From contig NZ_AP018818.1 in NCBI RefSeq assembly GCF_024349785.1, positions 891,823-955,822 on the forward strand: a stretch of DNA of 64,000 nucleotides, given 5' to 3'. Within the stretch, counting starts at the first letter, position 1. Each line of letters begins with the position of its first letter. Source of the DNA: Sphingomonas bisphenolicum. Lineage in GTDB: Bacteria > Pseudomonadota > Alphaproteobacteria > Sphingomonadales > Sphingomonadaceae. Position numbers and translations under genes: made by a program. Below the pieces are notes generated by a model. That model worked only from the letters and a program-made list of their open reading frames with translations, was not told where the DNA came from and did no database searches. Below, in pieces: positions 1-64,000 of the stretch.

Positions 1-1
1 C

Positions 2-847
2 TTCCCCGCGCTTTTCTACATCGTCAGTCCCGGCGGCTATGGCGCCGGGACGTGGACTGGCATCCATAGCCGGATCGAAGGCATCGACAACAGCGTCATC
101 GGCAACGACTGGTTACGGGACAATATCCAGCAAGGGCACGGCCCGCTGGGCGCGGCCTATCCCGATGTTTCCTATGGGATGGAAGGGGATACGCCGGCTT
201 ATCTGTCCTTACTGCCCAATGGACTGAGCGATCCGGACCACCCGGACTGGGGCGGCTGGGGAGGGCGGTATGAATTCTACGTGCCCGCCGCCGCGGCGAC
301 CGACCCCAATGGCTTTACAGGTGGGGTGCCGATCGAACAGGAGACACGGCCGATCTGGACCAACGCGACCGATGCCGTGGCGCCGTTGACCCGTAACGCG
401 ACCGGGCGCGCGGTTGCGCCCGCCGAACGGTCGATCAGGGATTTTCGCGCCACGCTCTGGCGCTGGCGAACGGATTTTCAGAACGACTTCGCCGCGCGGA
501 TGGACTGGGCGATCAAGGCCTATAAGGACGCCAATCATCCACCGAAGGTCCAACTCGCGCATCCCGACCGGATGACGGTGAAGGCCGGACAGCGTTTCTT
601 CCTGAGCGGTCTGGGCACGACAGACCCTGACGGGGACAGCCTGAGCTATTATTGGCTCCATTATCCCGAAGTGGGTGGCTGGGCGTCGGCGATTCCGTCG
701 GGGATCGCGCCGAATATCGTGACGGTCGATTTTACCGCTCCGATGGTCAAGGAGCGACGCGAGGCGCATTTCATCTTGTCGGTCACAGATAAGGGAACGC
801 CGCCTGTTACCCGGTACCGACGCGTGATTGTGACGATCGAACCCTGA
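2..847 (+). CDS. DUF1593 / nucleoside-hydrolase-like secreted protein (3' part)
   Basis: The frame is open from the first bases of the window, so the N-terminus is missing; 281 residues remain. The visible part begins FPALFYIVSPGGYGAGTW and contains a GGWGGRYEFY segment, which fits the family with a nucleoside-hydrolase-like domain (DUF1593, also called cellulose-binding Sde182-like). The last ~90 residues (from about NHPPKVQL, then TDPDGDSLSYYW) look like the C-terminal Ig-like domain of the same proteins. Family members are secreted and occur in polysaccharide loci; the substrate is not known. It lies 39 nt upstream of a beta-helix protein on the same strand, so the two are probably one transcript. 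The family call is fairly sure, the function is not. Confidence 0.75.
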   Translation, partial: FPALFYIVSPGGYGAGTWTGIHSRIEGIDNSVIGNDWLRDNIQQGHGPLGAAYPDVSYGMEGDTPAYLSLLPNGLSDPDHPDWGGWGGRYEFYVPAAAATDPNGFTGGVPIEQETRPIWTNATDAVAPLTRNATGRAVAPAERSIRDFRATLWRWRTDFQNDFAARMDWAIKAYKDANHPPKVQLAHPDRMTVKAGQRFFLSGLGTTDPDGDSLSYYWLHYPEVGGWASAIPSGIAPNIVTVDFTAPMVKERREAHFILSVTDKGTPPVTRYRRVIVTIEP

Positions 848-886
848 ATGGGATAGCCAAAGATGACGGATGAGCGGAGGAAGTGG

Positions 887-2989
887 ATGCGGATGCGGTG
901 GTCTCTCATATGCGCGGCCCTTGCAGGCTGGCCGTTCCCGACAGGGGCGCAATTGCCCGCGATGCCGGACATCCCACAGGTCGGCGCGCGTGACCGTCAG
1001 GCTGGGGATCATCTGCGGATCGTCATTCCCAACCGCCCCGACGCCGCGCCGCTGGTCGTGCATGTTTCTCCAAAAGGATCGGACGATGGGGACGGGTCAG
1101 CCACGAGACCCTTCGCCTCGCTGGTCCGTGCCCAGCAGGCGGTGCGGATGCTCAATCATGATCACGATGTCACCGTGGCGCTGGCCGAAGGCGTTTATCG
1201 CCTGCAGGCGCCGCTCCGTTTCAACGCCAGAGACGGTGGGCAAAACGGCTACACCGTACGTTGGGAAGGCGCGCCCGGTCTGCGCACCATGCTGTCCGGC
1301 GGCGCCCCGGTCACGGGCTGGAGCCAAATCGACAAGCAGCGCGATATCTGGGTCGCGCGCGTGCCGGTCGGCATGGACCCGCGACAATTGAGCGTTGCCG
1401 GGCGATTGGTCCAGCGTGCGTCGGTGGAAATTCCCCGATCGGCGGTGGCCTTCCATCCATGGGGTCTGGAAATCCGTGACCCTGCTTGGCGATTTCTCGC
1501 AAAATTGCCTGATCAGGGCAGGCTGGAAGTCGAAGGGATGAGCTGGTTCACCCATCGCCATGCGGTGGTGGATCATATCGACGGCGACAGGATCGTGATG
1601 CGGCAGCCTGGCTGGCGCAACAATCTGGTCGGATATGACACGCTTGCCCGTCCGGTTTCGGTAGAGGTGGCCCGCATGTTCCTAGTGAATGCCTTGGCAT
1701 TTCTGCGCGATCCGGGCCAGTGGTTCGTCGATCCCAAGGCCGGGCAGCTTTATTATAAGCCGATGCCGGGCGAGAATATGAGCCGGATCGAAGTGGTCCT
1801 GCCGCATCTGGACCATCTGGTTTCCATCGCTGGCACCTATGAGGATCCCGTTCGGGATCTGGAATTTCGTCGGCTCCATTTCAGCCATACGAGTTGGCGA
1901 CGCCCGTCCGGGCCGGATGGCTATGCCAGTCAACAGAGCGGCGCCTACCTTGCAGGCGAACTTGTCGATTACCCGGCCGATCCCATCCGCGATTGCAGTT
2001 GGGGGTGCTGGTCGTTCGAACGGATGCGCAATCGTTGGAGTCAGCAACCTGCTGCCGTGCAGCTTGCAGCAGCGCGGCGCATCGTCTTTGACGAAGATCG
2101 ATTTTCCGAACTGGGGCAGATCGCGCTGGGTATCGGCAACAATCCGGAGGCCAATGATAGCGGCATTGGTTTTGGCGCGGCGGCGATCGAGGTGACGAAC
2201 AGTGAATTTATCGATCTGGCCGGGGGAGCGATCATGGCGGGCGGGGTGCAGCCTGACGCCCATCATCCCTCGCGTCCGGAGATGGGATTGCGCGATATCG
2301 TCATTCGCAACAATCGCATCAAAGGTGTTTCGCACGACTATAAAGAGCAATCGGCCATTCTTGTGACCTATGCCTCTGCTACGATCATCATGAACAGTGA
2401 TGTGTCCGACACGCCCTATGACGGCATAGATATAGGCTGGGGATGGGGTGCCAATGATCCTGGTGGAAGCGCGGAATATTGGCGAAAACAGCGTGGATAT
2501 TATGATCAGCCGGGAAATATCGTATATGACACGCCAACGACGCTGCGCGATACGGTCGTGAAGGGAAATCGTGTGGGACGGGTGAAGCAATGGTTCCCCG
2601 ATGGCGGCGCAATCTATCATCTGTCTGCTGATCCAGGCGGCCTGATCGCGGAAAATTATATATATGATGTCACAGGGGCCGGGGGCATCGCCATCTATCT
2701 TGATGAAGGTTCGCGCTATGTGACCGTACGTAACAATGTCATCGATAATGTGGGTGGGGTGTGGTTGAATCTCAACACCCAGTCTCATATTGCTCCCAAA
2801 CGCACCGCGTTGGACAATGTAGCAACGCAGAATTGGTATAATGGTGGAAAGATAAATGGGGAATGGAGCAAATATCTTAATAATATTGAAAATGACAATG
2901 TGAAAGTTACAGGCAATAGCTGGCCGATCGAGGCAAGGAAGATTATTGATTCAAGCGGAGTGCGGGGTACGTCACCGACGAGGCCTTAG
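887..2989 (+). CDS. Secreted right-handed beta-helix protein, GH141-like
   Basis: The 700-residue product starts with a signal peptide (MRMRWSLICAALAGW, cleavage near GAQ). It then has the VHVSPKGSDDGDGSATRPF opening typical of right-handed parallel beta-helix glycosidases, and many short repeat turns such as IVIRNNRIKGV and VTVRNNVIDNV. The architecture resembles GH141 enzymes (fucosidase or xylanase activities), but I cannot fix a substrate or catalytic residues. I chose the ATG at 887 because GGAGG lies 6 nt upstream and the signal peptide then starts cleanly; an ATG at 863 would add eight charged residues and has no ribosome site. The last ~200 nt are clearly poorer in GC than the rest. 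It probably acts with the upstream DUF1593 protein. Confidence 0.75.
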   Translation: MRMRWSLICAALAGWPFPTGAQLPAMPDIPQVGARDRQAGDHLRIVIPNRPDAAPLVVHVSPKGSDDGDGSATRPFASLVRAQQAVRMLNHDHDVTVALAEGVYRLQAPLRFNARDGGQNGYTVRWEGAPGLRTMLSGGAPVTGWSQIDKQRDIWVARVPVGMDPRQLSVAGRLVQRASVEIPRSAVAFHPWGLEIRDPAWRFLAKLPDQGRLEVEGMSWFTHRHAVVDHIDGDRIVMRQPGWRNNLVGYDTLARPVSVEVARMFLVNALAFLRDPGQWFVDPKAGQLYYKPMPGENMSRIEVVLPHLDHLVSIAGTYEDPVRDLEFRRLHFSHTSWRRPSGPDGYASQQSGAYLAGELVDYPADPIRDCSWGCWSFERMRNRWSQQPAAVQLAAARRIVFDEDRFSELGQIALGIGNNPEANDSGIGFGAAAIEVTNSEFIDLAGGAIMAGGVQPDAHHPSRPEMGLRDIVIRNNRIKGVSHDYKEQSAILVTYASATIIMNSDVSDTPYDGIDIGWGWGANDPGGSAEYWRKQRGYYDQPGNIVYDTPTTLRDTVVKGNRVGRVKQWFPDGGAIYHLSADPGGLIAENYIYDVTGAGGIAIYLDEGSRYVTVRNNVIDNVGGVWLNLNTQSHIAPKRTALDNVATQNWYNGGKINGEWSKYLNNIENDNVKVTGNSWPIEARKIIDSSGVRGTSPTRP

Positions 2990-3426
2990 CTGGAGAAGGC
3001 AGGATGGCGTTGGCCTGAGCCGCGATTGCAGGTTCTGCGGCGCGCGCGGACGGGTCTGCATGACGCGTAACGAGATCAGTGCAGGGCCGCACAATGTGCG
3101 GTCCATGTGGGGATGGTAAACACCAGGATCAGCGAAACCGTTGCGCTCATGCCACGGCACACGCGCTGCAGTCTCATTCTTGCGATGGGGCGCAGATGCT
3201 GCGGCGCTTCGGAATGAGGAACGAGCGCGTATAACGCCATTTCAGGCAATAAATGCGGACGGTGACCATGCACGGTGAGAATGAAGAAAATATCCGGGCA
3301 TAGGAGGCTTATCTCCGGATTTTCCCGGCATGACACCGCAGCGTGGATGAGGCCTTTGCGTTGTCTGCCTTGCGTCAATTTCAAGAAAGCCTATGGCCGC
3401 CGGCAGCAAAAAGAAAAGGAAAAATC
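2990..3426. other. Intergenic stretch with no recognised gene
   Basis: These 437 nt separate the beta-helix gene from the small HTH gene. A short inverted repeat (ggccgcac / gtgcggtcc, 3085-3104) could form a hairpin, but no T-tract follows. A 102-codon reverse frame crosses the region without a ribosome site or a recognisable family. Nothing else is supported. Confidence 0.4.
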
Positions 3427-3681
3427 ATGGCGGCCCTATCAGCGGATGAGCGGCGGGATCATTTTGCGCACTGTGTCCAGCTCTTTGGTGGCATCACATC
3501 CTTCTCGCGGCGCCTTGGCATCGACGAGCGGGCTATTCGCCGTTTTATCAACGGCGAGCGTGCTCTCAGTGACGGTCTGCTGGCAGACACCGCGACAGCA
3601 TTGCGCCAACTTATCGCCGAATCGACCGTTGCCGAAGAGCAAATCTCGCAGATGATGCGTGCCGAACCGCGTCCGCAATAG
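3427..3681 (+). CDS. Small helix-turn-helix protein
   Basis: The 84-residue product contains a segment that reads as a Cro/XRE-like helix-turn-helix: FGGITSFSRRLGIDERAIRR followed by FINGERALSDGLL. The rest is helical and charged. This is the usual form of a small sphingomonad DNA-binding protein; its target is unknown. The ATG at 3427 is preceded by AAGGAAAA at good spacing. An upstream in-frame start at 3343 would add 28 residues with no ribosome site. It stands alone, without phage genes or a toxin partner. Confidence 0.6.
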   Translation: MAALSADERRDHFAHCVQLFGGITSFSRRLGIDERAIRRFINGERALSDGLLADTATALRQLIAESTVAEEQISQMMRAEPRPQ

Positions 3682-3899
3682 GCAAGAACCGGGAACGGGT
3701 CGGAATACGGGCCTTTCGTTCCGCTGACAGTTTGGACACCCCGTGGCTTGGCAGGGCAAGGGGTTTGAGCCGCTGCTGCCGGGCCGCTTCATGGTTTGCG
3801 TTGGGACTTTGCGCTCGGTCAGCTTTGGAGCGCGGCCATGCCTCACTGCAACTGCGCGCGTGCATTCACGTCCCTGCAGCGTAGTGACCGCCCGCAGAC

Positions 3900-4090
3900 C
3901 AGCGGACCATGCGCTGACATAGGCCAACCCCCCTCCTGCCAACGCAACGTCCAGAATGGCATTCGCCTGATCGAGGGTCAGCGGACCGTCCAGCGCAACT
4001 TCCGGTTCCTGCCCGCATTGCGAGAACGCCCAGCGAGTGGACATGCCAAGTTCAGGGCCGCCGGTGCGAAAGTTGCCGGGTCGAACCGCG
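3900..4090 (-). pseudogene. Remnant of a LysR-family regulator
   Basis: Read on the reverse strand, about 60 codons recall the end of a LysR effector-binding domain: an RWAFSQCGQEPEV segment, then GPLTLDQANAILDVALAGGG and LAYVSAW. In LysR proteins this pattern (W-x-F, then D-x-x-x-x-L-x-x-A-L-x-G-x-G) sits near residue 200-250. No HTH domain precedes it and the expected C-terminal motif does not follow in any frame, so it is a fragment. The flanks 3682-3899 hold no recognisable gene. Confidence is limited because the match is by eye. Confidence 0.45.
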
Positions 4091-4112
4091 GCAACTACGG
4101 CGAGGCAGGGCG

Positions 4113-5333
4113 TTATTTGGCCGTCGTGCAGCGCGATGTCCGGACATTGCATCGCCAGGCCCTGGCGAAGGGAGCCAGATGATAGTCATTGGCATAGATA
4201 TTGGGCGCGGTGAGATAGTCGGTGGAGACGATCTGCGCGCCGCTGGCCAACGCAGCGTCCCTGCGCGCGCCATCATTGTTCCGCGCATCGGCCGTGTCGA
4301 TGTCGGCGCGGGTGCGGACGAGATAGCCTTTCTGCACGGCGTCGCGGATATCGGCGCCGCGCGTCAGGGCGTTGTCGAAGAGCATGAATGCCGTGTGGGC
4401 CATACCCGCCTTGCCCTGCACGAAGGCCATGCGTCCTTGCAATGAGGGGCGACCGTCAAGATAGGGGGCAAAGGCAGGGAGGTTCATGCCCGGCACCAGA
4501 TAGAGGAACAGGAACTTGCCCCGCGCCTGCGCCACGGTCGGCCAGCGCCTGGCCAGTGCGGCGGCCTCCAGCGTGGGCATGTCGCCGCGCAGGTCGTCGG
4601 GCGTGAAAACCTTGTCCCGGCCCAGGATCGTGCGAATGCTGTCATCGACTTCCTCGAACGCGGCCTTGTCGAACGGCGGTACGGCCGTCGCGCCGGGGAT
4701 AGCCTTGTCCAGGCCCGACAACTTGGGTTCCAGCAGAATGAAGACCGGGCTGTGGTTCGGCTCTGAATCCGACCATTGTTTCAGGATCGTCAGGCAGGAT
4801 TTGAGCGTCGGGCACTGGCTGCGGAAATCAAGGTCGGCGACATGGAAGACCTTCATGCCGGGCTTGGCGAGTTCGTCACGATAGATGGGCGCGAGATCGG
4901 TGGCACCCTGTTCGCGCAACTGTCGATAGGGCAGCGGATCGGCATAGGCGCCGCCCTTGGGATCGGGCTGCATGTCGATTTCCAGGCTGCGCACGCCGCT
5001 GCGCAACTGCGCCTGAATTGGCATCTGCACATAGTCGAGGGTCTTGGCCATGTCGGTGATGCCACCGGGATGCTCGTCCTGCATAGCGGCCGCCTTTTCA
5101 GGCGACAGGGTCTTGACCATCGACTGCATCAGCGTGGCGAGGCGCGGCGCCATCAGCGCTATGACGCGCGGGTCGGCGGGCATGGCATAGCTGTTATGGG
5201 TGCCTACCACCTGGATCTGGTTGATCTGCAGCGCGTCTTCGTTCGGCGCGGCAGAGGGTTGCGGGGCCTGGGCCACCGCCACCCCTGAAAGGAGCGCAGC
5301 GGCAGCCAGACTGCCGACGATGTAGTTTTTCAT
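4113..5333 (-). CDS. Secreted PI-PLC-like phosphodiesterase
   Basis: The 406-residue protein has a signal peptide (MKNYIVGSLAAAALLSGVAVA) and the first catalytic motif of phosphatidylinositol-specific phospholipase C-like enzymes, VVGTHNSY, at about residues 42-49. A second block, KVFHVADLDFRSQCPTLKS, carries the other expected histidine, and FILLEPK follows. This fits the calcium-dependent PI-PLC-C1 type found in bacteria (PF16670). It should cleave a phosphodiester, such as a glycerophosphoinositide, in the periplasm or outside the cell. It starts 23 nt after the TBDR gene, so the two are almost surely one operon: the receptor may import the product or bring substrate to the enzyme. The real substrate is not known. 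Confidence 0.8.
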   Translation of the reverse strand: MKNYIVGSLAAAALLSGVAVAQAPQPSAAPNEDALQINQIQVVGTHNSYAMPADPRVIALMAPRLATLMQSMVKTLSPEKAAAMQDEHPGGITDMAKTLDYVQMPIQAQLRSGVRSLEIDMQPDPKGGAYADPLPYRQLREQGATDLAPIYRDELAKPGMKVFHVADLDFRSQCPTLKSCLTILKQWSDSEPNHSPVFILLEPKLSGLDKAIPGATAVPPFDKAAFEEVDDSIRTILGRDKVFTPDDLRGDMPTLEAAALARRWPTVAQARGKFLFLYLVPGMNLPAFAPYLDGRPSLQGRMAFVQGKAGMAHTAFMLFDNALTRGADIRDAVQKGYLVRTRADIDTADARNNDGARRDAALASGAQIVSTDYLTAPNIYANDYHLAPFARAWRCNVRTSRCTTAK

Positions 5334-5356
5334 GATGGGTGTTTCCGGTCCGATAA

Positions 5357-7636
5357 TCAGAAGCTGACGTTGACGAAGCCGCCAACCGTGCGACGGGCAT
5401 TGGGCGATGTGTAGTGAAGCAGGCCGAGCGCACCGTAATTCTGCCAGCCGGTCGAGAAATAGGTGTCGAACAGGTTGCGGGCATAGACGCCGAACTCGAC
5501 CGTCTTACTGGGCAGCGCGAAGGTCAGGCGGGTGTTGACCAGGCCATAGCTCGGCACGTTAGAGTAGGCCGGCTGGCCCACCACGGTCCAATATTCGCTG
5601 CGATAGGCATAGTCGGCATGGGCGCGCACTTCGAAACCGGGGCCGAATTCGGTTTCATAGTCGATCGCCGCCGTGCCCGACCATTTGGGCGAGTTGGTCA
5701 GGCGCGATCCGGTATAGTCGGTCGTGGCGTTGTAGACATAGTCGGTGAACTTGGCGTCGGTATAGCTGAGCGCGCCTGACAGGGTCAGGCCGCGCACCGG
5801 CTGGACCGCGATATTGCCTTCCACGCCCTGCGTGCGCAGGCCACCGGCGTTGCCGATCACCGTCGCGTCCAGCAGGCCGCCATTGCCATCGGGAATCTTG
5901 GTCAGGATGGTCGCCTGGAAGTCCTTGAAGTCCGAGCGGAAAATATCGACGTTCACGCGCAAACGGCGGCCGAACCATTCGGACTTGATGCCCGCCTCCC
6001 ATGCCTTGACCGTTTCATCGCGATAGGGCGCATATTTGTTGCCGACAAAGGCGATTCCCGCCGGTTTGTAGCCGGTCGAATAGCTCGCATAGAGCATGAC
6101 ATTGTCGGTGACCTGGAATTGCGGAGCGATGCGATACGAGAAGTTGTCGCCCGACACCTTGCCATAGTCGATGGTGGGGGCGGCGCTCGATCCGACGAAG
6201 ATCGGCGTATAGCCCGCGATCGGCACGGGATCGACGGTGATGAAGTCCAGACCCTGTGAGTTGTTATCGTGGGTGTAGCGGCCACCCAGCGTCAGGCTGA
6301 GCCGGTCCGAAATGTTGAATTTGAGCTGGCCGAAGGCGGCCATCGTCTCGTTCTGTGCGTCGAAGCGGGAAGCGTTTGCGTCCACCCCGATCGCGCCGGT
6401 CAGCGCGAACAACCTCGGTGCGGGTACGCCGTTAGTGTACAACGGCGCACCGAGCGTACCCCATTGCAACTGCACCTGGCGCGCGCGCAGGTCGTTGTAG
6501 AAGCCGCCGACCAGCCATTCAACGAACCCGCCGGTGGGGGAGGCGAGATGGATTTCCTGGCTGACCTTTTGCGTATCCAGATAACCGTTATTGAACGGGA
6601 TATAGGCATAACGATCGACAGGTACGAGGCTGGCGGGGGTCGCATTGTCATAGCGCGTGACGCGATAGGCGGTGATCGAGGTCAGGTCGAGATCGCCAAG
6701 CTTGGCGTTCAGGCGCAGCGACGTGCCCCATTCCTCGGTCGTGATCTGGCCAAAGGACGAGTCGGCCGTGTCGGCGCTCTTCGGGCCGGGGAAGACGCCC
6801 AGTTCATTGAGGATCGCGGTGACGGCGGCGGGCTGGCCAGAGACCGGCGTGCGCACGCTGCTGTCCCAATGATAGGCATAGTCGCCCGACAGCATCAGGT
6901 TGAACTTGTCTGATGGTTCCAGATACAGCTTGGCGCGGCCGCCATATTCATGCTGTGATCCTACCTTGCGGTTCAGCGTCACGTTGCGGCCGAAGCCGTC
7001 ATACGCCTGGTCGAAACCCGATACGCGCAATGCGGCGATCGGCCCCAGCGGGATATTCACCGTGCCGTTCAGGATGCGCTCGTCATGCTCGCCGAAGCTG
7101 GCGCTGGCTTTTACGGAGGTATCGCCGATCCTGGGCTTGCCGGTGGTCACCGCGATGACGCCGGATGTGGCGTTCTTCCCGAACAACGTGCCCTGTGGCC
7201 CCATCAGCACATCGACGCGCTCGATATCGACCAGTCCGGTCAAGCCATTGGCGCGCTGGCCGTCCATCACGACATCGTCGACCACGACACTGACCGACTT
7301 TGCGTTGGAAAAGTCGAAGGAGGTGCTGCCGACGCCGCGGATCTGGAAGGCGGCGCCCTGCGTCGGATCATATTGCACGCCCGGCATGGTATATTGAAGG
7401 TCGGTGACGGAGGTGTAGCCGGCCTTGGCCAGCGTCTCACCGCTGATCGACTGGATCGCCAATGGCACCTTCTGGCTGCTTTCGGCGCGGCGCTCGGCGG
7501 TCACCACGATTTCCGTGAGGCCTGTATCCTCCGCAGCTTCCTGCGCCTGGGCGATTCCCGCACCGAAGGGCGCGGCGGCGCCCATCAGCATTGTAGAAAC
7601 CAGGTAAAAGGCGCGCTTTCCCTTGAGAATTGACAT
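5357..7636 (-). CDS. TonB-dependent receptor (paired with PI-PLC)
   Basis: The 759-residue outer-membrane receptor has a signal peptide ending near AQAQ and a plug domain starting at TEIVVTAERRAESSQKVPLA. The typical LMGPQGTLFGKNATSGVI block follows, then a long beta-barrel ending in an aromatic residue (VNVSF). Such receptors use TonB/ExbBD energy to import large or scarce substrates. It is the first gene of a two-gene operon with the phospholipase and lies downstream of a tandem TetR gene on the same strand. The ATG has GGAG upstream. The 120-nt region in front carries an ATAGT-TCG-ACTAT inverted repeat that may be an operator. The substrate cannot be read from sequence. Confidence 0.9.
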   Translation of the reverse strand: MSILKGKRAFYLVSTMLMGAAAPFGAGIAQAQEAAEDTGLTEIVVTAERRAESSQKVPLAIQSISGETLAKAGYTSVTDLQYTMPGVQYDPTQGAAFQIRGVGSTSFDFSNAKSVSVVVDDVVMDGQRANGLTGLVDIERVDVLMGPQGTLFGKNATSGVIAVTTGKPRIGDTSVKASASFGEHDERILNGTVNIPLGPIAALRVSGFDQAYDGFGRNVTLNRKVGSQHEYGGRAKLYLEPSDKFNLMLSGDYAYHWDSSVRTPVSGQPAAVTAILNELGVFPGPKSADTADSSFGQITTEEWGTSLRLNAKLGDLDLTSITAYRVTRYDNATPASLVPVDRYAYIPFNNGYLDTQKVSQEIHLASPTGGFVEWLVGGFYNDLRARQVQLQWGTLGAPLYTNGVPAPRLFALTGAIGVDANASRFDAQNETMAAFGQLKFNISDRLSLTLGGRYTHDNNSQGLDFITVDPVPIAGYTPIFVGSSAAPTIDYGKVSGDNFSYRIAPQFQVTDNVMLYASYSTGYKPAGIAFVGNKYAPYRDETVKAWEAGIKSEWFGRRLRVNVDIFRSDFKDFQATILTKIPDGNGGLLDATVIGNAGGLRTQGVEGNIAVQPVRGLTLSGALSYTDAKFTDYVYNATTDYTGSRLTNSPKWSGTAAIDYETEFGPGFEVRAHADYAYRSEYWTVVGQPAYSNVPSYGLVNTRLTFALPSKTVEFGVYARNLFDTYFSTGWQNYGALGLLHYTSPNARRTVGGFVNVSF

Positions 7637-7702
7637 GATTTTTGCTCCGTCCCTGCAAATGTTGGGGCGGCACTAGGGCTGATTGGTGACGGTTTTAAGA
7701 CG

Positions 7703-7715
7703 ATAGTTCGACTAT
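7703..7715. promoter_or_regulatory. Inverted repeat in the TBDR promoter region
   Basis: ATAGT-TCG-ACTAT is a perfect 5-bp inverted repeat with a 3-nt spacer in AT-rich DNA, 67 nt upstream of the TBDR start. A TetR-type gene lies immediately upstream, so this is a plausible operator. Proof is lacking, as there is only one copy. Confidence 0.35.
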
Positions 7716-7756
7716 AATATCTACCATAAAAGATAATTTAAAACGATCGTACTGCA

Positions 7757-8929
7757 TCACGCGAGAAGTGCGGTGACATCGGGGCCGGACAACGGCGCTT
7801 CTCCGACGGCCATTGCGCGGAGACCATTGCCGATCATCGCCATGACCATTGCCTGCACCCGCGCACGGTCGAAGCCGGGGGCGATGCCCAACCATTGGGC
7901 GACCTGAACATGCACATTTTCCGCGCGCCGCCGCCGCATATCGATCGCGAACGGTATGAAGTCGGGATTCCACAATGCGGTCAGGGCGCTGTCATGGGTC
8001 AGGCGGATCACATCGCCGCTGCCCGGTGCCGCGGCATTGGTCGCCCGGATATCCGCGCGCATCCGTCGATAGATGGCCTCCACCCCCGCGGAAAGTATGT
8101 CCCGCTGGGAAGGGTAATGATGCGCCACGCTGGATGCGGCCATGGCGCAGGCGTGGCCGACGACGCGATGCGATAGCGCGCCCACACCCTGTGCGATGAT
8201 GACGTCAGCGATATGGTCGGCGATGACAGCCTTGGCGCCCTCGGGTATTTCGGCCGCCTTGCCGAGTGCGGCGGCAGCCGGCACCGCCAGTCGGTCGACC
8301 AGATGCATATGCCATGCGTTCCGGTCGCCCCCGACCGGCAGGCTGTGGTCCCGCAGCAAGCCACGCACCGTGGAATGGCGCAACAGCCTATAATCCACAT
8401 TATCCGCCAGCAGCAGCGAAAAGGGCTGTTCGTCCAGGCAATAGCGCGCGACCCTTCGGCTCAGGCCCGGCCGGTCGGTCGGGACGCCCAGCAGATCGGT
8501 CCAGAGCTTCTCGCCATGGTCGAGCAAGATCCTCACGTCCGGCATCGCCCGGGCGTCCCGACTGGCGAGGAGCGCGAGTTCACAAGTGACGATCGCCGAC
8601 GTACGCCGCTCGGGCAGGTCGAGCCATTCGCAGATCAGGTCGGGCAGGATGTGCGCCGCGACAGGATCGACACCGGCCAGTCGTTCTCGCCAGCGATGCC
8701 CGACTGCGGTGAGCAGATCGATTTCCCGGTCCACGATCGCGCGGACCAGCGCCGCGCGATCGCCGATGCGGTAGCTGATCGAGCCTACGGATATGCCGGC
8801 CTCGTCGGCAACGGTGCGCAGGCTCATGCCGGACAGTCCCCGATGCGCGATGACGGTTCGGGCGGCGTCCAAAATAGCCGCGTTGCCTTCAAGACTACGG
8901 GTGGCGCTTCGATCGGGAGAACTGGTCAT
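7757..8929 (-). CDS. Tandem TetR-family regulator with two HTH domains
   Basis: The 390-residue product is about twice the usual TetR length. The first HTH unit is near residues 18-55 (ILDAARTVIAHRGLSGMSLR, then TVADEAGISVGSISYRIGDR). A second similar unit starts near residue 232 (IADVIIAQGVGALSHRVVGH, then AMAASSVAHHYPSQRDIL). It therefore looks like two TetR repressors fused head to tail. I chose the ATG at 8929; a GTG at 9007 would place the start 2 nt from the divergent MFS gene and leave no promoter space, though the ribosome site at 8929 is weak. It lies upstream of the TBDR-phospholipase operon on the same strand and divergent from the MFS gene, so either may be its target. The ligand is unknown. 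Confidence 0.75.
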   Translation of the reverse strand: MTSSPDRSATRSLEGNAAILDAARTVIAHRGLSGMSLRTVADEAGISVGSISYRIGDRAALVRAIVDREIDLLTAVGHRWRERLAGVDPVAAHILPDLICEWLDLPERRTSAIVTCELALLASRDARAMPDVRILLDHGEKLWTDLLGVPTDRPGLSRRVARYCLDEQPFSLLLADNVDYRLLRHSTVRGLLRDHSLPVGGDRNAWHMHLVDRLAVPAAAALGKAAEIPEGAKAVIADHIADVIIAQGVGALSHRVVGHACAMAASSVAHHYPSQRDILSAGVEAIYRRMRADIRATNAAAPGSGDVIRLTHDSALTALWNPDFIPFAIDMRRRRAENVHVQVAQWLGIAPGFDRARVQAMVMAMIGNGLRAMAVGEAPLSGPDVTALLA

Positions 8930-9009
8930 GCGCCATTGCATATCGTGTAGCGACGAACAGTCCAGCTTGACGCGTCGTCCCAATTCGGATTGTCGCCAGC
9001 CTGTCACGC

Positions 9010-10290
9010 ATGGCGTCTATCGGCCCGGCTGTGACCGCCAATCGCCTGCTCCCGATCGCCTTCGGCATGACCCATGCGGGCAAGAGCCTGCTGTGGGCGG
9101 GCACCGACGCCTTCACCCTCTTCATCCTCGTCAAGATACTGCATATGCCGCCAGTCACGGCCGGCGCGCTGTTCGTGCTGTCCTCCTTCTGGAACGCGAT
9201 GGTAGATGGCGTCTGGGGCCATATTGTCAATCGCTGCGCGGCAATCCGCATGATATTGCCGAGCCTGTGCGGCCTGGCGGCGGGACTGGGCTGCCTGTCC
9301 TTCATCGTTCTGCCCTGGTTACCGACCGAGTCCACAGCCGAGACGATTTTTGCGCTTTTCCTGTTCAGGACGGCCTTCTCGCTCCTCGACGTCCCGCACA
9401 ACGCCACGGCGGCTGTACTCGCCAATCTCCATGGCCATCTGGTCGTAGCGCGGTGGCGATCGATCCTGAGCGCCCTGACTGCAATCATGGTGGCTGCGGC
9501 GGCTTTACCGATGATCGACACGGCAGTCATCGGGCCGCATATTGCGCGGATGATGTTCCTGGGAATTGCCGGCCTGGCTTGCTTGCTGCTGGCGCCGCTT
9601 CCCTGGCTGATACGCATGGCTCGCCCCGCGACGCCAATTTTCCGTAACGCGCGCATGGGCCATGCCAAGGGGGTGTCGCTAAGCGGACTCGCGCTATTCT
9701 GTCTCGCCCAGATGCTGGGTTTCGCAGCGCTGGGCTCCATGGGCAAGGCGATGCTACATGCGGGCGCGATGCAGGGCTGGTTGTTCGACTATGCCCTGTT
9801 GATCCTCACCGTGGTCCGCCTCGCGGCGGTCGGCCTGTGGTCGCCTCTCGCCGCGCATATGGGGTCCGCCAGAGCGTTGAGTGTGGCTTATATGGGCAGC
9901 GCGTTCGCAACCATCGCCCTCCCCGCAGCGATCGGTCAAGGGACATGGAGTGCCGCCGTAATTCTTGGCCTTTTGGGAATGTCCGTTGGTGGCGTGATCC
10001 TGCTGGCCTGGTCCAGCTTCTCCGAGCAACTGGGCAATTGGGGCATGGCGGATGATCCGGCCGCCGCCGCCCGGGCCTATGGCTGGTTCACGGCGACATC
10101 GAAGATCGGTCTGGGCTTTTCCGGCCTGTTCACCGGCGCCTGGTTGAGCCAGGCGGGCGGTGGCTCGCTCTGGGCATTGTGGATGCTCGTCATGCCCATT
10201 GCCATCCTGTGTCTCGCAAGCGCTTTGCTGGCTTGGCCCGGTTGGGGTTTGAGGATGCGCTTGATGTTGCAGCGGTTTGAGCCGGCCTGA
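9010..10290 (+). CDS. MFS carrier, GPH-like
   Basis: The 426-residue membrane protein has about twelve hydrophobic segments. Its N-terminal half (MTHAGKSLLWAGTDAFTLFI, later FLFRTAFSLLDVPHNA) recalls the glycoside-pentoside-hexuronide:cation symporter group of the major facilitator superfamily. It should move a small solute across the inner membrane. It is divergent from the tandem TetR gene and may be controlled by it. It could handle the product of the neighbouring TBDR-phospholipase pair, but sequence does not show the substrate. The start is the first ATG; no strong ribosome site is visible. Confidence 0.75.
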   Translation: MASIGPAVTANRLLPIAFGMTHAGKSLLWAGTDAFTLFILVKILHMPPVTAGALFVLSSFWNAMVDGVWGHIVNRCAAIRMILPSLCGLAAGLGCLSFIVLPWLPTESTAETIFALFLFRTAFSLLDVPHNATAAVLANLHGHLVVARWRSILSALTAIMVAAAALPMIDTAVIGPHIARMMFLGIAGLACLLLAPLPWLIRMARPATPIFRNARMGHAKGVSLSGLALFCLAQMLGFAALGSMGKAMLHAGAMQGWLFDYALLILTVVRLAAVGLWSPLAAHMGSARALSVAYMGSAFATIALPAAIGQGTWSAAVILGLLGMSVGGVILLAWSSFSEQLGNWGMADDPAAAARAYGWFTATSKIGLGFSGLFTGAWLSQAGGGSLWALWMLVMPIAILCLASALLAWPGWGLRMRLMLQRFEPA

Positions 10291-10550
10291 GTCGCTTGAG
10301 AAAATCGCTATGGGCAAAAAATGGGCGCGAGATCGGCAGATCGTTTCCGGCGGCCTTTGCGCACTGAGGCGGGTGGCCCGATTTTCCACCACGGCATGGA
10401 ACCCATCGCCTCAACGCAGTGGGCGGCGCACGTCGCCCGCCTACATCTTGCTGGGCGACGGACATGATCGGTGCGCCTATATAATCCTCTCAGCATTCCA
10501 TTCGACTGCGGCCCTGCGGGGCACAGTTCAATCCAAAAGTTCGATATCAT
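10291..10550. other. Intergenic region between convergent genes
   Basis: These 260 nt lie between the ends of the MFS and PhyH-like genes. I see no gene, no T-tailed hairpin and no operator-like repeat. Confidence 0.4.
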
Positions 10551-11492
10551 TCAGTTTTGAGGTCTTAAGACGAGGGCGACGCCATTTTCTTCCGTTGCCA
10601 TCACGGCTGTGCCAGCGGGCAGGGCCTGGGTGACGTCATGCCGATTGATCGGGACCGGGTTAGGACTGTTCGGCGCTGGCCCGCGCAGAAAGGTCTTGTC
10701 GTCCAAAACAAGCGTGACATCGATTTCTTCTTCGCTGCGGATGACGATTTGATCTGTCGATATGCTCTTGACGGTGCCGACGACCGGAAGTCGGTCGGAT
10801 CTGCGCACCGCACGAATATCAAGGGACAGGCGGAACCGGTCGGACGTGTTCGAGCGTCCATAATGCGGCATGGTACGGGTAAAGATCACCACGTCGCCAA
10901 GGCGGTAATCGGCCGTGCTCCAACTGTCCTCCGGGATCGGTCCGTCGGTAAAGCCCGCCTTGCCGTCGGCAAATGCCATGTAACCGCGTTTCTCCTGGCC
11001 CGCGGCTATGACCAGGCCGCCGACCTTGTCATCGATATCTGTGAGCGGCATCCAGCAGGTGACGAACTCCACGCCGGGATTGGACATGCCATCCTGATGC
11101 AGGCCTAGATAAGCGTCGGACGTGGCGTTCCTGTTCGGTGCTACGATGCGATAATAATCCATCGGAATCCAGTAAACGGCGTCGTCCAGCACATCCTCGA
11201 AAAACGCGTTGATCCGGGGCTCGCGGACGAACTTCTGCCAGACTTTCCGTTGGTGCAGCGTACGGAAGGTGGCTGGGAAATTCTCGATCGGTCGGCCGTT
11301 CCAGAACGGGTCGGTTGAATCGGCATCGACCAGTTCGAGCGCCTTGAGTTCGCGCATATATTCGTCACGCAATGCGGTCGTCGCCTCCCGATCGAGAACA
11401 TCCCGGAAGAACCAGTAGCCATGCTCCTCCCAGATGCGCGTCAGCGCCTCGCGGTCTCCCAGGGCATGGGTGGAATCCATCAGTTCACGCAC
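10551..11492 (-). CDS. Phytanoyl-CoA dioxygenase-family (PhyH) oxygenase
   Basis: The 313-residue protein fits the non-haem Fe(II)/2-oxoglutarate PhyH family. The iron triad is visible as LHQDG (His and Asp) and a distal His in TMPHYGRSNTS, followed by FRLSLDIR with the arginine expected to bind 2-oxoglutarate. It would hydroxylate a hydrophobic small molecule in the cytoplasm. I chose a GTG start at 11492 because GGGAGAA lies just upstream at proper spacing; the frame runs further 5' (to 11651), but that part is not family-like. The choice leaves a 152-nt divergent control region with the SDR operon, which contains a GAAC-N6-GTTT repeat shared with two other promoters of this island. Confidence 0.75.
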   Translation of the reverse strand: MRELMDSTHALGDREALTRIWEEHGYWFFRDVLDREATTALRDEYMRELKALELVDADSTDPFWNGRPIENFPATFRTLHQRKVWQKFVREPRINAFFEDVLDDAVYWIPMDYYRIVAPNRNATSDAYLGLHQDGMSNPGVEFVTCWMPLTDIDDKVGGLVIAAGQEKRGYMAFADGKAGFTDGPIPEDSWSTADYRLGDVVIFTRTMPHYGRSNTSDRFRLSLDIRAVRRSDRLPVVGTVKSISTDQIVIRSEEEIDVTLVLDDKTFLRGPAPNSPNPVPINRHDVTQALPAGTAVMATEENGVALVLRPQN

Positions 11493-11573
11493 ATCGTTTC
11501 TCCCGCCAACCCGGCTGTTGCCGAAGATATCGGGGCAAACATGCGTGGCTTGGCCTGACGCGGCCATATGACA

Positions 11574-11587
11574 GAACGCGGCAGTTT
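11574..11587. promoter_or_regulatory. GAAC-N6-GTTT operator candidate (copy 1)
   Basis: GAACGCGGCAGTTT lies between the divergent PhyH-like gene and the SDR operon. The same arms and spacing recur at 21526-21539 and 24234-24247. A TetR gene inside the island (21648-22352) is the natural candidate to bind them. This copy is the least symmetric of the three. Confidence 0.4.
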
Positions 11588-11644
11588 TGCGCCATGTCCA
11601 AGGGCGCGAGCCTATCGCATGGTCCATCCGGAAGCGGAGGATAT

Positions 11645-12502
11645 GTGACAAGATCGACGGTAGGAACGAGCGCGCGACCCGACCTTCCCCTGGCGGTGGT
11701 GGTCGGGGCCGGTGGCATGGGCGCAGCGATCGCGCGCCGGCTTGGCGCGCGTAATAGGTTGATAGTTGCCGACCGCGATCGGGCTAGTCTTGATCGGCTG
11801 GTTGCTGCCTTGTGTGGGGAAGGTCATGATGCGCGCGGCGTCGTGTGTGACGTGACCGACCGCGCTGCGGTTGAGGAATTTGCTGAGGTGGTTGCAAAAG
11901 CGGGGCCGCTGGCAGCGCTGGCCCATGTCGTCGGACTGTCGCCGAGCATGGGTGATTTTCGCACGATCATGGCGGTAAATCTAATCGGCGCCCGCCTGAT
12001 TCATGATGCGATGCTGCCGCTGGCGACCGGCGGCACGGCCGCGATCTTCATTGCTTCGCTGGCTGCGCATGCGGCGCCGATCGATCCGTCGCTGCACGCG
12101 ATATTGGACGATCCGCTGGCGCCCGTTTTCCTGGACAGGATCGAAACGGCGCCAGATGAACCCGCGACGCCTACACTGGCCTATCGTCTATCCAAATCAG
12201 CCCTGATCCGCCTGTGTCAGCGTGAAGCACGGGCATGGGGAGCGCAAGGCGCGCGCATCCTTTCGCTGTCGCCGGGCCTGATCGCGACGCCGATGGGCGC
12301 GCTTGAATTTGAAAAGCAGCCGATGAAGTACGACCTGCTGGCCGCCACGCCGCTGGCGCGCGAGGGTACGATGCTGGAGATCGCGGCGACCGTCGACTTC
12401 CTCATATCGCGCGATGCCTCCTTCATCAGCGGTATCGACATTCTTGTGGACGGCGGGCTGCTTGCCGCCACGCGCCATCCTGCTTCCGGAGAGCCGACGT
12501 GA
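11645..12502 (+). CDS. Short-chain dehydrogenase/reductase (operon gene 1)
   Basis: The 285-residue protein has an N-terminal Rossmann motif, VVVGAGGMGAAIARRL, and the YxxxK catalytic pair in LAYRLSKSAL; the C-terminal GIDILVDGG is also usual for SDRs. It should oxidise or reduce an alcohol/ketone with NAD(P). I prefer the GTG at 11645, which has GGAGG 4 nt upstream. An ATG at 11594 would add 17 residues without a ribosome site. Its stop codon overlaps the GTG of the aldehyde dehydrogenase (4 nt), so the two are translationally coupled. It is the first gene of a six-gene operon to 18857. Confidence 0.8.
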   Translation: MTRSTVGTSARPDLPLAVVVGAGGMGAAIARRLGARNRLIVADRDRASLDRLVAALCGEGHDARGVVCDVTDRAAVEEFAEVVAKAGPLAALAHVVGLSPSMGDFRTIMAVNLIGARLIHDAMLPLATGGTAAIFIASLAAHAAPIDPSLHAILDDPLAPVFLDRIETAPDEPATPTLAYRLSKSALIRLCQREARAWGAQGARILSLSPGLIATPMGALEFEKQPMKYDLLAATPLAREGTMLEIAATVDFLISRDASFISGIDILVDGGLLAATRHPASGEPT

Positions 12503-13965
12503 CCGCACCGACAACCCCGATCCCTGTCCATCTGCATATCGGCGACCGTAGATTAGCGCAGGCATCTGGCGGCACGCACGATCATATCTATCCCGCGGAC
12601 GGATCGACCACGAGCCGCATCCCGCTGGCGGGCGCCGCCGAAGCGCAGGAGGCGGTTGAGGCTGCGTCAGAGGCGTTCAAGAGCTGGCGCCGGTCCAAGC
12701 CCATCGAGCGGCGCCAGATGCTGCAGCGTCTGGCGCAACTGATACGCGATAATGACGCGGAGTTCGGACGGCTGGGGGCGCTGGACAACGGTACGCCTGC
12801 AACCTTTGCGGCGGGCGGGGCGCATATCGCCGCTGAATGGATCGACTATTATGCCGGTTGGGCGGACCGGATCGAAAGCCGGGTCAACAGCACGGTGATG
12901 GCCGACGGCGAACTGGGCTACACGCTGGCCGAACCCTATGGCGTGATCGGCGTCATCATCACCTGGAACGGTCCGCTGATCTCGCTGGGCATGAAAGTCG
13001 CGCCGGCGATCGCGGCGGGCAATACGGTGGTGGTGAAGCCGTCCGAGATGACGCCCTATTCTGGCGAGCTGTTCATGAAGCTGGCGGCGGAGGCGGGCAT
13101 TCCGGCTGGCGTCATCAACATGATCCCCGGATCGATCGAGGCGGGCGACGCGCTGGTGCGGCATCCTCTGGTCGAGAAGGTGAGCTTCACCGGCGGGCCA
13201 GTGACGGCGCGCAAGATATTGGCGGCCTGCGCCGAACAGATGAAACCCGCGGTGCTGGAACTGGGCGGAAAGTCGGCCAATATCATCTTCCCCGATGCCG
13301 ATCTGGATGCAGCCTGCACCTTCGGCGTGTTCAATTCGATCGGCATGATGAGCGGCCAGGGGTGCGCCTTCCCCACGCGGCTGCTGGTTCATACGGACAT
13401 TTACGACCAGGTCGTCGAGCGGGTGTTGGCGATCGCCGCCCACATCAAGGTCGGCGATCCCTTCGACGCTGTCACGACGTCAGGCCCGGTGATCAACGAG
13501 GCCGGCATGAACCGCATCCTGGCGATGATCGAAACCGCGAAGGCACGGGGTGCGGGGACATTGCTGATGGGTGGAAACCGGATCGGCGGTGCACTGGCCA
13601 GCGGCTATTTCATCGAGCCGACCATATTCGGAGAGGTCGATCCGGATTCGGAACTGGCGCAGAAGGAATTGTTCGGCCCGGTACTGGCGATCAGTCGCTT
13701 TCGTGACGAGGCCGAGGCGATCCGCATCGCCAACGCCACCCGTTACGGCCTGTCCGCCTATGCCGAAACGCGCGATCTCGGCATTGCGATGCGGCTGGCG
13801 GAAGAGCTGAAGAGCGGCTGCGTGCTGATTAACCAGTCCCGTAACATCCAGCCCAAGCGACCGTTCGGCGGACTGCTCGACAGCGGCTATGGGCGCGAGG
13901 GCGGCAAGGAGGGGCTGGACGAGTTCCTGCGGGTCAAGACCGTCGGCATCGGGCTGCCGCGGTGA
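12499..13965 (+). CDS. Aldehyde dehydrogenase (operon gene 2)
   Basis: The 488-residue enzyme is a full-length NAD(P)-dependent aldehyde dehydrogenase. The catalytic Cys289 lies in SGQGCAFPTRLL, the general base Glu254 in LELGGKSANIIF, and the transition-state Asn in ITWNGPL. It would oxidise an aldehyde to an acid in the cytoplasm. The GTG start overlaps the upstream SDR stop, and its own stop overlaps the GTG of the PQQ dehydrogenase, so the three are tightly coupled. With the SDR, the PQQ enzyme and a P450 in the island it suits stepwise alcohol-aldehyde-acid oxidation of one imported compound. Confidence 0.9.
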   Translation: MTAPTTPIPVHLHIGDRRLAQASGGTHDHIYPADGSTTSRIPLAGAAEAQEAVEAASEAFKSWRRSKPIERRQMLQRLAQLIRDNDAEFGRLGALDNGTPATFAAGGAHIAAEWIDYYAGWADRIESRVNSTVMADGELGYTLAEPYGVIGVIITWNGPLISLGMKVAPAIAAGNTVVVKPSEMTPYSGELFMKLAAEAGIPAGVINMIPGSIEAGDALVRHPLVEKVSFTGGPVTARKILAACAEQMKPAVLELGGKSANIIFPDADLDAACTFGVFNSIGMMSGQGCAFPTRLLVHTDIYDQVVERVLAIAAHIKVGDPFDAVTTSGPVINEAGMNRILAMIETAKARGAGTLLMGGNRIGGALASGYFIEPTIFGEVDPDSELAQKELFGPVLAISRFRDEAEAIRIANATRYGLSAYAETRDLGIAMRLAEELKSGCVLINQSRNIQPKRPFGGLLDSGYGREGGKEGLDEFLRVKTVGIGLPR

Positions 13966-16376
13966 ACGCGGCTGTCGTGCCATCGCCGGAACGCCGCGGC
14001 TTTCGCGCGCGCCCTTATCTGTTCGCCCTGTTGCTGCTGGCGCTGGGCATCGTGCTGGCCTGGGGTGGATCGTCGCTCGTGCGGCTGGGCGGATCGCCCT
14101 ATTATCTGCTGGCGGGCCTGACCGTCATCGCCAGTGCTGTACTGGTGGGGACGGGACGTCACGCGGGGGCCAAAGTCTATGGCGTGATGCTGGCGGCGAC
14201 ACTGGCCTGGTCGATCTGGGAGTCGGGCTTCGACGGCTGGGCGCTGACCGCGCGGCTCGCCGCGCCGACGGTGCTGGGCCTGTGGTTCCTCATGCCCTGG
14301 ACCCGGCGCAAGCTGGCGGGCGACGCGCCCTGGTCCTGGCCGACGCGGATCGGCATAGGAGTGGCCGCCCTGCTGCTGGGCGCGGCGCTCAACGCTGCGT
14401 TCGGCACCCGGCCGGTCGATCCTCTATTCCAGACCGGCATGGCGCCGGTCCCGGTCGCGACGATGGCGGCGGTCCCCGCGCAGCAGCAGGTCGGCGACTG
14501 GGCAAGCTATGGCAATGACGCGGGGGGCACCCGCTTCTCGCCATTGGCGCAGATCACGCCTGCCAATGTCGGCGACCTTCAGCCGGCCTGGACCTACCGC
14601 TTCGGTCCGGCGCCGGCCGGCGCACCCCGGTCGTTGCAGGTGACGCCGATCAAGGTCGGCGACACGCTCTACGCCTGCACCAGCTATAACGACATCGTGG
14701 CGCTGGACGCGGAGACCGGGCATCAGCGCTGGCGCTATCGCGCGCGCACCGACGTCAGTGGCGCCCCTCATGGTGCGTGCCGGGGGGTATCTTATTATCC
14801 CGTGCCCGGAGCGACCGGCGCCTGTGCCGCGCGCATCTTCACCAACACGATCGACGCGCGCCTGATTGCGGTGGATGCAGCGACCGGCAAGCCTTGCCAG
14901 GATTTCGGCCACAACGGAATCGTGTCCCTGCAGGAGGGCATGCCCAAGTCGCCCAAGGGCTATTATTATGTCAGCTCCGCGCCAACCATCGCGCGCGGCC
15001 GCATCGTGCTGGGCGGATGGGTGTTCGACAATATGTATTGGGGCGAGCCGTCCGGCGTGATCCGCGCCTTCGACGCCGTCACCGGCAGGCTGAGCTGGGC
15101 GTTCGACATCGGACGGCCTGACCGCAAGGGCGCGCCGCCGCCGGGGGAAACCTATACCCCGTCCACCCCCAATAGCTGGGCGCCGATGAGCGTGGACGAC
15201 AAGCTGGGCCTGATCTACGCGCCCTTGGGCGGGGCAGTGCTGGACTATGCCGGCCACGCCCGCCGCCCGTTCGACGACGCCTGGTCGGGTTCCGTCGTCG
15301 CGCTGGACGCGGAAACCGGAACCCCGCGCTGGAAGTTCCAGACCGTCCATCACGACCTGTGGGACTATGACGTCGCGTCGCAGCCGACGCTGGTGGACCT
15401 GCCGATGCCGGGTGGCGTCCGCCATGCCTTGATCCAGCCAACCAAGCGGGGCGAGATGTTCGTGCTGGACCGGGAGACGGGCAAGCCACTCTATCCCGTG
15501 ACAGAACATGCTGCGCCAACGCGCGGCGCGGTGCCGGGGGAGCGCCCATCGCCCAGCCAGCCCTATTCGGATGCGATGCCGTCCTTCCGGGGGCCATTGC
15601 TCACCGAGCAGTCCATGTGGGGCGTGACGCCCTTGGATCAGCTCTGGTGCCGTATCGCCTTTCGCGAGGCGCGCTATGACGGGCCGCTGACGCCGCCCGG
15701 CTTCACACCCAATATCGTATCGCCCGGTTTCCTGGGCGGGTCGGACTGGGGCAGCGTGTCGATCGACGCCGACCGCCATCTGATGATCGTCAATTCCAAT
15801 CGCATGGCAAATTACATCAAACTCATCGCGCGTGCGACCGCCGACAAGATGGGCATCGCCCCTGCCGACCTGACGAAGACGACAAGCGGGGAGGGGGCGG
15901 GCTATGCCGCGCTCAAAGGCACGCCGGTCGCGGTGAAGATCTATCCCTTCCTCTCGCCCATCTTCGCGCCCTGCCAGGCTCCGCCCTGGGGCAATATCAG
16001 CGCGGTCGATCTGGTCACGGGCAAGCTGGTGTGGACGCACAGGCTGGGCACAGCGCGTGACAGTGGTCCGCTCGGCCTTTCATCCATGCTGCCCTTCCGT
16101 ATCGGTGTGCCCAATATGGGCGGCGCGGTGACGACGCGCGGGGGTCTGTTCTTCCTCGCCGCGACCCAGGACCGCTATCTGCGCGCTTTCGACACCGCGA
16201 CCGGCGAGGTGCTGTGGCGCTCGCGCCTGCCAGCCGGCGGCCAGTCGACACCGATGACCTATTTGTCGCCCGGCGGGCGACAGATGGTGGCCGTCGCGGC
16301 CGGCGGCCATCCCATGATGAACACCAGGGCCGGCGACTATCTGATCGCTTATGCCTTACCTGCAAAAGCCAAATGA
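13962..16376 (+). CDS. Membrane-bound PQQ-dependent dehydrogenase
   Basis: The 804-residue protein begins with about five transmembrane segments (residues ~15-135), followed by a periplasmic eight-bladed PQQ domain starting near DWASYGNDAGGTRFSPLAQI. This is the layout of the glucose/quinate/shikimate dehydrogenase family. HHDLWDYDVASQP is a typical family block, and tryptophan-docking repeats such as DAETGHQRW recur. It would oxidise an alcohol or polyol in the periplasm and pass electrons to ubiquinone. Its place between a cytoplasmic aldehyde dehydrogenase and a CMD-like gene suggests a substrate other than glucose. No PQQ biosynthesis genes are in the window. Confidence 0.88.
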   Translation: MNAAVVPSPERRGFRARPYLFALLLLALGIVLAWGGSSLVRLGGSPYYLLAGLTVIASAVLVGTGRHAGAKVYGVMLAATLAWSIWESGFDGWALTARLAAPTVLGLWFLMPWTRRKLAGDAPWSWPTRIGIGVAALLLGAALNAAFGTRPVDPLFQTGMAPVPVATMAAVPAQQQVGDWASYGNDAGGTRFSPLAQITPANVGDLQPAWTYRFGPAPAGAPRSLQVTPIKVGDTLYACTSYNDIVALDAETGHQRWRYRARTDVSGAPHGACRGVSYYPVPGATGACAARIFTNTIDARLIAVDAATGKPCQDFGHNGIVSLQEGMPKSPKGYYYVSSAPTIARGRIVLGGWVFDNMYWGEPSGVIRAFDAVTGRLSWAFDIGRPDRKGAPPPGETYTPSTPNSWAPMSVDDKLGLIYAPLGGAVLDYAGHARRPFDDAWSGSVVALDAETGTPRWKFQTVHHDLWDYDVASQPTLVDLPMPGGVRHALIQPTKRGEMFVLDRETGKPLYPVTEHAAPTRGAVPGERPSPSQPYSDAMPSFRGPLLTEQSMWGVTPLDQLWCRIAFREARYDGPLTPPGFTPNIVSPGFLGGSDWGSVSIDADRHLMIVNSNRMANYIKLIARATADKMGIAPADLTKTTSGEGAGYAALKGTPVAVKIYPFLSPIFAPCQAPPWGNISAVDLVTGKLVWTHRLGTARDSGPLGLSSMLPFRIGVPNMGGAVTTRGGLFFLAATQDRYLRAFDTATGEVLWRSRLPAGGQSTPMTYLSPGGRQMVAVAAGGHPMMNTRAGDYLIAYALPAKAK

Positions 16377-16389
16377 GAAGGACCGGGAT

Positions 16390-16776
16390 ATGGGAGAGAA
16401 ACGCGAGCAGGCTATGGGCCTTCTGAAGAGGATGCTGGCGCCCGAAATGGCCGCCGAACTTGGCAAGGGGCCGACTGGGCCTTCCTTTGCCGGCCAGATC
16501 GGCGAGATGGCGATGAACAATATCTTCGAGCCGTTGTGGACCGACGACACGCTGGACACACGGACGCGCAGTCTGGTGACGGTGTCGATCCTGATCGCGT
16601 TGCGCGCCTATGAGGAACTGGAAATTCATTTTCCCGCCGCCATCCGCAACGGCGCGACGGTCGCCGAGCTGGAGCAGGTCATCTACCAGGCGAGCGGTTA
16701 TGCCGGTTTCCCCGCTGCGCACAGCGCGCGCAATGTCGCGATCGCCGCGCTGGGGCGCGCAGGCATGTTGGGCTGA
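16390..16776 (+). CDS. Carboxymuconolactone decarboxylase-family protein
   Basis: The 128-residue helical protein matches the CMD/AhpD fold: RTRSLVTVSILIALRAYEEL, then EIHFPAAIRNGATVAELEQV and FPAAHSARNVA. The CxxC of AhpD-type peroxidases is absent, so it is closer to gamma-carboxymuconolactone decarboxylase-like proteins. The ATG at 16390 has AAGGA 7 nt upstream; an earlier ATG at 16351 lies inside the PQQ dehydrogenase gene. Its reaction is unknown. It sits in the middle of the catabolic operon, 13 nt after the PQQ enzyme. Confidence 0.8.
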   Translation: MGEKREQAMGLLKRMLAPEMAAELGKGPTGPSFAGQIGEMAMNNIFEPLWTDDTLDTRTRSLVTVSILIALRAYEELEIHFPAAIRNGATVAELEQVIYQASGYAGFPAAHSARNVAIAALGRAGMLG

Positions 16777-16785
16777 GGGTCGGTC

Positions 16786-17607
16786 ATGGACAGTCTTGCG
16801 GGAAAAGTCGCCATCATCACCGGTGCCGCCAGTGGCATCGGCCGCGCTACGGCGCTGTCGCTGGCGGCGCGCGGCACGTCGATCCTCGTCGCTGACATTA
16901 ACGCCGATGCCGCGAAGACGGTGGCTGGAGAGATCGAGACCGCCGGCGGCGACGCCATTGCCCAGCCGTGCGACATCACCTGCGACAACGCGTTCGAGGC
17001 ACTCAAGGACAAGGCGCTCGACCGGTTCGGTCGGGTCGATATCGTCATGAACAATGCCGGCGGGCTGACCCGGGGATTGCCCGAGCATGTCCCGCTTGAC
17101 GAGTGGCGCCGGGTGCTGGACGTCAACCTGCTGTCGGTGGTGCGCAGCAACCTCGCTTTCCTGCCGCTGCTGATCGCGCAGGGCAGCGGCCATATCGTCA
17201 ATACCGCCTCCTTCGCCGGGCTCATGACCTATGCCTTCGACCGGCTGGCCTATTCGGCCTCCAAGGCGGCGGTGGTCCAGATTTCCGAGGGGCTCGCCCT
17301 CTATCTGCGCCCCAAGGGTATTGGGGTTACGGTGCTGTGCCCCGGACCGGTGAAGACGAACATCATGGCAAGCCTGCGCACTTTCGGCCCGCCCACCGAT
17401 ACGCGGGGGCCGGGGCCGGCTTTTGACCTGATGGAGCCAGCCGAGGTCGGAGAGCAGGTCGCCGACGCCATATTGGCCAACAGCTTCATGCTGCCGACGC
17501 ACGCCCAGATCCGCGACCATCTGATCGACCGGGCAGGCGATTGGGATGGCTTCATCGACCGGCAGATTGCCGACCCGCACATTGTCGCCCGCGCGGCCGA
17601 CGCATGA
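16786..17607 (+). CDS. Short-chain dehydrogenase/reductase (operon gene 5)
   Basis: The 273-residue classical SDR has the cofactor motif TGAASGIGRATAL, the NNAG motif, and the YSASKAA catalytic Tyr/Lys. An acidic residue after the second strand (VADIN) suggests NAD(H). It would act on an alcohol or ketone intermediate of the pathway. It starts 9 nt after the CMD-like gene, and its stop overlaps the ATG of the MFS gene (ATGA). Compared with the first SDR of the operon it is more canonical, and the two are not close duplicates. Confidence 0.88.
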   Translation: MDSLAGKVAIITGAASGIGRATALSLAARGTSILVADINADAAKTVAGEIETAGGDAIAQPCDITCDNAFEALKDKALDRFGRVDIVMNNAGGLTRGLPEHVPLDEWRRVLDVNLLSVVRSNLAFLPLLIAQGSGHIVNTASFAGLMTYAFDRLAYSASKAAVVQISEGLALYLRPKGIGVTVLCPGPVKTNIMASLRTFGPPTDTRGPGPAFDLMEPAEVGEQVADAILANSFMLPTHAQIRDHLIDRAGDWDGFIDRQIADPHIVARAADA

Positions 17608-18857
17608 GCGGTCCCAGAGGACGCGCGCGCCGTCCGGCCTACACGCTGGCGCTCCTGACCTGCGTCTATTTCTTCTACCTGCTCGATCGCAATGCCGTGC
17701 TGGTGACGCAGGAGTTGTTCAAGGCGGAATTCCACCTGAGCGACACGCAGGTGGGTCTCGCCACGGGGCTGAGCTATGGTGTGTTCTACGCACTGGTCGG
17801 CCTGCCGCTCGGCTTCATGATCGACCGGACGAACCGGTCCCGACTGCTCGGCGCGCTGGTCGCGATCTGGAGCGGGGGCACCATGCTCTGTGCGCTGGCG
17901 GGGCAGTTCTGGCATCTGGCGGTGTCGCGCGCCATCGTCGGCGCGGCGGAATCGGGCGGATCGCCGACGTCGCTTTCGATCCTGAGCGACCTGTATCCGC
18001 CTGAGAAGCGCGCGACCGTTTCCAGCATCTTCTTCGCTGGCGCCGGCGTCGGCGGCATCGTCAGCTTTCTTGTGGGGGGCTATATCGCGCAGCATTTCGG
18101 CTGGCGAGCGGTATTCTTCGTCTATGGCGCTCCGGGCCTGCTGCTCGCCGCGCTCATCTGGTTGACCGTGCCCGAGCCGAAGCGTCGGGCGATCACCGAT
18201 ACGAGCGTGGCGCGCGGCTTCTGGACGACCGCGCGCGGGCTTATCCAGGATCGCGCGCTGCTGCCCGTCTATTGCGGGTCGGTGCTTTATACCCTGTCCA
18301 TGTCGGGTGTCGGCAGCTGGATGGTGCCCTATCTGATGCGGGTCCATCATCTGCCGGTCGCGACTGCGGGCGTCACGGTAGCGCTTGCCTTCGGGCTGTT
18401 GGCGACGCTGGGCAGCATCGGTTTCGGCTTTGCGTCGGATTGGTTCGAGCGGAAGCGCAAGGGCGGGATGCTGACCGCGCTCGCTATCGCCGCGCTGTTC
18501 AACGGCGGCGCCGGGATCGCGCTCGCGGTGTCGCAATATTTCCCGGTTGCGCTCGCCTGCTTTGCCCTGTGGGGCGTGAGTGCGCTGGTCTATTCCGGGC
18601 CGGCCAATGCGGGCATCGCCGGCCTGGCGCCCGAACGCGCGCGGGGCGTGGGTTTTGCCTTGTTCGCAGTGCTGTGCAACCTCATCGGGTCGGGGCTGGG
18701 GCCTTTGCTGACGGGCCTGTTGTCGGATTGGCTGGCGCCTGCGCTGGGCGCGCGTTCGATCAGTGCGGCGATTGGCGTGCTTGCAACCGTCCAGCTCGGT
18801 GCGGCCGTCGCCTTTTTCCTGGCGGCGCGCCAATGGCGAGCGCGCCAGCAGGTCTGA
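17604..18857 (+). CDS. MFS transporter, spinster-like
   Basis: The 417-residue inner-membrane protein has about twelve transmembrane segments. It opens with LALLTCVYFFYLLDRNAVLV and has GLPLGFMIDRTNR in loop 2-3 and the ESGGSPTSLSILSDLYPPE block typical of the spinster-like MFS group. It would import (or export) the compound or an intermediate. The ATG overlaps the SDR stop, and it is the last gene of the six-gene operon. About 80 nt beyond its stop is a perfect 12-bp hairpin whose T-tract serves the convergent TBDR gene, not this operon. Confidence 0.88.
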   Translation: MSGPRGRARRPAYTLALLTCVYFFYLLDRNAVLVTQELFKAEFHLSDTQVGLATGLSYGVFYALVGLPLGFMIDRTNRSRLLGALVAIWSGGTMLCALAGQFWHLAVSRAIVGAAESGGSPTSLSILSDLYPPEKRATVSSIFFAGAGVGGIVSFLVGGYIAQHFGWRAVFFVYGAPGLLLAALIWLTVPEPKRRAITDTSVARGFWTTARGLIQDRALLPVYCGSVLYTLSMSGVGSWMVPYLMRVHHLPVATAGVTVALAFGLLATLGSIGFGFASDWFERKRKGGMLTALAIAALFNGGAGIALAVSQYFPVALACFALWGVSALVYSGPANAGIAGLAPERARGVGFALFAVLCNLIGSGLGPLLTGLLSDWLAPALGARSISAAIGVLATVQLGAAVAFFLAARQWRARQQV

Positions 18858-18930
18858 CCGTTCTGACGGCTGCGCAGGAAGTTGTGGGCTGTATGGTGCT
18901 GATGACGACGATTCTGGAGTAGGCACACGT

Positions 18931-18964
18931 AAAAAAGAGCCCGCCGGATATGTATCCGGCGGGC
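18931..18964 (-). terminator. Rho-independent terminator of the TBDR gene
   Basis: A perfect 12-bp stem (GCCCGCCGGATA and its complement) with a 2-nt loop spans 18939-18964. On the minus strand it is followed by CTC and six Ts (18936-18931). It lies 29 nt after the TBDR stop. The stem may also stop the convergent operon, but that side has no T-tract. Confidence 0.85.
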
Positions 18965-18992
18965 CATTGCGTCCCCCTTTGGCCGCAATCCT

Positions 18993-21431
18993 TCAGAATT
19001 TGTAGCCCAGCTCCAGGCCGTACATACGCGGCTCGTTATAGGAACGGGTGAAGATGCCCAGGCTCGCCGAACTGGCCGAGCTGGCATAGGCGTAGGTGTC
19101 GTTAAAGGCGTTGCGCAGGAAAGCCGCCACCGTCATGCCGCTACCGCCGATGCCGCTCCATTCGATCCGCGCGTTGACATTGTCATAGGCCGCGAACGTG
19201 TCGTTGCCGTTGTAGAAGCGGCTCTGGTGATAATGGTCGGCATTCAGCACGATCTCGCCATCGGCCGGGCGGAACGGCAGCACCCAGCGGATCGAGTTGG
19301 TGAGCGACCATTTGGGCGAAGCGGGCGTAAGCGAGGGCAGTTGCAGGCCTGGAATGTCAGGCAGCGTGTTCGAGAGGATCTTCTGATGCACATAGGCCAG
19401 CGTGTTGGTGAAGCTGAGGCTCCGGTTGGGCTGGAACATCACTTCGGTCTCGAAGCCCGACAGGCGGCGCTTGCCGACATTGATGCCGATCGAACTCGAT
19501 TGGGGCGCCGACGTGTCGTTCGACGGTACGATGGCTGAGGTGTTGAAGGCGACCACAGCATTCGAATAAGTGCCGCGATAGGCCGATACGTTGAAGCGCA
19601 GCCGGCCCTCGCCCAGGCGGAATTCAGACTTCACGCCGATTTCGACATCCTTGAGCGTTTCGGGCTGATAGGATTGATAGGGACGAAGGTCGGCCGGATT
19701 GGCCGTGGGCAAGCCGTTGTTGCCGATGCAGACGCCGTTGGAATTGCCCGTCGTGCAAGGCGTGGTGAAGCCCGGATAGTTGAGGCCGCCCTCGCGGTAG
19801 CCCTTCCGGTGGGTGACATAGGCGAAGATTGAATCCGAGACCTGCCAGTCGACACCCACATTGTAGGTAGTTGCGCTTTCCTTCGTGCTTGCCGTGCTGG
19901 CGCCAGCCGCCGAGGCACAGGCGTCCGGGGCGATGGAGGGTTCCGACGTGTCGATCAGGATGGTCGGCACCGTGTTCTTCTCGGTTACCGAACAGGCGCT
20001 TTGCGACGTCTTGTTGTAGCGGATGCCGCCATTCAGCTTGATGCTGTCCGTGATCTTGAAACCGAGCTGGCCGAACACAGCCTTGTTGGTCTTGTCGGTA
20101 TAGGCGATCACCCAGGGGCCCGCGGCGGCGGCGACGGGAAAGTTGCTGCCCTCCAAACCGGTCGGGTTTTCCTTGATGTAGAAAGCGCCGACCAGATAAT
20201 CGAGCCGGTCGTTGAACAGCGTACCGAAGACGTGGAATTCGTCGCTGATTTGCTCTTCGCGCGCCCGGTTCGATGCGGTGATGATCGGCAGCGGCGTGAA
20301 GGCGACGCCGTCGGTGTTGAGGTCGGTTTCCAGATGGGTGCGGCGATAGCCGAAGATGTTGCGCAGCGTCACCGCGTCGCTCAACGCGAACTCGGTCTTG
20401 TTGGATACGCCCCACAGGTCGCGGTTGAGGCGCTGGTTGATTTCCGAGAAGGTCTTGCGTGGCCCCAGTTGTTGCTGGAGCGCAAAGGTGTCGTCAATGT
20501 CGTTGCCCGCCGGAAGGGCGCCGGGAATGGCGCCGCAGCCGGGGTTGAACGCGTTGACGGTATGGCAATCGAAGAAATGGGCCAGTTGCGGGACACGGAC
20601 GAGGCCCGTGGGCAGCACGGCGCTCAAGATCGAGCCGGTGCCGGCCTCGCGTGCGCGGAACCAGTCGAATATCGTGATATTGCGGAACCCGTCGGTCGGT
20701 TCGATCAGCAGCGAGGCGCGGAAGCTGTCCTGGTGAACATCGTCCATGTCGTGCCCGCCGGACAGATTTTTGGTGTATCCATCACGGCGGGTCATCTTGC
20801 CGGACAGGCGCAGGGCGATCTTGCCATCGATGATCGGCACGTTGATGGCGCCTTCGACGTCCTTATAATCGTAATTGCCGTAGCTGCCGCGGACATAGCC
20901 TTCCAGATTATAGGTAGGTGCCTGGGGCGTAATGATTACGGCGCCACCAATGGCGTTGCGGCCGAACAATGTACCTTGCGGTCCCTTGAGCACCTGAACG
21001 CTGCCCAGATCATAGGCTGGAATGTTGGATCCCTGGAAATTCAGCGGGATGTCGGCAAAGTAATTGATGACCGCATTCGGCGCGACGCCGATCGGGATGC
21101 GCTGCAGCCCGCGCATGACGACGTTCATATTGCCGCCGCCGCCCTGGTGGACGAAGCGTATGCCGGGGGCGACGGCCGTCAGGTCTCCCAGCGAGCGCAC
21201 GCTCTTTTCGGCCAGCGCCTCGGTGCCGAATGCAATCACCGATACGGGAACGGTCTGGGCATTTTCCTCGCGCCGATTAGCCGTGACGATGATGTCGCTA
21301 AAGGATGCGTCGCTGGCCGTTTCCTGTGGCGGCGCCTTCGCGGAACTTTCGGCTGTCTGGGCATAGACCGGGAAGACCGTCACCGCCCCCATGGCCAGCG
21401 CGCTCGCGCTCACCATTTCCATCAACTTCAT
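18993..21431 (-). CDS. TonB-dependent receptor of the catabolic island
   Basis: The 812-residue receptor has a signal peptide (MKLMEMVSASALAMGAVTVF, cleavage near VYAQ). The plug domain starts at SDIIVTANRREENAQTVPVS and has LKGPQGTLFGRNAIGGAVII, and a 22-strand-type barrel ends in LGYKF. I chose the ATG at 21431, preceded by GGGAGGGG at good spacing; an earlier start at 21518 adds an unlikely leader. It should import the substrate of the island. Its promoter region holds a GAAC-N6-GTTT repeat shared with the PhyH/SDR and P450 promoters. The iron-siderophore alternative cannot be excluded. Confidence 0.9.
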   Translation of the reverse strand: MKLMEMVSASALAMGAVTVFPVYAQTAESSAKAPPQETASDASFSDIIVTANRREENAQTVPVSVIAFGTEALAEKSVRSLGDLTAVAPGIRFVHQGGGGNMNVVMRGLQRIPIGVAPNAVINYFADIPLNFQGSNIPAYDLGSVQVLKGPQGTLFGRNAIGGAVIITPQAPTYNLEGYVRGSYGNYDYKDVEGAINVPIIDGKIALRLSGKMTRRDGYTKNLSGGHDMDDVHQDSFRASLLIEPTDGFRNITIFDWFRAREAGTGSILSAVLPTGLVRVPQLAHFFDCHTVNAFNPGCGAIPGALPAGNDIDDTFALQQQLGPRKTFSEINQRLNRDLWGVSNKTEFALSDAVTLRNIFGYRRTHLETDLNTDGVAFTPLPIITASNRAREEQISDEFHVFGTLFNDRLDYLVGAFYIKENPTGLEGSNFPVAAAAGPWVIAYTDKTNKAVFGQLGFKITDSIKLNGGIRYNKTSQSACSVTEKNTVPTILIDTSEPSIAPDACASAAGASTASTKESATTYNVGVDWQVSDSIFAYVTHRKGYREGGLNYPGFTTPCTTGNSNGVCIGNNGLPTANPADLRPYQSYQPETLKDVEIGVKSEFRLGEGRLRFNVSAYRGTYSNAVVAFNTSAIVPSNDTSAPQSSSIGINVGKRRLSGFETEVMFQPNRSLSFTNTLAYVHQKILSNTLPDIPGLQLPSLTPASPKWSLTNSIRWVLPFRPADGEIVLNADHYHQSRFYNGNDTFAAYDNVNARIEWSGIGGSGMTVAAFLRNAFNDTYAYASSASSASLGIFTRSYNEPRMYGLELGYKF

Positions 21432-21525
21432 GATAACCCCTCCCATATGTGCACCCGGCATCGCTTTGTACGATCTTGCCGACATGGGAGAGCATAGGCA
21501 GCGCGGGGCATGCTTCAATTCAGGA

Positions 21526-21539
21526 GAACTTGCGGGTTT
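21526..21539. promoter_or_regulatory. GAAC-N6-GTTT operator candidate (copy 2)
   Basis: GAACTTGCGGGTTT lies 95 nt upstream of the TBDR start, between it and the TetR gene. It matches 11 of 14 positions of the perfect palindrome in front of the P450, and the preceding AG also matches. Confidence 0.45.
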
Positions 21540-21647
21540 TGCCGGGCTGCGCCGCGCGGAACGCGCGCTAAAGTCGGATCATGTTACGGGTCGGTACGCC
21601 CATGCATCTCCCGTGGAGGTGACTCCGAACGGAAGCGCACAGGTTCC

Positions 21648-22352
21648 TCATTCGACGGCGGAGGGAGCGAGCGGGCTGCAGCCGTAGAGGAACAGATGCA
21701 CGGTCCGCTCGGCATGCGCGCGAATGTCGCGATATTCCTCGGCATGGACTGGTTCGAGAATGACATGATTGGTGAAAAAGATGGTCTGGAAGAAATGTTC
21801 GGCCAGAAACTCCGGTTCGGCATTCACGAGGGCGCCGGTGCGCAGCATTTCGGCAAAATATTGCCGCAGCGGCAAGCCTTCTTCTTGACGGAACACTTCC
21901 AGGCATCGACGGCTCAGTTCGGGATGAGTTATGGCCGCGCTCAACAGGACGCGCGCGAACTGATAATAGGGCTGCGATCCGCAGACGGGACGGAACATGC
22001 GCAATATATGTTGTTCGGCAAAGTCGCTCAGCACCTGCTTGATCGGCAGGTCGGTTCGCAATGTATTCCGCAACAGCACCGAACTCGTCCCGACTGCTTC
22101 CAGAAGGCATTGCGCGAACAGTTCGGTCTTGTCGCCGAACAACTGGTAGATCGCTGCCTTTCCCACGCCCGCTGCGAAGGCGATCTCGTCCAGATTGGTG
22201 CCGGCAAATCCGCGCTCCAGGAAAATCTCGGTCGCACGATGCAGAATCCGCAGGCGCTTCTGGGGCGAAGCAGTCTCGACAATGTCGAGAGGGACACGCG
22301 ACGGTGCGGCGGTGGAAACATCCTTCAGCCGCCGGACGGGATCAGAAGCCAT
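21648..22352 (-). CDS. TetR-family regulator of the catabolic island
   Basis: The 234-residue protein has a TetR HTH near residues 30-75 (ILHRATEIFLERGFAGTNLD, then EIAFAAGVGKAAIYQLFGDK) and a C-terminal ligand domain of the AefR-like type (FFQTIFFTNHVIL). It should repress nearby genes until an effector binds. I chose the ATG at 22352 with GGAG upstream; 27 earlier codons look non-coding. It sits between the TBDR (same strand, 216 nt downstream) and the divergent VOC gene. Three GAAC-N6-GTT(C/T) repeats in the island are candidate binding sites, but none lies in its own upstream region. Confidence 0.85.
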   Translation of the reverse strand: MASDPVRRLKDVSTAAPSRVPLDIVETASPQKRLRILHRATEIFLERGFAGTNLDEIAFAAGVGKAAIYQLFGDKTELFAQCLLEAVGTSSVLLRNTLRTDLPIKQVLSDFAEQHILRMFRPVCGSQPYYQFARVLLSAAITHPELSRRCLEVFRQEEGLPLRQYFAEMLRTGALVNAEPEFLAEHFFQTIFFTNHVILEPVHAEEYRDIRAHAERTVHLFLYGCSPLAPSAVE

Positions 22353-22488
22353 GGTCCGCTCTCCACATATAGCAGGCGCTCTTTTAAGCGTCGATTGCCG
22401 CCGATGTTTAGCGTGCGCCTTCATCTCCGCCACCTGCCTTCGGACAGGACGCTCAAGGCGCGGCTCTTGGTTTTAGAGGGACACAGAT

Positions 22489-22944
22489 ATGAAGCAGACG
22501 GTCGATCCATTCGGCATTTTCTTCCAGCTTCGCTATGTCGCCCGCGACATTCGGGGCGCGGTCGCCATGCTGGAAACCCGGATGGGCGCACGCCGTATTG
22601 ACCTGATCTCGGATTTCGCCGATCCGGCGGGGAATGCCGTCGCGATACGGTCGCTGGCTCATTTGTCGATGGGTGATGTCGAGATCGAGATCATCCAACC
22701 CCGGCTCAACTGGCCTTCGATCTATCTCGACGCCCTGCCGATCGGTGGCGCCATGATAGGGCTCCATCATCTGGGCTACATGCAATCCGACATGCCTTCG
22801 TGGGAGGCTGCGATGCGGACGATACGCGCGTCGGGCATGGACATCGCCATGGAAGGCGACACCCCGAACGCACGCTTCGCCTACGTCGATACCAGACCTC
22901 TTGTGGGGCATTTCACCGAAATGGTCTATCGCGCTTCGAGATAG
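22489..22944 (+). CDS. VOC-superfamily (glyoxalase-like) protein
   Basis: The 151-residue protein has the two beta-alpha-beta-beta-beta halves of the vicinal oxygen chelate fold: LRYVARDIRGAVAMLETRMG at the start, VEIEIIQP at the end of the first half, HHLGYMQSDMPSWEAAM in the second. Family members bind a divalent metal and act as glyoxalases, dioxygenases, epimerases or binding proteins; the role here is open. GAGGGA lies just upstream of the ATG. Its last 19 nt overlap the end of the convergent P450 gene, so antisense interference is possible. Confidence 0.75.
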   Translation: MKQTVDPFGIFFQLRYVARDIRGAVAMLETRMGARRIDLISDFADPAGNAVAIRSLAHLSMGDVEIEIIQPRLNWPSIYLDALPIGGAMIGLHHLGYMQSDMPSWEAAMRTIRASGMDIAMEGDTPNARFAYVDTRPLVGHFTEMVYRASR

Positions 22945-24164
22945 AGCTTGCCGATGTGGCGCGCACGGGGGGTCGATGTGTCCCACTGCACCGCATCGTC
23001 GCGATCGGCGAGCCGCAGGTCGGGCATGCGCGCGAGCAACTTGTTCAGGAGCAGCGGCACGACATTGCGGGTGATCGCATTGCCTATGCAGGTGTGCATA
23101 CCATAGCCGAAGGCCAGATGGTCCTTCCCATTGGGTCGGTCGATGTCGAACCTGTAGGGATCGGGGAAGATGTCCGGATCATGACAGGCGACCCCGAGCA
23201 TGGCATAGACCGGCATGCCTTTGGGAATGACCTTTCCACCCAGTTCCGTGTCATCGGTCGCGAAGCGCATGACGAGCGATACAGGCGGGTCGAGCCGCAT
23301 ACTTTCTTCCAGCACGGCGCCGGCAAGCGATGGATTCTGCCGCACGCGTTCCGCGATGTCCGGATGCCGCGCCAGGTTCATGAGCGAGGCTGCGGCAGCG
23401 CCCGCGACCGTCGATACGCCACCGATCAGCAGAACGATCATCATCGCCATCATCTCGTCATCATCGATCGCGCCGTCCTCGGCGCCATCGGCAATGACTC
23501 CGATGAGATTATGGCATCGACCTTGCCGGGCAAGCGCCTGTTGTTCCTTGCAATAGGCCGCGCCCTGGGCCCAGGCGTCGAGATAGGGTTGCGGCTTGGG
23601 ATCGCCCGGTCGCATGCTGTCCAGCAGCGGCAGCGTCGCGACATAGTTCATGAAAATCGCCTGGTCCTTGTCCTCGATCCCCAAAAAGCGACGCAACAAA
23701 ATGTCGATCGAAAGCGGTTTGGTGAGATCGCCGAGCGCTTCGAAGCCTTTGCCTCGCTCCACTATGTCGTCGATCAGCCTGTCGATAAGGATCGCGGCAT
23801 TTTCGTTCAGCATCTGCGTGCGCTTGGGCGTGAAGGCGGGGTTTACGACTTTGCGGCGGCGCGTATGGTCTGGCGGGTCGGCATAGTTCATCACTGGCAG
23901 GCCATTGAAGAAGTCGATCCGCTCCATTCCGGGTAGATTTTTCGGCTTCAGGCTGGAAAAGGCCTTGAAGTTGCGCAGCATCGCCTGGTTTTGCGCGAAG
24001 CCTGCGACATAAGCCGATGGCACACCCTCCATATGGATGAAGCCCGGAGACTGGGTGAGCAGCATCGGATGGAATTTTTCTGGATGGCGCCGGAAGGCGT
24101 CCCCAAACGGATCGAAGTCGGAAAATTCCAGATCCCTGGCATTTCCTGCAATATAGCTGGTCAT
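22926..24164 (-). CDS. Cytochrome P450
   Basis: The 412-residue soluble P450 has the haem-binding motif FGYGMHTCIGNAI, with Cys359 as axial ligand, the ExxR motif EESMR of helix K, and the FDIDRPN meander block. It would hydroxylate a hydrophobic compound using ferredoxin-type electron donors, which are not in the window. In helix I the usual A-G-x-E/D-T sequence reads LLIGGVSTVAG: the acidic residue is replaced by Ser. The ATG at 24164 has GGGAGG 5 nt upstream. A perfect 14-bp palindrome lies 70 nt upstream. Together with PhyH, SDRs and dehydrogenases it probably starts or continues oxidation of the imported compound. Confidence 0.92.
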   Translation of the reverse strand: MTSYIAGNARDLEFSDFDPFGDAFRRHPEKFHPMLLTQSPGFIHMEGVPSAYVAGFAQNQAMLRNFKAFSSLKPKNLPGMERIDFFNGLPVMNYADPPDHTRRRKVVNPAFTPKRTQMLNENAAILIDRLIDDIVERGKGFEALGDLTKPLSIDILLRRFLGIEDKDQAIFMNYVATLPLLDSMRPGDPKPQPYLDAWAQGAAYCKEQQALARQGRCHNLIGVIADGAEDGAIDDDEMMAMMIVLLIGGVSTVAGAAAASLMNLARHPDIAERVRQNPSLAGAVLEESMRLDPPVSLVMRFATDDTELGGKVIPKGMPVYAMLGVACHDPDIFPDPYRFDIDRPNGKDHLAFGYGMHTCIGNAITRNVVPLLLNKLLARMPDLRLADRDDAVQWDTSTPRARHIGKLYLEAR

Positions 24165-24233
24165 CGTCGCCTCCCGCAATTCTTCTCATCGGGGCGACCT
24201 TAGGAAGAGAGGCTCATGCGGGTCCATCAGGCA

Positions 24234-24247
24234 GAACTCGCGAGTTC
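24234..24247. promoter_or_regulatory. GAACTCGCGAGTTC palindrome (copy 3, perfect)
   Basis: A perfect 14-bp palindrome lies 70 nt upstream of the P450 start. It is the most symmetric copy of the GAAC-N6-GTT(C/T) repeat, also seen in front of the TBDR and in the PhyH/SDR region, and is probably the operator of a dimeric regulator such as the local TetR protein. Confidence 0.55.
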
Positions 24248-24344
24248 GGGACGAAAATAGGTAAGCCAGGGGTTCACAATTTGTCTCGTCGCATCCGGGC
24301 AAGCGGAATGTCCGCTTCTGCGTGTACGAGCGGCAGCAGGCAGC

Positions 24345-24477
24345 GATACGCCGCCACTTCAGGACGCTCTGCTGGGTGATCCCGTTTCGCTTCGCGAGGG
24401 CGCGCGAATGAAGCTGGCGATCACTGTAGCTGGCCTCGACTGGCGTGCGTGGCGTTGCCGTGGAGAAGCTGGCCCAT
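24345..24477 (-). pseudogene. Remnant of an IS481-type transposase N-terminus
   Basis: On the reverse strand the fragment starts MGQLLHGNATHASRGQ, like the conserved start of IS481-family transposases. It then shifts frame and continues SYSDRQLHSRALAKRNGI and TQQSVLKWRR, the usual HTH segment. After about 24345 the similarity ends, so only ~45 codons remain and they are frameshifted. The bases between the P450 promoter and this fragment show nothing else. An intact IS3-family element is inserted 31 nt upstream of this start. Confidence 0.6.
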
Positions 24478-24508
24478 GGCTCCCTCCGCTGCGATGAGGA
24501 TACCTATA

Positions 24509-24535
24509 TGAACCGTACCGGGTTTGCCGGAGGCT
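24509..24535 (+). repeat. IS terminal inverted repeat (left)
   Basis: The 27 bp are the exact reverse complement of 25803-25829. It is the end distal to orfA, next to the orfB stop. Confidence 0.95.
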
Positions 24536-24547
24536 ATTTGGTTTAAG

Positions 24548-25776
<1,229 letters not shown>

Positions 25777-25802
25777 ATCGGCTCCACTTACTCAGAAGTT
25801 GG

Positions 25803-25829
25803 AGCCTCCGGCAAACCCGGTACGGTTCA
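25803..25829 (-). repeat. IS terminal inverted repeat (right)
   Basis: Exact reverse complement of 24509-24535, at the orfA end of the element. Confidence 0.95.
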
Positions 25830-25913
25830 ATACCCCATCACATACTGGCACCAAACGCCCAGCGTCATGCGTTTTCAATGCGCGACGACGCCGGTCTGGC
25901 ATGCTGCCTGCGG

Positions 25914-26921
25914 CTATAAAAGCGCGATGATCGCAACACTATCCGATGATGTCATGAACAGGCTTTTGCCATTGGCGCCAAAGCAACAATTGGCGACCGC
26001 CTTGCCGGTGCCTACGATGCCCAGCAATACCCCGTCCGGTGTCAATATATGCACGCCGCCCGGACCGGTCGCAAAGACATGGCCATCGGGCGCCACCTTG
26101 ATCCCATCGGGCAAGCCCGGCAGACCCTGGGCGCGCTGGCTTCTCATGTCGTGAAACAGGCGCTGATCGATAAGGCGTCCTTTGGCGTCCAGCGTGTAGG
26201 CGCGTACCTCCGGCCGCTTTTCGTCGGATAAGGCCAGATACAGGGTGCGGCCGTCCGGCGACAGCGCCACGCCGTTGGGACGGCGGTGATTGCCATCCAG
26301 CAGGGCCACGTCACCATCCGGCGTCAGCGCATAGAGGCCATTATGGTCGATTTCGCGCAGCGATGACGCATCGCCATCCGCAAAACCATAAGGCGGATCG
26401 GTGAAATAGATGGTGCCCGATGGCGCGATGCACAGATCGTTGGGGCTGTTGAAGCGCCTGGAATGAAATCGATCGGCCAGGATGGTGCGCTTGGTCGTTT
26501 GCAGGTCGATCCGTACGATCGCGCGCGTGCCGCTGTCGGCGGCGATCAGTTGACCCGTCTTGTCGATGGCCAGGCCGTTGAGACCGGCTTCGCGAATGCC
26601 GGGAGGCACAGCGGTTTGCAATCCGGCGGGGGAGAGGAAAGGCTGCGCGCCCAGTCCGGCACGCCAGCGATAGACGATATTGGCGGGCGGATCGCTGAAC
26701 AGCAGATAGTCGCCCTGTGGCACCCACACAGGCCCTTCGGCCCAGCGAAAGCCGTGAGCCAATATCTCGATCGAAGCGGATGGCGCGATGATCCGATCCA
26801 GCGCCGCGGACAGGCGCGTGACGCTGCCCATGGTCGCCGATCCGGCAACAGATTTTCCCACTGCGATCGCAGCGAGCGGCATGGCAGCCAGCGACGCCAG
26901 CACGGTCCGGCGCGCGATCAA
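25914..26921 (-). CDS. Exported SMP-30/gluconolactonase-type beta-propeller
   Basis: The 335-residue protein fits the SMP-30/gluconolactonase/LRE family: HGFRWAEGPVWVP, NDLCIAPSGTIYFTDPPYGF and RPNGVALSPDGRTLYLALSD are typical blocks with the Glu, Asn and Asp expected to bind calcium. It would open an aldono-lactone ring. A TTG start overlaps the stop of the upstream Gfo/Idh gene (TTGA), with AGGA 7 nt before it. With this start the N-terminus is a twin-arginine-like signal (residues 2-12, IARRTVLASLA), so the enzyme should be periplasmic, with the oxidoreductase. It is the third gene of a luxR-gfo-lactonase transcript. Confidence 0.85.
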   Translation of the reverse strand: MIARRTVLASLAAMPLAAIAVGKSVAGSATMGSVTRLSAALDRIIAPSASIEILAHGFRWAEGPVWVPQGDYLLFSDPPANIVYRWRAGLGAQPFLSPAGLQTAVPPGIREAGLNGLAIDKTGQLIAADSGTRAIVRIDLQTTKRTILADRFHSRRFNSPNDLCIAPSGTIYFTDPPYGFADGDASSLREIDHNGLYALTPDGDVALLDGNHRRPNGVALSPDGRTLYLALSDEKRPEVRAYTLDAKGRLIDQRLFHDMRSQRAQGLPGLPDGIKVAPDGHVFATGPGGVHILTPDGVLLGIVGTGKAVANCCFGANGKSLFMTSSDSVAIIALL

Positions 26922-28021
26922 GCGCCAATCCTGACGCTGCGGCCCTGCGCCGCGGATTGATAGATCGCCTCGATCACGCGCAGGTCGGCCAGACCTTCTT
27001 CGCCCGGCACGATTGGCGTCTTGCCCGTCAGGATGCATTCGGCGAAATGATCGAGTTGCCCCGCAAATTGCGTTTTGCCGGCCGGGGGCAGGGTGCGCGG
27101 CGCGGTGACGCCATCCTTGCGGATCGTCATGCTTTGGCCCGCATAGGGCGTCGCCGGCTCCATCCCGATCCAGCCCTGGGTTCCGTTGATGCGATAGCTG
27201 TTATGCCCGCTGCTGTAACTGGAAATACAGTCCGCTACGATGCCGGACGGAAAGCGCAGCAGGAAGCTGATCCGATCCTCCACAGTGCGGAAACGCGGGT
27301 CGGACCGGTCAGTGGATTCGACTGCGCTCACTTCAACCGGTTCCTCGCCCGTCAGGTAACGCGCGGCGTTCAGGCTGTAGATGCCGATGTCCATCATCGA
27401 TCCGCCGCCGGACAAAGGCTTGTCGAGCCGCCATTGGTCCGGCTTGATCGGAAAGCCATGTTCCGCCGTGATCAGACGAGTGGGGCCGACATGCCCGCTG
27501 CGCGCCAGATCGATGGCCAGGCGGTTATAGGGTTCGAACCGCGATCGATAGCCGATCATCAACTTCTTCCCCGCCTGGCGACAGGCCGCGATCATCGCCT
27601 GACAATCGGCCACGGATGTCGCCATCGGCTTTTCGCACATCACATGCTTGCCAGCCTTCGCGGCGCGAATGGCATATTCGGCGTGCAGGCTGTTGGGCAA
27701 TATGATGTAGACGGCGTCGATATCGGGATTATCGCGGATGCGATCGAAATCGGCATAGCTGTAGCGATGCGTCTTGGGGACGCCATATTGATCGCCAAAG
27801 TTCTCCAGCTTGGCAGGCGTGCCGCTGACCAGCGCTGCAATATGGGCGTGCTCGCATCCGGCGAAATTCGGCATGATCTGGCGTGTGGCATAGGAACCAA
27901 GCCCGACGATCGCATAGCCGATCTTGCGCGCCGACGCCGCCGACACGCCGCTGCCGACGGAGGCCAGCATCAATCCGGCGCCCAAACCGCCGATAATGTC
28001 ACGCCGCGAACCGGTCGCCAT
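26918..28021 (-). CDS. Tat-exported Gfo/Idh/MocA-family oxidoreductase
   Basis: The 367-residue protein has a twin-arginine signal (SRRDIIGGLGAGLMLASVG), a Rossmann motif (YAIVGLGSYATRQIM), the family EKP motif (MCEKPMATS) and the C-terminal alpha/beta domain. It resembles periplasmic glucose-fructose oxidoreductase, which keeps NADP tightly bound and makes gluconolactone. It could thus generate the lactone opened by the next gene, with which it overlaps by 4 nt. Sugar specificity is not readable. It starts 33 nt after a small LuxR-type gene on the same strand. Confidence 0.88.
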   Translation of the reverse strand: MATGSRRDIIGGLGAGLMLASVGSGVSAASARKIGYAIVGLGSYATRQIMPNFAGCEHAHIAALVSGTPAKLENFGDQYGVPKTHRYSYADFDRIRDNPDIDAVYIILPNSLHAEYAIRAAKAGKHVMCEKPMATSVADCQAMIAACRQAGKKLMIGYRSRFEPYNRLAIDLARSGHVGPTRLITAEHGFPIKPDQWRLDKPLSGGGSMMDIGIYSLNAARYLTGEEPVEVSAVESTDRSDPRFRTVEDRISFLLRFPSGIVADCISSYSSGHNSYRINGTQGWIGMEPATPYAGQSMTIRKDGVTAPRTLPPAGKTQFAGQLDHFAECILTGKTPIVPGEEGLADLRVIEAIYQSAAQGRSVRIGA

Positions 28022-28054
28022 ATCCGCCTCCCAATATCCTGTGGCTTTGCGCTT

Positions 28055-28348
28055 TCAGTCGGCCGGCCAACCAGGCGCAGCGCGAAGCCAGCCCAGATTG
28101 CGCGCGGCGATCGCGGCTTGTGTGCGGTTGCGCACATTGAGTTTGCGCATCAACGCCGTCATGTGCACCTTCACCGTTGCTTCCGCCATGCCCAGTTCAT
28201 AGGCGATCTGCTTGTTCAACAGGCCCGAATGGACGCAGCGCAGGACTTTCATCTGGGTGGGGGTCAGCGCCGGCGGCTCGTGGGGTCTTGCAGGCTGTCG
28301 GAAGTCCCGCTGATCGGAACTATTGTGCAGGTCCAGCGCAATGAACAT
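28055..28348 (-). CDS. Orphan LuxR-type HTH protein
   Basis: The 97-residue protein is almost only a LuxR/FixJ C-terminal HTH: LTPTQMKVLRCVHSGLLNKQ, IAYELGMAEATVKVHMTALM, then RKLNVRNRTQAA. The receiver domain of a response regulator is missing; an in-frame stop lies upstream and GGGAGAGG precedes the ATG, so this is a real short gene, not a frame fragment. It is divergent from gntP, first in the gfo-lactonase operon, and may tune this locus. The ~30 N-terminal residues match nothing I know. Confidence 0.8.
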   Translation of the reverse strand: MFIALDLHNSSDQRDFRQPARPHEPPALTPTQMKVLRCVHSGLLNKQIAYELGMAEATVKVHMTALMRKLNVRNRTQAAIAARNLGWLRAAPGWPAD

Positions 28349-28370
28349 CCGTCCTCTCCCTGTTCGATCC

Positions 28371-28380
28371 GATTCGAATC
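28371..28380. promoter_or_regulatory. GATTCGAATC palindrome
   Basis: A perfect 10-bp palindrome lies 23 nt upstream of the luxR-type gene, in the divergent control region with gntP. It may be an operator, possibly autoregulatory; a chance palindrome of this length is not rare. Confidence 0.25.
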
Positions 28381-28416
28381 AGCCAGCCTGTTTGGCCTGC
28401 CAGCTTGGTGAATGTC

Positions 28417-28428
28417 GTTAGCGCTAAC
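28417..28428. promoter_or_regulatory. LacI-type operator candidate (copy 1)
   Basis: GTTAGCGCTAAC is a perfect 12-bp palindrome with the central CG typical of LacI/GalR-family sites. It lies between the divergent luxR-type and gntP genes. Near-identical sites occur at 45720, 53042 and 56044, all in control regions of sugar genes. Confidence 0.6.
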
Positions 28429-28438
28429 AGTAAGAGGA

Positions 28439-28451
28439 TTGGTCAGACAGG
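28439..28451. promoter_or_regulatory. GntR/FCD-type operator candidate (distal)
   Basis: TTGGTCAGACAGG holds the GT-N3-AC core of the FadR-like GntR consensus TNGTNNNACNA with one mismatch. It is ~210 nt upstream of gntP, and the FCD-type regulator gene follows gntP. Confidence 0.4.
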
Positions 28452-28511
28452 TTCAAGCCAAAAATGCGATATACGACCATGAAAGGGTAGAATATCGCAA
28501 AATGGCGCGAT

Positions 28512-28526
28512 ATCTGTCTAACAGAT
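28512..28526. promoter_or_regulatory. GntR/FCD-type operator candidate (proximal)
   Basis: ATCTGT-CTA-ACAGAT is a perfect 6-bp inverted repeat with a 3-nt spacer and contains GT-N3-AC. It lies in the ~230-nt leader in front of gntP. Together with the LacI-like site it suggests two-input control. Confidence 0.45.
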
Positions 28527-28660
28527 TTATAGAAGCGCTGGTGCGGGACGTCGTGATGGCGGCGCGCGAGAAGGGGGAGAAGGATGACGTTAACATCGCG
28601 TCGGTCGGCCGTAGCCGACCATGTCCCGACAAGGCTGTCCATCCGCTGGGTCGCCGGACG

Positions 28661-30007
28661 ATGACACCGGCGGATTATCGGCTGATCCTGTCGGCCGTCA
28701 TCGGCATCGCGCTCTCCATTGTCCTGATCATCCGGGGTCGCTTGCATCCCTTCGTCGGCCTGCTCTGCGGTGCCTTCACCGTGGGCCTGCTCGCGGGCCT
28801 GCCCATGGAAGACACTGCCAAGGCGGTCGAAAAGGGGGCAGGCGCCATCCTCGGCGGCACCGGGCTGGTCGTGGCACTCGGCCTTGGCCTCGGCGCGATG
28901 CTGCAATTGTCCGATGGCGCTGGCGGTATGGCCCGTGCCGCGCTGCGTCTATCGGGCGTGAAGGGCGCGCCATGGGCCAGCCTGTTCACGGCGATCGTCA
29001 TCGGCCTGCCGCTCTTCTTCGAGACCGGTCTGGTCTTGCTGCTACCGATCGTCGCATCGGCCGCGGCCGCGCTCCCCGCGGGGCAGAATGGCGATACGGC
29101 GAAGCTCCGCCTCATGCTGCCCGCGCTGGCGGGCCTGTCCGTTGTTCACGCGCTGGTGCCGCCGCATCCCGGCCCGTTGCTGGCGGTCAACGCACTGGGC
29201 GCCAATCTGGGTCTGACCCTGCTCTACGGCCTGATCATCGGCATTCCGACGGCAATCATCGCCGGGCCACTACTGGCGCGTTTCACCGCGCCGGGCGTGG
29301 CGCTCAGCCCGCCTTTGCTCGATCCGGTGAAGGTCGATGTCGCCACCCCCTCTGTCGGCCGCTCGCTCGCCGCCGTGCTGTTGCCGGTTGTCCTGATCGC
29401 CGCAGGACAGGCGGTGGCGCTGCTGCCGCCAGCCGTGGGCGTGCATTTCCATTGGCTTAGCTGGGTCAGCGATCCGGTGGTGGCGCTGCTGGTGGCCGTG
29501 CTCGCCGCCTTGCCGCTGCTGTTCGGCCGCCGGATCACCGACCGCACGATCCAGAACGCGATCTGGACCGAAGCGATGACGCCCGCTGGCGGCATCATCC
29601 TGGCGATCGGCGCGGGCGGCGCGCTCAAGCAGGTGCTGGTGACGGCCGGGCTGTCCGACATGCTAGTGCGGGTGGCGGATGGCGGCGCGATTTCGCCGCT
29701 CATCCTCGCCTGGGGCGTATCGGTCTGCATTCGCCTGGCCACCGGTTCCGCCACCGTGGCGACGATCACCACGGCCGGCGTTATGCAGGGGCTGGTCGCC
29801 TCGTCGGGGGTGGAGCCGGAATGGATGGTGCTGGCCATCGGCGCAGGCTCGCTCTTTTTCTCGCATGTCAACGATCCCGGTTTCTGGCTGGTGAAAAGCT
29901 ATCTGGGGACAGATATGGCGGGCACCTTCAAGACATGGTCGATCATGGAAACAGTGGTCGCGATCGTTGGCCTGTTGCTGGTGCTGTTCGCCAGCAGCAT
30001 CTTTTGA
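28661..30007 (+). CDS. gntP: Gluconate permease, GntP family
   Basis: The 448-residue inner-membrane protein has about 12-14 hydrophobic segments and GntP-family blocks: ILGGTGLVVALGLGLGAMLQ, VIGLPLFFETGLVLLLPI, VHALVPPHPGPL, and FFSHVNDPGFWL near the end. It is a proton symporter for gluconate or a related aldonate. The ATG at 28661 gives the usual family length. The frame is open upstream to 28412, but that part covers operator-like repeats and looks non-coding. A gntR gene follows at 40 nt and a gluconokinase gene lies beyond, convergent. The ribosome site is weak. Confidence 0.92.
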   Translation: MTPADYRLILSAVIGIALSIVLIIRGRLHPFVGLLCGAFTVGLLAGLPMEDTAKAVEKGAGAILGGTGLVVALGLGLGAMLQLSDGAGGMARAALRLSGVKGAPWASLFTAIVIGLPLFFETGLVLLLPIVASAAAALPAGQNGDTAKLRLMLPALAGLSVVHALVPPHPGPLLAVNALGANLGLTLLYGLIIGIPTAIIAGPLLARFTAPGVALSPPLLDPVKVDVATPSVGRSLAAVLLPVVLIAAGQAVALLPPAVGVHFHWLSWVSDPVVALLVAVLAALPLLFGRRITDRTIQNAIWTEAMTPAGGIILAIGAGGALKQVLVTAGLSDMLVRVADGGAISPLILAWGVSVCIRLATGSATVATITTAGVMQGLVASSGVEPEWMVLAIGAGSLFFSHVNDPGFWLVKSYLGTDMAGTFKTWSIMETVVAIVGLLLVLFASSIF

Positions 30008-30047
30008 GGTGGCGACCCATGCCTTCCCGCGACAGGGACATAACCCG

Positions 30048-30725
30048 ATGAACCAGACGCGCCTGTCCGATCATGTCTATGCGGCGATCGTGGACATCAT
30101 CAAAGGCGAAGGGTTGGAAGTCGGCGGCCGTCTCCCTGCCGAAGCACGCCTGGCCGAAATGTTCGGCGTGTCGCGCGCCATCGTACGCGAAGCGCTGATG
30201 CGGCTGGCGTCGGACGGCATTACCGAAGCGCGGCGTGGCGCTGGCTCCTTCGTCAAGAGCCGCCCGTCGGATCGGCTCGCCGCCTTTATGCCGTCCACGG
30301 AATTGCCGACGACGCTGGGCAGTTATGAAGTGCGCTTCGTGCTGGAAGCGGAAGCGGCGCGCCTCGCGGCCAATCGCCGAACGCCGCAGGACATGGCGGA
30401 CGTCGAGGAGGGCATGGAGTTGCTGCGCGCGGCCCTGCTATCGAGCGAACCCGCCCATATGCAGGATATGGAACTCCACCGCCGCATCGCGCAGGCGACC
30501 GGCAATCCCGCCTTTCTGGTCGCCTTCGACGCGCTCCATGCGGATGTCGACAAGATCATGCGCGCGGGCGTGGACATCAGCCGCTCGCGCCCGCCCGAGG
30601 TGATCGCGACGATGTTGCGCGAACATGACCAGATCGTCGATGCCATCCGCGCGCAGGATGCAGAGGGCGCGGCCCTCGCCATGCGCTGGCATCTCTGGGA
30701 AGGACGGCGGCGGTTGATGCCCTGA
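30048..30725 (+). CDS. gntR: GntR-family (FCD-type) regulator
   Basis: The 225-residue protein has an N-terminal winged HTH (LSDHVYAAIVDIIKGEG, RLPAEARLAEMFGVSRAIVR, EALMRLASDGI) and a C-terminal helical FCD ligand domain (VRFVLEAEAARLAANRR; HRRIAQATGNPAF; MLREHDQIVDAIRAQDAEGA). The His and Asp positions for the metal are present. It should sense gluconate or a related sugar acid and repress the locus. It follows gntP by 40 nt, and two GT-N3-AC repeats in front of gntP are candidate sites. Its stop is directly next to the convergent gluconokinase stop. Confidence 0.88.
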   Translation: MNQTRLSDHVYAAIVDIIKGEGLEVGGRLPAEARLAEMFGVSRAIVREALMRLASDGITEARRGAGSFVKSRPSDRLAAFMPSTELPTTLGSYEVRFVLEAEAARLAANRRTPQDMADVEEGMELLRAALLSSEPAHMQDMELHRRIAQATGNPAFLVAFDALHADVDKIMRAGVDISRSRPPEVIATMLREHDQIVDAIRAQDAEGAALAMRWHLWEGRRRLMP

Positions 30726-31259
30726 CTATTGGTAGCTTTTCAGCCAGCCAAGCACCTGATCGCGTAGCTCTTTTGGCGACGCATCGGTCGTCAGGACCAA
30801 GGCCGCCTCATCGCAGGATGGCCGTTCCAGCGTGACCAACTGGCTGTCGAGCAGGCTGGCGGGCATATAATGGCCCGGCCGGTTCTGCAGCCGCGTCAAA
30901 AGCCGTTCGCGGCTATTTTCCAAGAGGACAAAGCGCACCGGCGCGCCGATTCCCGCACGCAGCCGATCGCGATAGCTGTACCGCAATGCAGAGCAGGCCG
31001 TGACAACCGCTACAGATGTCTCGATCGCTGTTGCACTGGCCTGCGCCAACCGATCGAGCCAGGGCCAGCGATCCTCGTCCGTCAGCGGATCGCCGCGCCG
31101 CATCTTCTCGACCGCGTCGGGCGCATGATAGTCGTCGCCTTCCAGAAACGGGCAGGCGAAGGCGTCGGCCAGCAAAGCCCCCAATGTCGATTTGCCGCAG
31201 CCACTGACGCCCATGACGATCACGGCCAAGGGGGCAGGGGCGGCGGCAGATGGCGGCAA
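30726..31259 (-). CDS. gntK: Gluconokinase
   Basis: The 177-residue enzyme has the Walker A motif MGVSGCGKSTLG near residues 16-27, the substrate segment FLEGDDYHAPDAVEKM, and the family block RPGHYMPASLLDSQLVTLE. It phosphorylates gluconate to 6-phosphogluconate, which feeds the Entner-Doudoroff pathway usual in sphingomonads. No ATG fits. I propose TTG at 31259, preceded by AAGGA 8 nt upstream; the frame continues to 31334 but the extra residues are not family-like. It completes the gluconate set (lactonase, permease, regulator, kinase) and is convergent with gntR. Confidence 0.88.
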   Translation of the reverse strand: MPPSAAAPAPLAVIVMGVSGCGKSTLGALLADAFACPFLEGDDYHAPDAVEKMRRGDPLTDEDRWPWLDRLAQASATAIETSVAVVTACSALRYSYRDRLRAGIGAPVRFVLLENSRERLLTRLQNRPGHYMPASLLDSQLVTLERPSCDEAALVLTTDASPKELRDQVLGWLKSYQ

Positions 31260-31281
31260 AGCAGCGTTCCTTGGAGAACAG

Positions 31282-31303
31282 GCGATGCCCCCACGGGCAT
31301 CGC
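31282..31303. promoter_or_regulatory. 9-bp inverted repeat upstream of gntK
   Basis: GCGATGCCC-CCAC-GGGCATCGC could be an operator or hairpin in the region between gntK and the divergent beta-helix gene. It has no T-tract and no second copy, so its role is open. Confidence 0.25.
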
Positions 31304-31429
31304 AATGATGCGATCCCCTGTACCAGCCGGGCAAAGACCCTGAAAACTACGACCTTCGTCGCAAGTGCCAAAGCCCGCCTCAGCTTATAGCCGTGCGACG
31401 CAGCAAGATGACAAGATGGAAGGTCGGCT

Positions 31430-34400
31430 ATGATCGCACGCAGCATGATCGCCGCTTTATTGGCGGCGACCACTTTGGCAACACCGGCCTGGGCGGCGAC
31501 GGTATCGGTCTTCCCGGTTGCGCCCGAAGAACCGACCGCCGTCACGGTTCAGGCCAGCGGCGACGGCCGCGCGGACGATAGCGCGGCGATCCAGCAGGCG
31601 CTGGATCAGGCGCGCGACAAGACCGGCCACGGCATCGTCTTCCTCCCGTCGGGCACCTATCGCATCAGCCGGACCTTGGTCGTGCCCGCGGGCGTGCGCG
31701 TCTATGGCGTCGGGCCGACCCGACCGGTGATCCTGCTCAGCCCCAATACGCCGGGCTTCCAGAAGGGCGTTTCGACCATGATCGTCTTTGGCGGCGGCGA
31801 TCAATATCGGGTCGGCCAGGTGCCGGTCCCGGTGCCGACCGTGGTCCCGCGCGACAAGGTAGTGCGCGACGCCAATTCGGGCACCTTCTATTCGTCCATG
31901 AGCAATGTCGATATTGAAATCGGCGCGGGTAATCCGGCGGCGGCGGGCGTGCGCTTCCGCATGGCGCAACACGCCTTCCTCAGCCATATGGAGTTCCGGC
32001 TGGGAACCGCCTTCGCCGGGGTGTATCAAGCCGGCAACGTCATGGAGAATATTCATTTTCAGGGCGGCCGCTATGGCATCGTCACCGAAAAAACCTCTCC
32101 CGCCTGGCAGTTCACCCTGCTCGATTCCAGCTTCGACGGACAGAGCCAGGCCGCGATCCGCGAGCATGAGGTCGACCTCACTCTGGTCAATGTCGCCATC
32201 CGCAACACGCCGGTCGGGATAGAGATCGATCGCGGCTATAGCGACAGCCTGTGGGGCAAGGATGTCCGCTTCGAAAATATATCGAAGGCGGGTGTCGTCA
32301 TCTCCAACGAGAAGAATGTCTTTACCCAGATCGGCTTCGACAATGCGCTGGCGGTCAACAGCCCGGTCTTCGCCCGCTTCCGCGACAGCGGCAGGACGAT
32401 CGATGGCAAGGGCAACGCCTATAAGGTCGCGTCCTTCTCCTATGGCCTGGCTATTCCCGATCTCGGCCACACCGGCGACTATAGGACCGACGCCGACATT
32501 CAGGCCCTTCCGGCCATGCCTGCCCGCCGTGCGCCCGCCATCCGCGACCTGCCCGCCATGGCCGATTGGGTCAATGTCCGGTCTTTGGGGATCATGGGCG
32601 ACGGTAAAGCGGACGACACCGCCGCGATCCAGAAGGCGATCGATACCCACCGCATCCTCTATTTCCCGGTCGGATTCTACAAGGTGACGAACCGCCTGAC
32701 GCTGCGCCCCGACTCCATTCTCATCGGCCTGCATCCCGCCATTACCCAGCTTTACATTCCCGACGACAATCCCGCCCATGCGGGGCTGGGACCGGTGTTG
32801 CCGATCCTGGAAAGTCCCAGAGGCGGCGACAATATCCTTTCGGGCCTTGGCCTCTTCACCGGCCGTGTTAATCCCCGCGCCTCGGCGCTGTTGTGGCGGT
32901 CGGGCGAGACGAGTCTGGTCGAGGACGTCAAGATCATGGGCGGGGGCGGCACCCCAACGGCGGACGGCAAGATGCTGGGCGCTTTACGGGTCAACACCGG
33001 CGATCCCGTCACCGACGGGCGGCTGGATGCGCAATATCCCAGCATCTGGGTGACGGATGGCGGCGGCGGCACCTTCGCCAATGTCTGGAGTCCCAACAGC
33101 TTCGCGCAATCGGGGCTGCACGTCACCAACACAAGCACGCCCGGCCATGTCTATGAAATGTCGGTCGAACATCATGCCCGCAATGAAATCGTCCTCGACA
33201 ATGTGCAGAACTGGGAGTTCCTGGCCCCGCAGACCGAGCAGGAAGTCGACGATGGCCCCGACGCCATCTCGCTCGATATCCGCAATTCGAACAACCTGCT
33301 GTTCGCCAACTATCATGGCTATCGCGTGACCCGCACCTACGCGCCGGAGAAAAGCGCGGTAAAGCTCACCAACTCCAGCGACATCCGCTTCCGCAACGTC
33401 CACATCAACGCCGAAAGCGGCTTTGCGACCTGCGACGACGGAGGCTGCGGCACCTTCCTGCGCGCCAGCAAATATCCGTTCGACAATGCGATCGAAGATG
33501 TGACGGCCAGGCGCTTCGTGCGCGAGCGCGAGTTCGCCAGCCTGAACATCGGTGCGGCCGATCGCACCATCCCGCCCGTTTCGCCCGGCAGCACACCGGT
33601 CGAAAAGCTGGAGGACGGTTTCTGGTCGATCTCCGGCGCGGCGGTGGATGCACAGGGCGCGCTCTATTTCATCGACCGTCGGTTCCAGCGCATTCATCGC
33701 TGGAGCGAGGCCAGGGGGCTGGAGATCGTGCGCGACCAGGCACTCGATCCGGTCAATCTGGCGATCGACGGATCGGGGCATCTGCTGGTGCTGTCGTCGC
33801 TGGGGCCGAAGGCGGGGGTTTATTCGATCGACCCGAACGGTCCGCCGGACCGGATGACGCTGATCCAGCCGACGCCGACGCGCACAAAGGGGGCGGCGAG
33901 GACGCTGCTGCCGGTCAACTGGTGGAACAATGGCGAGTTCAGGGACCAGCTCGATCCAAAAACATACCAGTTCACGACGCTTGCCGAAATGTTCGCCCGC
34001 GATGCCGGCACGCCCAAGGCGCGCGAATATCTCTCCCCCGACGGCAGCCTGGCGCTGCCCGCCTTCCGCGTGTGGCAACAGGGACCGGTCGATCATGTCG
34101 GCTGGCGCTGGTCGGACAGTCTGAACGCCAATGGCTTGGTCGGCGGCAAGCTGGGCGATCGTCTTTTCGTCACCAACGGATCGGAGAATATCACCTATAG
34201 CGGCACGGTCGGCGCGGGCGGCACACTGACGAAGCTTAAACCCTTCGCCAATCGGGGCGGCGAAAGTGTCGCGGTAGACGGGCAGGGGCGCGTCTATGTC
34301 GCGAACGGTCAGATCTTCGTCTATGGCGCGGACGGGCAGGAAACGGGCAGGATCGACGTACCCGAACGGCCGTTGCAAATCCTGTTCGGCGGCCCGGACA

Positions 34401-34453
34401 AGCGGACGCTTTTCATCCTGACGCACCACGCCTTGTACGCCGCCAGACCCTGA
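31430..34453 (+). CDS. Secreted double beta-helix / lactonase-like propeller fusion (paralogue A)
   Basis: The 1007-residue protein has a signal peptide ending at AWA. Two right-handed beta-helix units each start with the pectate-lyase-3-like motif, GDGRADDSAAIQQAL near residue 45 and GDGKADDTAAIQKAI near residue 389, as in GH55-type tandem helices. From about residue 725 a six-bladed-type propeller like SMP-30/gluconolactonase follows (AVDAQGALYFIDRRFQRIHR; GQGRVYVANGQIFVYGADG). Such a fusion could cut a glucan and act on its sugar-acid end; this is inference. GGAAGG lies 6 nt before the ATG. A close paralogue lies at 37639-40683 with a TBDR between them. Catalytic residues were not identified. 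Confidence 0.75.
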   Translation: MIARSMIAALLAATTLATPAWAATVSVFPVAPEEPTAVTVQASGDGRADDSAAIQQALDQARDKTGHGIVFLPSGTYRISRTLVVPAGVRVYGVGPTRPVILLSPNTPGFQKGVSTMIVFGGGDQYRVGQVPVPVPTVVPRDKVVRDANSGTFYSSMSNVDIEIGAGNPAAAGVRFRMAQHAFLSHMEFRLGTAFAGVYQAGNVMENIHFQGGRYGIVTEKTSPAWQFTLLDSSFDGQSQAAIREHEVDLTLVNVAIRNTPVGIEIDRGYSDSLWGKDVRFENISKAGVVISNEKNVFTQIGFDNALAVNSPVFARFRDSGRTIDGKGNAYKVASFSYGLAIPDLGHTGDYRTDADIQALPAMPARRAPAIRDLPAMADWVNVRSLGIMGDGKADDTAAIQKAIDTHRILYFPVGFYKVTNRLTLRPDSILIGLHPAITQLYIPDDNPAHAGLGPVLPILESPRGGDNILSGLGLFTGRVNPRASALLWRSGETSLVEDVKIMGGGGTPTADGKMLGALRVNTGDPVTDGRLDAQYPSIWVTDGGGGTFANVWSPNSFAQSGLHVTNTSTPGHVYEMSVEHHARNEIVLDNVQNWEFLAPQTEQEVDDGPDAISLDIRNSNNLLFANYHGYRVTRTYAPEKSAVKLTNSSDIRFRNVHINAESGFATCDDGGCGTFLRASKYPFDNAIEDVTARRFVREREFASLNIGAADRTIPPVSPGSTPVEKLEDGFWSISGAAVDAQGALYFIDRRFQRIHRWSEARGLEIVRDQALDPVNLAIDGSGHLLVLSSLGPKAGVYSIDPNGPPDRMTLIQPTPTRTKGAARTLLPVNWWNNGEFRDQLDPKTYQFTTLAEMFARDAGTPKAREYLSPDGSLALPAFRVWQQGPVDHVGWRWSDSLNANGLVGGKLGDRLFVTNGSENITYSGTVGAGGTLTKLKPFANRGGESVAVDGQGRVYVANGQIFVYGADGQETGRIDVPERPLQILFGGPDKRTLFILTHHALYAARP

Positions 34454-34589
34454 CGATCTGCCTGTCGGCCGCATCTACGACCTATGTCTTAAGTGCGGCG
34501 GACGCGGGCACAGACTAACCTGAAAACAATAGCCCATCATGCGGCGTGGCGGCTCTGGGAGGGGCGGCCGATATAAGAGGGGATGATCC

Positions 34590-37562
34590 ATGAAAGCGAC
34601 GATCGCAATCCATCGGCACATGGCCGGCGTCAGCCTGGCCGCGATGGCAGCCTTTGGACTGACAGTCCCGGCCCATGCGCAGGCTGCGCCAGCACAGCCC
34701 GCGGCGGTTGCGCCGCAGGCGCAAACCGATGACGCTGCTGCGCCGCGCAATGCCGACATCGTCGTCACCGGATCGCGCATCACGACCAGTGGTTTCAATG
34801 CCCCCACACCCACCACGGTGATCGGCGAAGAGCAGATCGCCAACAATGCGCAGCCCAATATCTTCACCACCATCGCCCAGTTGCCCTCGCTTCAGGGATC
34901 GACCGGGGCGTCGACCGGCACGTTCAGCACGTCCAGCGGCCAGCAGGGCCTCAGTTCCTTCTCGCTGCGCGGCCTGGGCGCGATCCGCACCCTGACCCTG
35001 CTCGACGGCCAGCGCGTCGTCGGCGCCAATGTGACGGGCGTGCCCGACATCAGCATGTTCCCGCAATTGCTGGTGAAGCGCGTCGATGTGGTGACCGGCG
35101 GCGCGTCTGCATCCTATGGCTCCGATGCGGTCGGCGGCGTCGTCAATTTCATCACCGACACCCATTTCGAAGGGTTCAAGGGCAATATCCTAGGCAGCAT
35201 CACCAAATATGGCGATGATGAAACCGCGCTGGTGCAGGCGGCCTATGGCAAGGCGTTCCTGGACGATCGCCTGCATGTCGTGCTGAGCGGCGAATTTGAT
35301 CATGAGGGCGGCGTCGGCGCGGGTGATTTCGGCACAGACCTGGCCGGCAGCCGCGACTGGTATCGCGCCACAACGCTGATGAACACGGGCCAGACCAGCA
35401 ATGGCCTGCCGCAGTTCAACTATCGCGATTATGCGCAGCCCTATCAATATGCCCGCTACGGGCTCATCAACAACGGTCCGTTGCAGGGCATCGCCTTCGA
35501 CCAGAATGGTACGCCCTATAATTTCAACTATGGGTCGGGAGGCCAGCCTACCGGCACCGGCGCGGTCACCAACTGCTATCGCGGCAACAGCTTCTGCGAG
35601 GGCGGCGATCTGTCGGGTGCGCCCGGATCGGGCGCCTCGCTCAAGTCGGCATTGGAACGCATCAACGGTTATGGCCGGATCGGCTACGACTTCGCCGACA
35701 ACAATGAAGCCTATGTCACCGTCAACATTGCCCAGGTCAAAACCAGCAATCAGCCCAGTCCCGGCTATAACCGGTCCAGCCTGACCGTCCAGTGCGCCAA
35801 TCCCTATCTGCCCCAATCGGTTCGCGACCAATGCGCTTTGGCGGGCATCACCCAGTTCGGTTTCGGCACCAGCAACGGCTCCTTCCCCGATCCCAAGGTC
35901 CATACCGACCGGCGTCAATATCGCTTCGTCGGCGGGCTGAAGGGCAAATTCGATCTGGGCGGAACCGACTGGAACTATGATGCCTATTATGAACATGGCA
36001 TCACCATTTCCGATATTCGCGTTCAGGACATCGTGCTCCAGAACCGCTATGTCGCGGCGACAAATGCGATCATGCTCAACGGCGCGATTGTCTGCGCCGA
36101 CCCCGCCGCCCGCGCGGCGGGTTGCCAGCCGATCAACATCTTCGGCGGCGCCACGCCCTCTTCGGCCGCGCTCGCCTATGTCGCGCCACACGAAAACGGG
36201 CCGTTCCAGCATACCAAACTGACGCAGGACGTCGCGAGCCTCAACTTCTCGGGCAATCCGTTCGAACTATGGGCCGGGCCGGTATCGGTCGCTTTCGGTG
36301 GCGAATATCGGCGCGAATTCTACCGGGTGAACGCCGATCCCTATGGCGCGGGCGTCTCTGCGCTCAGCCCCAACAGTCCCGAATATCCAGCCGATCCCCT
36401 GCTCAATTCCACGTTGGGCAGCAACTGGGCGGCGGGCAACTATAAAAATGGCCGCGGTAAATATGAAGTCTATGAAGGCTATCTTGAAGTCGATCTGCCC
36501 CTGTTCAACAGCGACTCGATGGGCCGTGCGAACCTGAATGCGGCGGGTCGCGGCACCCATTACAGTACGTCGGGCACGGTCTGGACGTGGAAGGTCGGCG
36601 GCACCTGGGATACGCCGCTCAGCGGTCTGCGCCTGCGCGCTGTGACGTCGCGCGACGTGCGCGCGCCCAACCTGTCGGAACTGTTCGCCGCGCCGACGGT
36701 CACGACGTTGCCCAACTTCAACGATCCGTTCCGCAACCAGGCGGTGCAGGTGTTCCAGAACACGATCGGCAATACCGCCCTCAAGCCCGAAGTCGCGCGC
36801 AATACCGAACTGGGCATCGTGCTGGCGCGCCCGGAATGGATGCCCGGCCTCAGCCTGTCGCTCGATTATTATGACATCAAGCTCAAGGGCGTGGTTTCCA
36901 GCCTGTCCGCAGACCAGATCGTCCGCTTCTGCTTCGAAGGCAATCAGGCCTTCTGCGGCGGATTCCAACTTGACGGCGCGCAGGGCACCAACTTCGTCAA
37001 CGTCCAGCCGTTCAACCTCGCATCCTGGCGGACGAGCGGCTTCGACATTGAAGCCAGCTATCAGTGGCAGCAGCCGCTGGGGCTGCCGGGCAGCTTCACC
37101 GTCCGCGCGCTGGCGACCCACATCCGCAAATTCATCGTCAATGCGGGCATCGCCGGGGTCGATCCGGTCGATCAGGCGGGGGCCAATACGGGCGCAACGC
37201 CCGATTGGAAATGGCTGGCCGTGCAGACCTATGACAGCGGCCGTTTCAGCCTGACCGTGCAGGAACGGTGGATCAGCGATGGCGTGTTCGGCAATCAATA
37301 TGTCGTCTGCCAGTCGTCCTGCCCGGTTTCCACCGGCAACCATCCGACGATCGACCGCAACAAGATGAAGGGCGCATTCTATGTGGACGTGGGCGCCACG
37401 TTCAAGATCCGCGACACTATCTCGATCTACGGGAAAGTGGACAATCTGTTCGACAAGGATCCAGTGGCGTCGCCCCAGACCAATACCGGCCTGGACGTCA
37501 ATCCAGCCCTGTATGACACATTGGGCCGTATCTATCGGGCAGGCGTCCGCTTCAACTTCTGA
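34590..37562 (+). CDS. TonB-dependent receptor between the beta-helix paralogues
   Basis: The 990-residue receptor has a signal peptide (cleavage near AHAQ), a plug starting DIVVTGSRITTSGFNAPTPT, the TGGASASYGSDAVGGVVNF block, and a long barrel ending AGVRFNF. This is the large sugar-linked TBDR type common in sphingomonads. GAGGGG precedes the ATG. It should import oligosaccharides released by the two flanking secreted enzymes. A T-tailed hairpin follows 29 nt after its stop, then paralogue B, which suggests partial read-through. Confidence 0.92.
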   Translation: MKATIAIHRHMAGVSLAAMAAFGLTVPAHAQAAPAQPAAVAPQAQTDDAAAPRNADIVVTGSRITTSGFNAPTPTTVIGEEQIANNAQPNIFTTIAQLPSLQGSTGASTGTFSTSSGQQGLSSFSLRGLGAIRTLTLLDGQRVVGANVTGVPDISMFPQLLVKRVDVVTGGASASYGSDAVGGVVNFITDTHFEGFKGNILGSITKYGDDETALVQAAYGKAFLDDRLHVVLSGEFDHEGGVGAGDFGTDLAGSRDWYRATTLMNTGQTSNGLPQFNYRDYAQPYQYARYGLINNGPLQGIAFDQNGTPYNFNYGSGGQPTGTGAVTNCYRGNSFCEGGDLSGAPGSGASLKSALERINGYGRIGYDFADNNEAYVTVNIAQVKTSNQPSPGYNRSSLTVQCANPYLPQSVRDQCALAGITQFGFGTSNGSFPDPKVHTDRRQYRFVGGLKGKFDLGGTDWNYDAYYEHGITISDIRVQDIVLQNRYVAATNAIMLNGAIVCADPAARAAGCQPINIFGGATPSSAALAYVAPHENGPFQHTKLTQDVASLNFSGNPFELWAGPVSVAFGGEYRREFYRVNADPYGAGVSALSPNSPEYPADPLLNSTLGSNWAAGNYKNGRGKYEVYEGYLEVDLPLFNSDSMGRANLNAAGRGTHYSTSGTVWTWKVGGTWDTPLSGLRLRAVTSRDVRAPNLSELFAAPTVTTLPNFNDPFRNQAVQVFQNTIGNTALKPEVARNTELGIVLARPEWMPGLSLSLDYYDIKLKGVVSSLSADQIVRFCFEGNQAFCGGFQLDGAQGTNFVNVQPFNLASWRTSGFDIEASYQWQQPLGLPGSFTVRALATHIRKFIVNAGIAGVDPVDQAGANTGATPDWKWLAVQTYDSGRFSLTVQERWISDGVFGNQYVVCQSSCPVSTGNHPTIDRNKMKGAFYVDVGATFKIRDTISIYGKVDNLFDKDPVASPQTNTGLDVNPALYDTLGRIYRAGVRFNF

Positions 37563-37590
37563 TACCATTCATTTCGATCTCCCCAACCTC

Positions 37591-37624
37591 GTCCCGGCCC
37601 TGCACGGCCGGGACATCTTCTTTT
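37591..37624 (+). terminator. T-tailed hairpin between the TBDR and paralogue B
   Basis: A 9-bp stem GTCCCGGCC / GGCCGGGAC (37591-37599, 37606-37614) with a 6-nt loop is followed by ATCTTCTTTT. It can end the TBDR transcript or attenuate expression of the next gene, only 15 nt further on. Confidence 0.75.
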
Positions 37625-37638
37625 CTGGAGCATGCCGG

Positions 37639-40600
37639 ATGTATCGTGGATTGCGCGGAGCCTGTCTCACCATCCTGCTGGGCCTGGCGGCGACGCAACC
37701 GGCGTTCGCCTCGCCCTCCGTTTACACCACCGCGCCGGACGAACCCCGCGCGGTGACCGTAAAAGGCGTGGGCGACGGTCGCGCGGACGATGGCCCAGCG
37801 ATCCAGCAGGCGATCGACAAGGCGGCGGAAAAGGGCGGTGGCGGTATCGTCTTTCTGCCGGCCGGCACCTATCGCATCAGCCGTACGCTCTTCCTGTGGC
37901 CCGGCGTTCGTATCTTCGGCATCGGTCAACAGCGACCCGTCATCCTGTTGGGCAAGGATACGCCGGGTTTTCAGCGCGGCGTCGCGCATATGCTGATGTT
38001 CACCGGCGCCAGGCGCCAGACGGACAAGGACAGCCCGCCTGCGGCTTTCCCGCCTGCCGGCAGCGTGCCATATAACAAAACGATCGCCGACGCCAATCCC
38101 GGTACATTCTACACTGCGCTCGGCAATATCGATTTCCGCATCATGGACGGCAACCCCGCCGCCACCGCGATCCGTTTCCATTCCGCCCAGCATAGTTTCG
38201 TCAGCCATGCCGATTTCGACATCGGGTCGGGCCTGGCAGGCCTCTATCATGTCGCCAACGAAGCCGAAGACCTGCATTTCAAAGGCGGGCGATATGGCAT
38301 ATTGGCGGAAAAACCCTCCCCGGCATGGCCTTTTGCGCTGGTCGACGCGACGTTCGAAGGGCAGCGCGACGCCGCCATTCGCGAGCATGAGGCCGGGCTG
38401 ACGCTGGTCAATGTCGCCTTCCGCAACGTGCCGGTCGGGATCGAGATCGACCGGGGCTATGGCGATTGGCTCTGGGGCCAGGACGTTCGCTTCGAAAATG
38501 TGGCCAAGGCCGCTATTATCATCTCGAACGAGAAGAACGTCTATACGCAGATCGGCTTCCAGAACGTCCTGGCCGCCAATACGCCCGTATTCGCACGCTT
38601 CCGGGAGAGCGGCCGGACGGTGTTGGGCAAGGGGGCCACTTATAAAGTCGCGTCCTTCACACACGGCCTCACCTTGCCGGGGTTAGGTCAGATCGGCGCT
38701 TATAAGACCGATATGCAGGCGGAAAATATCGTCAGCCTACCTGCGCCCGCCGCGCCCGCCATTCGCGCCCTGCCCGCCGTTGCGCAATGGGTAAGCGTCC
38801 GCACGCTGGGCGCGAAGGGGGACGATAGCGACGACGACACCGCCGCGATCCAGAAAGCGATCGACACGCACAAGGTTGTCTATCTGCCCACGGGCTTTTA
38901 CCGCGTCAGCGACACGCTGCGCCTGCGCCCCGATACGGTATTGCTTGGCCTGCACCCCAGCCTGACACAGATTATCCTGCCTGACGGCACGCCGGCGTGG
39001 CAGGGTGTCGGCGCGCCCAAAGCGCTGGTCGAAAGCGCACAAGGCGGCGATGCGATCGTGTCAGGGCTCGGTCTCAACACCAACGGCGCCAATCCGCGGG
39101 CGACTGCCCTGCTGTGGAAGGCCGGGGCCAATTCCATGGTCAACGATGTGAAATTCCAGGGCGGCCATGGCACCAACCGCTTCGATGGCAGCACGATCAG
39201 CCCCTATAATAACAACGGCACCGCCGATCCTGACGTCGCGCGTCGCTGGGCGGGGCAATATGCCAGCCTGTGGGTGACGCAGGGCGGCGGCGGCACCTTC
39301 GCCAACATCTGGAGCCCCAGCACCTTCGGCCATCCCGGCATCCTGATTTCCGACACCCAAACGCCAGGTCGTTTGATCCAGGCTTCGGTCGAACATCATG
39401 TCCGCACCGAAATCGCCCTCAATCGGGTTGCTAACTGGGAATTGCTCGCTCCCCAGACCGAGGGAGAAGCCGGCGAGAGCGGCGACGCGGTGGCGCTGGA
39501 AATCCGCAATTCCCACAATATTCTGGTCGCCAACTTCCATGGCTATCGCGTGACGCGCACGCGCGAACCCGCGCCGGCTGCCGTGACGCTCTATAATTCG
39601 TATGATATCCGTTTCCGCAATGTCCATGTGAACGGCGAAAGCGGCGTCGGCACCTGCGATGAAAATGGCTGCGCGACATTCTTGCGTCTGACCAAATTCC
39701 CGTTCGAAAATGCGATCCGCGATATGACCCATGGCCTGGATGTGCGGGAACGGGAATTTGCCGTACTCGACATCCCCGCCAGGCCAAATCCGGTCTCTGC
39801 TGCCGCGTTTCTGGGCAGCAAGATCGAAAAGCTCGCCGATGGCTTCCATTCGGCGGGCGGCGGCGCGGTGGATGCGCAGGGGCGGCTCTATTTCATCGAT
39901 CGGAAGTTCCAGCGCATCTGGCGCTGGTCGGACGCCGGCAAGCTGGAGATGGTCCGTGACGCCACGCTCGACCCCGTCAACCTGACGGTAGACCGCTCGG
40001 GCAACCTGTTGGTTCTGTCGTCCTACGGTCGCAATGGCACGGTGTATAGTATCAGGCCCGACACGCCGGACAGCGACATCAATATCATCGCGGCAACGCC
40101 AACCGCTGCCCGTGTAGAGGCGGCCACGGTGCTGCCGGTCAACTGGTGGACTAATGGTGAGTTCAAGGATCAGATCGACCCTGCCACCTATCAGTTCACC
40201 ACCCTGGCCGAGATGTTCGCCCGCGATATGGCACGGCGCAACGCGCGGGAATATGTGTCACCCGACGGCAGCGTGGTCCTGCCCGCCTGGCGGGTTTTCG
40301 CGCAAGGACCGGCGGACCATCGCGGCCTGCGCTTCTCGGACTCGCTCGACAGCTATGGCTTCATTCAGGGGCGGCCAGGCGAGCGTGTCTATGTCACCAA
40401 CGGATCGGAAAACCGGACATATAGCGGCATCGTCGGCGCAGGCGGCGCGCTCAGCGACCTCAAACTCTTTGCTGAGCGTGGCGGGGAAGGGGTGGCGACC
40501 GACGCACAGGGGCGTGTCTATGTCGCCAACGGCCAGGTCTTCGTCTACGCCGCTAACGGCAGGGAGATCGGTCGGATCGATGTGCCGGAACGCCCCTTGC

Positions 40601-40683
40601 AGATCCTGTTCGGCGGACCGGATAGACGCACTCTCTTCATCCTATCCCATCATAGCGTCCATGCCGTGAAATTGAATATGTAA
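37639..40683 (+). CDS. Secreted double beta-helix / lactonase-like propeller fusion (paralogue B)
   Basis: The 1014-residue protein has the same layout as paralogue A: a signal peptide ending near AFAS, beta-helix units starting at GDGRADDGPAIQQAI (~residue 45) and DSDDDTAAIQKAID (~residue 392), and a C-terminal propeller from ~residue 730 (AVDAQGRLYFIDRKFQRIWR). Long segments are nearly identical to A (for example GTYRISRTL, PVGIEIDRGY, ERPLQILFGGPD), so the two arose by duplication. The ATG at 37639 has GGAG 9 nt upstream; an earlier in-frame start would lie inside the TBDR gene. Activity is unproven. A perfect 20-bp hairpin follows its stop. Confidence 0.75.
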   Translation: MYRGLRGACLTILLGLAATQPAFASPSVYTTAPDEPRAVTVKGVGDGRADDGPAIQQAIDKAAEKGGGGIVFLPAGTYRISRTLFLWPGVRIFGIGQQRPVILLGKDTPGFQRGVAHMLMFTGARRQTDKDSPPAAFPPAGSVPYNKTIADANPGTFYTALGNIDFRIMDGNPAATAIRFHSAQHSFVSHADFDIGSGLAGLYHVANEAEDLHFKGGRYGILAEKPSPAWPFALVDATFEGQRDAAIREHEAGLTLVNVAFRNVPVGIEIDRGYGDWLWGQDVRFENVAKAAIIISNEKNVYTQIGFQNVLAANTPVFARFRESGRTVLGKGATYKVASFTHGLTLPGLGQIGAYKTDMQAENIVSLPAPAAPAIRALPAVAQWVSVRTLGAKGDDSDDDTAAIQKAIDTHKVVYLPTGFYRVSDTLRLRPDTVLLGLHPSLTQIILPDGTPAWQGVGAPKALVESAQGGDAIVSGLGLNTNGANPRATALLWKAGANSMVNDVKFQGGHGTNRFDGSTISPYNNNGTADPDVARRWAGQYASLWVTQGGGGTFANIWSPSTFGHPGILISDTQTPGRLIQASVEHHVRTEIALNRVANWELLAPQTEGEAGESGDAVALEIRNSHNILVANFHGYRVTRTREPAPAAVTLYNSYDIRFRNVHVNGESGVGTCDENGCATFLRLTKFPFENAIRDMTHGLDVREREFAVLDIPARPNPVSAAAFLGSKIEKLADGFHSAGGGAVDAQGRLYFIDRKFQRIWRWSDAGKLEMVRDATLDPVNLTVDRSGNLLVLSSYGRNGTVYSIRPDTPDSDINIIAATPTAARVEAATVLPVNWWTNGEFKDQIDPATYQFTTLAEMFARDMARRNAREYVSPDGSVVLPAWRVFAQGPADHRGLRFSDSLDSYGFIQGRPGERVYVTNGSENRTYSGIVGAGGALSDLKLFAERGGEGVATDAQGRVYVANGQVFVYAANGREIGRIDVPERPLQILFGGPDRRTLFILSHHSVHAVKLNM

Positions 40684-40711
40684 GCGCCAGTCTTCCCCGA
40701 TACCCATATTT

Positions 40712-40755
40712 AGGCCACCGCACTGACGCTTGTCCAAGCGTCAGTGCGGTGGCCT
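40712..40755. terminator. Perfect 20-bp hairpin between convergent genes
   Basis: The arms 40712-40731 and 40736-40755 (AGGCCACCGCACTGACGCTT and its complement) pair perfectly around a GTCC loop. It lies 29 nt after paralogue B and 7 nt after the stop of the convergent esterase. T-tracts are short on both sides. It is most likely a bidirectional terminator. Confidence 0.7.
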
Positions 40756-40761
40756 CGATCG

Positions 40762-41724
40762 TTATTTGTGAACCGGCCTGAGCATGTCATGCATGTCGAG
40801 CCAGCGCACGAAGGCGTCGAACCATCCGGTGCTGGTCGTTGCCTTGGGATACATGCCAAAGCCATGGCCGCCGCGCTCATAGAGGTGAAATTCAACCGGT
40901 CGCTTGGCGGCGCGCCAATCGTCGATCAGCGTGAAATCGCGACCGCCGAACAATGGATCATCCGCCGCGATCGCTGCGAACATGGGCGGCGCGTCCTGCG
41001 GCACCGTCATGCTGCCGAGCGGTCCATAGATATTGCCGATGAAGGCCGGCTTGGCGTCCTTCGTTGCCAGCGTCGTCGCCATCGTCAGCATCGCTCCTGC
41101 GGAAAAGCCGATCATGCCGATCCGGTCGGGATCGACATGCCATTGCGCCCTACGGCTGCGGATCAGGCGGAAGGCGGCGGTGGAGTCGGCGAGCTGAGGG
41201 GCAAGGTCCGCGGCCGCGTTGCTCGCCGCCGGGAGCGGCGCGCGCGCGGCGCCGGAAAACATCTCCTGCATCGATTTTTCAAACGCCGCCATGCTGGCCG
41301 GCGTCTGGCGCAGGCGATATTTGATGACGAAGGCGGCGATGCCCTTGGCGGCGAGGGCGCGCGCGACGTCATAGCCTTCATTGTCCATGGACAGCGTGCG
41401 GAAACCACCGCCGGGTGCAACGATGATCGCCGCGCCTGACGCCTTGGCCGGGTCCGGCAGGAACGGGGTGAGCGTCGCGACGGTGACGTTGCGGGCGAAC
41501 TGGCTACCATATTGGCGGTGCCAACTTTCCTGCGCCATCGCGCCGGGCAGGGGGCCGGTGCCAAGTTCGATTGCGTCAGGCTGCGCTGGCGACGCGATCG
41601 GCGTCATCTTCTCCTTGTCTTCCTGCGCCTGGACAAAAGTCGGCATCAGGCAAGCGGCAACAGAGATCGCGAGCAGATGCTTGATGCGAAATGGCAGCGT
41701 AATAGTCTTCATCGGCTTTTTCAT
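40762..41724 (-). CDS. Secreted alpha/beta-hydrolase, acetyl-xylan-esterase-like
   Basis: The 320-residue protein has a signal peptide ending near VQAQ and a full alpha/beta-hydrolase core. The oxyanion region is APGGGFRTLSMDNEG, the nucleophile Ser lies in IGMIGFSAGAML, the acid is probably in AADDPLFG, and the His in ERGGHGFGMYP. Proteins of this type are called xylanase- or acetyl-xylan-esterase-like in sugar loci. It would remove acyl groups from hemicellulose. AGGAGAGG lies before the ATG at 41724. It follows GH3 by 50 nt on the same strand and shares its direction with GH43. Confidence 0.82.
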   Translation of the reverse strand: MKKPMKTITLPFRIKHLLAISVAACLMPTFVQAQEDKEKMTPIASPAQPDAIELGTGPLPGAMAQESWHRQYGSQFARNVTVATLTPFLPDPAKASGAAIIVAPGGGFRTLSMDNEGYDVARALAAKGIAAFVIKYRLRQTPASMAAFEKSMQEMFSGAARAPLPAASNAAADLAPQLADSTAAFRLIRSRRAQWHVDPDRIGMIGFSAGAMLTMATTLATKDAKPAFIGNIYGPLGSMTVPQDAPPMFAAIAADDPLFGGRDFTLIDDWRAAKRPVEFHLYERGGHGFGMYPKATTSTGWFDAFVRWLDMHDMLRPVHK

Positions 41725-41774
41725 GGCAGCTATCCTCTCCTGATTGATGATTTTACGACGGAGGCGGCATCGCC

Positions 41775-44414
41775 TCATTTCGGCAGCGGAACCGCGCGGG
41801 AAATACTATAGGCGCCGGTCTGGACCGGCTTGTCTGTGCCGGGCTGTCCGCCACCGACGCTGAGCTGATAGGCGCCAGGGATGAGGGCGCGCTCGCCCGC
41901 CATGGTGACGAAGCTCAGGTCGCGCGGAGACAGAATGAATTCGATCGCCCGGCTTTCCCCCGGCTTGAGCGACACCCGCTGGAAGCCGCGCAGCGCGATA
42001 CGTGGCGCGCCGTCGAACGTCGGCGGGGTGATGTAAAGCTGGGCGATGTCGTCGCCGCTGCGCTGTCCGCTGTTCGTGATCTGCGTGCGGACCTTGATGC
42101 CATTTTCCACCGCTCCGTCGATGGGTTCGATGACCGGCGGCGTGTAGGTGAAGCGCGTGTAGCTGAGGCCATGACCGAACGGATAGACGGGCGTCCCCTT
42201 GAAATAACGATAGGTCCGGCCCTCCATCCCATATTCGGCAAAGGGAGGCAGGTCGTTCACGCTTTTGTAGAAGGTAAGCGGCAAGCGACCGCCCGGATCC
42301 ACCTTGCCGAACAGGACGTTCCCAACGGCACGGCCCCCGGATTGGCCCGGATACCAGGCCTCCAATATGGCGGAGGCATTCTCCTTTGCCCAGGACAGAT
42401 CGATCGCGCTGCCATTCATCGCGATCACGACCAGTGGCTTGCCCAGCGCCTTTGCTTTTTCCAGAAAGGCGCGCTGGTCGGCGGGCAGGTCGAGCGTCGT
42501 CTTGTCGCCGCCCTCGAAGCCCTCGACCTTCACCGGCATTTCCTCGCCTTCCAGGTCGGAGGTAAGGCCGACAACGGCGACGATGACGTCGGCGTCTTTT
42601 GCACCTGCGGCCAGATCGCGGTCCAGATTGTCGGTGACCCGTTTCCAGAAGATAGCAGGCGCGGCAGGGATGCCGCTCTCACCCTGGAGGCGAACGGCGT
42701 AACGCTCGCCCTCGGTCATAGCGACCTCGGTGAGCTTCAGCGGTTCGGCCCAGCGCGAATAGTCGGTGGCGACGACGACCGGCTTGCCGTTCAACGATAT
42801 CTCGCCTTTTACACCGGTCAGCGCCAGCCGATAGAGGCCGGTTTCGGGCGCGACAAGATAGCCTGTCCAGACGATCCTGTGATCGGTCGCAACCTGTTTG
42901 AATTCCGAGGCGCGTGATGTGATGCTGTCTTCGGTGCGGGTGAGCACCGGTTTGTTCGCAAACTGGTCCTGCGCGGTGGCGTTATAATATTCCGCCTTGA
43001 TGCCCGGCTTGCCGTCGGGCGTGCGCAGCGCGGCGCCGGGGACAAGGTCGCCGTCGGTGATCGACGGCGAAAATGGGACGAGCGTGATCGTAGATCCGGG
43101 CATCGCCTGCTTAAGGCCATCGGCGACGGAGACGGGCGGCGCGCTTTTGGCCGAACTATAATTGCCGCGCAGCACGCGGGTCGCGTCCGCCAAAGGCCCG
43201 ACAAGCGCGATCCGGGTGCCGGGTTTCAATGGCAGGACACCGTCATTCTTCGGGAGGACTAAGCTTTTTTCTGCCGTATCGAGGGCGAGCGCCTGATGAT
43301 CGGCCGTGCCGATCGCCGCGACCGGCGTCGCGTTGGGCTTGCGGCTTGAAAGTCCCGGCAGATCGCCGTTGCGCAGCCGCGCTGAAAAGAGGCGGACGAG
43401 CGCGACATCGATATCATCGACGCTGATATAGCCCTGCGCCAGCGATTCCTTGTAACGGTCGCCAAGACCCGCCTTGCCGCCCAACGTCGCATTATTGCAT
43501 TCGCTATCGACGCCGCGGCGCAGCGCAACGGCCACGCCGGTCGCGGCATCGGGCGCATATTTATGATGGTCGTAAATATCCACCACGGCGTCGCAGTCCG
43601 ACACGACATAGCCCTTGAAACCCCAGGCGTCGCGTAGATAATCGGTAAGCAGCATCGGGCTGCCGCAGGCCGGTTCGCCGTCGACCCGATTATAGGCGCA
43701 CATGATGGAGCCTGCCTTGCCCTCTACGATGGCGGCGCGAAAGGCAGGGAGGTAGGTGTCCTCAAGATCGCGCTTGGTCGCAAAAATATTGTCGGTGTGG
43801 CGGCTCGGCTCCGGGCCGGAATGCACGGCATAATGTTTGGGAGTGGCGACGACATCCGGCAGGTCTGGATTGTCGCCTTGCATCCCCTGGATGAAGGCGA
43901 CCCCGATGCGGGCGGTCAGGAACGGGTCTTCGCCATAGGTTTCCTGCCCGCGCCCCCAGCGCGGATCGCGAAAGATGTTGATGTTGGGCGACCAGGTGTC
44001 GAGGCCGGTGCCGATGCGACCCAGGTGACCGGTCTGTCGCCCCAAATTATGCAGAGCCCGCACTTCAGTACTGATGGCGGACGCGACAGTCTTGATCAAG
44101 GGCGCGTCGAAGGTCGCGGCAAGGCCGATGGGTTCGGGGAAATTGGTGGTGGGTACTGCACCGATTGCGCCATGCAGCGATTCTGTCCACCAGTTATAGG
44201 CCGGAATATCGAGCCGCGGAATGGCAGGCGCCGTGTTCAGCAACTGCGCGACCTTTTCATCCAAGCTCAGCTTGCCGACGATCGCACGCGCCTTGGCATC
44301 GGCCTCGAGCCAGACGCTATTTTGAGGGATGGCGGTCGCCTGCGCATGGGCAAAACCGATTGTCGGAAGGCACAGAATCACGCTGGCAGCGCGCAGAAGG
44401 AATGCGGTACTCAT
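41775..44414 (-). CDS. GH3 glycosidase, probable beta-xylosidase with PA14 insert
   Basis: The 879-residue protein has a signal peptide (to AHAQ) and the GH3 N-terminal barrel with DPRWGRGQETYGEDP, KHYAVHSGPEP and the nucleophile Asp273 in YVVSDCDAVVDIY; SDCDA is typical of xylan 1,4-beta-xylosidases. A PA14-like domain (about residues 460-620: IKAEYYNATAQDQF, GYLVAPETGLYRLALTG) is inserted, and a FnIII-like domain ends the protein. It would release xylose or glucose from oligosaccharides in the periplasm or outside. GGGGAGAG precedes the ATG at 44414. A terminator-like hairpin separates it from the upstream GH43 gene. Confidence 0.9.
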   Translation of the reverse strand: MSTAFLLRAASVILCLPTIGFAHAQATAIPQNSVWLEADAKARAIVGKLSLDEKVAQLLNTAPAIPRLDIPAYNWWTESLHGAIGAVPTTNFPEPIGLAATFDAPLIKTVASAISTEVRALHNLGRQTGHLGRIGTGLDTWSPNINIFRDPRWGRGQETYGEDPFLTARIGVAFIQGMQGDNPDLPDVVATPKHYAVHSGPEPSRHTDNIFATKRDLEDTYLPAFRAAIVEGKAGSIMCAYNRVDGEPACGSPMLLTDYLRDAWGFKGYVVSDCDAVVDIYDHHKYAPDAATGVAVALRRGVDSECNNATLGGKAGLGDRYKESLAQGYISVDDIDVALVRLFSARLRNGDLPGLSSRKPNATPVAAIGTADHQALALDTAEKSLVLPKNDGVLPLKPGTRIALVGPLADATRVLRGNYSSAKSAPPVSVADGLKQAMPGSTITLVPFSPSITDGDLVPGAALRTPDGKPGIKAEYYNATAQDQFANKPVLTRTEDSITSRASEFKQVATDHRIVWTGYLVAPETGLYRLALTGVKGEISLNGKPVVVATDYSRWAEPLKLTEVAMTEGERYAVRLQGESGIPAAPAIFWKRVTDNLDRDLAAGAKDADVIVAVVGLTSDLEGEEMPVKVEGFEGGDKTTLDLPADQRAFLEKAKALGKPLVVIAMNGSAIDLSWAKENASAILEAWYPGQSGGRAVGNVLFGKVDPGGRLPLTFYKSVNDLPPFAEYGMEGRTYRYFKGTPVYPFGHGLSYTRFTYTPPVIEPIDGAVENGIKVRTQITNSGQRSGDDIAQLYITPPTFDGAPRIALRGFQRVSLKPGESRAIEFILSPRDLSFVTMAGERALIPGAYQLSVGGGQPGTDKPVQTGAYSISRAVPLPK

Positions 44415-44492
44415 ATGCTCTCCCCATTTTGACGGCGCGCCTTTTCCGGCGTCACCTGTTGCGGGGAGGGATCGCCTCACCCGGCTGAACAT

Positions 44493-44528
44493 AAAAAAGG
44501 GCGCGGGAGAGGGCACTTCCCCCGCGCC
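44493..44528 (-). terminator. Terminator after the GH43 gene
   Basis: On the minus strand GGCGCGGG and CCCGCGCC (44521-44528 and 44500-44507) form an 8-bp GC stem, followed by six Ts (44498-44493). It lies 9 nt after the GH43 stop and 78 nt before GH3. Confidence 0.75.
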
Positions 44529-44537
44529 TGGCGCGCC

Positions 44538-45674
44538 TCATTGCGCTGCGCTGCCTCCGCCATTCTCCGCGACGAAAGGATTGATAGTCTGTATGGAGCC
44601 GTCTGAATTATAGCGGAGTTCGGTGACCTTGACGTTGCGCAGCCGGGTCTGGCCGGACAGTTGCGTGTCGGCGTAAAACAGCCACCATTTCCCGTTCCAT
44701 TCGACGATCGAATGATGGGTCGTCCATCCTTCCACCGGCTCCATGATCCGACCCTTGTAAGTGAAGGGGCCGTAAGGAGAATCGCCTATCGCATAGGCGA
44801 GATAATGGGTGTCGCCGGTCGAATAGCTGAAATAATATTTGCCCTTATATTTGTGCATCCAGGATGCTTCGAAGAAGCGGCGATCATGGTCGCCGCCCAG
44901 CAGGGGCTTGCCCTTGTCATCCAGAATCTGAACCGCGCGGGGCGTTTCGGTGAATTCCAGCATGTCGCCTGTCATCTTCGCGACGCGCGGAGCAAGGGCC
45001 GGCTTGTCATCCTGGCCCAAGTCAGTCTTGGATCCGTTGGCGTCATATTTGCCATCGACATTGCGCTGCAACTGCCCGCCCCAGATGCCGCCGAAATACA
45101 TATAGCTGGCGCCATCATCGTCGGTGAAGACGGCGGGATCGATCGAATAGCTGCCCTTGATCGGTTGCGGCTGCGCCTTGAACGGCCCCATAGGGTCTTT
45201 CGACGTGGCGACGCCGATGCGGAAGGCGCCTTCCTTGTCCTTGGCCGGGAAGTAGAGGAAATAGGTGCCGTTCTTATAAGCGGCGTCCGGCGCCCACATC
45301 TGCTTGTCCGCCCAGGGCACATCCTTGACGTCGAGCGCGACGGGGCCGACCGTGACCGGGCCGCCGATCTTGTCCATCGACAGAAAGTGATAGTCGCGCA
45401 TTTCGAAATGGGAGCCGAGATCGTCTTCGGCGGTCGGGCCGTCGATATCATGGCTGGGATAGACGTAGATCTTGCCGTTCCACACATGGGCCGACGGGTC
45501 GGCGGTGTAGATGTCCTTGACCAGCGGTTGCGACAGATATTCCGACGCGTCGCGGCGGCTTTCCTTTGCGGGCTGTGCCTTATTGTCCGGCTGTTCGGGC
45601 TGTTGGCAGGCGGCGGTGGCGAGCAGCGCCATGGTCAGCGGCAAGGCCGTCAGTGTGCGCAATGACATGGGCAT
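44538..45674 (-). CDS. GH43 lipoprotein glycosidase
   Basis: The 378-residue protein starts with a lipoprotein signal (LLATAACQQ; lipidated Cys at ~22), so it is membrane-anchored. The five-bladed GH43 propeller has its base Asp in YTADPSAHVW, the pKa-tuning Asp in SYSIDPAVFTDDD, and the acid Glu in RFFEASWMHKYKGKYY. GH43 enzymes are arabinofuranosidases, xylosidases or arabinanases; the subfamily is uncertain. AGAGGA lies before the ATG. It is divergent from GH9 with a LacI-type palindrome between them. Confidence 0.9.
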   Translation of the reverse strand: MPMSLRTLTALPLTMALLATAACQQPEQPDNKAQPAKESRRDASEYLSQPLVKDIYTADPSAHVWNGKIYVYPSHDIDGPTAEDDLGSHFEMRDYHFLSMDKIGGPVTVGPVALDVKDVPWADKQMWAPDAAYKNGTYFLYFPAKDKEGAFRIGVATSKDPMGPFKAQPQPIKGSYSIDPAVFTDDDGASYMYFGGIWGGQLQRNVDGKYDANGSKTDLGQDDKPALAPRVAKMTGDMLEFTETPRAVQILDDKGKPLLGGDHDRRFFEASWMHKYKGKYYFSYSTGDTHYLAYAIGDSPYGPFTYKGRIMEPVEGWTTHHSIVEWNGKWWLFYADTQLSGQTRLRNVKVTELRYNSDGSIQTINPFVAENGGGSAAQ

Positions 45675-45719
45675 GTCTATCCTCTCTCGTTATGCGACAA
45701 TGTTTTTATGGCGAATAGA

Positions 45720-45731
45720 GATAGCGCTATC
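45720..45731. promoter_or_regulatory. LacI-type operator candidate (copy 2)
   Basis: GATAGCGCTATC is a perfect palindrome in the 173-nt control region between the divergent GH43 and GH9 genes. It is 46 nt upstream of GH43. A weaker variant, GGTAGCGCAAAC (45820-45831), lies close to the GH9 start. Confidence 0.6.
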
Positions 45732-45847
45732 ATGATGGCAACGCAATCGCTGTCTTGCAGCTTGTGCCATGATTTGATTGCATGTTACCAATGCAACAAA
45801 TGCGCGCCTTTTAGTATTTGGTAGCGCAAACACGGAGGGGATTTCCC

Positions 45848-48361
45848 ATGCGCGCAAGGCTGACGTCCGCAATCTGCATCGCCATGCTGCTGGCCAGCGC
45901 CAGCGGGGTGGCGATAGCGCAGGATGATGGCGGGTTGCGCCTGAATGACAAGGGCTATTTCGAAGGTCCGGCCGTCAACATCCTCGCCTTTTCCAACTGG
46001 TATGACGGCTTGTTCGCGGACGCCAAGATCGGCGGGATAGAGATCATCCAGCGCGGCGTGCGCAGCGCCACCAATGGCGACGTGCGGCTGGCCGCGACAC
46101 CGGGGCAATGGGATCCCGCTGCGGCGCTCGTCAGCCGCCGGGTCGATGCTGCCGCCGGGGTTGTGGAAACGACGCTGCGTTATGCCGAATATGACTGGCA
46201 ATATGTCGTGAGGGTGGAGCGGGACGGCAGCGGTGCGCGGCTGAGCGTGATCCTGGACAAGCCGGTGCCACAGGCGCTGGCGGGCAAGGCGGGCTTCAAC
46301 CTGGAGTTTCTGCCGTCCGCCTATTTCCATCACGCCTATATGGCGGACGACCGTGCGGGCATCTTTCCGCTCTATCCCGCCGACGCGATGACGTTGACGG
46401 CGGAACGCAACGCGGCGAGCGGGCGGAGCGAGGGGCTGGGCGTCGAGCCGATGCCGATCGCGAGCGGGCGGCGGTTCGTGCTGGCGCCCGACGATCCTGC
46501 GCGCCGGATCACCATCGCCGGGGATGCGTCGATCGCGCTCTATGATGGTCGCAATCAGGCGCAAAATGGCTGGTTCGTGCTGCGGTCCATGCTGCCCGCA
46601 GGCAAGACCGGCACGGTGCTGCAATGGACGGTCACGCCGCAGGGCGGCGCGACATGGTTGCGCACGCCGGTGATTGCCCACTCGCAACTGGGCTATGCCC
46701 CCGGCGGGCCGAAGGTCGCGACGGTCGAGCTGGATCGCAACGACGAGCGCAGGCCGCCCCTGCGGCTGATGCGCATCGGCGCGGACGGGACGGAAACCGC
46801 TGTGCCCACGGCGGCCGTCCGGGCGTGGGGCGATTATCTGCGCTACCATTATCTCCAGATGGATTTCAGCGCCGTGCGCGAGCCGGGCCTCTATCGGCTG
46901 GATTATGGCGACGTGAACACAGCGCCTTTTCGCATCGCGGCAGACGTCTATGCCGATGCGTGGCACCCCACTAATGATGTCTATTTCCCTGTCGCCATGG
47001 ACCATGTTTCGGTCAACGAAGCCTATCGCAGCTGGCATGGGGATTCCCATCGCGACGACGCGCGGCAGGCGCCGGTGAACCATGAACATATCGACCTGTA
47101 CCGGCAGGGACCGACCACCGACACGCGCTTTCAGCCGGGCGAGCATATTCCGGGGCTGAATGTCGGCGGCTGGTATGATGCGGGCGATTTCGACATTCGC
47201 ACCCAGTCGCAATATCAGGTGATCCGGTCGCTGGCCGACGCGCAGGAGCGCTACGGCCTGACCCGCGACACGGTGAGCGTCGACCAGGCGCGGCGGCATG
47301 TCGAGATGCATGTGCCGGACGGCAAGCCGGATATGGTGCAGCAGGTGGCGCATGGCACGCTGCAATTGCTGGCGCAGTTCGACGCGGTGGGTCACGCGAT
47401 CCACGGCATCGTGGAACCGGACGTGGCGCAATATACCCATCTGGGCGATGCGGTGAACAAGACCGACGGGCTGCCCTATGATCCGACGCTGAAACCCGGT
47501 GAGGTGAAGGACGGGCGGAGTGGCACGCCGGACGATCGCTGGGCCTTCACCAGCAAGGCGTCGGCGCTCAACTATGGTTCGATCGCCGGGCTGGCGGCGG
47601 CGGCGCGGGTGCTCAGGGGGCAGGACGATGCGCTGGCCGGGCGCGCGCTGAAGACGGCGGAGCGGGTGTGGCAAGAGGAACAGAGCCACGCGCCCGACAC
47701 GTTCCGCCATGGCAATACGACTGGCGGGCCGCTGGAGGCGGAAATGTTCGGCGCGGCAGTGGAATTGCTGCGCACCACCCGCAAGCCTGTCTATGCCAAG
47801 GCGGTGATGGCACTGTGGCCCAAGGTGGAGAAGGGCTTCGGCTTCAATGCGCAGACGGCGGTGGCCGCGACCCCGTTCATGCCCGCCGCCTATCGCAAGG
47901 CGATGATCCCTGCGGTGCGGCGCTGGCAGGCTGAAAGCGAAGCGCTGGCGAAGGCCAATCCGTTCGGCGTGCCGATCACGACCGGCGGCTGGGCCGGGTC
48001 CGGCACGGTGCTGGGTTATGCGCTGACAGGTGAAGCGCTGCACCGCGCCTTCCCGGAGATCGTCGGGCCGGACGCGACCTTGCGAGGCGTCGCCTTCCTG
48101 ACCGGGCATCATCCGGGGTCGGACATCAGCTTCGTGTCGGGCGTCGGTACGGTGTCGAAGGAGGTCGCCTATGGCAACAACCGCGCCGACTTTTCCTTCA
48201 TCGCGGGCGGGGTGGTGCCAGGCGTGCTGGTGGTGAAGCCGGACTTCCCGGAAAACCACGAGGACTGGCCGTTTTTCTGGGGCGAGAATGAATATGTCAT
48301 TCCCGAAGGCGCAGCCTGGATCGAACTGGCCAATGCGGCCAACCGGCTAAGTAGGCCGTAA
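45848..48361 (+). CDS. GH9-family glycosidase with long N-terminal domain
   Basis: The 837-residue protein has a signal peptide (to AIAQ). A ~270-residue N-terminal beta-rich region that I cannot assign comes first, then an Ig-like CelD_N-type segment (IAHSQLGYAPGGPKVATVEL), then an (alpha/alpha)6 GH9 domain. The catalytic Asp lies in GGWYDAGDFDIRTQ, the His in FLTGHHPGSDI, and the acid Glu in FFWGENEYVIPE. It would cut beta-glucan or related chains. GGAGGGG lies 7 nt before the ATG at 45848. It is convergent with the halogenase gene, with a long hairpin at the junction. Confidence 0.85.
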   Translation: MRARLTSAICIAMLLASASGVAIAQDDGGLRLNDKGYFEGPAVNILAFSNWYDGLFADAKIGGIEIIQRGVRSATNGDVRLAATPGQWDPAAALVSRRVDAAAGVVETTLRYAEYDWQYVVRVERDGSGARLSVILDKPVPQALAGKAGFNLEFLPSAYFHHAYMADDRAGIFPLYPADAMTLTAERNAASGRSEGLGVEPMPIASGRRFVLAPDDPARRITIAGDASIALYDGRNQAQNGWFVLRSMLPAGKTGTVLQWTVTPQGGATWLRTPVIAHSQLGYAPGGPKVATVELDRNDERRPPLRLMRIGADGTETAVPTAAVRAWGDYLRYHYLQMDFSAVREPGLYRLDYGDVNTAPFRIAADVYADAWHPTNDVYFPVAMDHVSVNEAYRSWHGDSHRDDARQAPVNHEHIDLYRQGPTTDTRFQPGEHIPGLNVGGWYDAGDFDIRTQSQYQVIRSLADAQERYGLTRDTVSVDQARRHVEMHVPDGKPDMVQQVAHGTLQLLAQFDAVGHAIHGIVEPDVAQYTHLGDAVNKTDGLPYDPTLKPGEVKDGRSGTPDDRWAFTSKASALNYGSIAGLAAAARVLRGQDDALAGRALKTAERVWQEEQSHAPDTFRHGNTTGGPLEAEMFGAAVELLRTTRKPVYAKAVMALWPKVEKGFGFNAQTAVAATPFMPAAYRKAMIPAVRRWQAESEALAKANPFGVPITTGGWAGSGTVLGYALTGEALHRAFPEIVGPDATLRGVAFLTGHHPGSDISFVSGVGTVSKEVAYGNNRADFSFIAGGVVPGVLVVKPDFPENHEDWPFFWGENEYVIPEGAAWIELANAANRLSRP

Positions 48362-48368
48362 GGCCGGG

Positions 48369-48401
48369 CGGGTTGTAGCCGGTCAGACCGGCTGCAACCC
48401 G
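48369..48401. terminator. 15-bp hairpin between GH9 and the halogenase
   Basis: CGGGTTGTAGCCGGT (48369-48383) pairs with ACCGGCTGCAACCCG (48387-48401) with one G-T pair and a 3-nt loop. It overlaps the last codons of the halogenase gene. It is probably a bidirectional terminator, without a clear T-tract. Confidence 0.55.
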
Positions 48402-49927
48402 TGCGCCACGATCTTTTCAATAAGGTCGCGATGGCGCGGCAGGCCCGCCCGCAGCTTTGCCGTCATGGCGGCGTTCTCCCGTCGCGCGCGGCTGGCGAGG
48501 TGCGTGTCGCGCGCCAGGTCGGGCGCATCCACCTGCGTCTTGAAGCCCATGCCGTAGAGGACATATTGGTAGCTGGCCGCCGGGAAGACTTCCTCGACAC
48601 GATCGAATTCGTCCAGGAAGCCGGGCGACTGGTAGCGCCAGAGCAGTAACAGATCCTTGAGCCGATCCGGGATCGTTTCCTCCCGCACATTGTCGCGCCA
48701 GAAATCGCTGTCGGTGCGCTGGGTCAGCACATAATGGAGCTTGAGGAAATCGATGATCCGGCCCCAGCGATAATGCGTCGTCGCGTTGAAGCGCGCCGCG
48801 ACGATATCCATCACCTCGCGGCAGGGGGGCATTTGTTCGGCGATGATCTTGGCCGACAGTTCGACCAGGACGATGGCGGATGCTTCGAGCGGTTCCAGGA
48901 ACCCGGCGGCCAGGCCCACCGCGACGCAATTGCCCTTCCAGAATGTTTCGCGATGCCCAGACCGGATCGCGATCTTACGCGCGTTCAGGCCGTCGGCGGC
49001 GGGGCCGATATAGGCGCGCAACTCGCGTTCGGCCGCTTCGTGCGAGATATGGTTGCTGGAATAGACATGGCCGATGCCCCGGCGCGTCTGGATGCCGATG
49101 TCCCAGATCCAGCCTGCGCTCTGGGCGGTGGAGATGGTGTGGGAGGCGATCGGGCTGTCCGGCCGCTCATAGGGTATCTGCATCGCCAGCGCCGTGTCGC
49201 AGAACAGAATGTCGTTGCAGTCCTTGAACGGCACCTGCATCGCGCCCTCGATCAGCAGCGCCTTGAAGCCGGTGCAGTCGATGAACAAATCGCCTTCGAT
49301 CTCGTCCGCCTGGGTGGTGCGGATGGCGCGGATGTCGCCATTCTCGCGCATCAGCACCGCCTCGACATCGGCCAGGACATGGCGCACGCCCAGTTTCTCG
49401 CAGCAATGGCGTTGCAGGAAGGGCGCGAATTTGCCTGCGTCCAGATGATAGGCATAGTTGGCGAGCGCGTCATATTCGGCGGTTGCGATCGTCTTGGGCG
49501 CGAGGCCATCGTCGCAGATGCGGCCCTGCGCACAGACGCTGTCGCAGAAACTCTCGTCGCCTTCGTCCGCCAGCCAGTGCGGGGCGAGGTTCACTTGCCC
49601 AAAATTCTGGGGCAGCATCAGTGGGTGATAATAGCCGTCGTCGGGCATGCCGGTGGTCCAGCGGGCGAACCGTGCGCCCTGCTTGAACGAGGCATCACAT
49701 TCGCGGAAGAAATCGGTTTCGGATACGCCCATGCGCGACAGGGTCGTGCGCAATGTGGGCCATGTGCCTTCGCCCACGCCGATGATCGGGACGTTGGGGG
49801 ATTCGACCAGCGTGACGGTGAAGTCATGGCCGATGCGGCTTTTGTGACGTGCGGCGATGATGCCTGCGGTCAGCCAGCCGGCCGTCCCGCCGCCGACGAT
49901 GATGATGTTGCGGACGGGACTGACCAT
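48383..49927 (-). CDS. Flavin-dependent tryptophan-halogenase-family protein
   Basis: The 514-residue protein has the FAD motif IIIVGGGTAGWLTAG, then VGEGTWPTLR, the segment FFRECDASFKQGARF with the lysine matching the catalytic Lys of PrnA, and GFLEPLEASAI with the glutamate. The WxWxIP halogenase motif reads WIWDIG here, with Gly for Pro, a form common in TBDR-linked members. Its true substrate is unknown; it may not be free tryptophan. I chose the ATG at 49927 because the upstream frame (from 49978) runs through a hairpin. It follows the TBDR on the same strand and belongs to the TBDR-halogenase-SapC-cupin group. Confidence 0.88.
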   Translation of the reverse strand: MVSPVRNIIIVGGGTAGWLTAGIIAARHKSRIGHDFTVTLVESPNVPIIGVGEGTWPTLRTTLSRMGVSETDFFRECDASFKQGARFARWTTGMPDDGYYHPLMLPQNFGQVNLAPHWLADEGDESFCDSVCAQGRICDDGLAPKTIATAEYDALANYAYHLDAGKFAPFLQRHCCEKLGVRHVLADVEAVLMRENGDIRAIRTTQADEIEGDLFIDCTGFKALLIEGAMQVPFKDCNDILFCDTALAMQIPYERPDSPIASHTISTAQSAGWIWDIGIQTRRGIGHVYSSNHISHEAAERELRAYIGPAADGLNARKIAIRSGHRETFWKGNCVAVGLAAGFLEPLEASAIVLVELSAKIIAEQMPPCREVMDIVAARFNATTHYRWGRIIDFLKLHYVLTQRTDSDFWRDNVREETIPDRLKDLLLLWRYQSPGFLDEFDRVEEVFPAASYQYVLYGMGFKTQVDAPDLARDTHLASRARRENAAMTAKLRAGLPRHRDLIEKIVAHGLQPV

Positions 49928-49942
49928 GCGGAAATTACCCCT

Positions 49943-49976
49943 AAAAGTGGAGGGGATGTCAACCGACATCCCCTCC
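49943..49976 (-). terminator. Hairpin between the TBDR and the halogenase
   Basis: On the minus strand a perfect 12-bp stem (GGAGGGGATGTC and its complement) with a 4-nt loop occupies 49976-49949, followed by ACTTTTAG. It lies 14 nt after the TBDR stop and 21 nt before the halogenase start, so it can end most TBDR transcripts and attenuate the halogenase. Confidence 0.75.
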
Positions 49977-49990
49977 AAGGCGAGACAGGG

Positions 49991-52891
49991 TTAGAAGCGG
50001 TAGCGCGCGCCCGCGGTGAAGCGACGGCCATAGGCGTACACATCGAGCAACTGATTCGAAAAGCGCCCATGGGTGCTGATCGTTTCGTTGGTGATGTTCA
50101 GCGCTTCACCAAAGACGCTAATCCGCTCGTTGATCTGATAGCTGGTGCTCAGATCGACCTGGAGGCTGGAATTGACGAAGGTCGGTTCCGCGCCAAAGGC
50201 CGAGTTATTCTGTGCCTGGCCAAATTCACGCAGATATTTGTCACGCCAGTTGACCGCAGTGCGGAACTGGAAGCCGTTCTTGTCATAGAAGGCGACCAGA
50301 TTTGCGGAATTGGCAAGGCCTGTGACGGCGAAGCCGCTCTGCGACAGATTGTCTTCGTCATAGGGCTTGTTCGTCTTGACGAAAGTGGCGTTGGCGTTGA
50401 AGCCAAAGCCCGTGTCGCCGAAGACATGCTGCCAGGCCAGTTCGACGCCCTTGATCGTCGCTGAGGGGCCGTTGACCCGTTGCGACACGGTGAAGACGGC
50501 AGGCGCGCCGGTCGTGGGATCGACCACGCCGTTGATGGTCTGCCGCTGTGTGCCAGCCACGACGAAGTTCGATACGCTCTTGATGAAGAAGTTGACGGAC
50601 GCGTAGGAGTTGCGTTGATAATACCATTCCGCCGCCAGATCGAAATTGTCGGCGAGATAGGGCTTGAGATTAGGATTGCCGCCGGTCGCCGTCAGTGCGC
50701 CGACGCGCTGGCCGACACCCACGTTGAGAACCGGCGTCAGCGTGTTTAATGCAGGGCGCGTGAGCGTGCGCGACGCATCGAAGCGCAGGTGCAGCGTATC
50801 CGTCAGTTCTAGCTTCATGTCGAGGCTGGGCAGGAAGTAGGAATAGCTGCTCTTGGTCGAAATCGGCTGCGATTCGCCGAAGCCGACCGTCAGCAGCGTT
50901 GGATCAGCCGTGCTGCCGGTAATGGAGATCGGCAAACGTCCGATGCCCGCCGACACCAGCTTCGTGATTTCTTCGCGCGCGCCGGCATTGAAGTGGAACG
51001 GCATACCGGCCACGTCCGCTTCGAAATTCACCCGGACATAGGCCGACCAGGTTTTCTCACGCACATTCTGAACGCTGCCAGGGTCGAGCAGCAGGTCGAA
51101 CATACCTGTATAGGCGGTGCCACAGCAGCCATAATTGTAACCGGGAATATTCTGCGCTTGGGGATTGCCCAAGCCTTCCAGATAACGCTGATATTCCCTA
51201 GCATCAAATTTCAGCAGGCCCGGTGGCAACATGCCGGAAAAACCAGGAATGAAATTGTTAGTGCCGATCGTACCCTGAAGAAGGCTGGACGGGATCAGCA
51301 CCCCGCTGCCCTGACCGGACGGACCACCATAGCCGGCATAGGCCTGCCAGAAATTGTTGGTGAAGGTGCTGCTGTTCTGGAGCTTGAATTCGTCCTCCAT
51401 ATAGCGACCACCAAATTTGATGGTAAGATTATCCTGTTCCCATGTGGCACCAAGACGGAACTGCTTGATCTCATCGCTATTGAGTTGCTGCTGGCGCACG
51501 GTGACGTGCGATCCGATGATGCTCGTGTCGATCCAGCGCGAGGCATCGCCATTGGGACCGTAAGCGGTCAGTTCCGGGAACGCGCTGCTGCTGTTGCCGG
51601 TAACGCGGATGCCGTTTGCGGTTCCGAGCAGGCCGCCATAGCCGATATCGCCATTTTCGCTGCTGATTTCACCGCCCGGATTCTGACGGCTCTTCGAATA
51701 GCTGGCGTCGGCTTCAATCTTCAGATTGGGGGTAGCGTCCCATTTCAGGTTCAGGCCGACCTGATTGGTCTCCAGCACGCGGGTATCGGTTCCGGCGGTG
51801 AAGTCGGTCGGCGAACCCTGCTGCACGAAGTCGATCGTCGTGCCGTTTTCATCCTGCTCGACATTGCGCATCGAACCCTGATTGAACCAGACGCCGAAGC
51901 CGGAAATGTCGGTGACGATCTTCTGCCGCGAATAATTGTCGTCCAGCGTCATGACGATGTCATCGGACGGCGCCCATTGTAGCGCGATGCGGCCATCGAT
52001 GCGTTCGTCCTTGGTATAGCGCTGGTCGGCACCATATTGCTGGCCATACCAGCCAACGACGCTCTTCCGATCGCTTGCCGAAGCGGTGGCGGCGTCGGAG
52101 GGGTTGCACGTTGCAGCGTTGCTGCCGGCCAATTGGCACGGCGCGAACAGGCCGCCCTGCCAGCCCGACACATAGACGCGGTTCACCTGCGTATCTCGGC
52201 GGGTATAGATGCCGTCGACCAGAATGCCGATCGTATCGTCGGCAAAGGTCTTGCTGAACAAAGCGCCGATCGTCGGCACTATCTTTCCGGCATCGTCCTG
52301 CACCGAACCCGAAGCGCTCAAGGCGACGCGAGTGCCGGGGCTATCGAACGGCTTGGGATAGGAGATGTTGACGGTCGCGCCGATCGAACTGCTGGACAGA
52401 GAAACATCCGGTGTCTTCAGAACTGAAAGTTGGCCGACGAAATCGGCGCCGACCGAAGAGAAATCGACCGAACGACCACCCGTTGCGGTCGAGATGCGGC
52501 GGCCGTCGATCAGCGTTTCGTTGAAATCACCGCCAAAACCGCGAACGGTGATGCCGTCCGGTTCGCCACGCGATCCCGACCGATTGATCGACACACCCGG
52601 CAGGCGCTGCAACGAGGCTGCAACGTTCGAATCCGGGAACTTGCCGATATCTTCCGCCGAAATGACGTCCACGACGCCCGCCGAAGACCGCTTGATATCG
52701 AGATTCCGTTGCAGTGACCCGCGAATCCCGGTGACCACGATATCGGATTCGCTGGTTGGCGATGTAATTGCGACCTGTGCGTTTTCCTGGCCGATGGCCG
52801 GAACTGCAATCGCCACGGCCAGTAAGCTGGCAGTGGACGCAAGCGTAACTCGGCGATGCGTCGCGCGAATTTTATGGAAATTATACTTCAT
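49991..52891 (-). CDS. Large TonB-dependent receptor, sugar-linked type
   Basis: The 966-residue receptor has a signal peptide (to AIGQ), a plug starting DIVVTGIRGSLQRNLDIKRS with VVDVISAEDIGKFPDSNVAA, and a barrel ending TAGARYRF. This is the Caulobacter/sphingomonad TBDR type found with carbohydrate enzymes. The ATG at 52891 has GGGGAGG upstream. It is followed by the halogenase after a hairpin and is divergent from SapC; a LacI-type palindrome lies in the 284-nt gap. It would import an oligosaccharide released by the neighbouring GH3/GH43/GH9 enzymes. Confidence 0.93.
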   Translation of the reverse strand: MKYNFHKIRATHRRVTLASTASLLAVAIAVPAIGQENAQVAITSPTSESDIVVTGIRGSLQRNLDIKRSSAGVVDVISAEDIGKFPDSNVAASLQRLPGVSINRSGSRGEPDGITVRGFGGDFNETLIDGRRISTATGGRSVDFSSVGADFVGQLSVLKTPDVSLSSSSIGATVNISYPKPFDSPGTRVALSASGSVQDDAGKIVPTIGALFSKTFADDTIGILVDGIYTRRDTQVNRVYVSGWQGGLFAPCQLAGSNAATCNPSDAATASASDRKSVVGWYGQQYGADQRYTKDERIDGRIALQWAPSDDIVMTLDDNYSRQKIVTDISGFGVWFNQGSMRNVEQDENGTTIDFVQQGSPTDFTAGTDTRVLETNQVGLNLKWDATPNLKIEADASYSKSRQNPGGEISSENGDIGYGGLLGTANGIRVTGNSSSAFPELTAYGPNGDASRWIDTSIIGSHVTVRQQQLNSDEIKQFRLGATWEQDNLTIKFGGRYMEDEFKLQNSSTFTNNFWQAYAGYGGPSGQGSGVLIPSSLLQGTIGTNNFIPGFSGMLPPGLLKFDAREYQRYLEGLGNPQAQNIPGYNYGCCGTAYTGMFDLLLDPGSVQNVREKTWSAYVRVNFEADVAGMPFHFNAGAREEITKLVSAGIGRLPISITGSTADPTLLTVGFGESQPISTKSSYSYFLPSLDMKLELTDTLHLRFDASRTLTRPALNTLTPVLNVGVGQRVGALTATGGNPNLKPYLADNFDLAAEWYYQRNSYASVNFFIKSVSNFVVAGTQRQTINGVVDPTTGAPAVFTVSQRVNGPSATIKGVELAWQHVFGDTGFGFNANATFVKTNKPYDEDNLSQSGFAVTGLANSANLVAFYDKNGFQFRTAVNWRDKYLREFGQAQNNSAFGAEPTFVNSSLQVDLSTSYQINERISVFGEALNITNETISTHGRFSNQLLDVYAYGRRFTAGARYRF

Positions 52892-53041
52892 GATCCTCCC
52901 CAAGTTCAGACATTGTCTCGCCTGAACACCGAGGCACGATTGCCACGGCGATCATTTTTATCGATCCAGAGGAGCGTTGGCCTTTGCCTGTCTGGCAAAT
53001 TTCGACATCCCCAACCGGTCTTCTTTTTTTCTATAAGAAAT

Positions 53042-53053
53042 GTTAGCGCTATC
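53042..53053. promoter_or_regulatory. LacI-type operator candidate (copy 3)
   Basis: GTTAGCGCTATC lies in the 284-nt control region between the divergent TBDR and SapC genes. It is a hybrid of the two perfect copies (28417 and 45720). Confidence 0.55.
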
Positions 53054-53175
53054 TAAACAGGCGATCAAGAGAAATTGTATGTGTAATTGCCACATCAAGC
53101 TAAAGCGCGCAGCTACGTTATAAATCGGCGATTTTTCTTGGTGATCATAGGCCGGAATAATGAGGAGGAGCGGAT

Positions 53176-53859
53176 ATGGAAACGCTGGAACTGGTAGATA
53201 GTGACACACATGCCACAGTGAGGCTGCGCCCTGCTGACGAGGTCCGTGCACCGTTCGTTCGCGTGGTGCTCAGCGAGTTTCCTGCTGCGGCGGTCGCCTG
53301 TCCGCTCTTGCTGTCGAAAAGGTCGGATACCGGGGCCTTCTATGTTGGCGCGTTGCTGGGGTTCAAGCACGGTGAGTGCCTGATCGACTCGCCCGATGGC
53401 CGACTGGCTTTTTGTTCGCTGGAAGCCGCGAGGGAGGGGTTTTTCGCAGTTGAGGACAATATCGCGCTGGATCGCGCGCATGATCGCTTCGGCGCGGGTG
53501 AAGGCGAGTCTCTATTCGACGGCGAGGGGTGTCCGACTGCGCCCCTAAAGGCCGCCCAGTCGGCGTTGGGGCGGTTGATGGCCGGCCAGGAAGCGACGGA
53601 CGTCTTTATCGCAAAGTTGTTATCCTATCGGCTGGTGGAGCCGATCGACGTCTCGCTCTCGTTCGATGACGGCGAAACACTGCGTCTGGAAGGTCTGTAC
53701 ACCATCAGTCTCGATGCCCTGAGCGATCTGGAAGATGCAGCGCTACTCGATCTTTTCCGGGCGGGGCATATGCAATGCGCTTATGCCATGATCACGTCGC
53801 TCCAGCATATTGCGCTGATGGCCAGGCGGCGCAACGAGCGGCTTGCGTCGATGCTGTGA
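53176..53859 (+). CDS. SapC-family protein
   Basis: The 227-residue cytoplasmic protein fits the SapC family (PF07277): ACPLLLSKRSDTGAFYVGAL, ALLGFKHGECL, ALDRAHDRFGAGEGESLFDG, and DVSLSFDDGETLRLEGLYTI. The family name comes from an S-layer locus, but in sphingomonads these genes accompany sugar TBDRs, and the function is not known. It overlaps the next (cupin-like) gene by 4 nt, so the two are coupled, and it is divergent from the TBDR. GGAGGAG lies upstream of the ATG. Confidence 0.82.
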   Translation: METLELVDSDTHATVRLRPADEVRAPFVRVVLSEFPAAAVACPLLLSKRSDTGAFYVGALLGFKHGECLIDSPDGRLAFCSLEAAREGFFAVEDNIALDRAHDRFGAGEGESLFDGEGCPTAPLKAAQSALGRLMAGQEATDVFIAKLLSYRLVEPIDVSLSFDDGETLRLEGLYTISLDALSDLEDAALLDLFRAGHMQCAYAMITSLQHIALMARRRNERLASML

Positions 53860-54881
53860 GCGGGGGCAACGCGGCCTCGAGCTTGGACGAACGCAATGCG
53901 GTGGATGTTGGCGATGCCGACGCCCTGCGCGCGCTGGCTTCGTCGTGCCGGCCGGTCGTGATTCGCAAGCATTGCAGCCACTGGCCTGCGGTCGCGGCGG
54001 CGGCGCGCGGGACGGATGCGGCGATGGCCTATCTGGCGCAATATGATGCAGGGCTAACGGCCGAATATTTTTCCGCGCCCGCCTCGCTTGCGGGGCGCTA
54101 TCATTATGGCGCAGGCATAAGCGGCTTCAATTTCTTGCGGGAAGTGATAGCTGTTCGCGATGCGTTGGCTCGGATCAGCGCCAACGCTCTTAGCGAGCGC
54201 GAAACAGGATATATGGGATCGCTACCGACGGAGGCGCATTTCCCCGGCTTTGCGGTCGATAACCCGAGCATGCTGTTGGACGGGCATGTTCGCCCGCGGC
54301 TGTGGGTTGGAAACCGATCTACGGTCGCATGCCACTATGACAGCTATGATAATCTGGCTTGTGTCGTAGCGGGCCGCCGCCGCTTTACGCTCTATCCGCC
54401 CGAAGCGATCGGCGACCTGTATATCGGACCGATCGATCACACGCTGTCGGGGCAGCCTGTGTCCATGGTTGCAGGGGTCGCGGAGGACACGGACGCCTAT
54501 CCGCGGTTCGCGGCGGCGCGTGCGAAAGCCATCGACGTGGAATTGTACCCTGGCGATGCCCTTTACCTACCCAAGCTATGGTGGCATCAGGTCGAGGCGC
54601 TCGATTCCATCAACATCCTCGTAAACTATTGGTGGGACGGTTTTTCGGCCGGGCCTGATTCGCCCTATGCGGCCTTGCTCCTCGCGATGATCGCCATTGC
54701 CGAACGGCCAGCGTCCGAACGGGCAGCGTGGCGCGCCTATTTCGATCATTATGTATTTCGTGTCGATGGGCATCCGCTGGCGCATCTCCCCGAGGAGAAA
54801 CATGGGGTGTTGGGGCCGTTGGCCCAAGGGAATTATGGCCGCATCCGGACGTTGGTGATGCGGATGCTGCGGGGCAGCTAA
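53856..54881 (+). CDS. Cupin-like (JmjC-type) oxygenase-like protein
   Basis: The 341-residue protein resembles bacterial cupin_8/JmjC-like proteins. PVVIRKHCSHWPAV opens the domain, HYDSYDNLACVVAGRRRFTL carries the His-x-Asp iron ligands, and DALYLPKLWWHQVEAL the distal His, followed by INILVNYWWD. It may be an Fe(II)/2-oxoglutarate hydroxylase acting on a protein or small molecule. The GTG start overlaps the SapC stop (GTGA); earlier in-frame starts lie inside SapC. Its co-occurrence with SapC, halogenase and TBDR genes is recurrent, but the joint role is unknown. Confidence 0.8.
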   Translation: MSGGNAASSLDERNAVDVGDADALRALASSCRPVVIRKHCSHWPAVAAAARGTDAAMAYLAQYDAGLTAEYFSAPASLAGRYHYGAGISGFNFLREVIAVRDALARISANALSERETGYMGSLPTEAHFPGFAVDNPSMLLDGHVRPRLWVGNRSTVACHYDSYDNLACVVAGRRRFTLYPPEAIGDLYIGPIDHTLSGQPVSMVAGVAEDTDAYPRFAAARAKAIDVELYPGDALYLPKLWWHQVEALDSINILVNYWWDGFSAGPDSPYAALLLAMIAIAERPASERAAWRAYFDHYVFRVDGHPLAHLPEEKHGVLGPLAQGNYGRIRTLVMRMLRGS

Positions 54882-54926
54882 GCGGCTTTAAAAAAGAATA
54901 TTGTATTGCTGGGAGGAAAGTTTGGC

Positions 54927-56000
54927 ATGAAACGGACAATGCGGGTCACGGCGGTTCTGACGGCGATCTTTGCTGCCGGCACGATGCCTGTATCGGCGCA
55001 AATGGCAACGGACGGCCCGGTGGCGGTCGCTGGCGCAAAGGCGGTGACGATCGAACGGATCAAGGTCCATGCACCGACGATCGAAGGCAATCTGGAAGGC
55101 GAGGCGACGGATCGCGACGTGCTGGTCGTGCTGCCGCCCAGCTATGGCAAGGATCGGGGGCGGCGTTATCCAGTCGTTTATGCGCTGCATGGCTACTCGA
55201 TCGGTGCGGAACAGTGGAGCCGGGAAATCCATCTGTTGGCGACAACGCAAAATGCCTTCGCCAAGGGTGCGAAGGAGATGATCCTGGTGTTGCCCGACTC
55301 CAAGACCGTGCATAATGGGTCTATGTATGCGCGGTCGGTGACGACAGGCGACTTCGAAACCTTCATCGCGCGCGACCTGATCGCCTATGTCGACGGCCAT
55401 TACCGGACTATCGCTCGGCGGGAGAGCCGGGGGCTGGTCGGGCATAGTATGGGCGGATATGGCACCAGCCGGATCGGGATGAAACATGCCGACATGTTCG
55501 GCGCGCTCTATATGATGAGTCCCTGTTGCCTGTCGGCGCGAGACGCCGGGCCGATGGATGCGGCGTCCATCGTGGCGCTGAATGCGGTCAGGACACCGGC
55601 TGATGCGGCCAGATTGCCCTTCATCCTGCGAGCGCAACTCGCGACGGCTGCGGCATGGTCGCCCAATCCGAAGAACCCGCCCCTCTATCTGGACTTACCG
55701 GTCAGAGACGGGAAGGCGCGGCCCGATATTCTGGCCAAATGGGCCGCTAATGCGCCGCTGGCTTTCGTAGATCAGTATATTGGCGACCTGCGCCGCTATG
55801 CGGCGATCGCGATCGATGTCGGTGACAGGGACGGGCTGAAGGCGGATGCGCAGTCGCTGCATGACGTTCTGGACCGCAACGGTGTTGCCAACAGTTTCGA
55901 GATATATCAGGGCGACCATACCAGCCGGGTCGCGTGGCGGTTTCAGGATCAGGTGCTGCCGTTTTTCGATCGGCACCTCGACTTTGCGACAGCGAGGTAG
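54927..56000 (+). CDS. Secreted esterase-D-like hydrolase
   Basis: The 357-residue protein has a signal peptide ending near VSAQ and an esterase D / feruloyl-esterase-like alpha/beta-hydrolase core (PF00756). VVYALHGYSIGAEQW is the oxyanion region, GLVGHSMGGYGT the nucleophile elbow, IDVGDRDGL the acid region, and YQGDHTSRV the His. It would remove ester-linked groups (acetyl or feruloyl) from polysaccharide or a small ester. The ATG at 54927 has GGGAGGAAAG upstream. It follows the cupin gene by 45 nt, and a LacI-type site lies just after it. Confidence 0.83.
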   Translation: MKRTMRVTAVLTAIFAAGTMPVSAQMATDGPVAVAGAKAVTIERIKVHAPTIEGNLEGEATDRDVLVVLPPSYGKDRGRRYPVVYALHGYSIGAEQWSREIHLLATTQNAFAKGAKEMILVLPDSKTVHNGSMYARSVTTGDFETFIARDLIAYVDGHYRTIARRESRGLVGHSMGGYGTSRIGMKHADMFGALYMMSPCCLSARDAGPMDAASIVALNAVRTPADAARLPFILRAQLATAAAWSPNPKNPPLYLDLPVRDGKARPDILAKWAANAPLAFVDQYIGDLRRYAAIAIDVGDRDGLKADAQSLHDVLDRNGVANSFEIYQGDHTSRVAWRFQDQVLPFFDRHLDFATAR

Positions 56001-56043
56001 ACAATTGTGCGCGGTTTAATGCTCGACCGCTTGGTCGATTATA

Positions 56044-56055
56044 GATAGCGATAAC
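56044..56055. promoter_or_regulatory. LacI-type operator candidate (copy 4)
   Basis: GATAGCGATAAC lies 82 nt upstream of the acetylesterase gene. It matches the other three copies except for A in place of C at the centre, so it is less symmetric. Confidence 0.45.
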
Positions 56056-56136
56056 AAAATCTACGCAGGGGAAATCGGTTATCCCTACGGTAACGGTCCG
56101 GCACAGGCCGATCCATGAGGCGAGGAGCGGACGGCC

Positions 56137-58101
56137 ATGTTTTCGCGCAATCATGTAAAACGCTTATCGGCTCTATTTTTGGGCGGTATGGCGCTTATAG
56201 CGCTGCCCGCGTGGGCGGCGCCGCACTTCGATCCGATGTTCAGTGACCATGCGGTGATCCAGCGCGATCATCCTGTCATAGTGACCGGGCGTGGTGCGCC
56301 AAAGGAGATGATTGCGGTAACATTCGGAGTCGAAACGCGTGAAGTACGGGTCGGCGCGGATGGTCGATTTGAAGCGCGGTTCGCGGCAACGAACAGCACA
56401 GGGCGGATACGACTGGAAGCGCGTGCGGCGTCGGGCAGCGTCGTGGCGCAGGACGTGGCGGTGGGCGACGTGTTCCTTTGTTCGGGCCAGTCGAACATGG
56501 AGCTGGAAGTGCGCAGCGCGCAGGATGCGATGACGCAGCTTCGGACCTCCGCCGACGATCAGTTGCGCCTGATGCTGGTGCCGCGCGCCGTGGCGGACGA
56601 TCCGTTGCGTGATTTTCAGCAGGCGGTATCCTGGCGACCGGCCAGTCCGGACAGCGTCGCCGATTTTTCTGCCGCCTGTTTCTATATGGCGCGCGCGTTG
56701 CGCAAGACGGCGAAGGTGCCGATCGGTGCGATTGCCAGCAGTTGGGGCGGATCGCGCATAAACCCGTGGATGGGCGCGCGGGCGCAGGCGGCGATCGGGC
56801 AGGGCGCGCAGTCCGCTTTGGTGTCGCTGCATGGGCGCGATCCCGTTGCGGCGGAACGAGCGGCAAGCGCGGAATGGGAAAAATGGTGGCGCAAGGCAAC
56901 CGGCGATACCGCGGGCAAGGAGCCGTGGCAGGCCGATAGTAGCGTGGTCTGGAGCGATGTGCCGCGTATCGGGCCGTGGGAAGAATGGGGCGTGTCTGCG
57001 CTGGCTGATTTCAACGGCATGATCTGGTATCGGCGCGAAATCGACCTGACGGTGGCGCAGGCTAATGCTAGCGGCACGCTGTCGCTGGGGCTGCTGGACG
57101 ATGTCGGCCGGGTATGGATCAACGGCAAGCCGGTCGGCATGAGCGCGCGCAGTTGGCAGCCGAGCAGCTTCGACGTGCCGCCGGGCGTGTTGCAGCCGGG
57201 GCGCAATGTGATCATCGTCAATGTGCTCGACAACTATGCCAATGGCGGCCTGTCCGGTCCGGCTGAAGTCATGAAACTGTCGCTGGGGTCGGCAGGGGAC
57301 ATGTCGCTGGGCGACGGGTGGCGCTATGCGGTAGCGAAGCAATCACCGCCGGGCGCGCCGCGCGTGCCTTGGGGTGATACGACCGGCACGGGCACGCTGT
57401 ATAATGGGATGATCGCGCCGCTGGGGGCGATCGGTTTGAAAGGGGTCGCCTGGTATCAGGGTGAATCGGATGTCGACCTGCCCGGCTATGCCGATCGAAT
57501 GAAAGCGATGATGGCCGATTGGCGTCGGCAGTTCGGGGCGCCCGACCTGGCCTTCGTCGCGGTGCAACTGGCCGGCTATGGCGACCCGGCTACCAAGCCT
57601 GCGGAGAATGGCTGGGCGGCAATGCGGTACGTGCAATATCAGGCGATGGCGCGGGACGATCATGGTGGCCTGGCCACCGCGATCGACCTGGGCGATCCGT
57701 TCGATATTCATCCGGGTGAGAAGCAGGAGGTCGGCCGTCGGCTGGCGCGGGCGATGCGGGCGGTTGCCTATGGCGAGGCGCTATCGCGCACCGGGCCGCA
57801 GGCGTCGCGAGCGATCGCCACGGCCGATGGCGGTGCGGCGATCGATTTTACCGGCCTGACCGGCGGGCTGCACGCGCGCAGCGCGGCGCAGGCGATCGGC
57901 TTCGAACTATGCGGCGAGGCGGTGGGCAGTTGCCGCTTCGTGGGCGGCAGGATCGAGGGCGGGCGCGTGATCCTGACCGGGGATGGCCAGCCTGCGGTGC
58001 GGGTTCGCTATGCCTGGGCCGGGGCGCCGGTCGTGAACCTCTATGACGAAGCGCCCTTGCCGGTCGGCTCGTTCGAATTGCCGATCGTGCCGATGGGCTG
58101 A
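56137..58101 (+). CDS. Sialate-O-acetylesterase-like carbohydrate esterase
   Basis: The 654-residue protein has a signal peptide (to AWA) and an SGNH-type esterase core: CSGQSNMELEV with the nucleophile Ser (~116), IASSWGGSRINPW, AWYQGESD, and DPFDIHPGEKQEVG with the catalytic Asp/His. A galactose-binding-like jelly-roll (about residues 260-400; LLDDVGRVWINGKPVGM) is inserted, as in the 9-O-acetylesterase family. In plant-polymer loci such enzymes deacetylate xylan or pectin. A LacI-type site lies upstream, so it probably belongs to the same regulon as GH43/GH9 and the TBDR. Confidence 0.85.
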   Translation: MFSRNHVKRLSALFLGGMALIALPAWAAPHFDPMFSDHAVIQRDHPVIVTGRGAPKEMIAVTFGVETREVRVGADGRFEARFAATNSTGRIRLEARAASGSVVAQDVAVGDVFLCSGQSNMELEVRSAQDAMTQLRTSADDQLRLMLVPRAVADDPLRDFQQAVSWRPASPDSVADFSAACFYMARALRKTAKVPIGAIASSWGGSRINPWMGARAQAAIGQGAQSALVSLHGRDPVAAERAASAEWEKWWRKATGDTAGKEPWQADSSVVWSDVPRIGPWEEWGVSALADFNGMIWYRREIDLTVAQANASGTLSLGLLDDVGRVWINGKPVGMSARSWQPSSFDVPPGVLQPGRNVIIVNVLDNYANGGLSGPAEVMKLSLGSAGDMSLGDGWRYAVAKQSPPGAPRVPWGDTTGTGTLYNGMIAPLGAIGLKGVAWYQGESDVDLPGYADRMKAMMADWRRQFGAPDLAFVAVQLAGYGDPATKPAENGWAAMRYVQYQAMARDDHGGLATAIDLGDPFDIHPGEKQEVGRRLARAMRAVAYGEALSRTGPQASRAIATADGGAAIDFTGLTGGLHARSAAQAIGFELCGEAVGSCRFVGGRIEGGRVILTGDGQPAVRVRYAWAGAPVVNLYDEAPLPVGSFELPIVPMG

Positions 58102-58394
58102 AACATGGTGCGCCGGGGTGGGGGCGTGAATATGCGATGCAGGATGAAGGCACTTACGGTGGCGTGGCGTTGCGAGCTGCCGATGAAAGGAGAGGGGATA
58201 TAAGCTCATGGCAAGGGCTTTGGCCTGCTCGTCACGAAGGAATAGGTGCAGCTTTACAGCGAAAATCTGACGCATCGTCCTGTCGCGGATCGGATATTGC
58301 AGCAAGACCGTTGGCGGGCGAGCAAAAACGCCAGCTCGTCACGATGATGGCAAGCCCGCTCCGGCAACGCCGAAATATGTCGATGAACGGCCGA
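58102..58394. other. Intergenic region with no recognised gene
   Basis: These 293 nt separate the acetylesterase from the convergent DoxX gene. Open frames cross it in both directions, but none shows a ribosome site with a recognisable protein. No T-tailed hairpin is seen. Confidence 0.4.
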
Positions 58395-58877
58395 TCAGCG
58401 TCGGTTCACGCCTTGAACCTCAGAATCTCCGCCAAGGCGTTCGAGGCCGAGCCAGCGATCGATGGACCAGTCGCCCCCGCCACGGGCGAGCAGAAGGAGC
58501 AGCAAGCCAGCCCAGATAAGATGAGTCGGCCAGGCGTCGGGATAGACAAATATCTCTATCACCAGGGTCATGCCCAGCAAGGCAGCAGCAGCCGGTCGCG
58601 TAAACAGTCCGAGTAGCAGCAGGATCGGGAAAAGATGCTCCGAATAGGTAGCGGCGTGCGCCGCAATCTCCGGCGGCACGAATGGCAAGGCATATTCGGT
58701 CCGGAACAGTTCATAGGTGGAGGGCGCGATGGTCAGCAGGCCCTCCACCTTGGTTCGACCCGACAGGAAGAAGGTGGCGGCGATGCCCAGACGCGCGATC
58801 AGCAGCAGCAGGCTTTCAGGGACCAGCCGGGTCAGCCGACCGCAGCCTTCAGCATAATAGCGCGCAAAGGATGTCAT
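58395..58877 (-). CDS. DoxX-family membrane protein
   Basis: The 160-residue protein has four hydrophobic segments: [54 protein letters not shown] and [24 protein letters not shown] after the first segment is typical of DoxX. DoxX proteins are found in many bufferin operons and may handle thiol or quinone redox state; the role is not settled. It starts 27 nt after bufA1 on the same strand, so both are one transcript from the SigF-type promoter at 59286-59311. Confidence 0.88.
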
Positions 58878-58904
58878 CGCTCTTCTCCGCAGAATCAGGA
58901 AGGG

Positions 58905-59174
58905 TCAAGCCTTGGGCGTCAGCGATCCGAAGCCCTCGGTCGTCTTGATGCTGGTGCAGGTGCCGGCCTTCACCAGCTTCCAGGCGTCGCCCTGATAGGC
59001 GATCCGCGACGTCCCGGCGCAACTGGTGCCGGCGCCGGCCTTGCAGTCATTCTTGCCCGCCTGGGCCACGCCATAGCATTTTTCCATCGGCTTGGCCGGC
59101 GCGGCAGCATGGGCCGCCCCGGTCGTGATCGCGATGGCGAGGGCTGCGGCCAATAGGGCTGGGGTGGACGACAT
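58905..59174 (-). CDS. bufA1: BufA1-type bufferin precursor (DUF2282)
   Basis: The 89-residue protein has a signal peptide (cleavage near AHA) and the DUF2282 pattern with four cysteines at residues 33, 44, 52 and 73: [31 protein letters not shown]2282 proteins are periplasmic metallophore peptides (bufferins) whose cysteines are modified by an MNIO enzyme and which bind copper. The ATG has GGAG upstream. It is separate from the bufB gene, which lies 1.8 kb away on the other strand with a second precursor. A SigF-type promoter lies ~110 nt upstream, with a long leader. Confidence 0.88.
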
Positions 59175-59285
59175 GATATTTCTCCGTTGAAAAGCGTGAT
59201 GGCCTGACATGCGACGGAGCCGTTGTGGACGGCCCCGTCGCACGGCAACCCTGGGAGGCCAAGCGGGCCGGGTTACGGAAGCTTC

Positions 59286-59311
59286 TTCGCGACGGGACGC
59301 AAAGGCGTTAC
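59286..59311 (-). promoter_or_regulatory. SigF-type promoter for bufA1-doxX
   Basis: On the minus strand GTAACG (59311-59306), 16 nt, then CGAA (59289-59286). It matches GTAACC-N16-CGAA except for one base in the -35 element. It faces bufA1 and leaves a ~110-nt leader. Confidence 0.6.
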
Positions 59312-59357
59312 ACATGGCGCTGGAAATGGGAGCGCAGCATTTTTCTGTCGCATCGCT

Positions 59358-59383
59358 GTAACCTTGGGGGCGCTGGCTCCGAA
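59358..59383 (+). promoter_or_regulatory. SigF-type promoter for sigF-nrsF
   Basis: GTAACC (59358-59363), exactly 16 nt, then CGAA (59380-59383), 19 nt before the sigF ATG. It is a perfect match to the SigF promoter pattern known from Caulobacter and implies autoregulation. Confidence 0.8.
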
Positions 59384-59402
59384 TGACTGTTCGGGAGTGC
59401 GT

Positions 59403-59939
59403 ATGCGGGCGAGCGAAGAACAGCTCAGGATATGGATGATCGGCGGTCTCGATGGAGATGCCGATGCCTATACCGCCTTGCTCGGCGCACTCGTCCCGTT
59501 GCTGCGATCCTTTTTCGGACGCCGCTTGCGCGGTGCGGCCGACGATGTCGAGGATCTGGTACAGGAAACATTGATGGCCATTCACACCCGTCGCGGCACC
59601 TATGACAGGACGCGGCCTTTCGTTGCCTGGGCTTATGCCGTGGCGCGCTACAAGATGATCGACCAGTTCCGGCGGAACCGGCACATGGTGCAGATAGAAG
59701 GGCTGGAAGAGATATTGGTTGCAGAAGGGTTCGAGGACGCCTGCGCTGCCCGCATGGATATCGACCGGTTGCTCGGGGGGCTGTCGCCCAAGCAGGCCAA
59801 GGCGATCCGCGACACCAAGGTTGATGGACTGAGCATTGCGGAGGCCGCCCAATCCGCTGGACTCAGCGACGCGGACGTCAAAGTTTCGGTCCATCGGGGC
59901 TTGAAAGCGCTCGCCGCGCGGTTGAGGGGAGACGGCTGA
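59403..59939 (+). CDS. sigF: ECF sigma factor of the SigF type
   Basis: The 178-residue protein has sigma region 2 ([48 protein letters not shown]) and region 4 ([40 protein letters not shown]). It directs RNA polymerase to stress promoters. The ATG at 59403 sits 19 nt after a GTAACC-N16-CGAA promoter. The next gene encodes the cognate NrsF-type membrane anti-sigma, with overlapping stop and start. In Caulobacter the equivalent system responds to chromate, cadmium and copper stress; here five matching promoters lie within 4 kb. Confidence 0.9.
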
Positions 59940-60580
59940 TGCAGACCGACGACCTTATTCGCGCCCTGGCAGGCGATGCGCGCCCGGTCCCGCGCCATGC
60001 GGTGGAACACAGGGTAGGGATCGGCCTGGCCGGCGGCGCGATTGTCACGCTGGCGGCGATGGCCGCGACGCTGGGATTCCGGCCCGATCTGGGCGCCGCG
60101 ATACAGGCTTTCCCTTTCTGGATGAAATGGGCCTATACCCTATCGCTGGGGATCGGCGCGATCGGCGCAACGATCTACTTGGCCCGGCCGGATGCTAGGC
60201 GCGCGCGCTGGCTCTGGTTTCTGGCCCTGCCATTGCTGCTTCTGATGGTTGCCGCCGCAAGCGAGTTGATCCGAACCCCGGTCGAGGGCTGGCTCGCCCT
60301 GTGGCTGGGCCATAGCTGGACGAAATGCTCGATGCTGGTGGCAGGCTTGTCCGTGCCGCTGTTCGTTGGCCTGCTCTGGGCCTTTCGTCGCCTCGCCCCG
60401 ACCCGGTTGCGCCTGACGGGCGCGATGGCGGGTCTGGCGTCGGGCGCCTGTGCGGCAACGCTTTATGGGCTGCATTGTCCGGAGGTGTCCGCCACCTTCG
60501 TCCTTACCTGGTACACGCTGGGCATGGCGCTGGCGACGCTGGGCGGCGCGTTGGCCGGACCGCGTTTCCTGCGCTGGTAG
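59939..60580 (+). CDS. nrsF: NrsF-family (DUF1109) membrane anti-sigma factor
   Basis: The 213-residue protein has six hydrophobic segments and a short cytoplasmic N-terminus ([20 protein letters not shown]), the usual DUF1109/NrsF layout. A cysteine pair is visible in the periplasmic/loop parts (SWTKCSML and LHCPEVS), matching the cysteines that NrsF needs to sense metal. It should hold SigF until metal stress. Its ATG overlaps the sigF stop by 1 nt (TGATG). It is followed at once by the bufA2 promoter. Confidence 0.88.
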
Positions 60581-60587
60581 AGCGGGT

Positions 60588-60613
60588 GTAACCATCGCGC
60601 GGCTCGCGCCGAA
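60588..60613 (+). promoter_or_regulatory. SigF-type promoter for bufA2-bufB-bufC
   Basis: GTAACC (60588-60593), 16 nt, CGAA (60610-60613), 40 nt before the bufA2 ATG. The match to the pattern is exact. Confidence 0.8.
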
Positions 60614-60653
60614 GAACCTATGCCATCCCGGCAATTTCTTCGGAGACTATCTC

Positions 60654-60926
60654 ATGACCAGCATCAAGACCGGCGTCAGCATCGCCACCACCGCCGCGCT
60701 GCTCGCCATCGCCGGCGTTTCGGCCTCCGCGCCTGCCTTTGCGGCCCATGATGCCAAGACCGCCCATTGCTATGGCGTCAATAGCTGCAAGGGCACGTCC
60801 GACTGCAAGACCGCCAAGAACGACTGCAAGGGCATGAACAGCTGCAAGGGTCAGGGTTTCAAGGAAATGTCGGCTGAAAAATGCACCGCCGCCGGCGGCA
60901 GCCTGACCGCGCCTGCGGCGCAATAA
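60654..60926 (+). CDS. bufA2: BufA2-type bufferin precursor
   Basis: The 90-residue protein has a signal peptide (cleavage near AFAA) and a mature part rich in Cys, Lys and Gly with six cysteines at residues 39, 45, 51, 58, 64 and 77: HCYGVNSCKG, SDCKTAKNDCKG, MNSCKGQG, EKC. This fits the BufA2 family of periplasmic metallophore precursors modified by an MNIO enzyme, here bufB directly downstream. It differs from the four-Cys DUF2282 type at 58905. GGAG lies upstream of the ATG, and its own SigF promoter precedes it. A T-tailed hairpin separates it from bufB, which would keep the precursor in excess. Confidence 0.85.
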   Translation: MTSIKTGVSIATTAALLAIAGVSASAPAFAAHDAKTAHCYGVNSCKGTSDCKTAKNDCKGMNSCKGQGFKEMSAEKCTAAGGSLTAPAAQ

Positions 60927-60968
60927 TATCGGCCTTCGCGCTCGCCCCATCATGGCCTGCGCGCTACC

Positions 60969-61003
60969 GAGGCCCGGCTTCGCCCGGCCGGGCCTCTCCT
61001 TTT
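60969..61003 (+). terminator. Hairpin between bufA2 and bufB (attenuator)
   Basis: GAGGCCCGGC (60969-60978) and GCCGGGCCTC (60987-60996) form a 10-bp stem with an 8-nt loop, followed by TCCTTTT. It lies 42 nt after bufA2 and 14 nt before bufB. It may end most transcripts after bufA2. Confidence 0.7.
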
Positions 61004-61016
61004 CCGGAGCGTTTCG

Positions 61017-61859
61017 ATGACCGCCACTCCCATCGCCCCCTTTGCCGGCTTCGGCCTGGGCCTGCGCACGCCGCACTATCAGGATTTCCTGACGAGCGCG
61101 GTGCCGGTCGATTTCGTAGAGGTCATATCCGAAAATTTCATGGTCGATGGCGGGCGTCCCCGCCATATCCTCGATCAGATCCGCGAACGGCATCCGGTGG
61201 CCTTGCATGGCGTGTCGATGTCGATCGGATCGGCCGACGGGCTGGATCGCGCTTATCTGGTTCGCTTGAAAACACTGGTCGACCATCTCGATCCTCTGTT
61301 CGTGTCCGATCATCTGTGCTGGACCCGCATAGAGGGTTTCAACGCGCACGACCTGCTGCCGCTCCCCTACACCGACGAAGCGCTGGATCTGGTCTGCGCC
61401 AATATCCTCCAGGCCCAAGACATGCTGGAACGGCCGATGCTGATCGAAAATCCATCCACTTATCTGCAATTCACCGCCGACAGCATGACCGAATGGCAGT
61501 TTCTGGACGCGATGTGCGCACGCACCGGCTGCGGCCTGCTGCTGGACGTGAACAATATCTATGTCAGCGCGGTCAATCACGGCTTCGATCCCATGGCCTA
61601 TCTCGCCGGCGTACCGGCCGACCGCGTGCGCCAGATCCATTTGGCGGGGCACAGCGAGGGTCGCGACCGGCTGATCGACACGCATGACCAGCCCGTGCCG
61701 CCACCGGTCTGGTCGCTCTATGCCGAAGCGTGCCGCCGGACTGGGCCGGTCGCGACCATGATCGAACGGGACGACGACATTCCCCCGCTCGCCGACCTGC
61801 TAACCGAATTGGACATGGCCCGTGCGATCGCGCCTGTGGACAGGAGGCAGGCGGCATGA
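61017..61859 (+). CDS. bufB: BufB, MNIO-family (DUF692) peptide-modifying enzyme
   Basis: The 280-residue protein has the DUF692 TIM-barrel pattern: [15 protein letters not shown] at the start, [62 protein letters not shown] and MIERDDDIP, which supply the His/Asp/Glu/Asn ligands of a multinuclear non-haem iron site. MNIO enzymes convert precursor cysteines to heterocycles. It should modify BufA2 and perhaps BufA1. Its stop overlaps the bufC ATG. GGAG precedes the start. Confidence 0.93.
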
Positions 61860-62641
61860 GCCTGGCCGCGATGCAGCGCGCCTTCGCCGGATGGCTGACC
61901 GACCGGCCGGGATCTATGACGGCTTGGGTCGACGGCGCGGCGCAAGCAGGGCTGGACGTCTATCATAATGGCTATCGGGTGCGATTGGCCGACTGCCTGC
62001 GCGAGATGTTCGAAAAGACGGCGCTCTGGCTGGGTGAGGACGCATTCATGGCCGTAGCGCGCGCGCATATCGACAATAGCCTGCCCCATGGCTGGACGCT
62101 CGGCGTCTATGGCGACGGGTTTGACCGGACGCTGGCGCGCCTCTATCCCAATGATCCCGAAATCGTAGAACTGGCCTGGCTGGACCATGCGCTGGCCAGG
62201 GCGTTTGAGGGATGCGATGCCGATCCGGTCAGCGCAGAACGACTGGCGGGGGTGGATTGGGATGATGCGTCGTTGATGTTCGTCCCGACGCTCAGGACCG
62301 GACACACGATCACCAATGCTGGCGCGATATGGTCGGCGCTGGCAGCGCAAGAGCAACCGCCAGCGGCCGCCATGCTCTCGCGGTCGAGCGCGATGCTGGT
62401 GTGGCGGCAGGATTTCACGCCCTGTTTCCGCACGATCGAGACGGTCGAGGCCGACATGTTGGCCGAAGCCGTTGCAGGTGCCCGCTTCAGCACATTATGT
62501 GCGTCGCTGATCGATCGGCTGGGCGAGGAAGCGGGGGTGGCAACCGCCGGCGCCCTGCTCGGCCAATGGATCGGCGACGGACTGATCGCCGATATCCATC
62601 AGGCCGGTTCGAACTGCATTGCCACACCGTTCATGCAATAG
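61856..62641 (+). CDS. bufC: BufC, DUF2063-family partner of the MNIO enzyme
   Basis: The 261-residue protein has the HvfC/BufC N-terminal helical domain ([42 protein letters not shown]) and a C-terminal half with [14 protein letters not shown] and [14 protein letters not shown]. In related systems it presents the precursor peptide to the MNIO enzyme. Its ATG overlaps the bufB stop. Its last 43 nt overlap the end of the convergent msrB gene. Confidence 0.88.
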
Positions 62642-63111
62642 CGCAACCCCGTCGGGCGTGGGCCGTCATCGAAGACATGACCCAGATGGCCGGCGCATCG
62701 CGCGCAATGGACTTCGGTTCGCGCGCCACCCAGAGACCGATCGACGCTGGTGCCGATGGCGCGCGGGAGATGATCGTAGAAACTGGGCCAGCCGGTGCCG
62801 CTGTCGAATTTCGTGGTCGATGCATAGAGCGGCAGGGCGCAGCCCGCGCAAAGGAACCGACCCTTGCGATGCTTCTTGTTGAGAGGGCTGGTAAAGGGAT
62901 ATTCGGTCGAAGCCTGCCGCAGCACCGCATAGGCCTGTGGTGAGAGGCGCTTGCGCCATTCGGCCTCGCTGAGCTTGAATGGAGCGGGGGCGGCGGCGAT
63001 CGCTGCCGCGCCATGCGCACTCATCCACTGCCAGGCCAGCGCGCCGATGGCGGCGGTGCCGGTGAAGGCCAGGAAGGAGCGGCGCGAGGATTGGGGTTCT
63101 GTTTGTGTCAT
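62599..63111 (-). CDS. msrB: Exported methionine-R-sulfoxide reductase MsrB
   Basis: The 170-residue protein starts with a twin-arginine-type signal (SSRRSFLAFTGTAAIGALAW), so it is likely periplasmic. The MsrB core has both zinc CxxC pairs (CAGCALPLY and CARCAGHLGHVF) and the catalytic Cys in [18 protein letters not shown] is also typical. It repairs methionine-R-sulfoxide. I chose the ATG at 63111; an earlier frame (to 63147) would cover the promoter. A SigF-like promoter (63120-63145) ends just before the start, so a nearly leaderless message is possible. Divergent from msrA. Confidence 0.9.
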   Translation of the reverse strand: MTQTEPQSSRRSFLAFTGTAAIGALAWQWMSAHGAAAIAAAPAPFKLSEAEWRKRLSPQAYAVLRQASTEYPFTSPLNKKHRKGRFLCAGCALPLYASTTKFDSGTGWPSFYDHLPRAIGTSVDRSLGGARTEVHCARCAGHLGHVFDDGPRPTGLRYCMNGVAMQFEPA

Positions 63112-63119
63112 ATCCCATA

Positions 63120-63145
63120 TTCGTGGGACCGGGCCGAATGGTTTC
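63120..63145 (-). promoter_or_regulatory. SigF-like promoter for msrB
   Basis: On the minus strand GAAACC (63145-63140), 16 nt, then CGAA (63123-63120). It differs by one base in the -35 element from GTAACC. The start codon lies only 8 nt after the -10 element. Confidence 0.45.
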
Positions 63146-63163
63146 AAAAAAATGGACAGGGTC

Positions 63164-63189
63164 GTAACCGTATGTCGATTTGCTTCGTA
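63164..63189 (+). promoter_or_regulatory. SigF-like promoter for msrA
   Basis: GTAACC (63164-63169), 16 nt, then CGTA (63186-63189), 32 nt before the msrA ATG. One base differs in the -10 element. Confidence 0.6.
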
Positions 63190-63221
63190 TCTCTGTCATG
63201 ATCCTTTGACGGAGCGTTGCC

Positions 63222-63890
63222 ATGTCCCGCATCTTCCCGGTCGCCGCAGTCCTTCTTGCCGGATCGGCCCTGATCGTCCTCACCAAGCCAGGTGCTGCCG
63301 CCGAGAGGGCTGTTCTGGCACCCGCTGCCGCGACGACCGAGCCGGTGACCGGACATCGCGAAACCGCGACTTTTGCCGGCGGCTGCTTCTGGGGGGTGGA
63401 GGGCGTGTTCTCGCATGTGAAGGGCGTCGTCAGCGCGACGTCGGGCTATGCCGGGGGCGACGCGTCGACCGCCGATTATGAAAGCGTGTCCACCGGCACC
63501 ACCGGCCACGCCGAATCCGTCAGGGTCGTGTTCGATCCGACGCAGGTAAATTATGCGGACCTGCTGCGGATTTACTTTTCCGTCGTGGCGGACCCGACCC
63601 TGCTCAACCGGCAGGGGCCAGACCGGGGAACCCAATATCGATCGGCCCTGTTTCCCGCTTCGCCCGCACAGGAGAAGGTTGCCCGCGCCTATATCGCGCA
63701 ATTGTCGGCCGCCCATGTCTACGCCCGGCCGATCGTGACGCGGATCGAAGGCAATCTCCGCTTCTTCCCGGCCGAAGCCCATCACCAGGACTTCATGGCC
63801 CGCAACCCGACCTATCCTTATATCGTCATGAATGACCGGCCCAAGGTTGAGGCGTTGAAGCGGCTATTCCCCACGAGCTGGAAAGCATAA
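63222..63890 (+). CDS. msrA: Exported methionine-S-sulfoxide reductase MsrA
   Basis: The 222-residue protein has a signal peptide (FPVAAVLLAGSALIVL, cleavage near GAAA) and the MsrA core: ATFAGGCFWGVEGVF with the catalytic Cys (~55), TSGYAGG, GHAESVRVVFDP, and EAHHQDF. It reduces methionine-S-sulfoxide in exported proteins; the signal peptide is unusual for this normally cytoplasmic enzyme. Together with the exported MsrB it covers both sulfoxide forms in the periplasm. It is preceded by a SigF-like promoter and divergent from msrB, so it seems part of the metal-stress island. Confidence 0.92.
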   Translation: MSRIFPVAAVLLAGSALIVLTKPGAAAERAVLAPAAATTEPVTGHRETATFAGGCFWGVEGVFSHVKGVVSATSGYAGGDASTADYESVSTGTTGHAESVRVVFDPTQVNYADLLRIYFSVVADPTLLNRQGPDRGTQYRSALFPASPAQEKVARAYIAQLSAAHVYARPIVTRIEGNLRFFPAEAHHQDFMARNPTYPYIVMNDRPKVEALKRLFPTSWKA

Positions 63891-63898
63891 GCACCCTA

Positions 63899-64000
63899 TC
63901 AGCGGGCAGGCGTTACATCCTTCACGAAATGCGCGATGTCCGCGACGACGCTCGCGCGATAGCGGAATGGCCGGGCGATCGCCGTCACCATGCCGATATG
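63899..64000 (-). CDS. C-terminal end of a likely alpha/beta-hydrolase (partial)
   Basis: Thirty-three codons run from the right edge to a stop at 63901-63899. The sequence HIGMVTAIARPFRYRASVV, then ADIAHFVKDV, resembles the last helix and catalytic His region (H-x-G-M/L-V) of alpha/beta-hydrolases. It is convergent with msrA, with only 8 nt between the stops. The rest lies outside the window. Confidence 0.5.
   Translation of the reverse strand, partial: HIGMVTAIARPFRYRASVVADIAHFVKDVTPAR

Follow-up and report, generated by a model that had tools for sequence, protein, structure and literature searches.

A Putative SigF-NrsF Regulon and a Conserved Folded RNA in the bufA1 Message of Sphingomonas bisphenolicum

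A 64,000-nucleotide stretch of Sphingomonas bisphenolicum DNA (here called the window) carries, in a footprint of 5.5 kb, a gene cluster that is partly supported as a SigF-NrsF regulon of the ECF16 type, its dependence on SigF in this organism being predicted from sequence. The joint explanation that we favor, with a probability of about 0.7, is this regulon together with a leader RNA that opens the bufA1 message and would act in cis. While the promoter motif itself is of the known ECF16 type, the new element here is a conserved folded RNA in the bufA1 message, matched by no database family. A first-pass annotation of this DNA had read the cluster as a single SigF regulon and omitted the structured RNA.

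Genes of the cluster

The cluster holds the following genes:

58395..58877, minus strand: doxX (PF07681; without a strict promoter of its own in 32/32 relatives)
58905..59174, minus strand: bufA1, Buf1/DUF2282 bufferin precursor with four cysteines (PF10048; cysteine count)
59403..59939, plus strand: sigF, ECF16-type sigma factor (Sigma70_r2 and Sigma70_r4_2; adjoins NrsF; homologues in 46 sphingomonad loci)
59939..60580, plus strand: nrsF, anti-sigma factor (PF06532 NrsF, E = 1.6e-71)
60654..60926, plus strand: bufA2, Buf2-type precursor with six cysteines, as for Buf2 in the available text of PMC12452194
61017..61859, plus strand: bufB, MNIO modifying enzyme (DUF692; PF05114, E = 7.1e-113)
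61856..62641, plus strand: bufC, partner protein (DUF2063; PF09836)
62599..63111, minus strand: msrB, methionine-R-sulfoxide reductase (PF01641 SelR), whose tail overlaps bufC
63222..63890, plus strand: msrA, methionine-S-sulfoxide reductase (PF01625 PMSR)

The sequence features that define ECF16 are present: the sigF product has sigma regions 2 and 4 only, its gene lies beside a DUF1109/NrsF gene, and GTAACC-N16-CGAA stands upstream of the sigma gene itself. Cys130 and Cys180 of NrsF, as expected of a two-cysteine anti-sigma factor, are found in 80/80 aligned rows, the window included; they were equated with residues 129 and 179 of OsrA by position only. The bufferin system is recognized by secreted Buf1 (four-cysteine) and Buf2 (six-cysteine) precursors, an MNIO, and a DUF2063 protein, with signal peptides judged by eye only; the bufA2 product matched no Pfam family. 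Periplasmic MsrA and MsrB are indicated by PMSR and SelR domains and by export signals seen by eye only, a Tat-like twin-arginine leader for msrB and a signal-peptide-like N terminus for msrA. The cluster probably serves copper buffering and the repair of oxidized proteins.

SigF promoter sites and regulon membership

Five 26-nt promoters had been proposed, and our scan of the window reproduced the coordinates and strands of all of them:

59286..59311, minus strand: predicted SigF promoter of bufA1-doxX (one mismatch, GTAACG; pattern and matrix; strict site in 33/33 relatives)
59358..59383, plus strand: predicted SigF promoter of sigF-nrsF (exact GTAACC-N16-CGAA; pattern and matrix; strict site in 45/46 relatives)
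60588..60613, plus strand: predicted SigF promoter of bufA2-bufB-bufC (exact GTAACC-N16-CGAA; pattern and matrix; strict site in 32/32 relatives)
63120..63145, minus strand: msrB site (one mismatch, GAAACC, thus GAAAC for GTAAC; relatives carry a strict site at this position)
63164..63189, plus strand: predicted SigF promoter of msrA (one mismatch, CGTA as the -10; strict in 12/16 close msrA copies elsewhere)

Elsewhere, the window has two more one-mismatch matches, at 19963 and 38791. The total of 7 matches with at most one mismatch compares with 2.24 expected, and 0/100 shuffles reached 7. A weight matrix built from 107 sites of relatives only, with the window excluded, placed the five sites at ranks 1 to 5 over both window strands (23.8, 22.1, 19.1, 15.4, and 14.9 bits), and the sixth-ranked position scored 8.6 bits. 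Few other sites had been anticipated in the genome: GTAACS-N16-CGWA, a pattern that excludes the msrB site, occurs 9 times in 5.2 Mb, with 4/9 in the 4-kb stretch of the five sites, and its reversed control occurs 43 times. The form GTAAC-N17-CGWA has 12 genome occurrences, 4 of them in the 4-kb stretch.

We then compared sphingomonad loci L009 to L054, 46 of the 80 loci fetched. The constant spacing claimed for the window holds in these relatives: with 15 to 19 bases allowed between GTAAC and CGWA, only 17 occurred. Over 1.2 Mb, there were 197 strict sites versus 15 for the reversed pattern, and the five-promoter locus recurs with all sites strict in L013 and L274. About two matches with at most one mismatch are expected per window, as would suit the five sites being chance matches in GC-rich DNA, but the matrix ranking, the conservation of fixed spacing, the gene specificity, and the finding that four of the five sites are kept in relatives lead us to reject this explanation as practically negligible. 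No strict site was found in relatives before nrsF (0/46), doxX (0/32), bufB (0/32), or bufC (0/32), and promoters of their own for these genes were rejected on that account. Partial GTAAC-N15..19-CG matches occur upstream of 2/32 doxX and 1/32 bufB genes.

In the methionine-repair arm, 12/16 close msrA copies elsewhere have the strict site, as do 8/9 relatives with a divergent msrB-msrA pair at msrB; these counts include G043 and G298, whose sites are identical. At the msr paralogue loci fetched, it was present before 3/24 msrA and 0/25 msrB genes. Close msrA copies in genomes without NrsF or with a distant one only (G145, G390) have no strict site; among NrsF-bearing genomes, the msrA of G221 and the second msrA copy of G359 also lack it. 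The numbers relating the msrA site to the presence of SigF are small.

The msrB site of the window has A at a -35 position that is T in 107/107 of the relatives' sites. Since an invariant base is lost, the msrB promoter, fifth of the set, is probably weak or decayed. We see an even chance that msrB has left the regulon altogether, with its SigF site eroded in this species and its basal transcription supplied from elsewhere. The lost T, at a place where 8/9 divergent-pair relatives keep the strict site, argues for such a departure, but the spacing, AACC, and CGAA are intact, a score of 14.9 bits keeps the site in fifth place within the window, and the msrB reading frame is open. Thus, the earlier proposal of one SigF regulon stands for sigF-nrsF, bufA1-doxX, bufA2-bufB-bufC, and msrA, whose sites are kept or recur in relatives, but is weakened for msrB, whose -35 is broken; the set is perhaps not closed, either.

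Candidate sites outside the cluster

The 8 GTAAC-N17-CGWA sites outside the cluster were examined individually. On another contig, an intergenic GTAACC-N16-CGAA (C1:357357) precedes an operon for cytochrome b561 and an Oxidored_molyb protein, the sole PF00174 protein in the genome. The site at C2:431770 is directly upstream of an AsnC/Lrp gene, and the remaining six lie within open frames of at least 110 aa on one or both strands. Among the 30 loci fetched of 52 genomes bearing the gene, the cytochrome site is strict in 1/29 other genomes (G033, which is without NrsF) and has a CGGA version in G013. Because the site is kept in few genomes, we do not claim the cytochrome b561/molybdopterin oxidoreductase operon as a member; it is a weak candidate, and the SigF regulon may extend beyond the cluster.

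A structured leader RNA in the bufA1 message

The predicted bufA1 transcript, whose expected start near 59280 is placed 6 nt past the -10 by analogy with EcfF, carries the following elements:

59198..59277, minus strand: structured leader RNA of the bufA1 message, 80 nt (covariation, pseudoknot, model match, fold z)
59272-59276/59245-59249, minus strand: helix P1
59231-59244/59208-59221, minus strand: helix P2
59256-59260/59201-59205, minus strand: pseudoknot GGCCU/AGGCC

In this RNA, two helices covary, as does a pseudoknot formed by way of a CCUCC loop, and the whole element begins about 4 nt from the predicted 5' end of the message. Compensatory changes in the helices exceed both shuffled and slid controls: 98.9% of cells are paired, with a covariation score of 0.450 versus 0.226 (SD, 0.017; 0/500 shuffles, which do not preserve the relatedness of the sequences) and 0.07 to 0.13 in slid controls. 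A new fold of 8 thiolase leaders returned P1 and P2. The fold z of the window RNA is -5.0, and a covariance model matches it at 75.5 bits, the window being one of the 21 training rows. Farther downstream of P2, a TTTT run is present in the window and in L023.

The pseudoknot is supported in the bufA1 group only. Over 27 bufA1 leaders, its duplex energy is -14.0 versus -12.4 (SD, 0.34) with swapped partners (0/200), and the outer pair is C-G in 8, G-C in 7, and A-U in 3, for 18/26 standard pairs versus 8.6 (SD, 2.1; 0/5000). Loop GCCUC and partner GAGGC are both present in 26/30 leaders. The window is one of the 4/30 without the standard core; as its tail is CAGGC, not GAGGC, its pseudoknot has five pairs (GGCCU/AGGCC), and its lowest-energy pseudoknot-free fold pairs GGCC with GGCC inside the P1 loop, in competition with the pseudoknot. 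Among the 8 thiolase leaders, the real pseudoknot partners do no better than swapped ones (-11.5 versus -11.1; SD, 0.6), which counts against one universal switch.

Rfam 15 gave no match at gathering score for the window RNA or for seven other loci. Of three subthreshold matches, one was 6C at 19.1 bits (cutoff, 47; E = 2.4), and the identity of the leader with a known family was not upheld. No paper describing an RNA element within messages for bufferins turned up in a search of the open-licence literature.

The model was searched over about 2.0 Mb of loci, mostly selected around sigF, NrsF, or bufferin genes. It matched 21/33 sphingomonad bufA1 leaders; 11/33 were without the RNA, and one gave a weak match only. 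The non-pathogenic Sphingomonas paeninsulae is among the relatives that carry it. The RNA was not found at 3/6 sphingomonad plasmid bufA1 loci, at the five non-sphingomonad bufferin loci tested, or in Caulobacteraceae loci L055, L057, and L058, where bufA1 is evident in L058 only. Since many bufA1 loci are without it, bufferins do not need the leader RNA.

Proposed mechanism and role of the RNA

We propose that periplasmic stress, presumably of the kind that acts in Caulobacter (copper, chromate, or cadmium), would act on the membrane anti-sigma factor NrsF, which would then free SigF to fire from GTAAC-N17-CGWA at sigF-nrsF, bufA1-doxX, bufA2-bufB-bufC, and msrA, with msrB probably a weaker or former member. 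Bufferins matured by BufB and BufC would buffer periplasmic metal, and MsrA and MsrB would repair oxidized methionine. The likeliest role of the RNA, at about nucleotide 4 of the bufA1-doxX message, is that of a leader acting in cis on output of the bufferin precursor. The CCUCC of the P1 loop would pair with the GAGGC-type tail after P2, forming the pseudoknot and leaving the ribosome site free, or alternatively with the downstream purine-rich ribosome site; a step switching between the two is presumed, and the 5'-terminal helix might additionally protect the message. Pairing of CCUCC with the ribosome site is available in 15/15 leaders, as expected of any CCUCC and hence weak evidence; the 5' end pairs well with this site in Sphingobium-like leaders and poorly in others.

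A SigF site lies 7 to 8 nt upstream of the RNA in 61/64 model matches of at least 25 bits, the remaining 3/64 being antisense part-matches. At this distance from the -10, P1 would start about 4 to 5 nt into the message, a position that would also suit a passive 5'-end stabilizer, which would sense no signal and increase precursor output by blocking 5'-end-dependent decay. The great stability of P2, whose sequence drifts while its pairing is kept, is in line with such a role, but the sequence conservation of the GCCUC loop and its GAGGC partner (26/30) goes beyond what a plain stabilizer needs, and we hold this account possible, though doubtful.

It is conceivable that the RNA is instead a SigF-induced small RNA acting in trans, its CCUCC loop targeting the ribosome sites of other messages and the downstream gene being incidental. 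The RNA also precedes a thiolase gene (domains verified in L016) in 9/13 sphingomonad sigF loci without a bufferin match in the fetched flanks, and the CCUCC loop is kept in all 8 thiolase leaders parsed although the pseudoknot is not. However, in the leaders inspected by eye, P2 is not immediately followed by a run of T; in islands L186, L188, and L189, the RNA accompanies bufA1, not sigF; and AAGGAG lies within about 2 nt of the end of the pseudoknot strand in L186 and L188. We consider a small RNA decidedly improbable. To the cis-acting leader, one may add the unlikely proposal that it belongs to a new class of RNA sensors, reading metal, an oxidative signal, or modified bufferin and setting precursor translation; if true, sensing in the cluster would be stacked on two levels, by NrsF for transcription and by the RNA for translation.

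The promoter set allows a sphingomonad SigF regulon to be drafted from sequence. Of greater importance is the leader RNA, through which the transcripts of one sigma factor would gain post-transcriptional control of a metal-buffering peptide.

Comparison with known systems

The preQ1-II riboswitch is an H-type pseudoknot with an inserted hairpin. The bufA1 leader shares its topology, with a helix, a loop pseudoknot, a hairpin before the pseudoknot 3' strand, and a ribosome site downstream; unlike preQ1-II, it has no Rfam gathering match, and its ribosome site is outside the pseudoknot. Small RNAs with CCUCC loops include 6C RNA and the rhizobial CCUCCUCCC RNAs, with which the leader shares a C-rich anti-Shine-Dalgarno loop. 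In contrast to 6C, it lies directly on a SigF message, has a covarying pseudoknot, and scores far under the 6C cutoff.

A literature search for ECF16 in sphingomonads found no paper. The ECF16 motif and most targets, among them bufferins, doxX, and methionine-sulfoxide reductases, are described in the available parts of PMC3511200, PMC8224329, and PMC3420878; the regulon is therefore a variant of a known one. EcfF-OsrA of Bradyrhizobium and BcrS-AbcS of Brucella likewise pair an ECF16 factor with a DUF1109 anti-sigma factor with two conserved cysteines, and methionine-sulfoxide reductases are among the targets in both genera (PMC3420878, PMC8315932). The EcfF motif differs as published, GTAAC(g,a)-N14-15-(c,t)CG(t,a), and the available parts of these two papers do not mention bufferins. 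Published bufferin clusters resemble the window in their DUF2282 and six-cysteine precursors, MNIO, DUF2063, DoxX, sigma, and NrsF proteins (PMC12452194, as available). In that survey, sigma and NrsF genes occur in Buf1 but not Buf2 clusters, whereas the window and 32 other bufA2 loci hold both precursors in one SigF locus.

The Caulobacter SigF-NrsF system resembles the window in GTAACC-N16-CGAA, the NrsF partner, and doxX; both also have a methionine-sulfoxide reductase arm and combine DUF692 and DUF2063 genes with precursors that are small or of the DUF2282 type (PMC3511200 and PMC8224329, in the parts available). In Caulobacter, a DUF692 and a DUF2063 gene are present in each of two operons, whereas the window has one bufB-bufC pair and both precursors in the locus. 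The Caulobacter arm is MsrPQ, and its msrA homologues are not SigF dependent (PMC3511200, same parts); in the window, adjoining MsrA and MsrB take that place. This suggests that MsrAB can take the place of MsrPQ as the methionine-repair arm with the bufferin arm unchanged.

SigF-type promoters and their units

Five 26-base SigF-type sites had been claimed in the first-pass annotation (GTAACC-N16-CGAA), at 59358 (plus, sigF), 59286 (minus, bufA1), 60588 (plus, bufA2), 63164 (plus, msrA) and 63120 (minus, msrB). This observation is correct, since coordinates and strands hold, with two sites exact and three carrying one mismatch. The genes are listed below; the buf and msr names follow the domains and the literature on bufferins and SigF, not an annotation.

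58395-58877, minus, DoxX (domain content)
58905-59174, minus, bufA1, DUF2282/Buf1 precursor (domain content)
59403-59939, plus, sigF, ECF sigma factor (domain content)
59939-60580, plus, NrsF, anti-sigma partner (domain content)
60654-60926, plus, bufA2, 6-Cys precursor (without Pfam match)
61017-61859, plus, bufB, MNIO (domain content)
61856-62641, plus, bufC, DUF2063 (domain content)
62599-63111, minus, MsrB (domain content)
63222-63890, plus, MsrA (domain content)

The tail-to-tail overlap of bufC and msrB is 43 bases (62599-62641).

Matches with at most one mismatch are not rare (7 observed versus 2.24 expected per window), and we therefore built an independent test, a weight matrix of 107 distinct sites. 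These were the best matches upstream of sigF, bufA1 and bufA2 in 46 sphingomonad loci (L009-L054), drawn from 80 that had been retrieved using the SigF protein; the window's own genome is absent from the set. When both window strands were scanned, the five sites ranked 1 to 5, at 23.8 to 14.9 bits, and the next match scored 8.6.

Footprinting of the same 46 loci, with 15 to 19 bases allowed between GTAAC and CGWA, placed a strict site (GTAAC-N17-CGWA) upstream of sigF in 45/46 loci, bufA1 in 33/33 and bufA2 in 32/32, always with a spacing of 17 bases. None was found within this spacing range before nrsF (0/46), doxX (0/32), bufB (0/32) or bufC (0/32), so the conserved sites are read as promoters of three units, sigF-nrsF, bufA1-doxX and bufA2-bufB-bufC. 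Across all 80 loci (1.2 Mb), 197 strict sites were counted versus 15 for the backwards pattern. Strict-site counts may be conservative: the -10 element is CGGA instead of CGAA or CGTA in 5 of 44 promoter-RNA units (L186, L188, L189, L291 and L018, with one site sequence common to L188 and L291), so that CGRA may be tolerated.

The msrA-msrB pair

Among 60 other genomes of the genus, 5 have a close relative of this MsrA (64-80% identity), as do 9 of 297 others in a family sample (10 copies); with the one of Novosphingobium hassiacum (locus L013), the close copies total 16. A strict site precedes 12 of them. Near-sites precede two more (CGGA in genome G221, one base too long in G390), and no site was found at the copy of G145 or the second copy of G359. 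In nine relatives with a divergent msrB-msrA pair, the msrB site is strict in eight and has CGCA in one, the identical sites of G043 and G298 counting once for independence. In the alignment, the window's GAAACC lies at the exact place of the relatives' GTAACC. Because the -35 T of GTAAC is present in 107/107 matrix sites, the deviating window msrB promoter is probably weak or decayed. The single SigF regulon proposed in the first-pass annotation is right in outline for four of the five promoters and is weakened at the msrB site; its kind was already known.

Among distant paralogues in the fetched loci, a strict, correctly turned site was found at 3/24 MsrA and 0/25 MsrB genes. For ten of the 16 close msrA copies, the distance to the nearest sigF or nrsF gene is 0.1 to about 11 kb; around the copies of G142, G221, G323, G390 and G145 and the second of G359, a range of about 9 kb showed neither gene, and all these genomes but G145 have an NrsF gene somewhere. 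The same five-promoter locus, with five strict sites each, is found in L013 and L274. Two further loci, L183 (7659-13652) and L184, hold SigF modules without a bufferin match in the fetched 19 kb, in which a divergent msrB-msrA pair lies beside sigF-nrsF; that of L183 also has DUF1223, a methionine-rich peptide (11197-11490, minus), cytochrome b561 and molybdopterin oxidoreductase.

Sites elsewhere in the genome

A scan with GTAACS-N16-CGWA, from which few other sites had been expected, returned 9 in 5.2 Mb, 4 of them in this cluster. One further intergenic site lies before genes for cytochrome b561 and a molybdopterin oxidoreductase. In relatives, pairs of this type belong to a SigF module that also has DUF1223 (L183, L300); in L183 the module further contains msrAB and the methionine-rich peptide. 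The site is kept in 1 of 29 other genomes examined (G033), and that genome is without NrsF, so the operon is a weak candidate for regulon membership.

Other observations may be recorded here. GTAACG-N16-CGAA stands directly before an AsnC/Lrp-type gene (L005, 1501-1526; L023, minus, near the end) and is kept in the near relative S. cupriresistens. In three genomes, islands of 19 to 38 kb (L185-L189) have between 10 and 14 strict SigF-type sites and several bufferin-type genes; NrsF genes there come after a SigF site, with no sigF match in front of them. The window itself also contains an Rfam ALIL pseudoknot (25379-25495, minus, 120.9 bits), a type known from frameshift signals of insertion sequences.

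A structured RNA in the bufA1 leader

With the 6-nt distance reported for EcfF, the predicted bufA1 start lies near 59280, giving a leader of about 106 nt that folds at -51.1 kcal/mol (z -5.0). Relatives conserve two helices, P1 (5 pairs) and P2 (10-14 pairs in the bufA1 group), and, after P2, a GAGGC tail whose complement, GCCUC, lies in the P1 loop. Twenty-one leader cores, that of the window among them, were aligned with MAFFT without regard to structure; from this alignment RNAalifold recovered P1 and P2, and 10 of the 17 pairs had changed on both sides. Standard pairs made up 98.9% of 351 cells. The covariation score was 0.450 versus 0.226 (sd 0.017) for shuffled alignments (0/500), which ignore kinship of the leaders, and 0.07 to 0.13 for slid versions. 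The 24 G-U cells would be A-C on the other strand, which assigns the RNA to the bufA1-sense strand.

The pseudoknot was tested apart on 27 bufA1 leaders. The mean loop-tail duplex was -14.0 kcal/mol; controls gave -9.5 (sd 0.52) when tails were shuffled, -10.4 (sd 0.49) when loops were shuffled and -12.4 (sd 0.34) when partners were exchanged among loci (each 0/200, again ignoring kinship). In L186 the pseudoknot extends to 10-12 pairs. Both GCCUC and GAGGC are present in 26 of 30 leaders (the 27 plus three plasmid leaders), and 18 of these 26 add a standard pair (C-G, G-C or A-U) outside the core, versus 8.6 (sd 2.1) when shuffled (0/5000, kinship likewise ignored). The window is among the four leaders without the core; its tail, CAGGCC, leaves five pairs with GGCCU. 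Rfam 15 gave no match at gathering, at the window leader or in seven other loci, and three sub-threshold matches in the window leader were all far below cut-offs. In searches of open-licence papers, we found none linking DUF2282 with a riboswitch, nor bufferins with methionine-sulfoxide reductase.

Of the 33 sphingomonad bufA1 leaders in L009-L054, 21 matched a covariance model of the RNA, whose E-values are rough, and L024 gave a weak match besides. The model also found the RNA in additional genomes, both in bufferin islands and at other loci. Among six plasmid sphingomonad bufA1 loci outside model training it was found in three (L301, L302 and L304, E below 1e-6) and not in L303, L305 or L306. 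No useful score was obtained in bufferin loci of Asticcacaulis, Gemmobacter, Stenotrophomonas, Rhizobium and Cupriavidus (0/5) or in 34 non-sphingomonad loci (L055-L088), where one match reached 21 bits. The Cupriavidus metallidurans DUF2282 leader (L311, after site 1753, plus) is also long and its ends may pair by eye; it did not match the model. Of 64 matches of at least 25 bits, 61 have GTAAC-N17-CG[ATG]A at a distance of 7 or 8 nt ahead of the model start and represent 42 distinct RNA sequences; the remaining three are partial matches on the antisense strand in the same positions. This tie to SigF comes partly from locus choice, because the loci were mostly collected around genes for SigF, NrsF or bufferins.

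The RNA also occurs in 9 of 13 sphingomonad sigF loci without a bufferin match in the fetched flanks (L015, L016, L018, L019, L021, L022, L025, L029 and L045), where it lies between a divergent SigF site and a thiolase gene (domains checked in L016). Folding eight of these leaders afresh recovered both helices, and 10 of 23 pairs had changed on both sides; their pseudoknot was not better than swapped partners (-11.5 versus -11.1, sd 0.6).

The RNA lies at the extreme 5' end of the predicted SigF message, with helices, a pseudoknot and a conserved CCUCC loop. This loop could pair either with the tail or with the ribosome site, and such an arrangement would allow precursor output to be set by a signal or a protein. 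Since the thiolase loci keep the RNA with no bufA1 alongside, it may also be a plain stabiliser or act in trans. It is the leader RNA that is worth following up.

Comparison with known ECF16 regulons

Related ECF16 systems have been published for Caulobacter, Bradyrhizobium and Brucella, and the window regulon is therefore a variant of the known ECF16 SigF regulon. The Caulobacter study gives the motif GTAACC-N16-CGAA and, as targets, two operons, now recognised as bufferin-type, as well as DoxX and a YedY-type sulfoxide reductase; it reports no expression difference for the msrA homologues (PMC3511200). The same set, with MsrPQ, is described in a later paper as copper-induced, and the sigF mutant as copper-sensitive (PMC8224329). 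Methionine-sulfoxide reductases are reported as targets of ECF16 factors in Bradyrhizobium and Brucella (PMC3420878, PMC8315932). The window locus differs from Caulobacter in having MsrA/MsrB in place of MsrPQ. In a bufferin survey, sigma factor and NrsF genes are reported for Buf1 clusters and not for those of Buf2 (PMC12452194), whereas the window has a Buf2 precursor inside a sigma-factor cluster.
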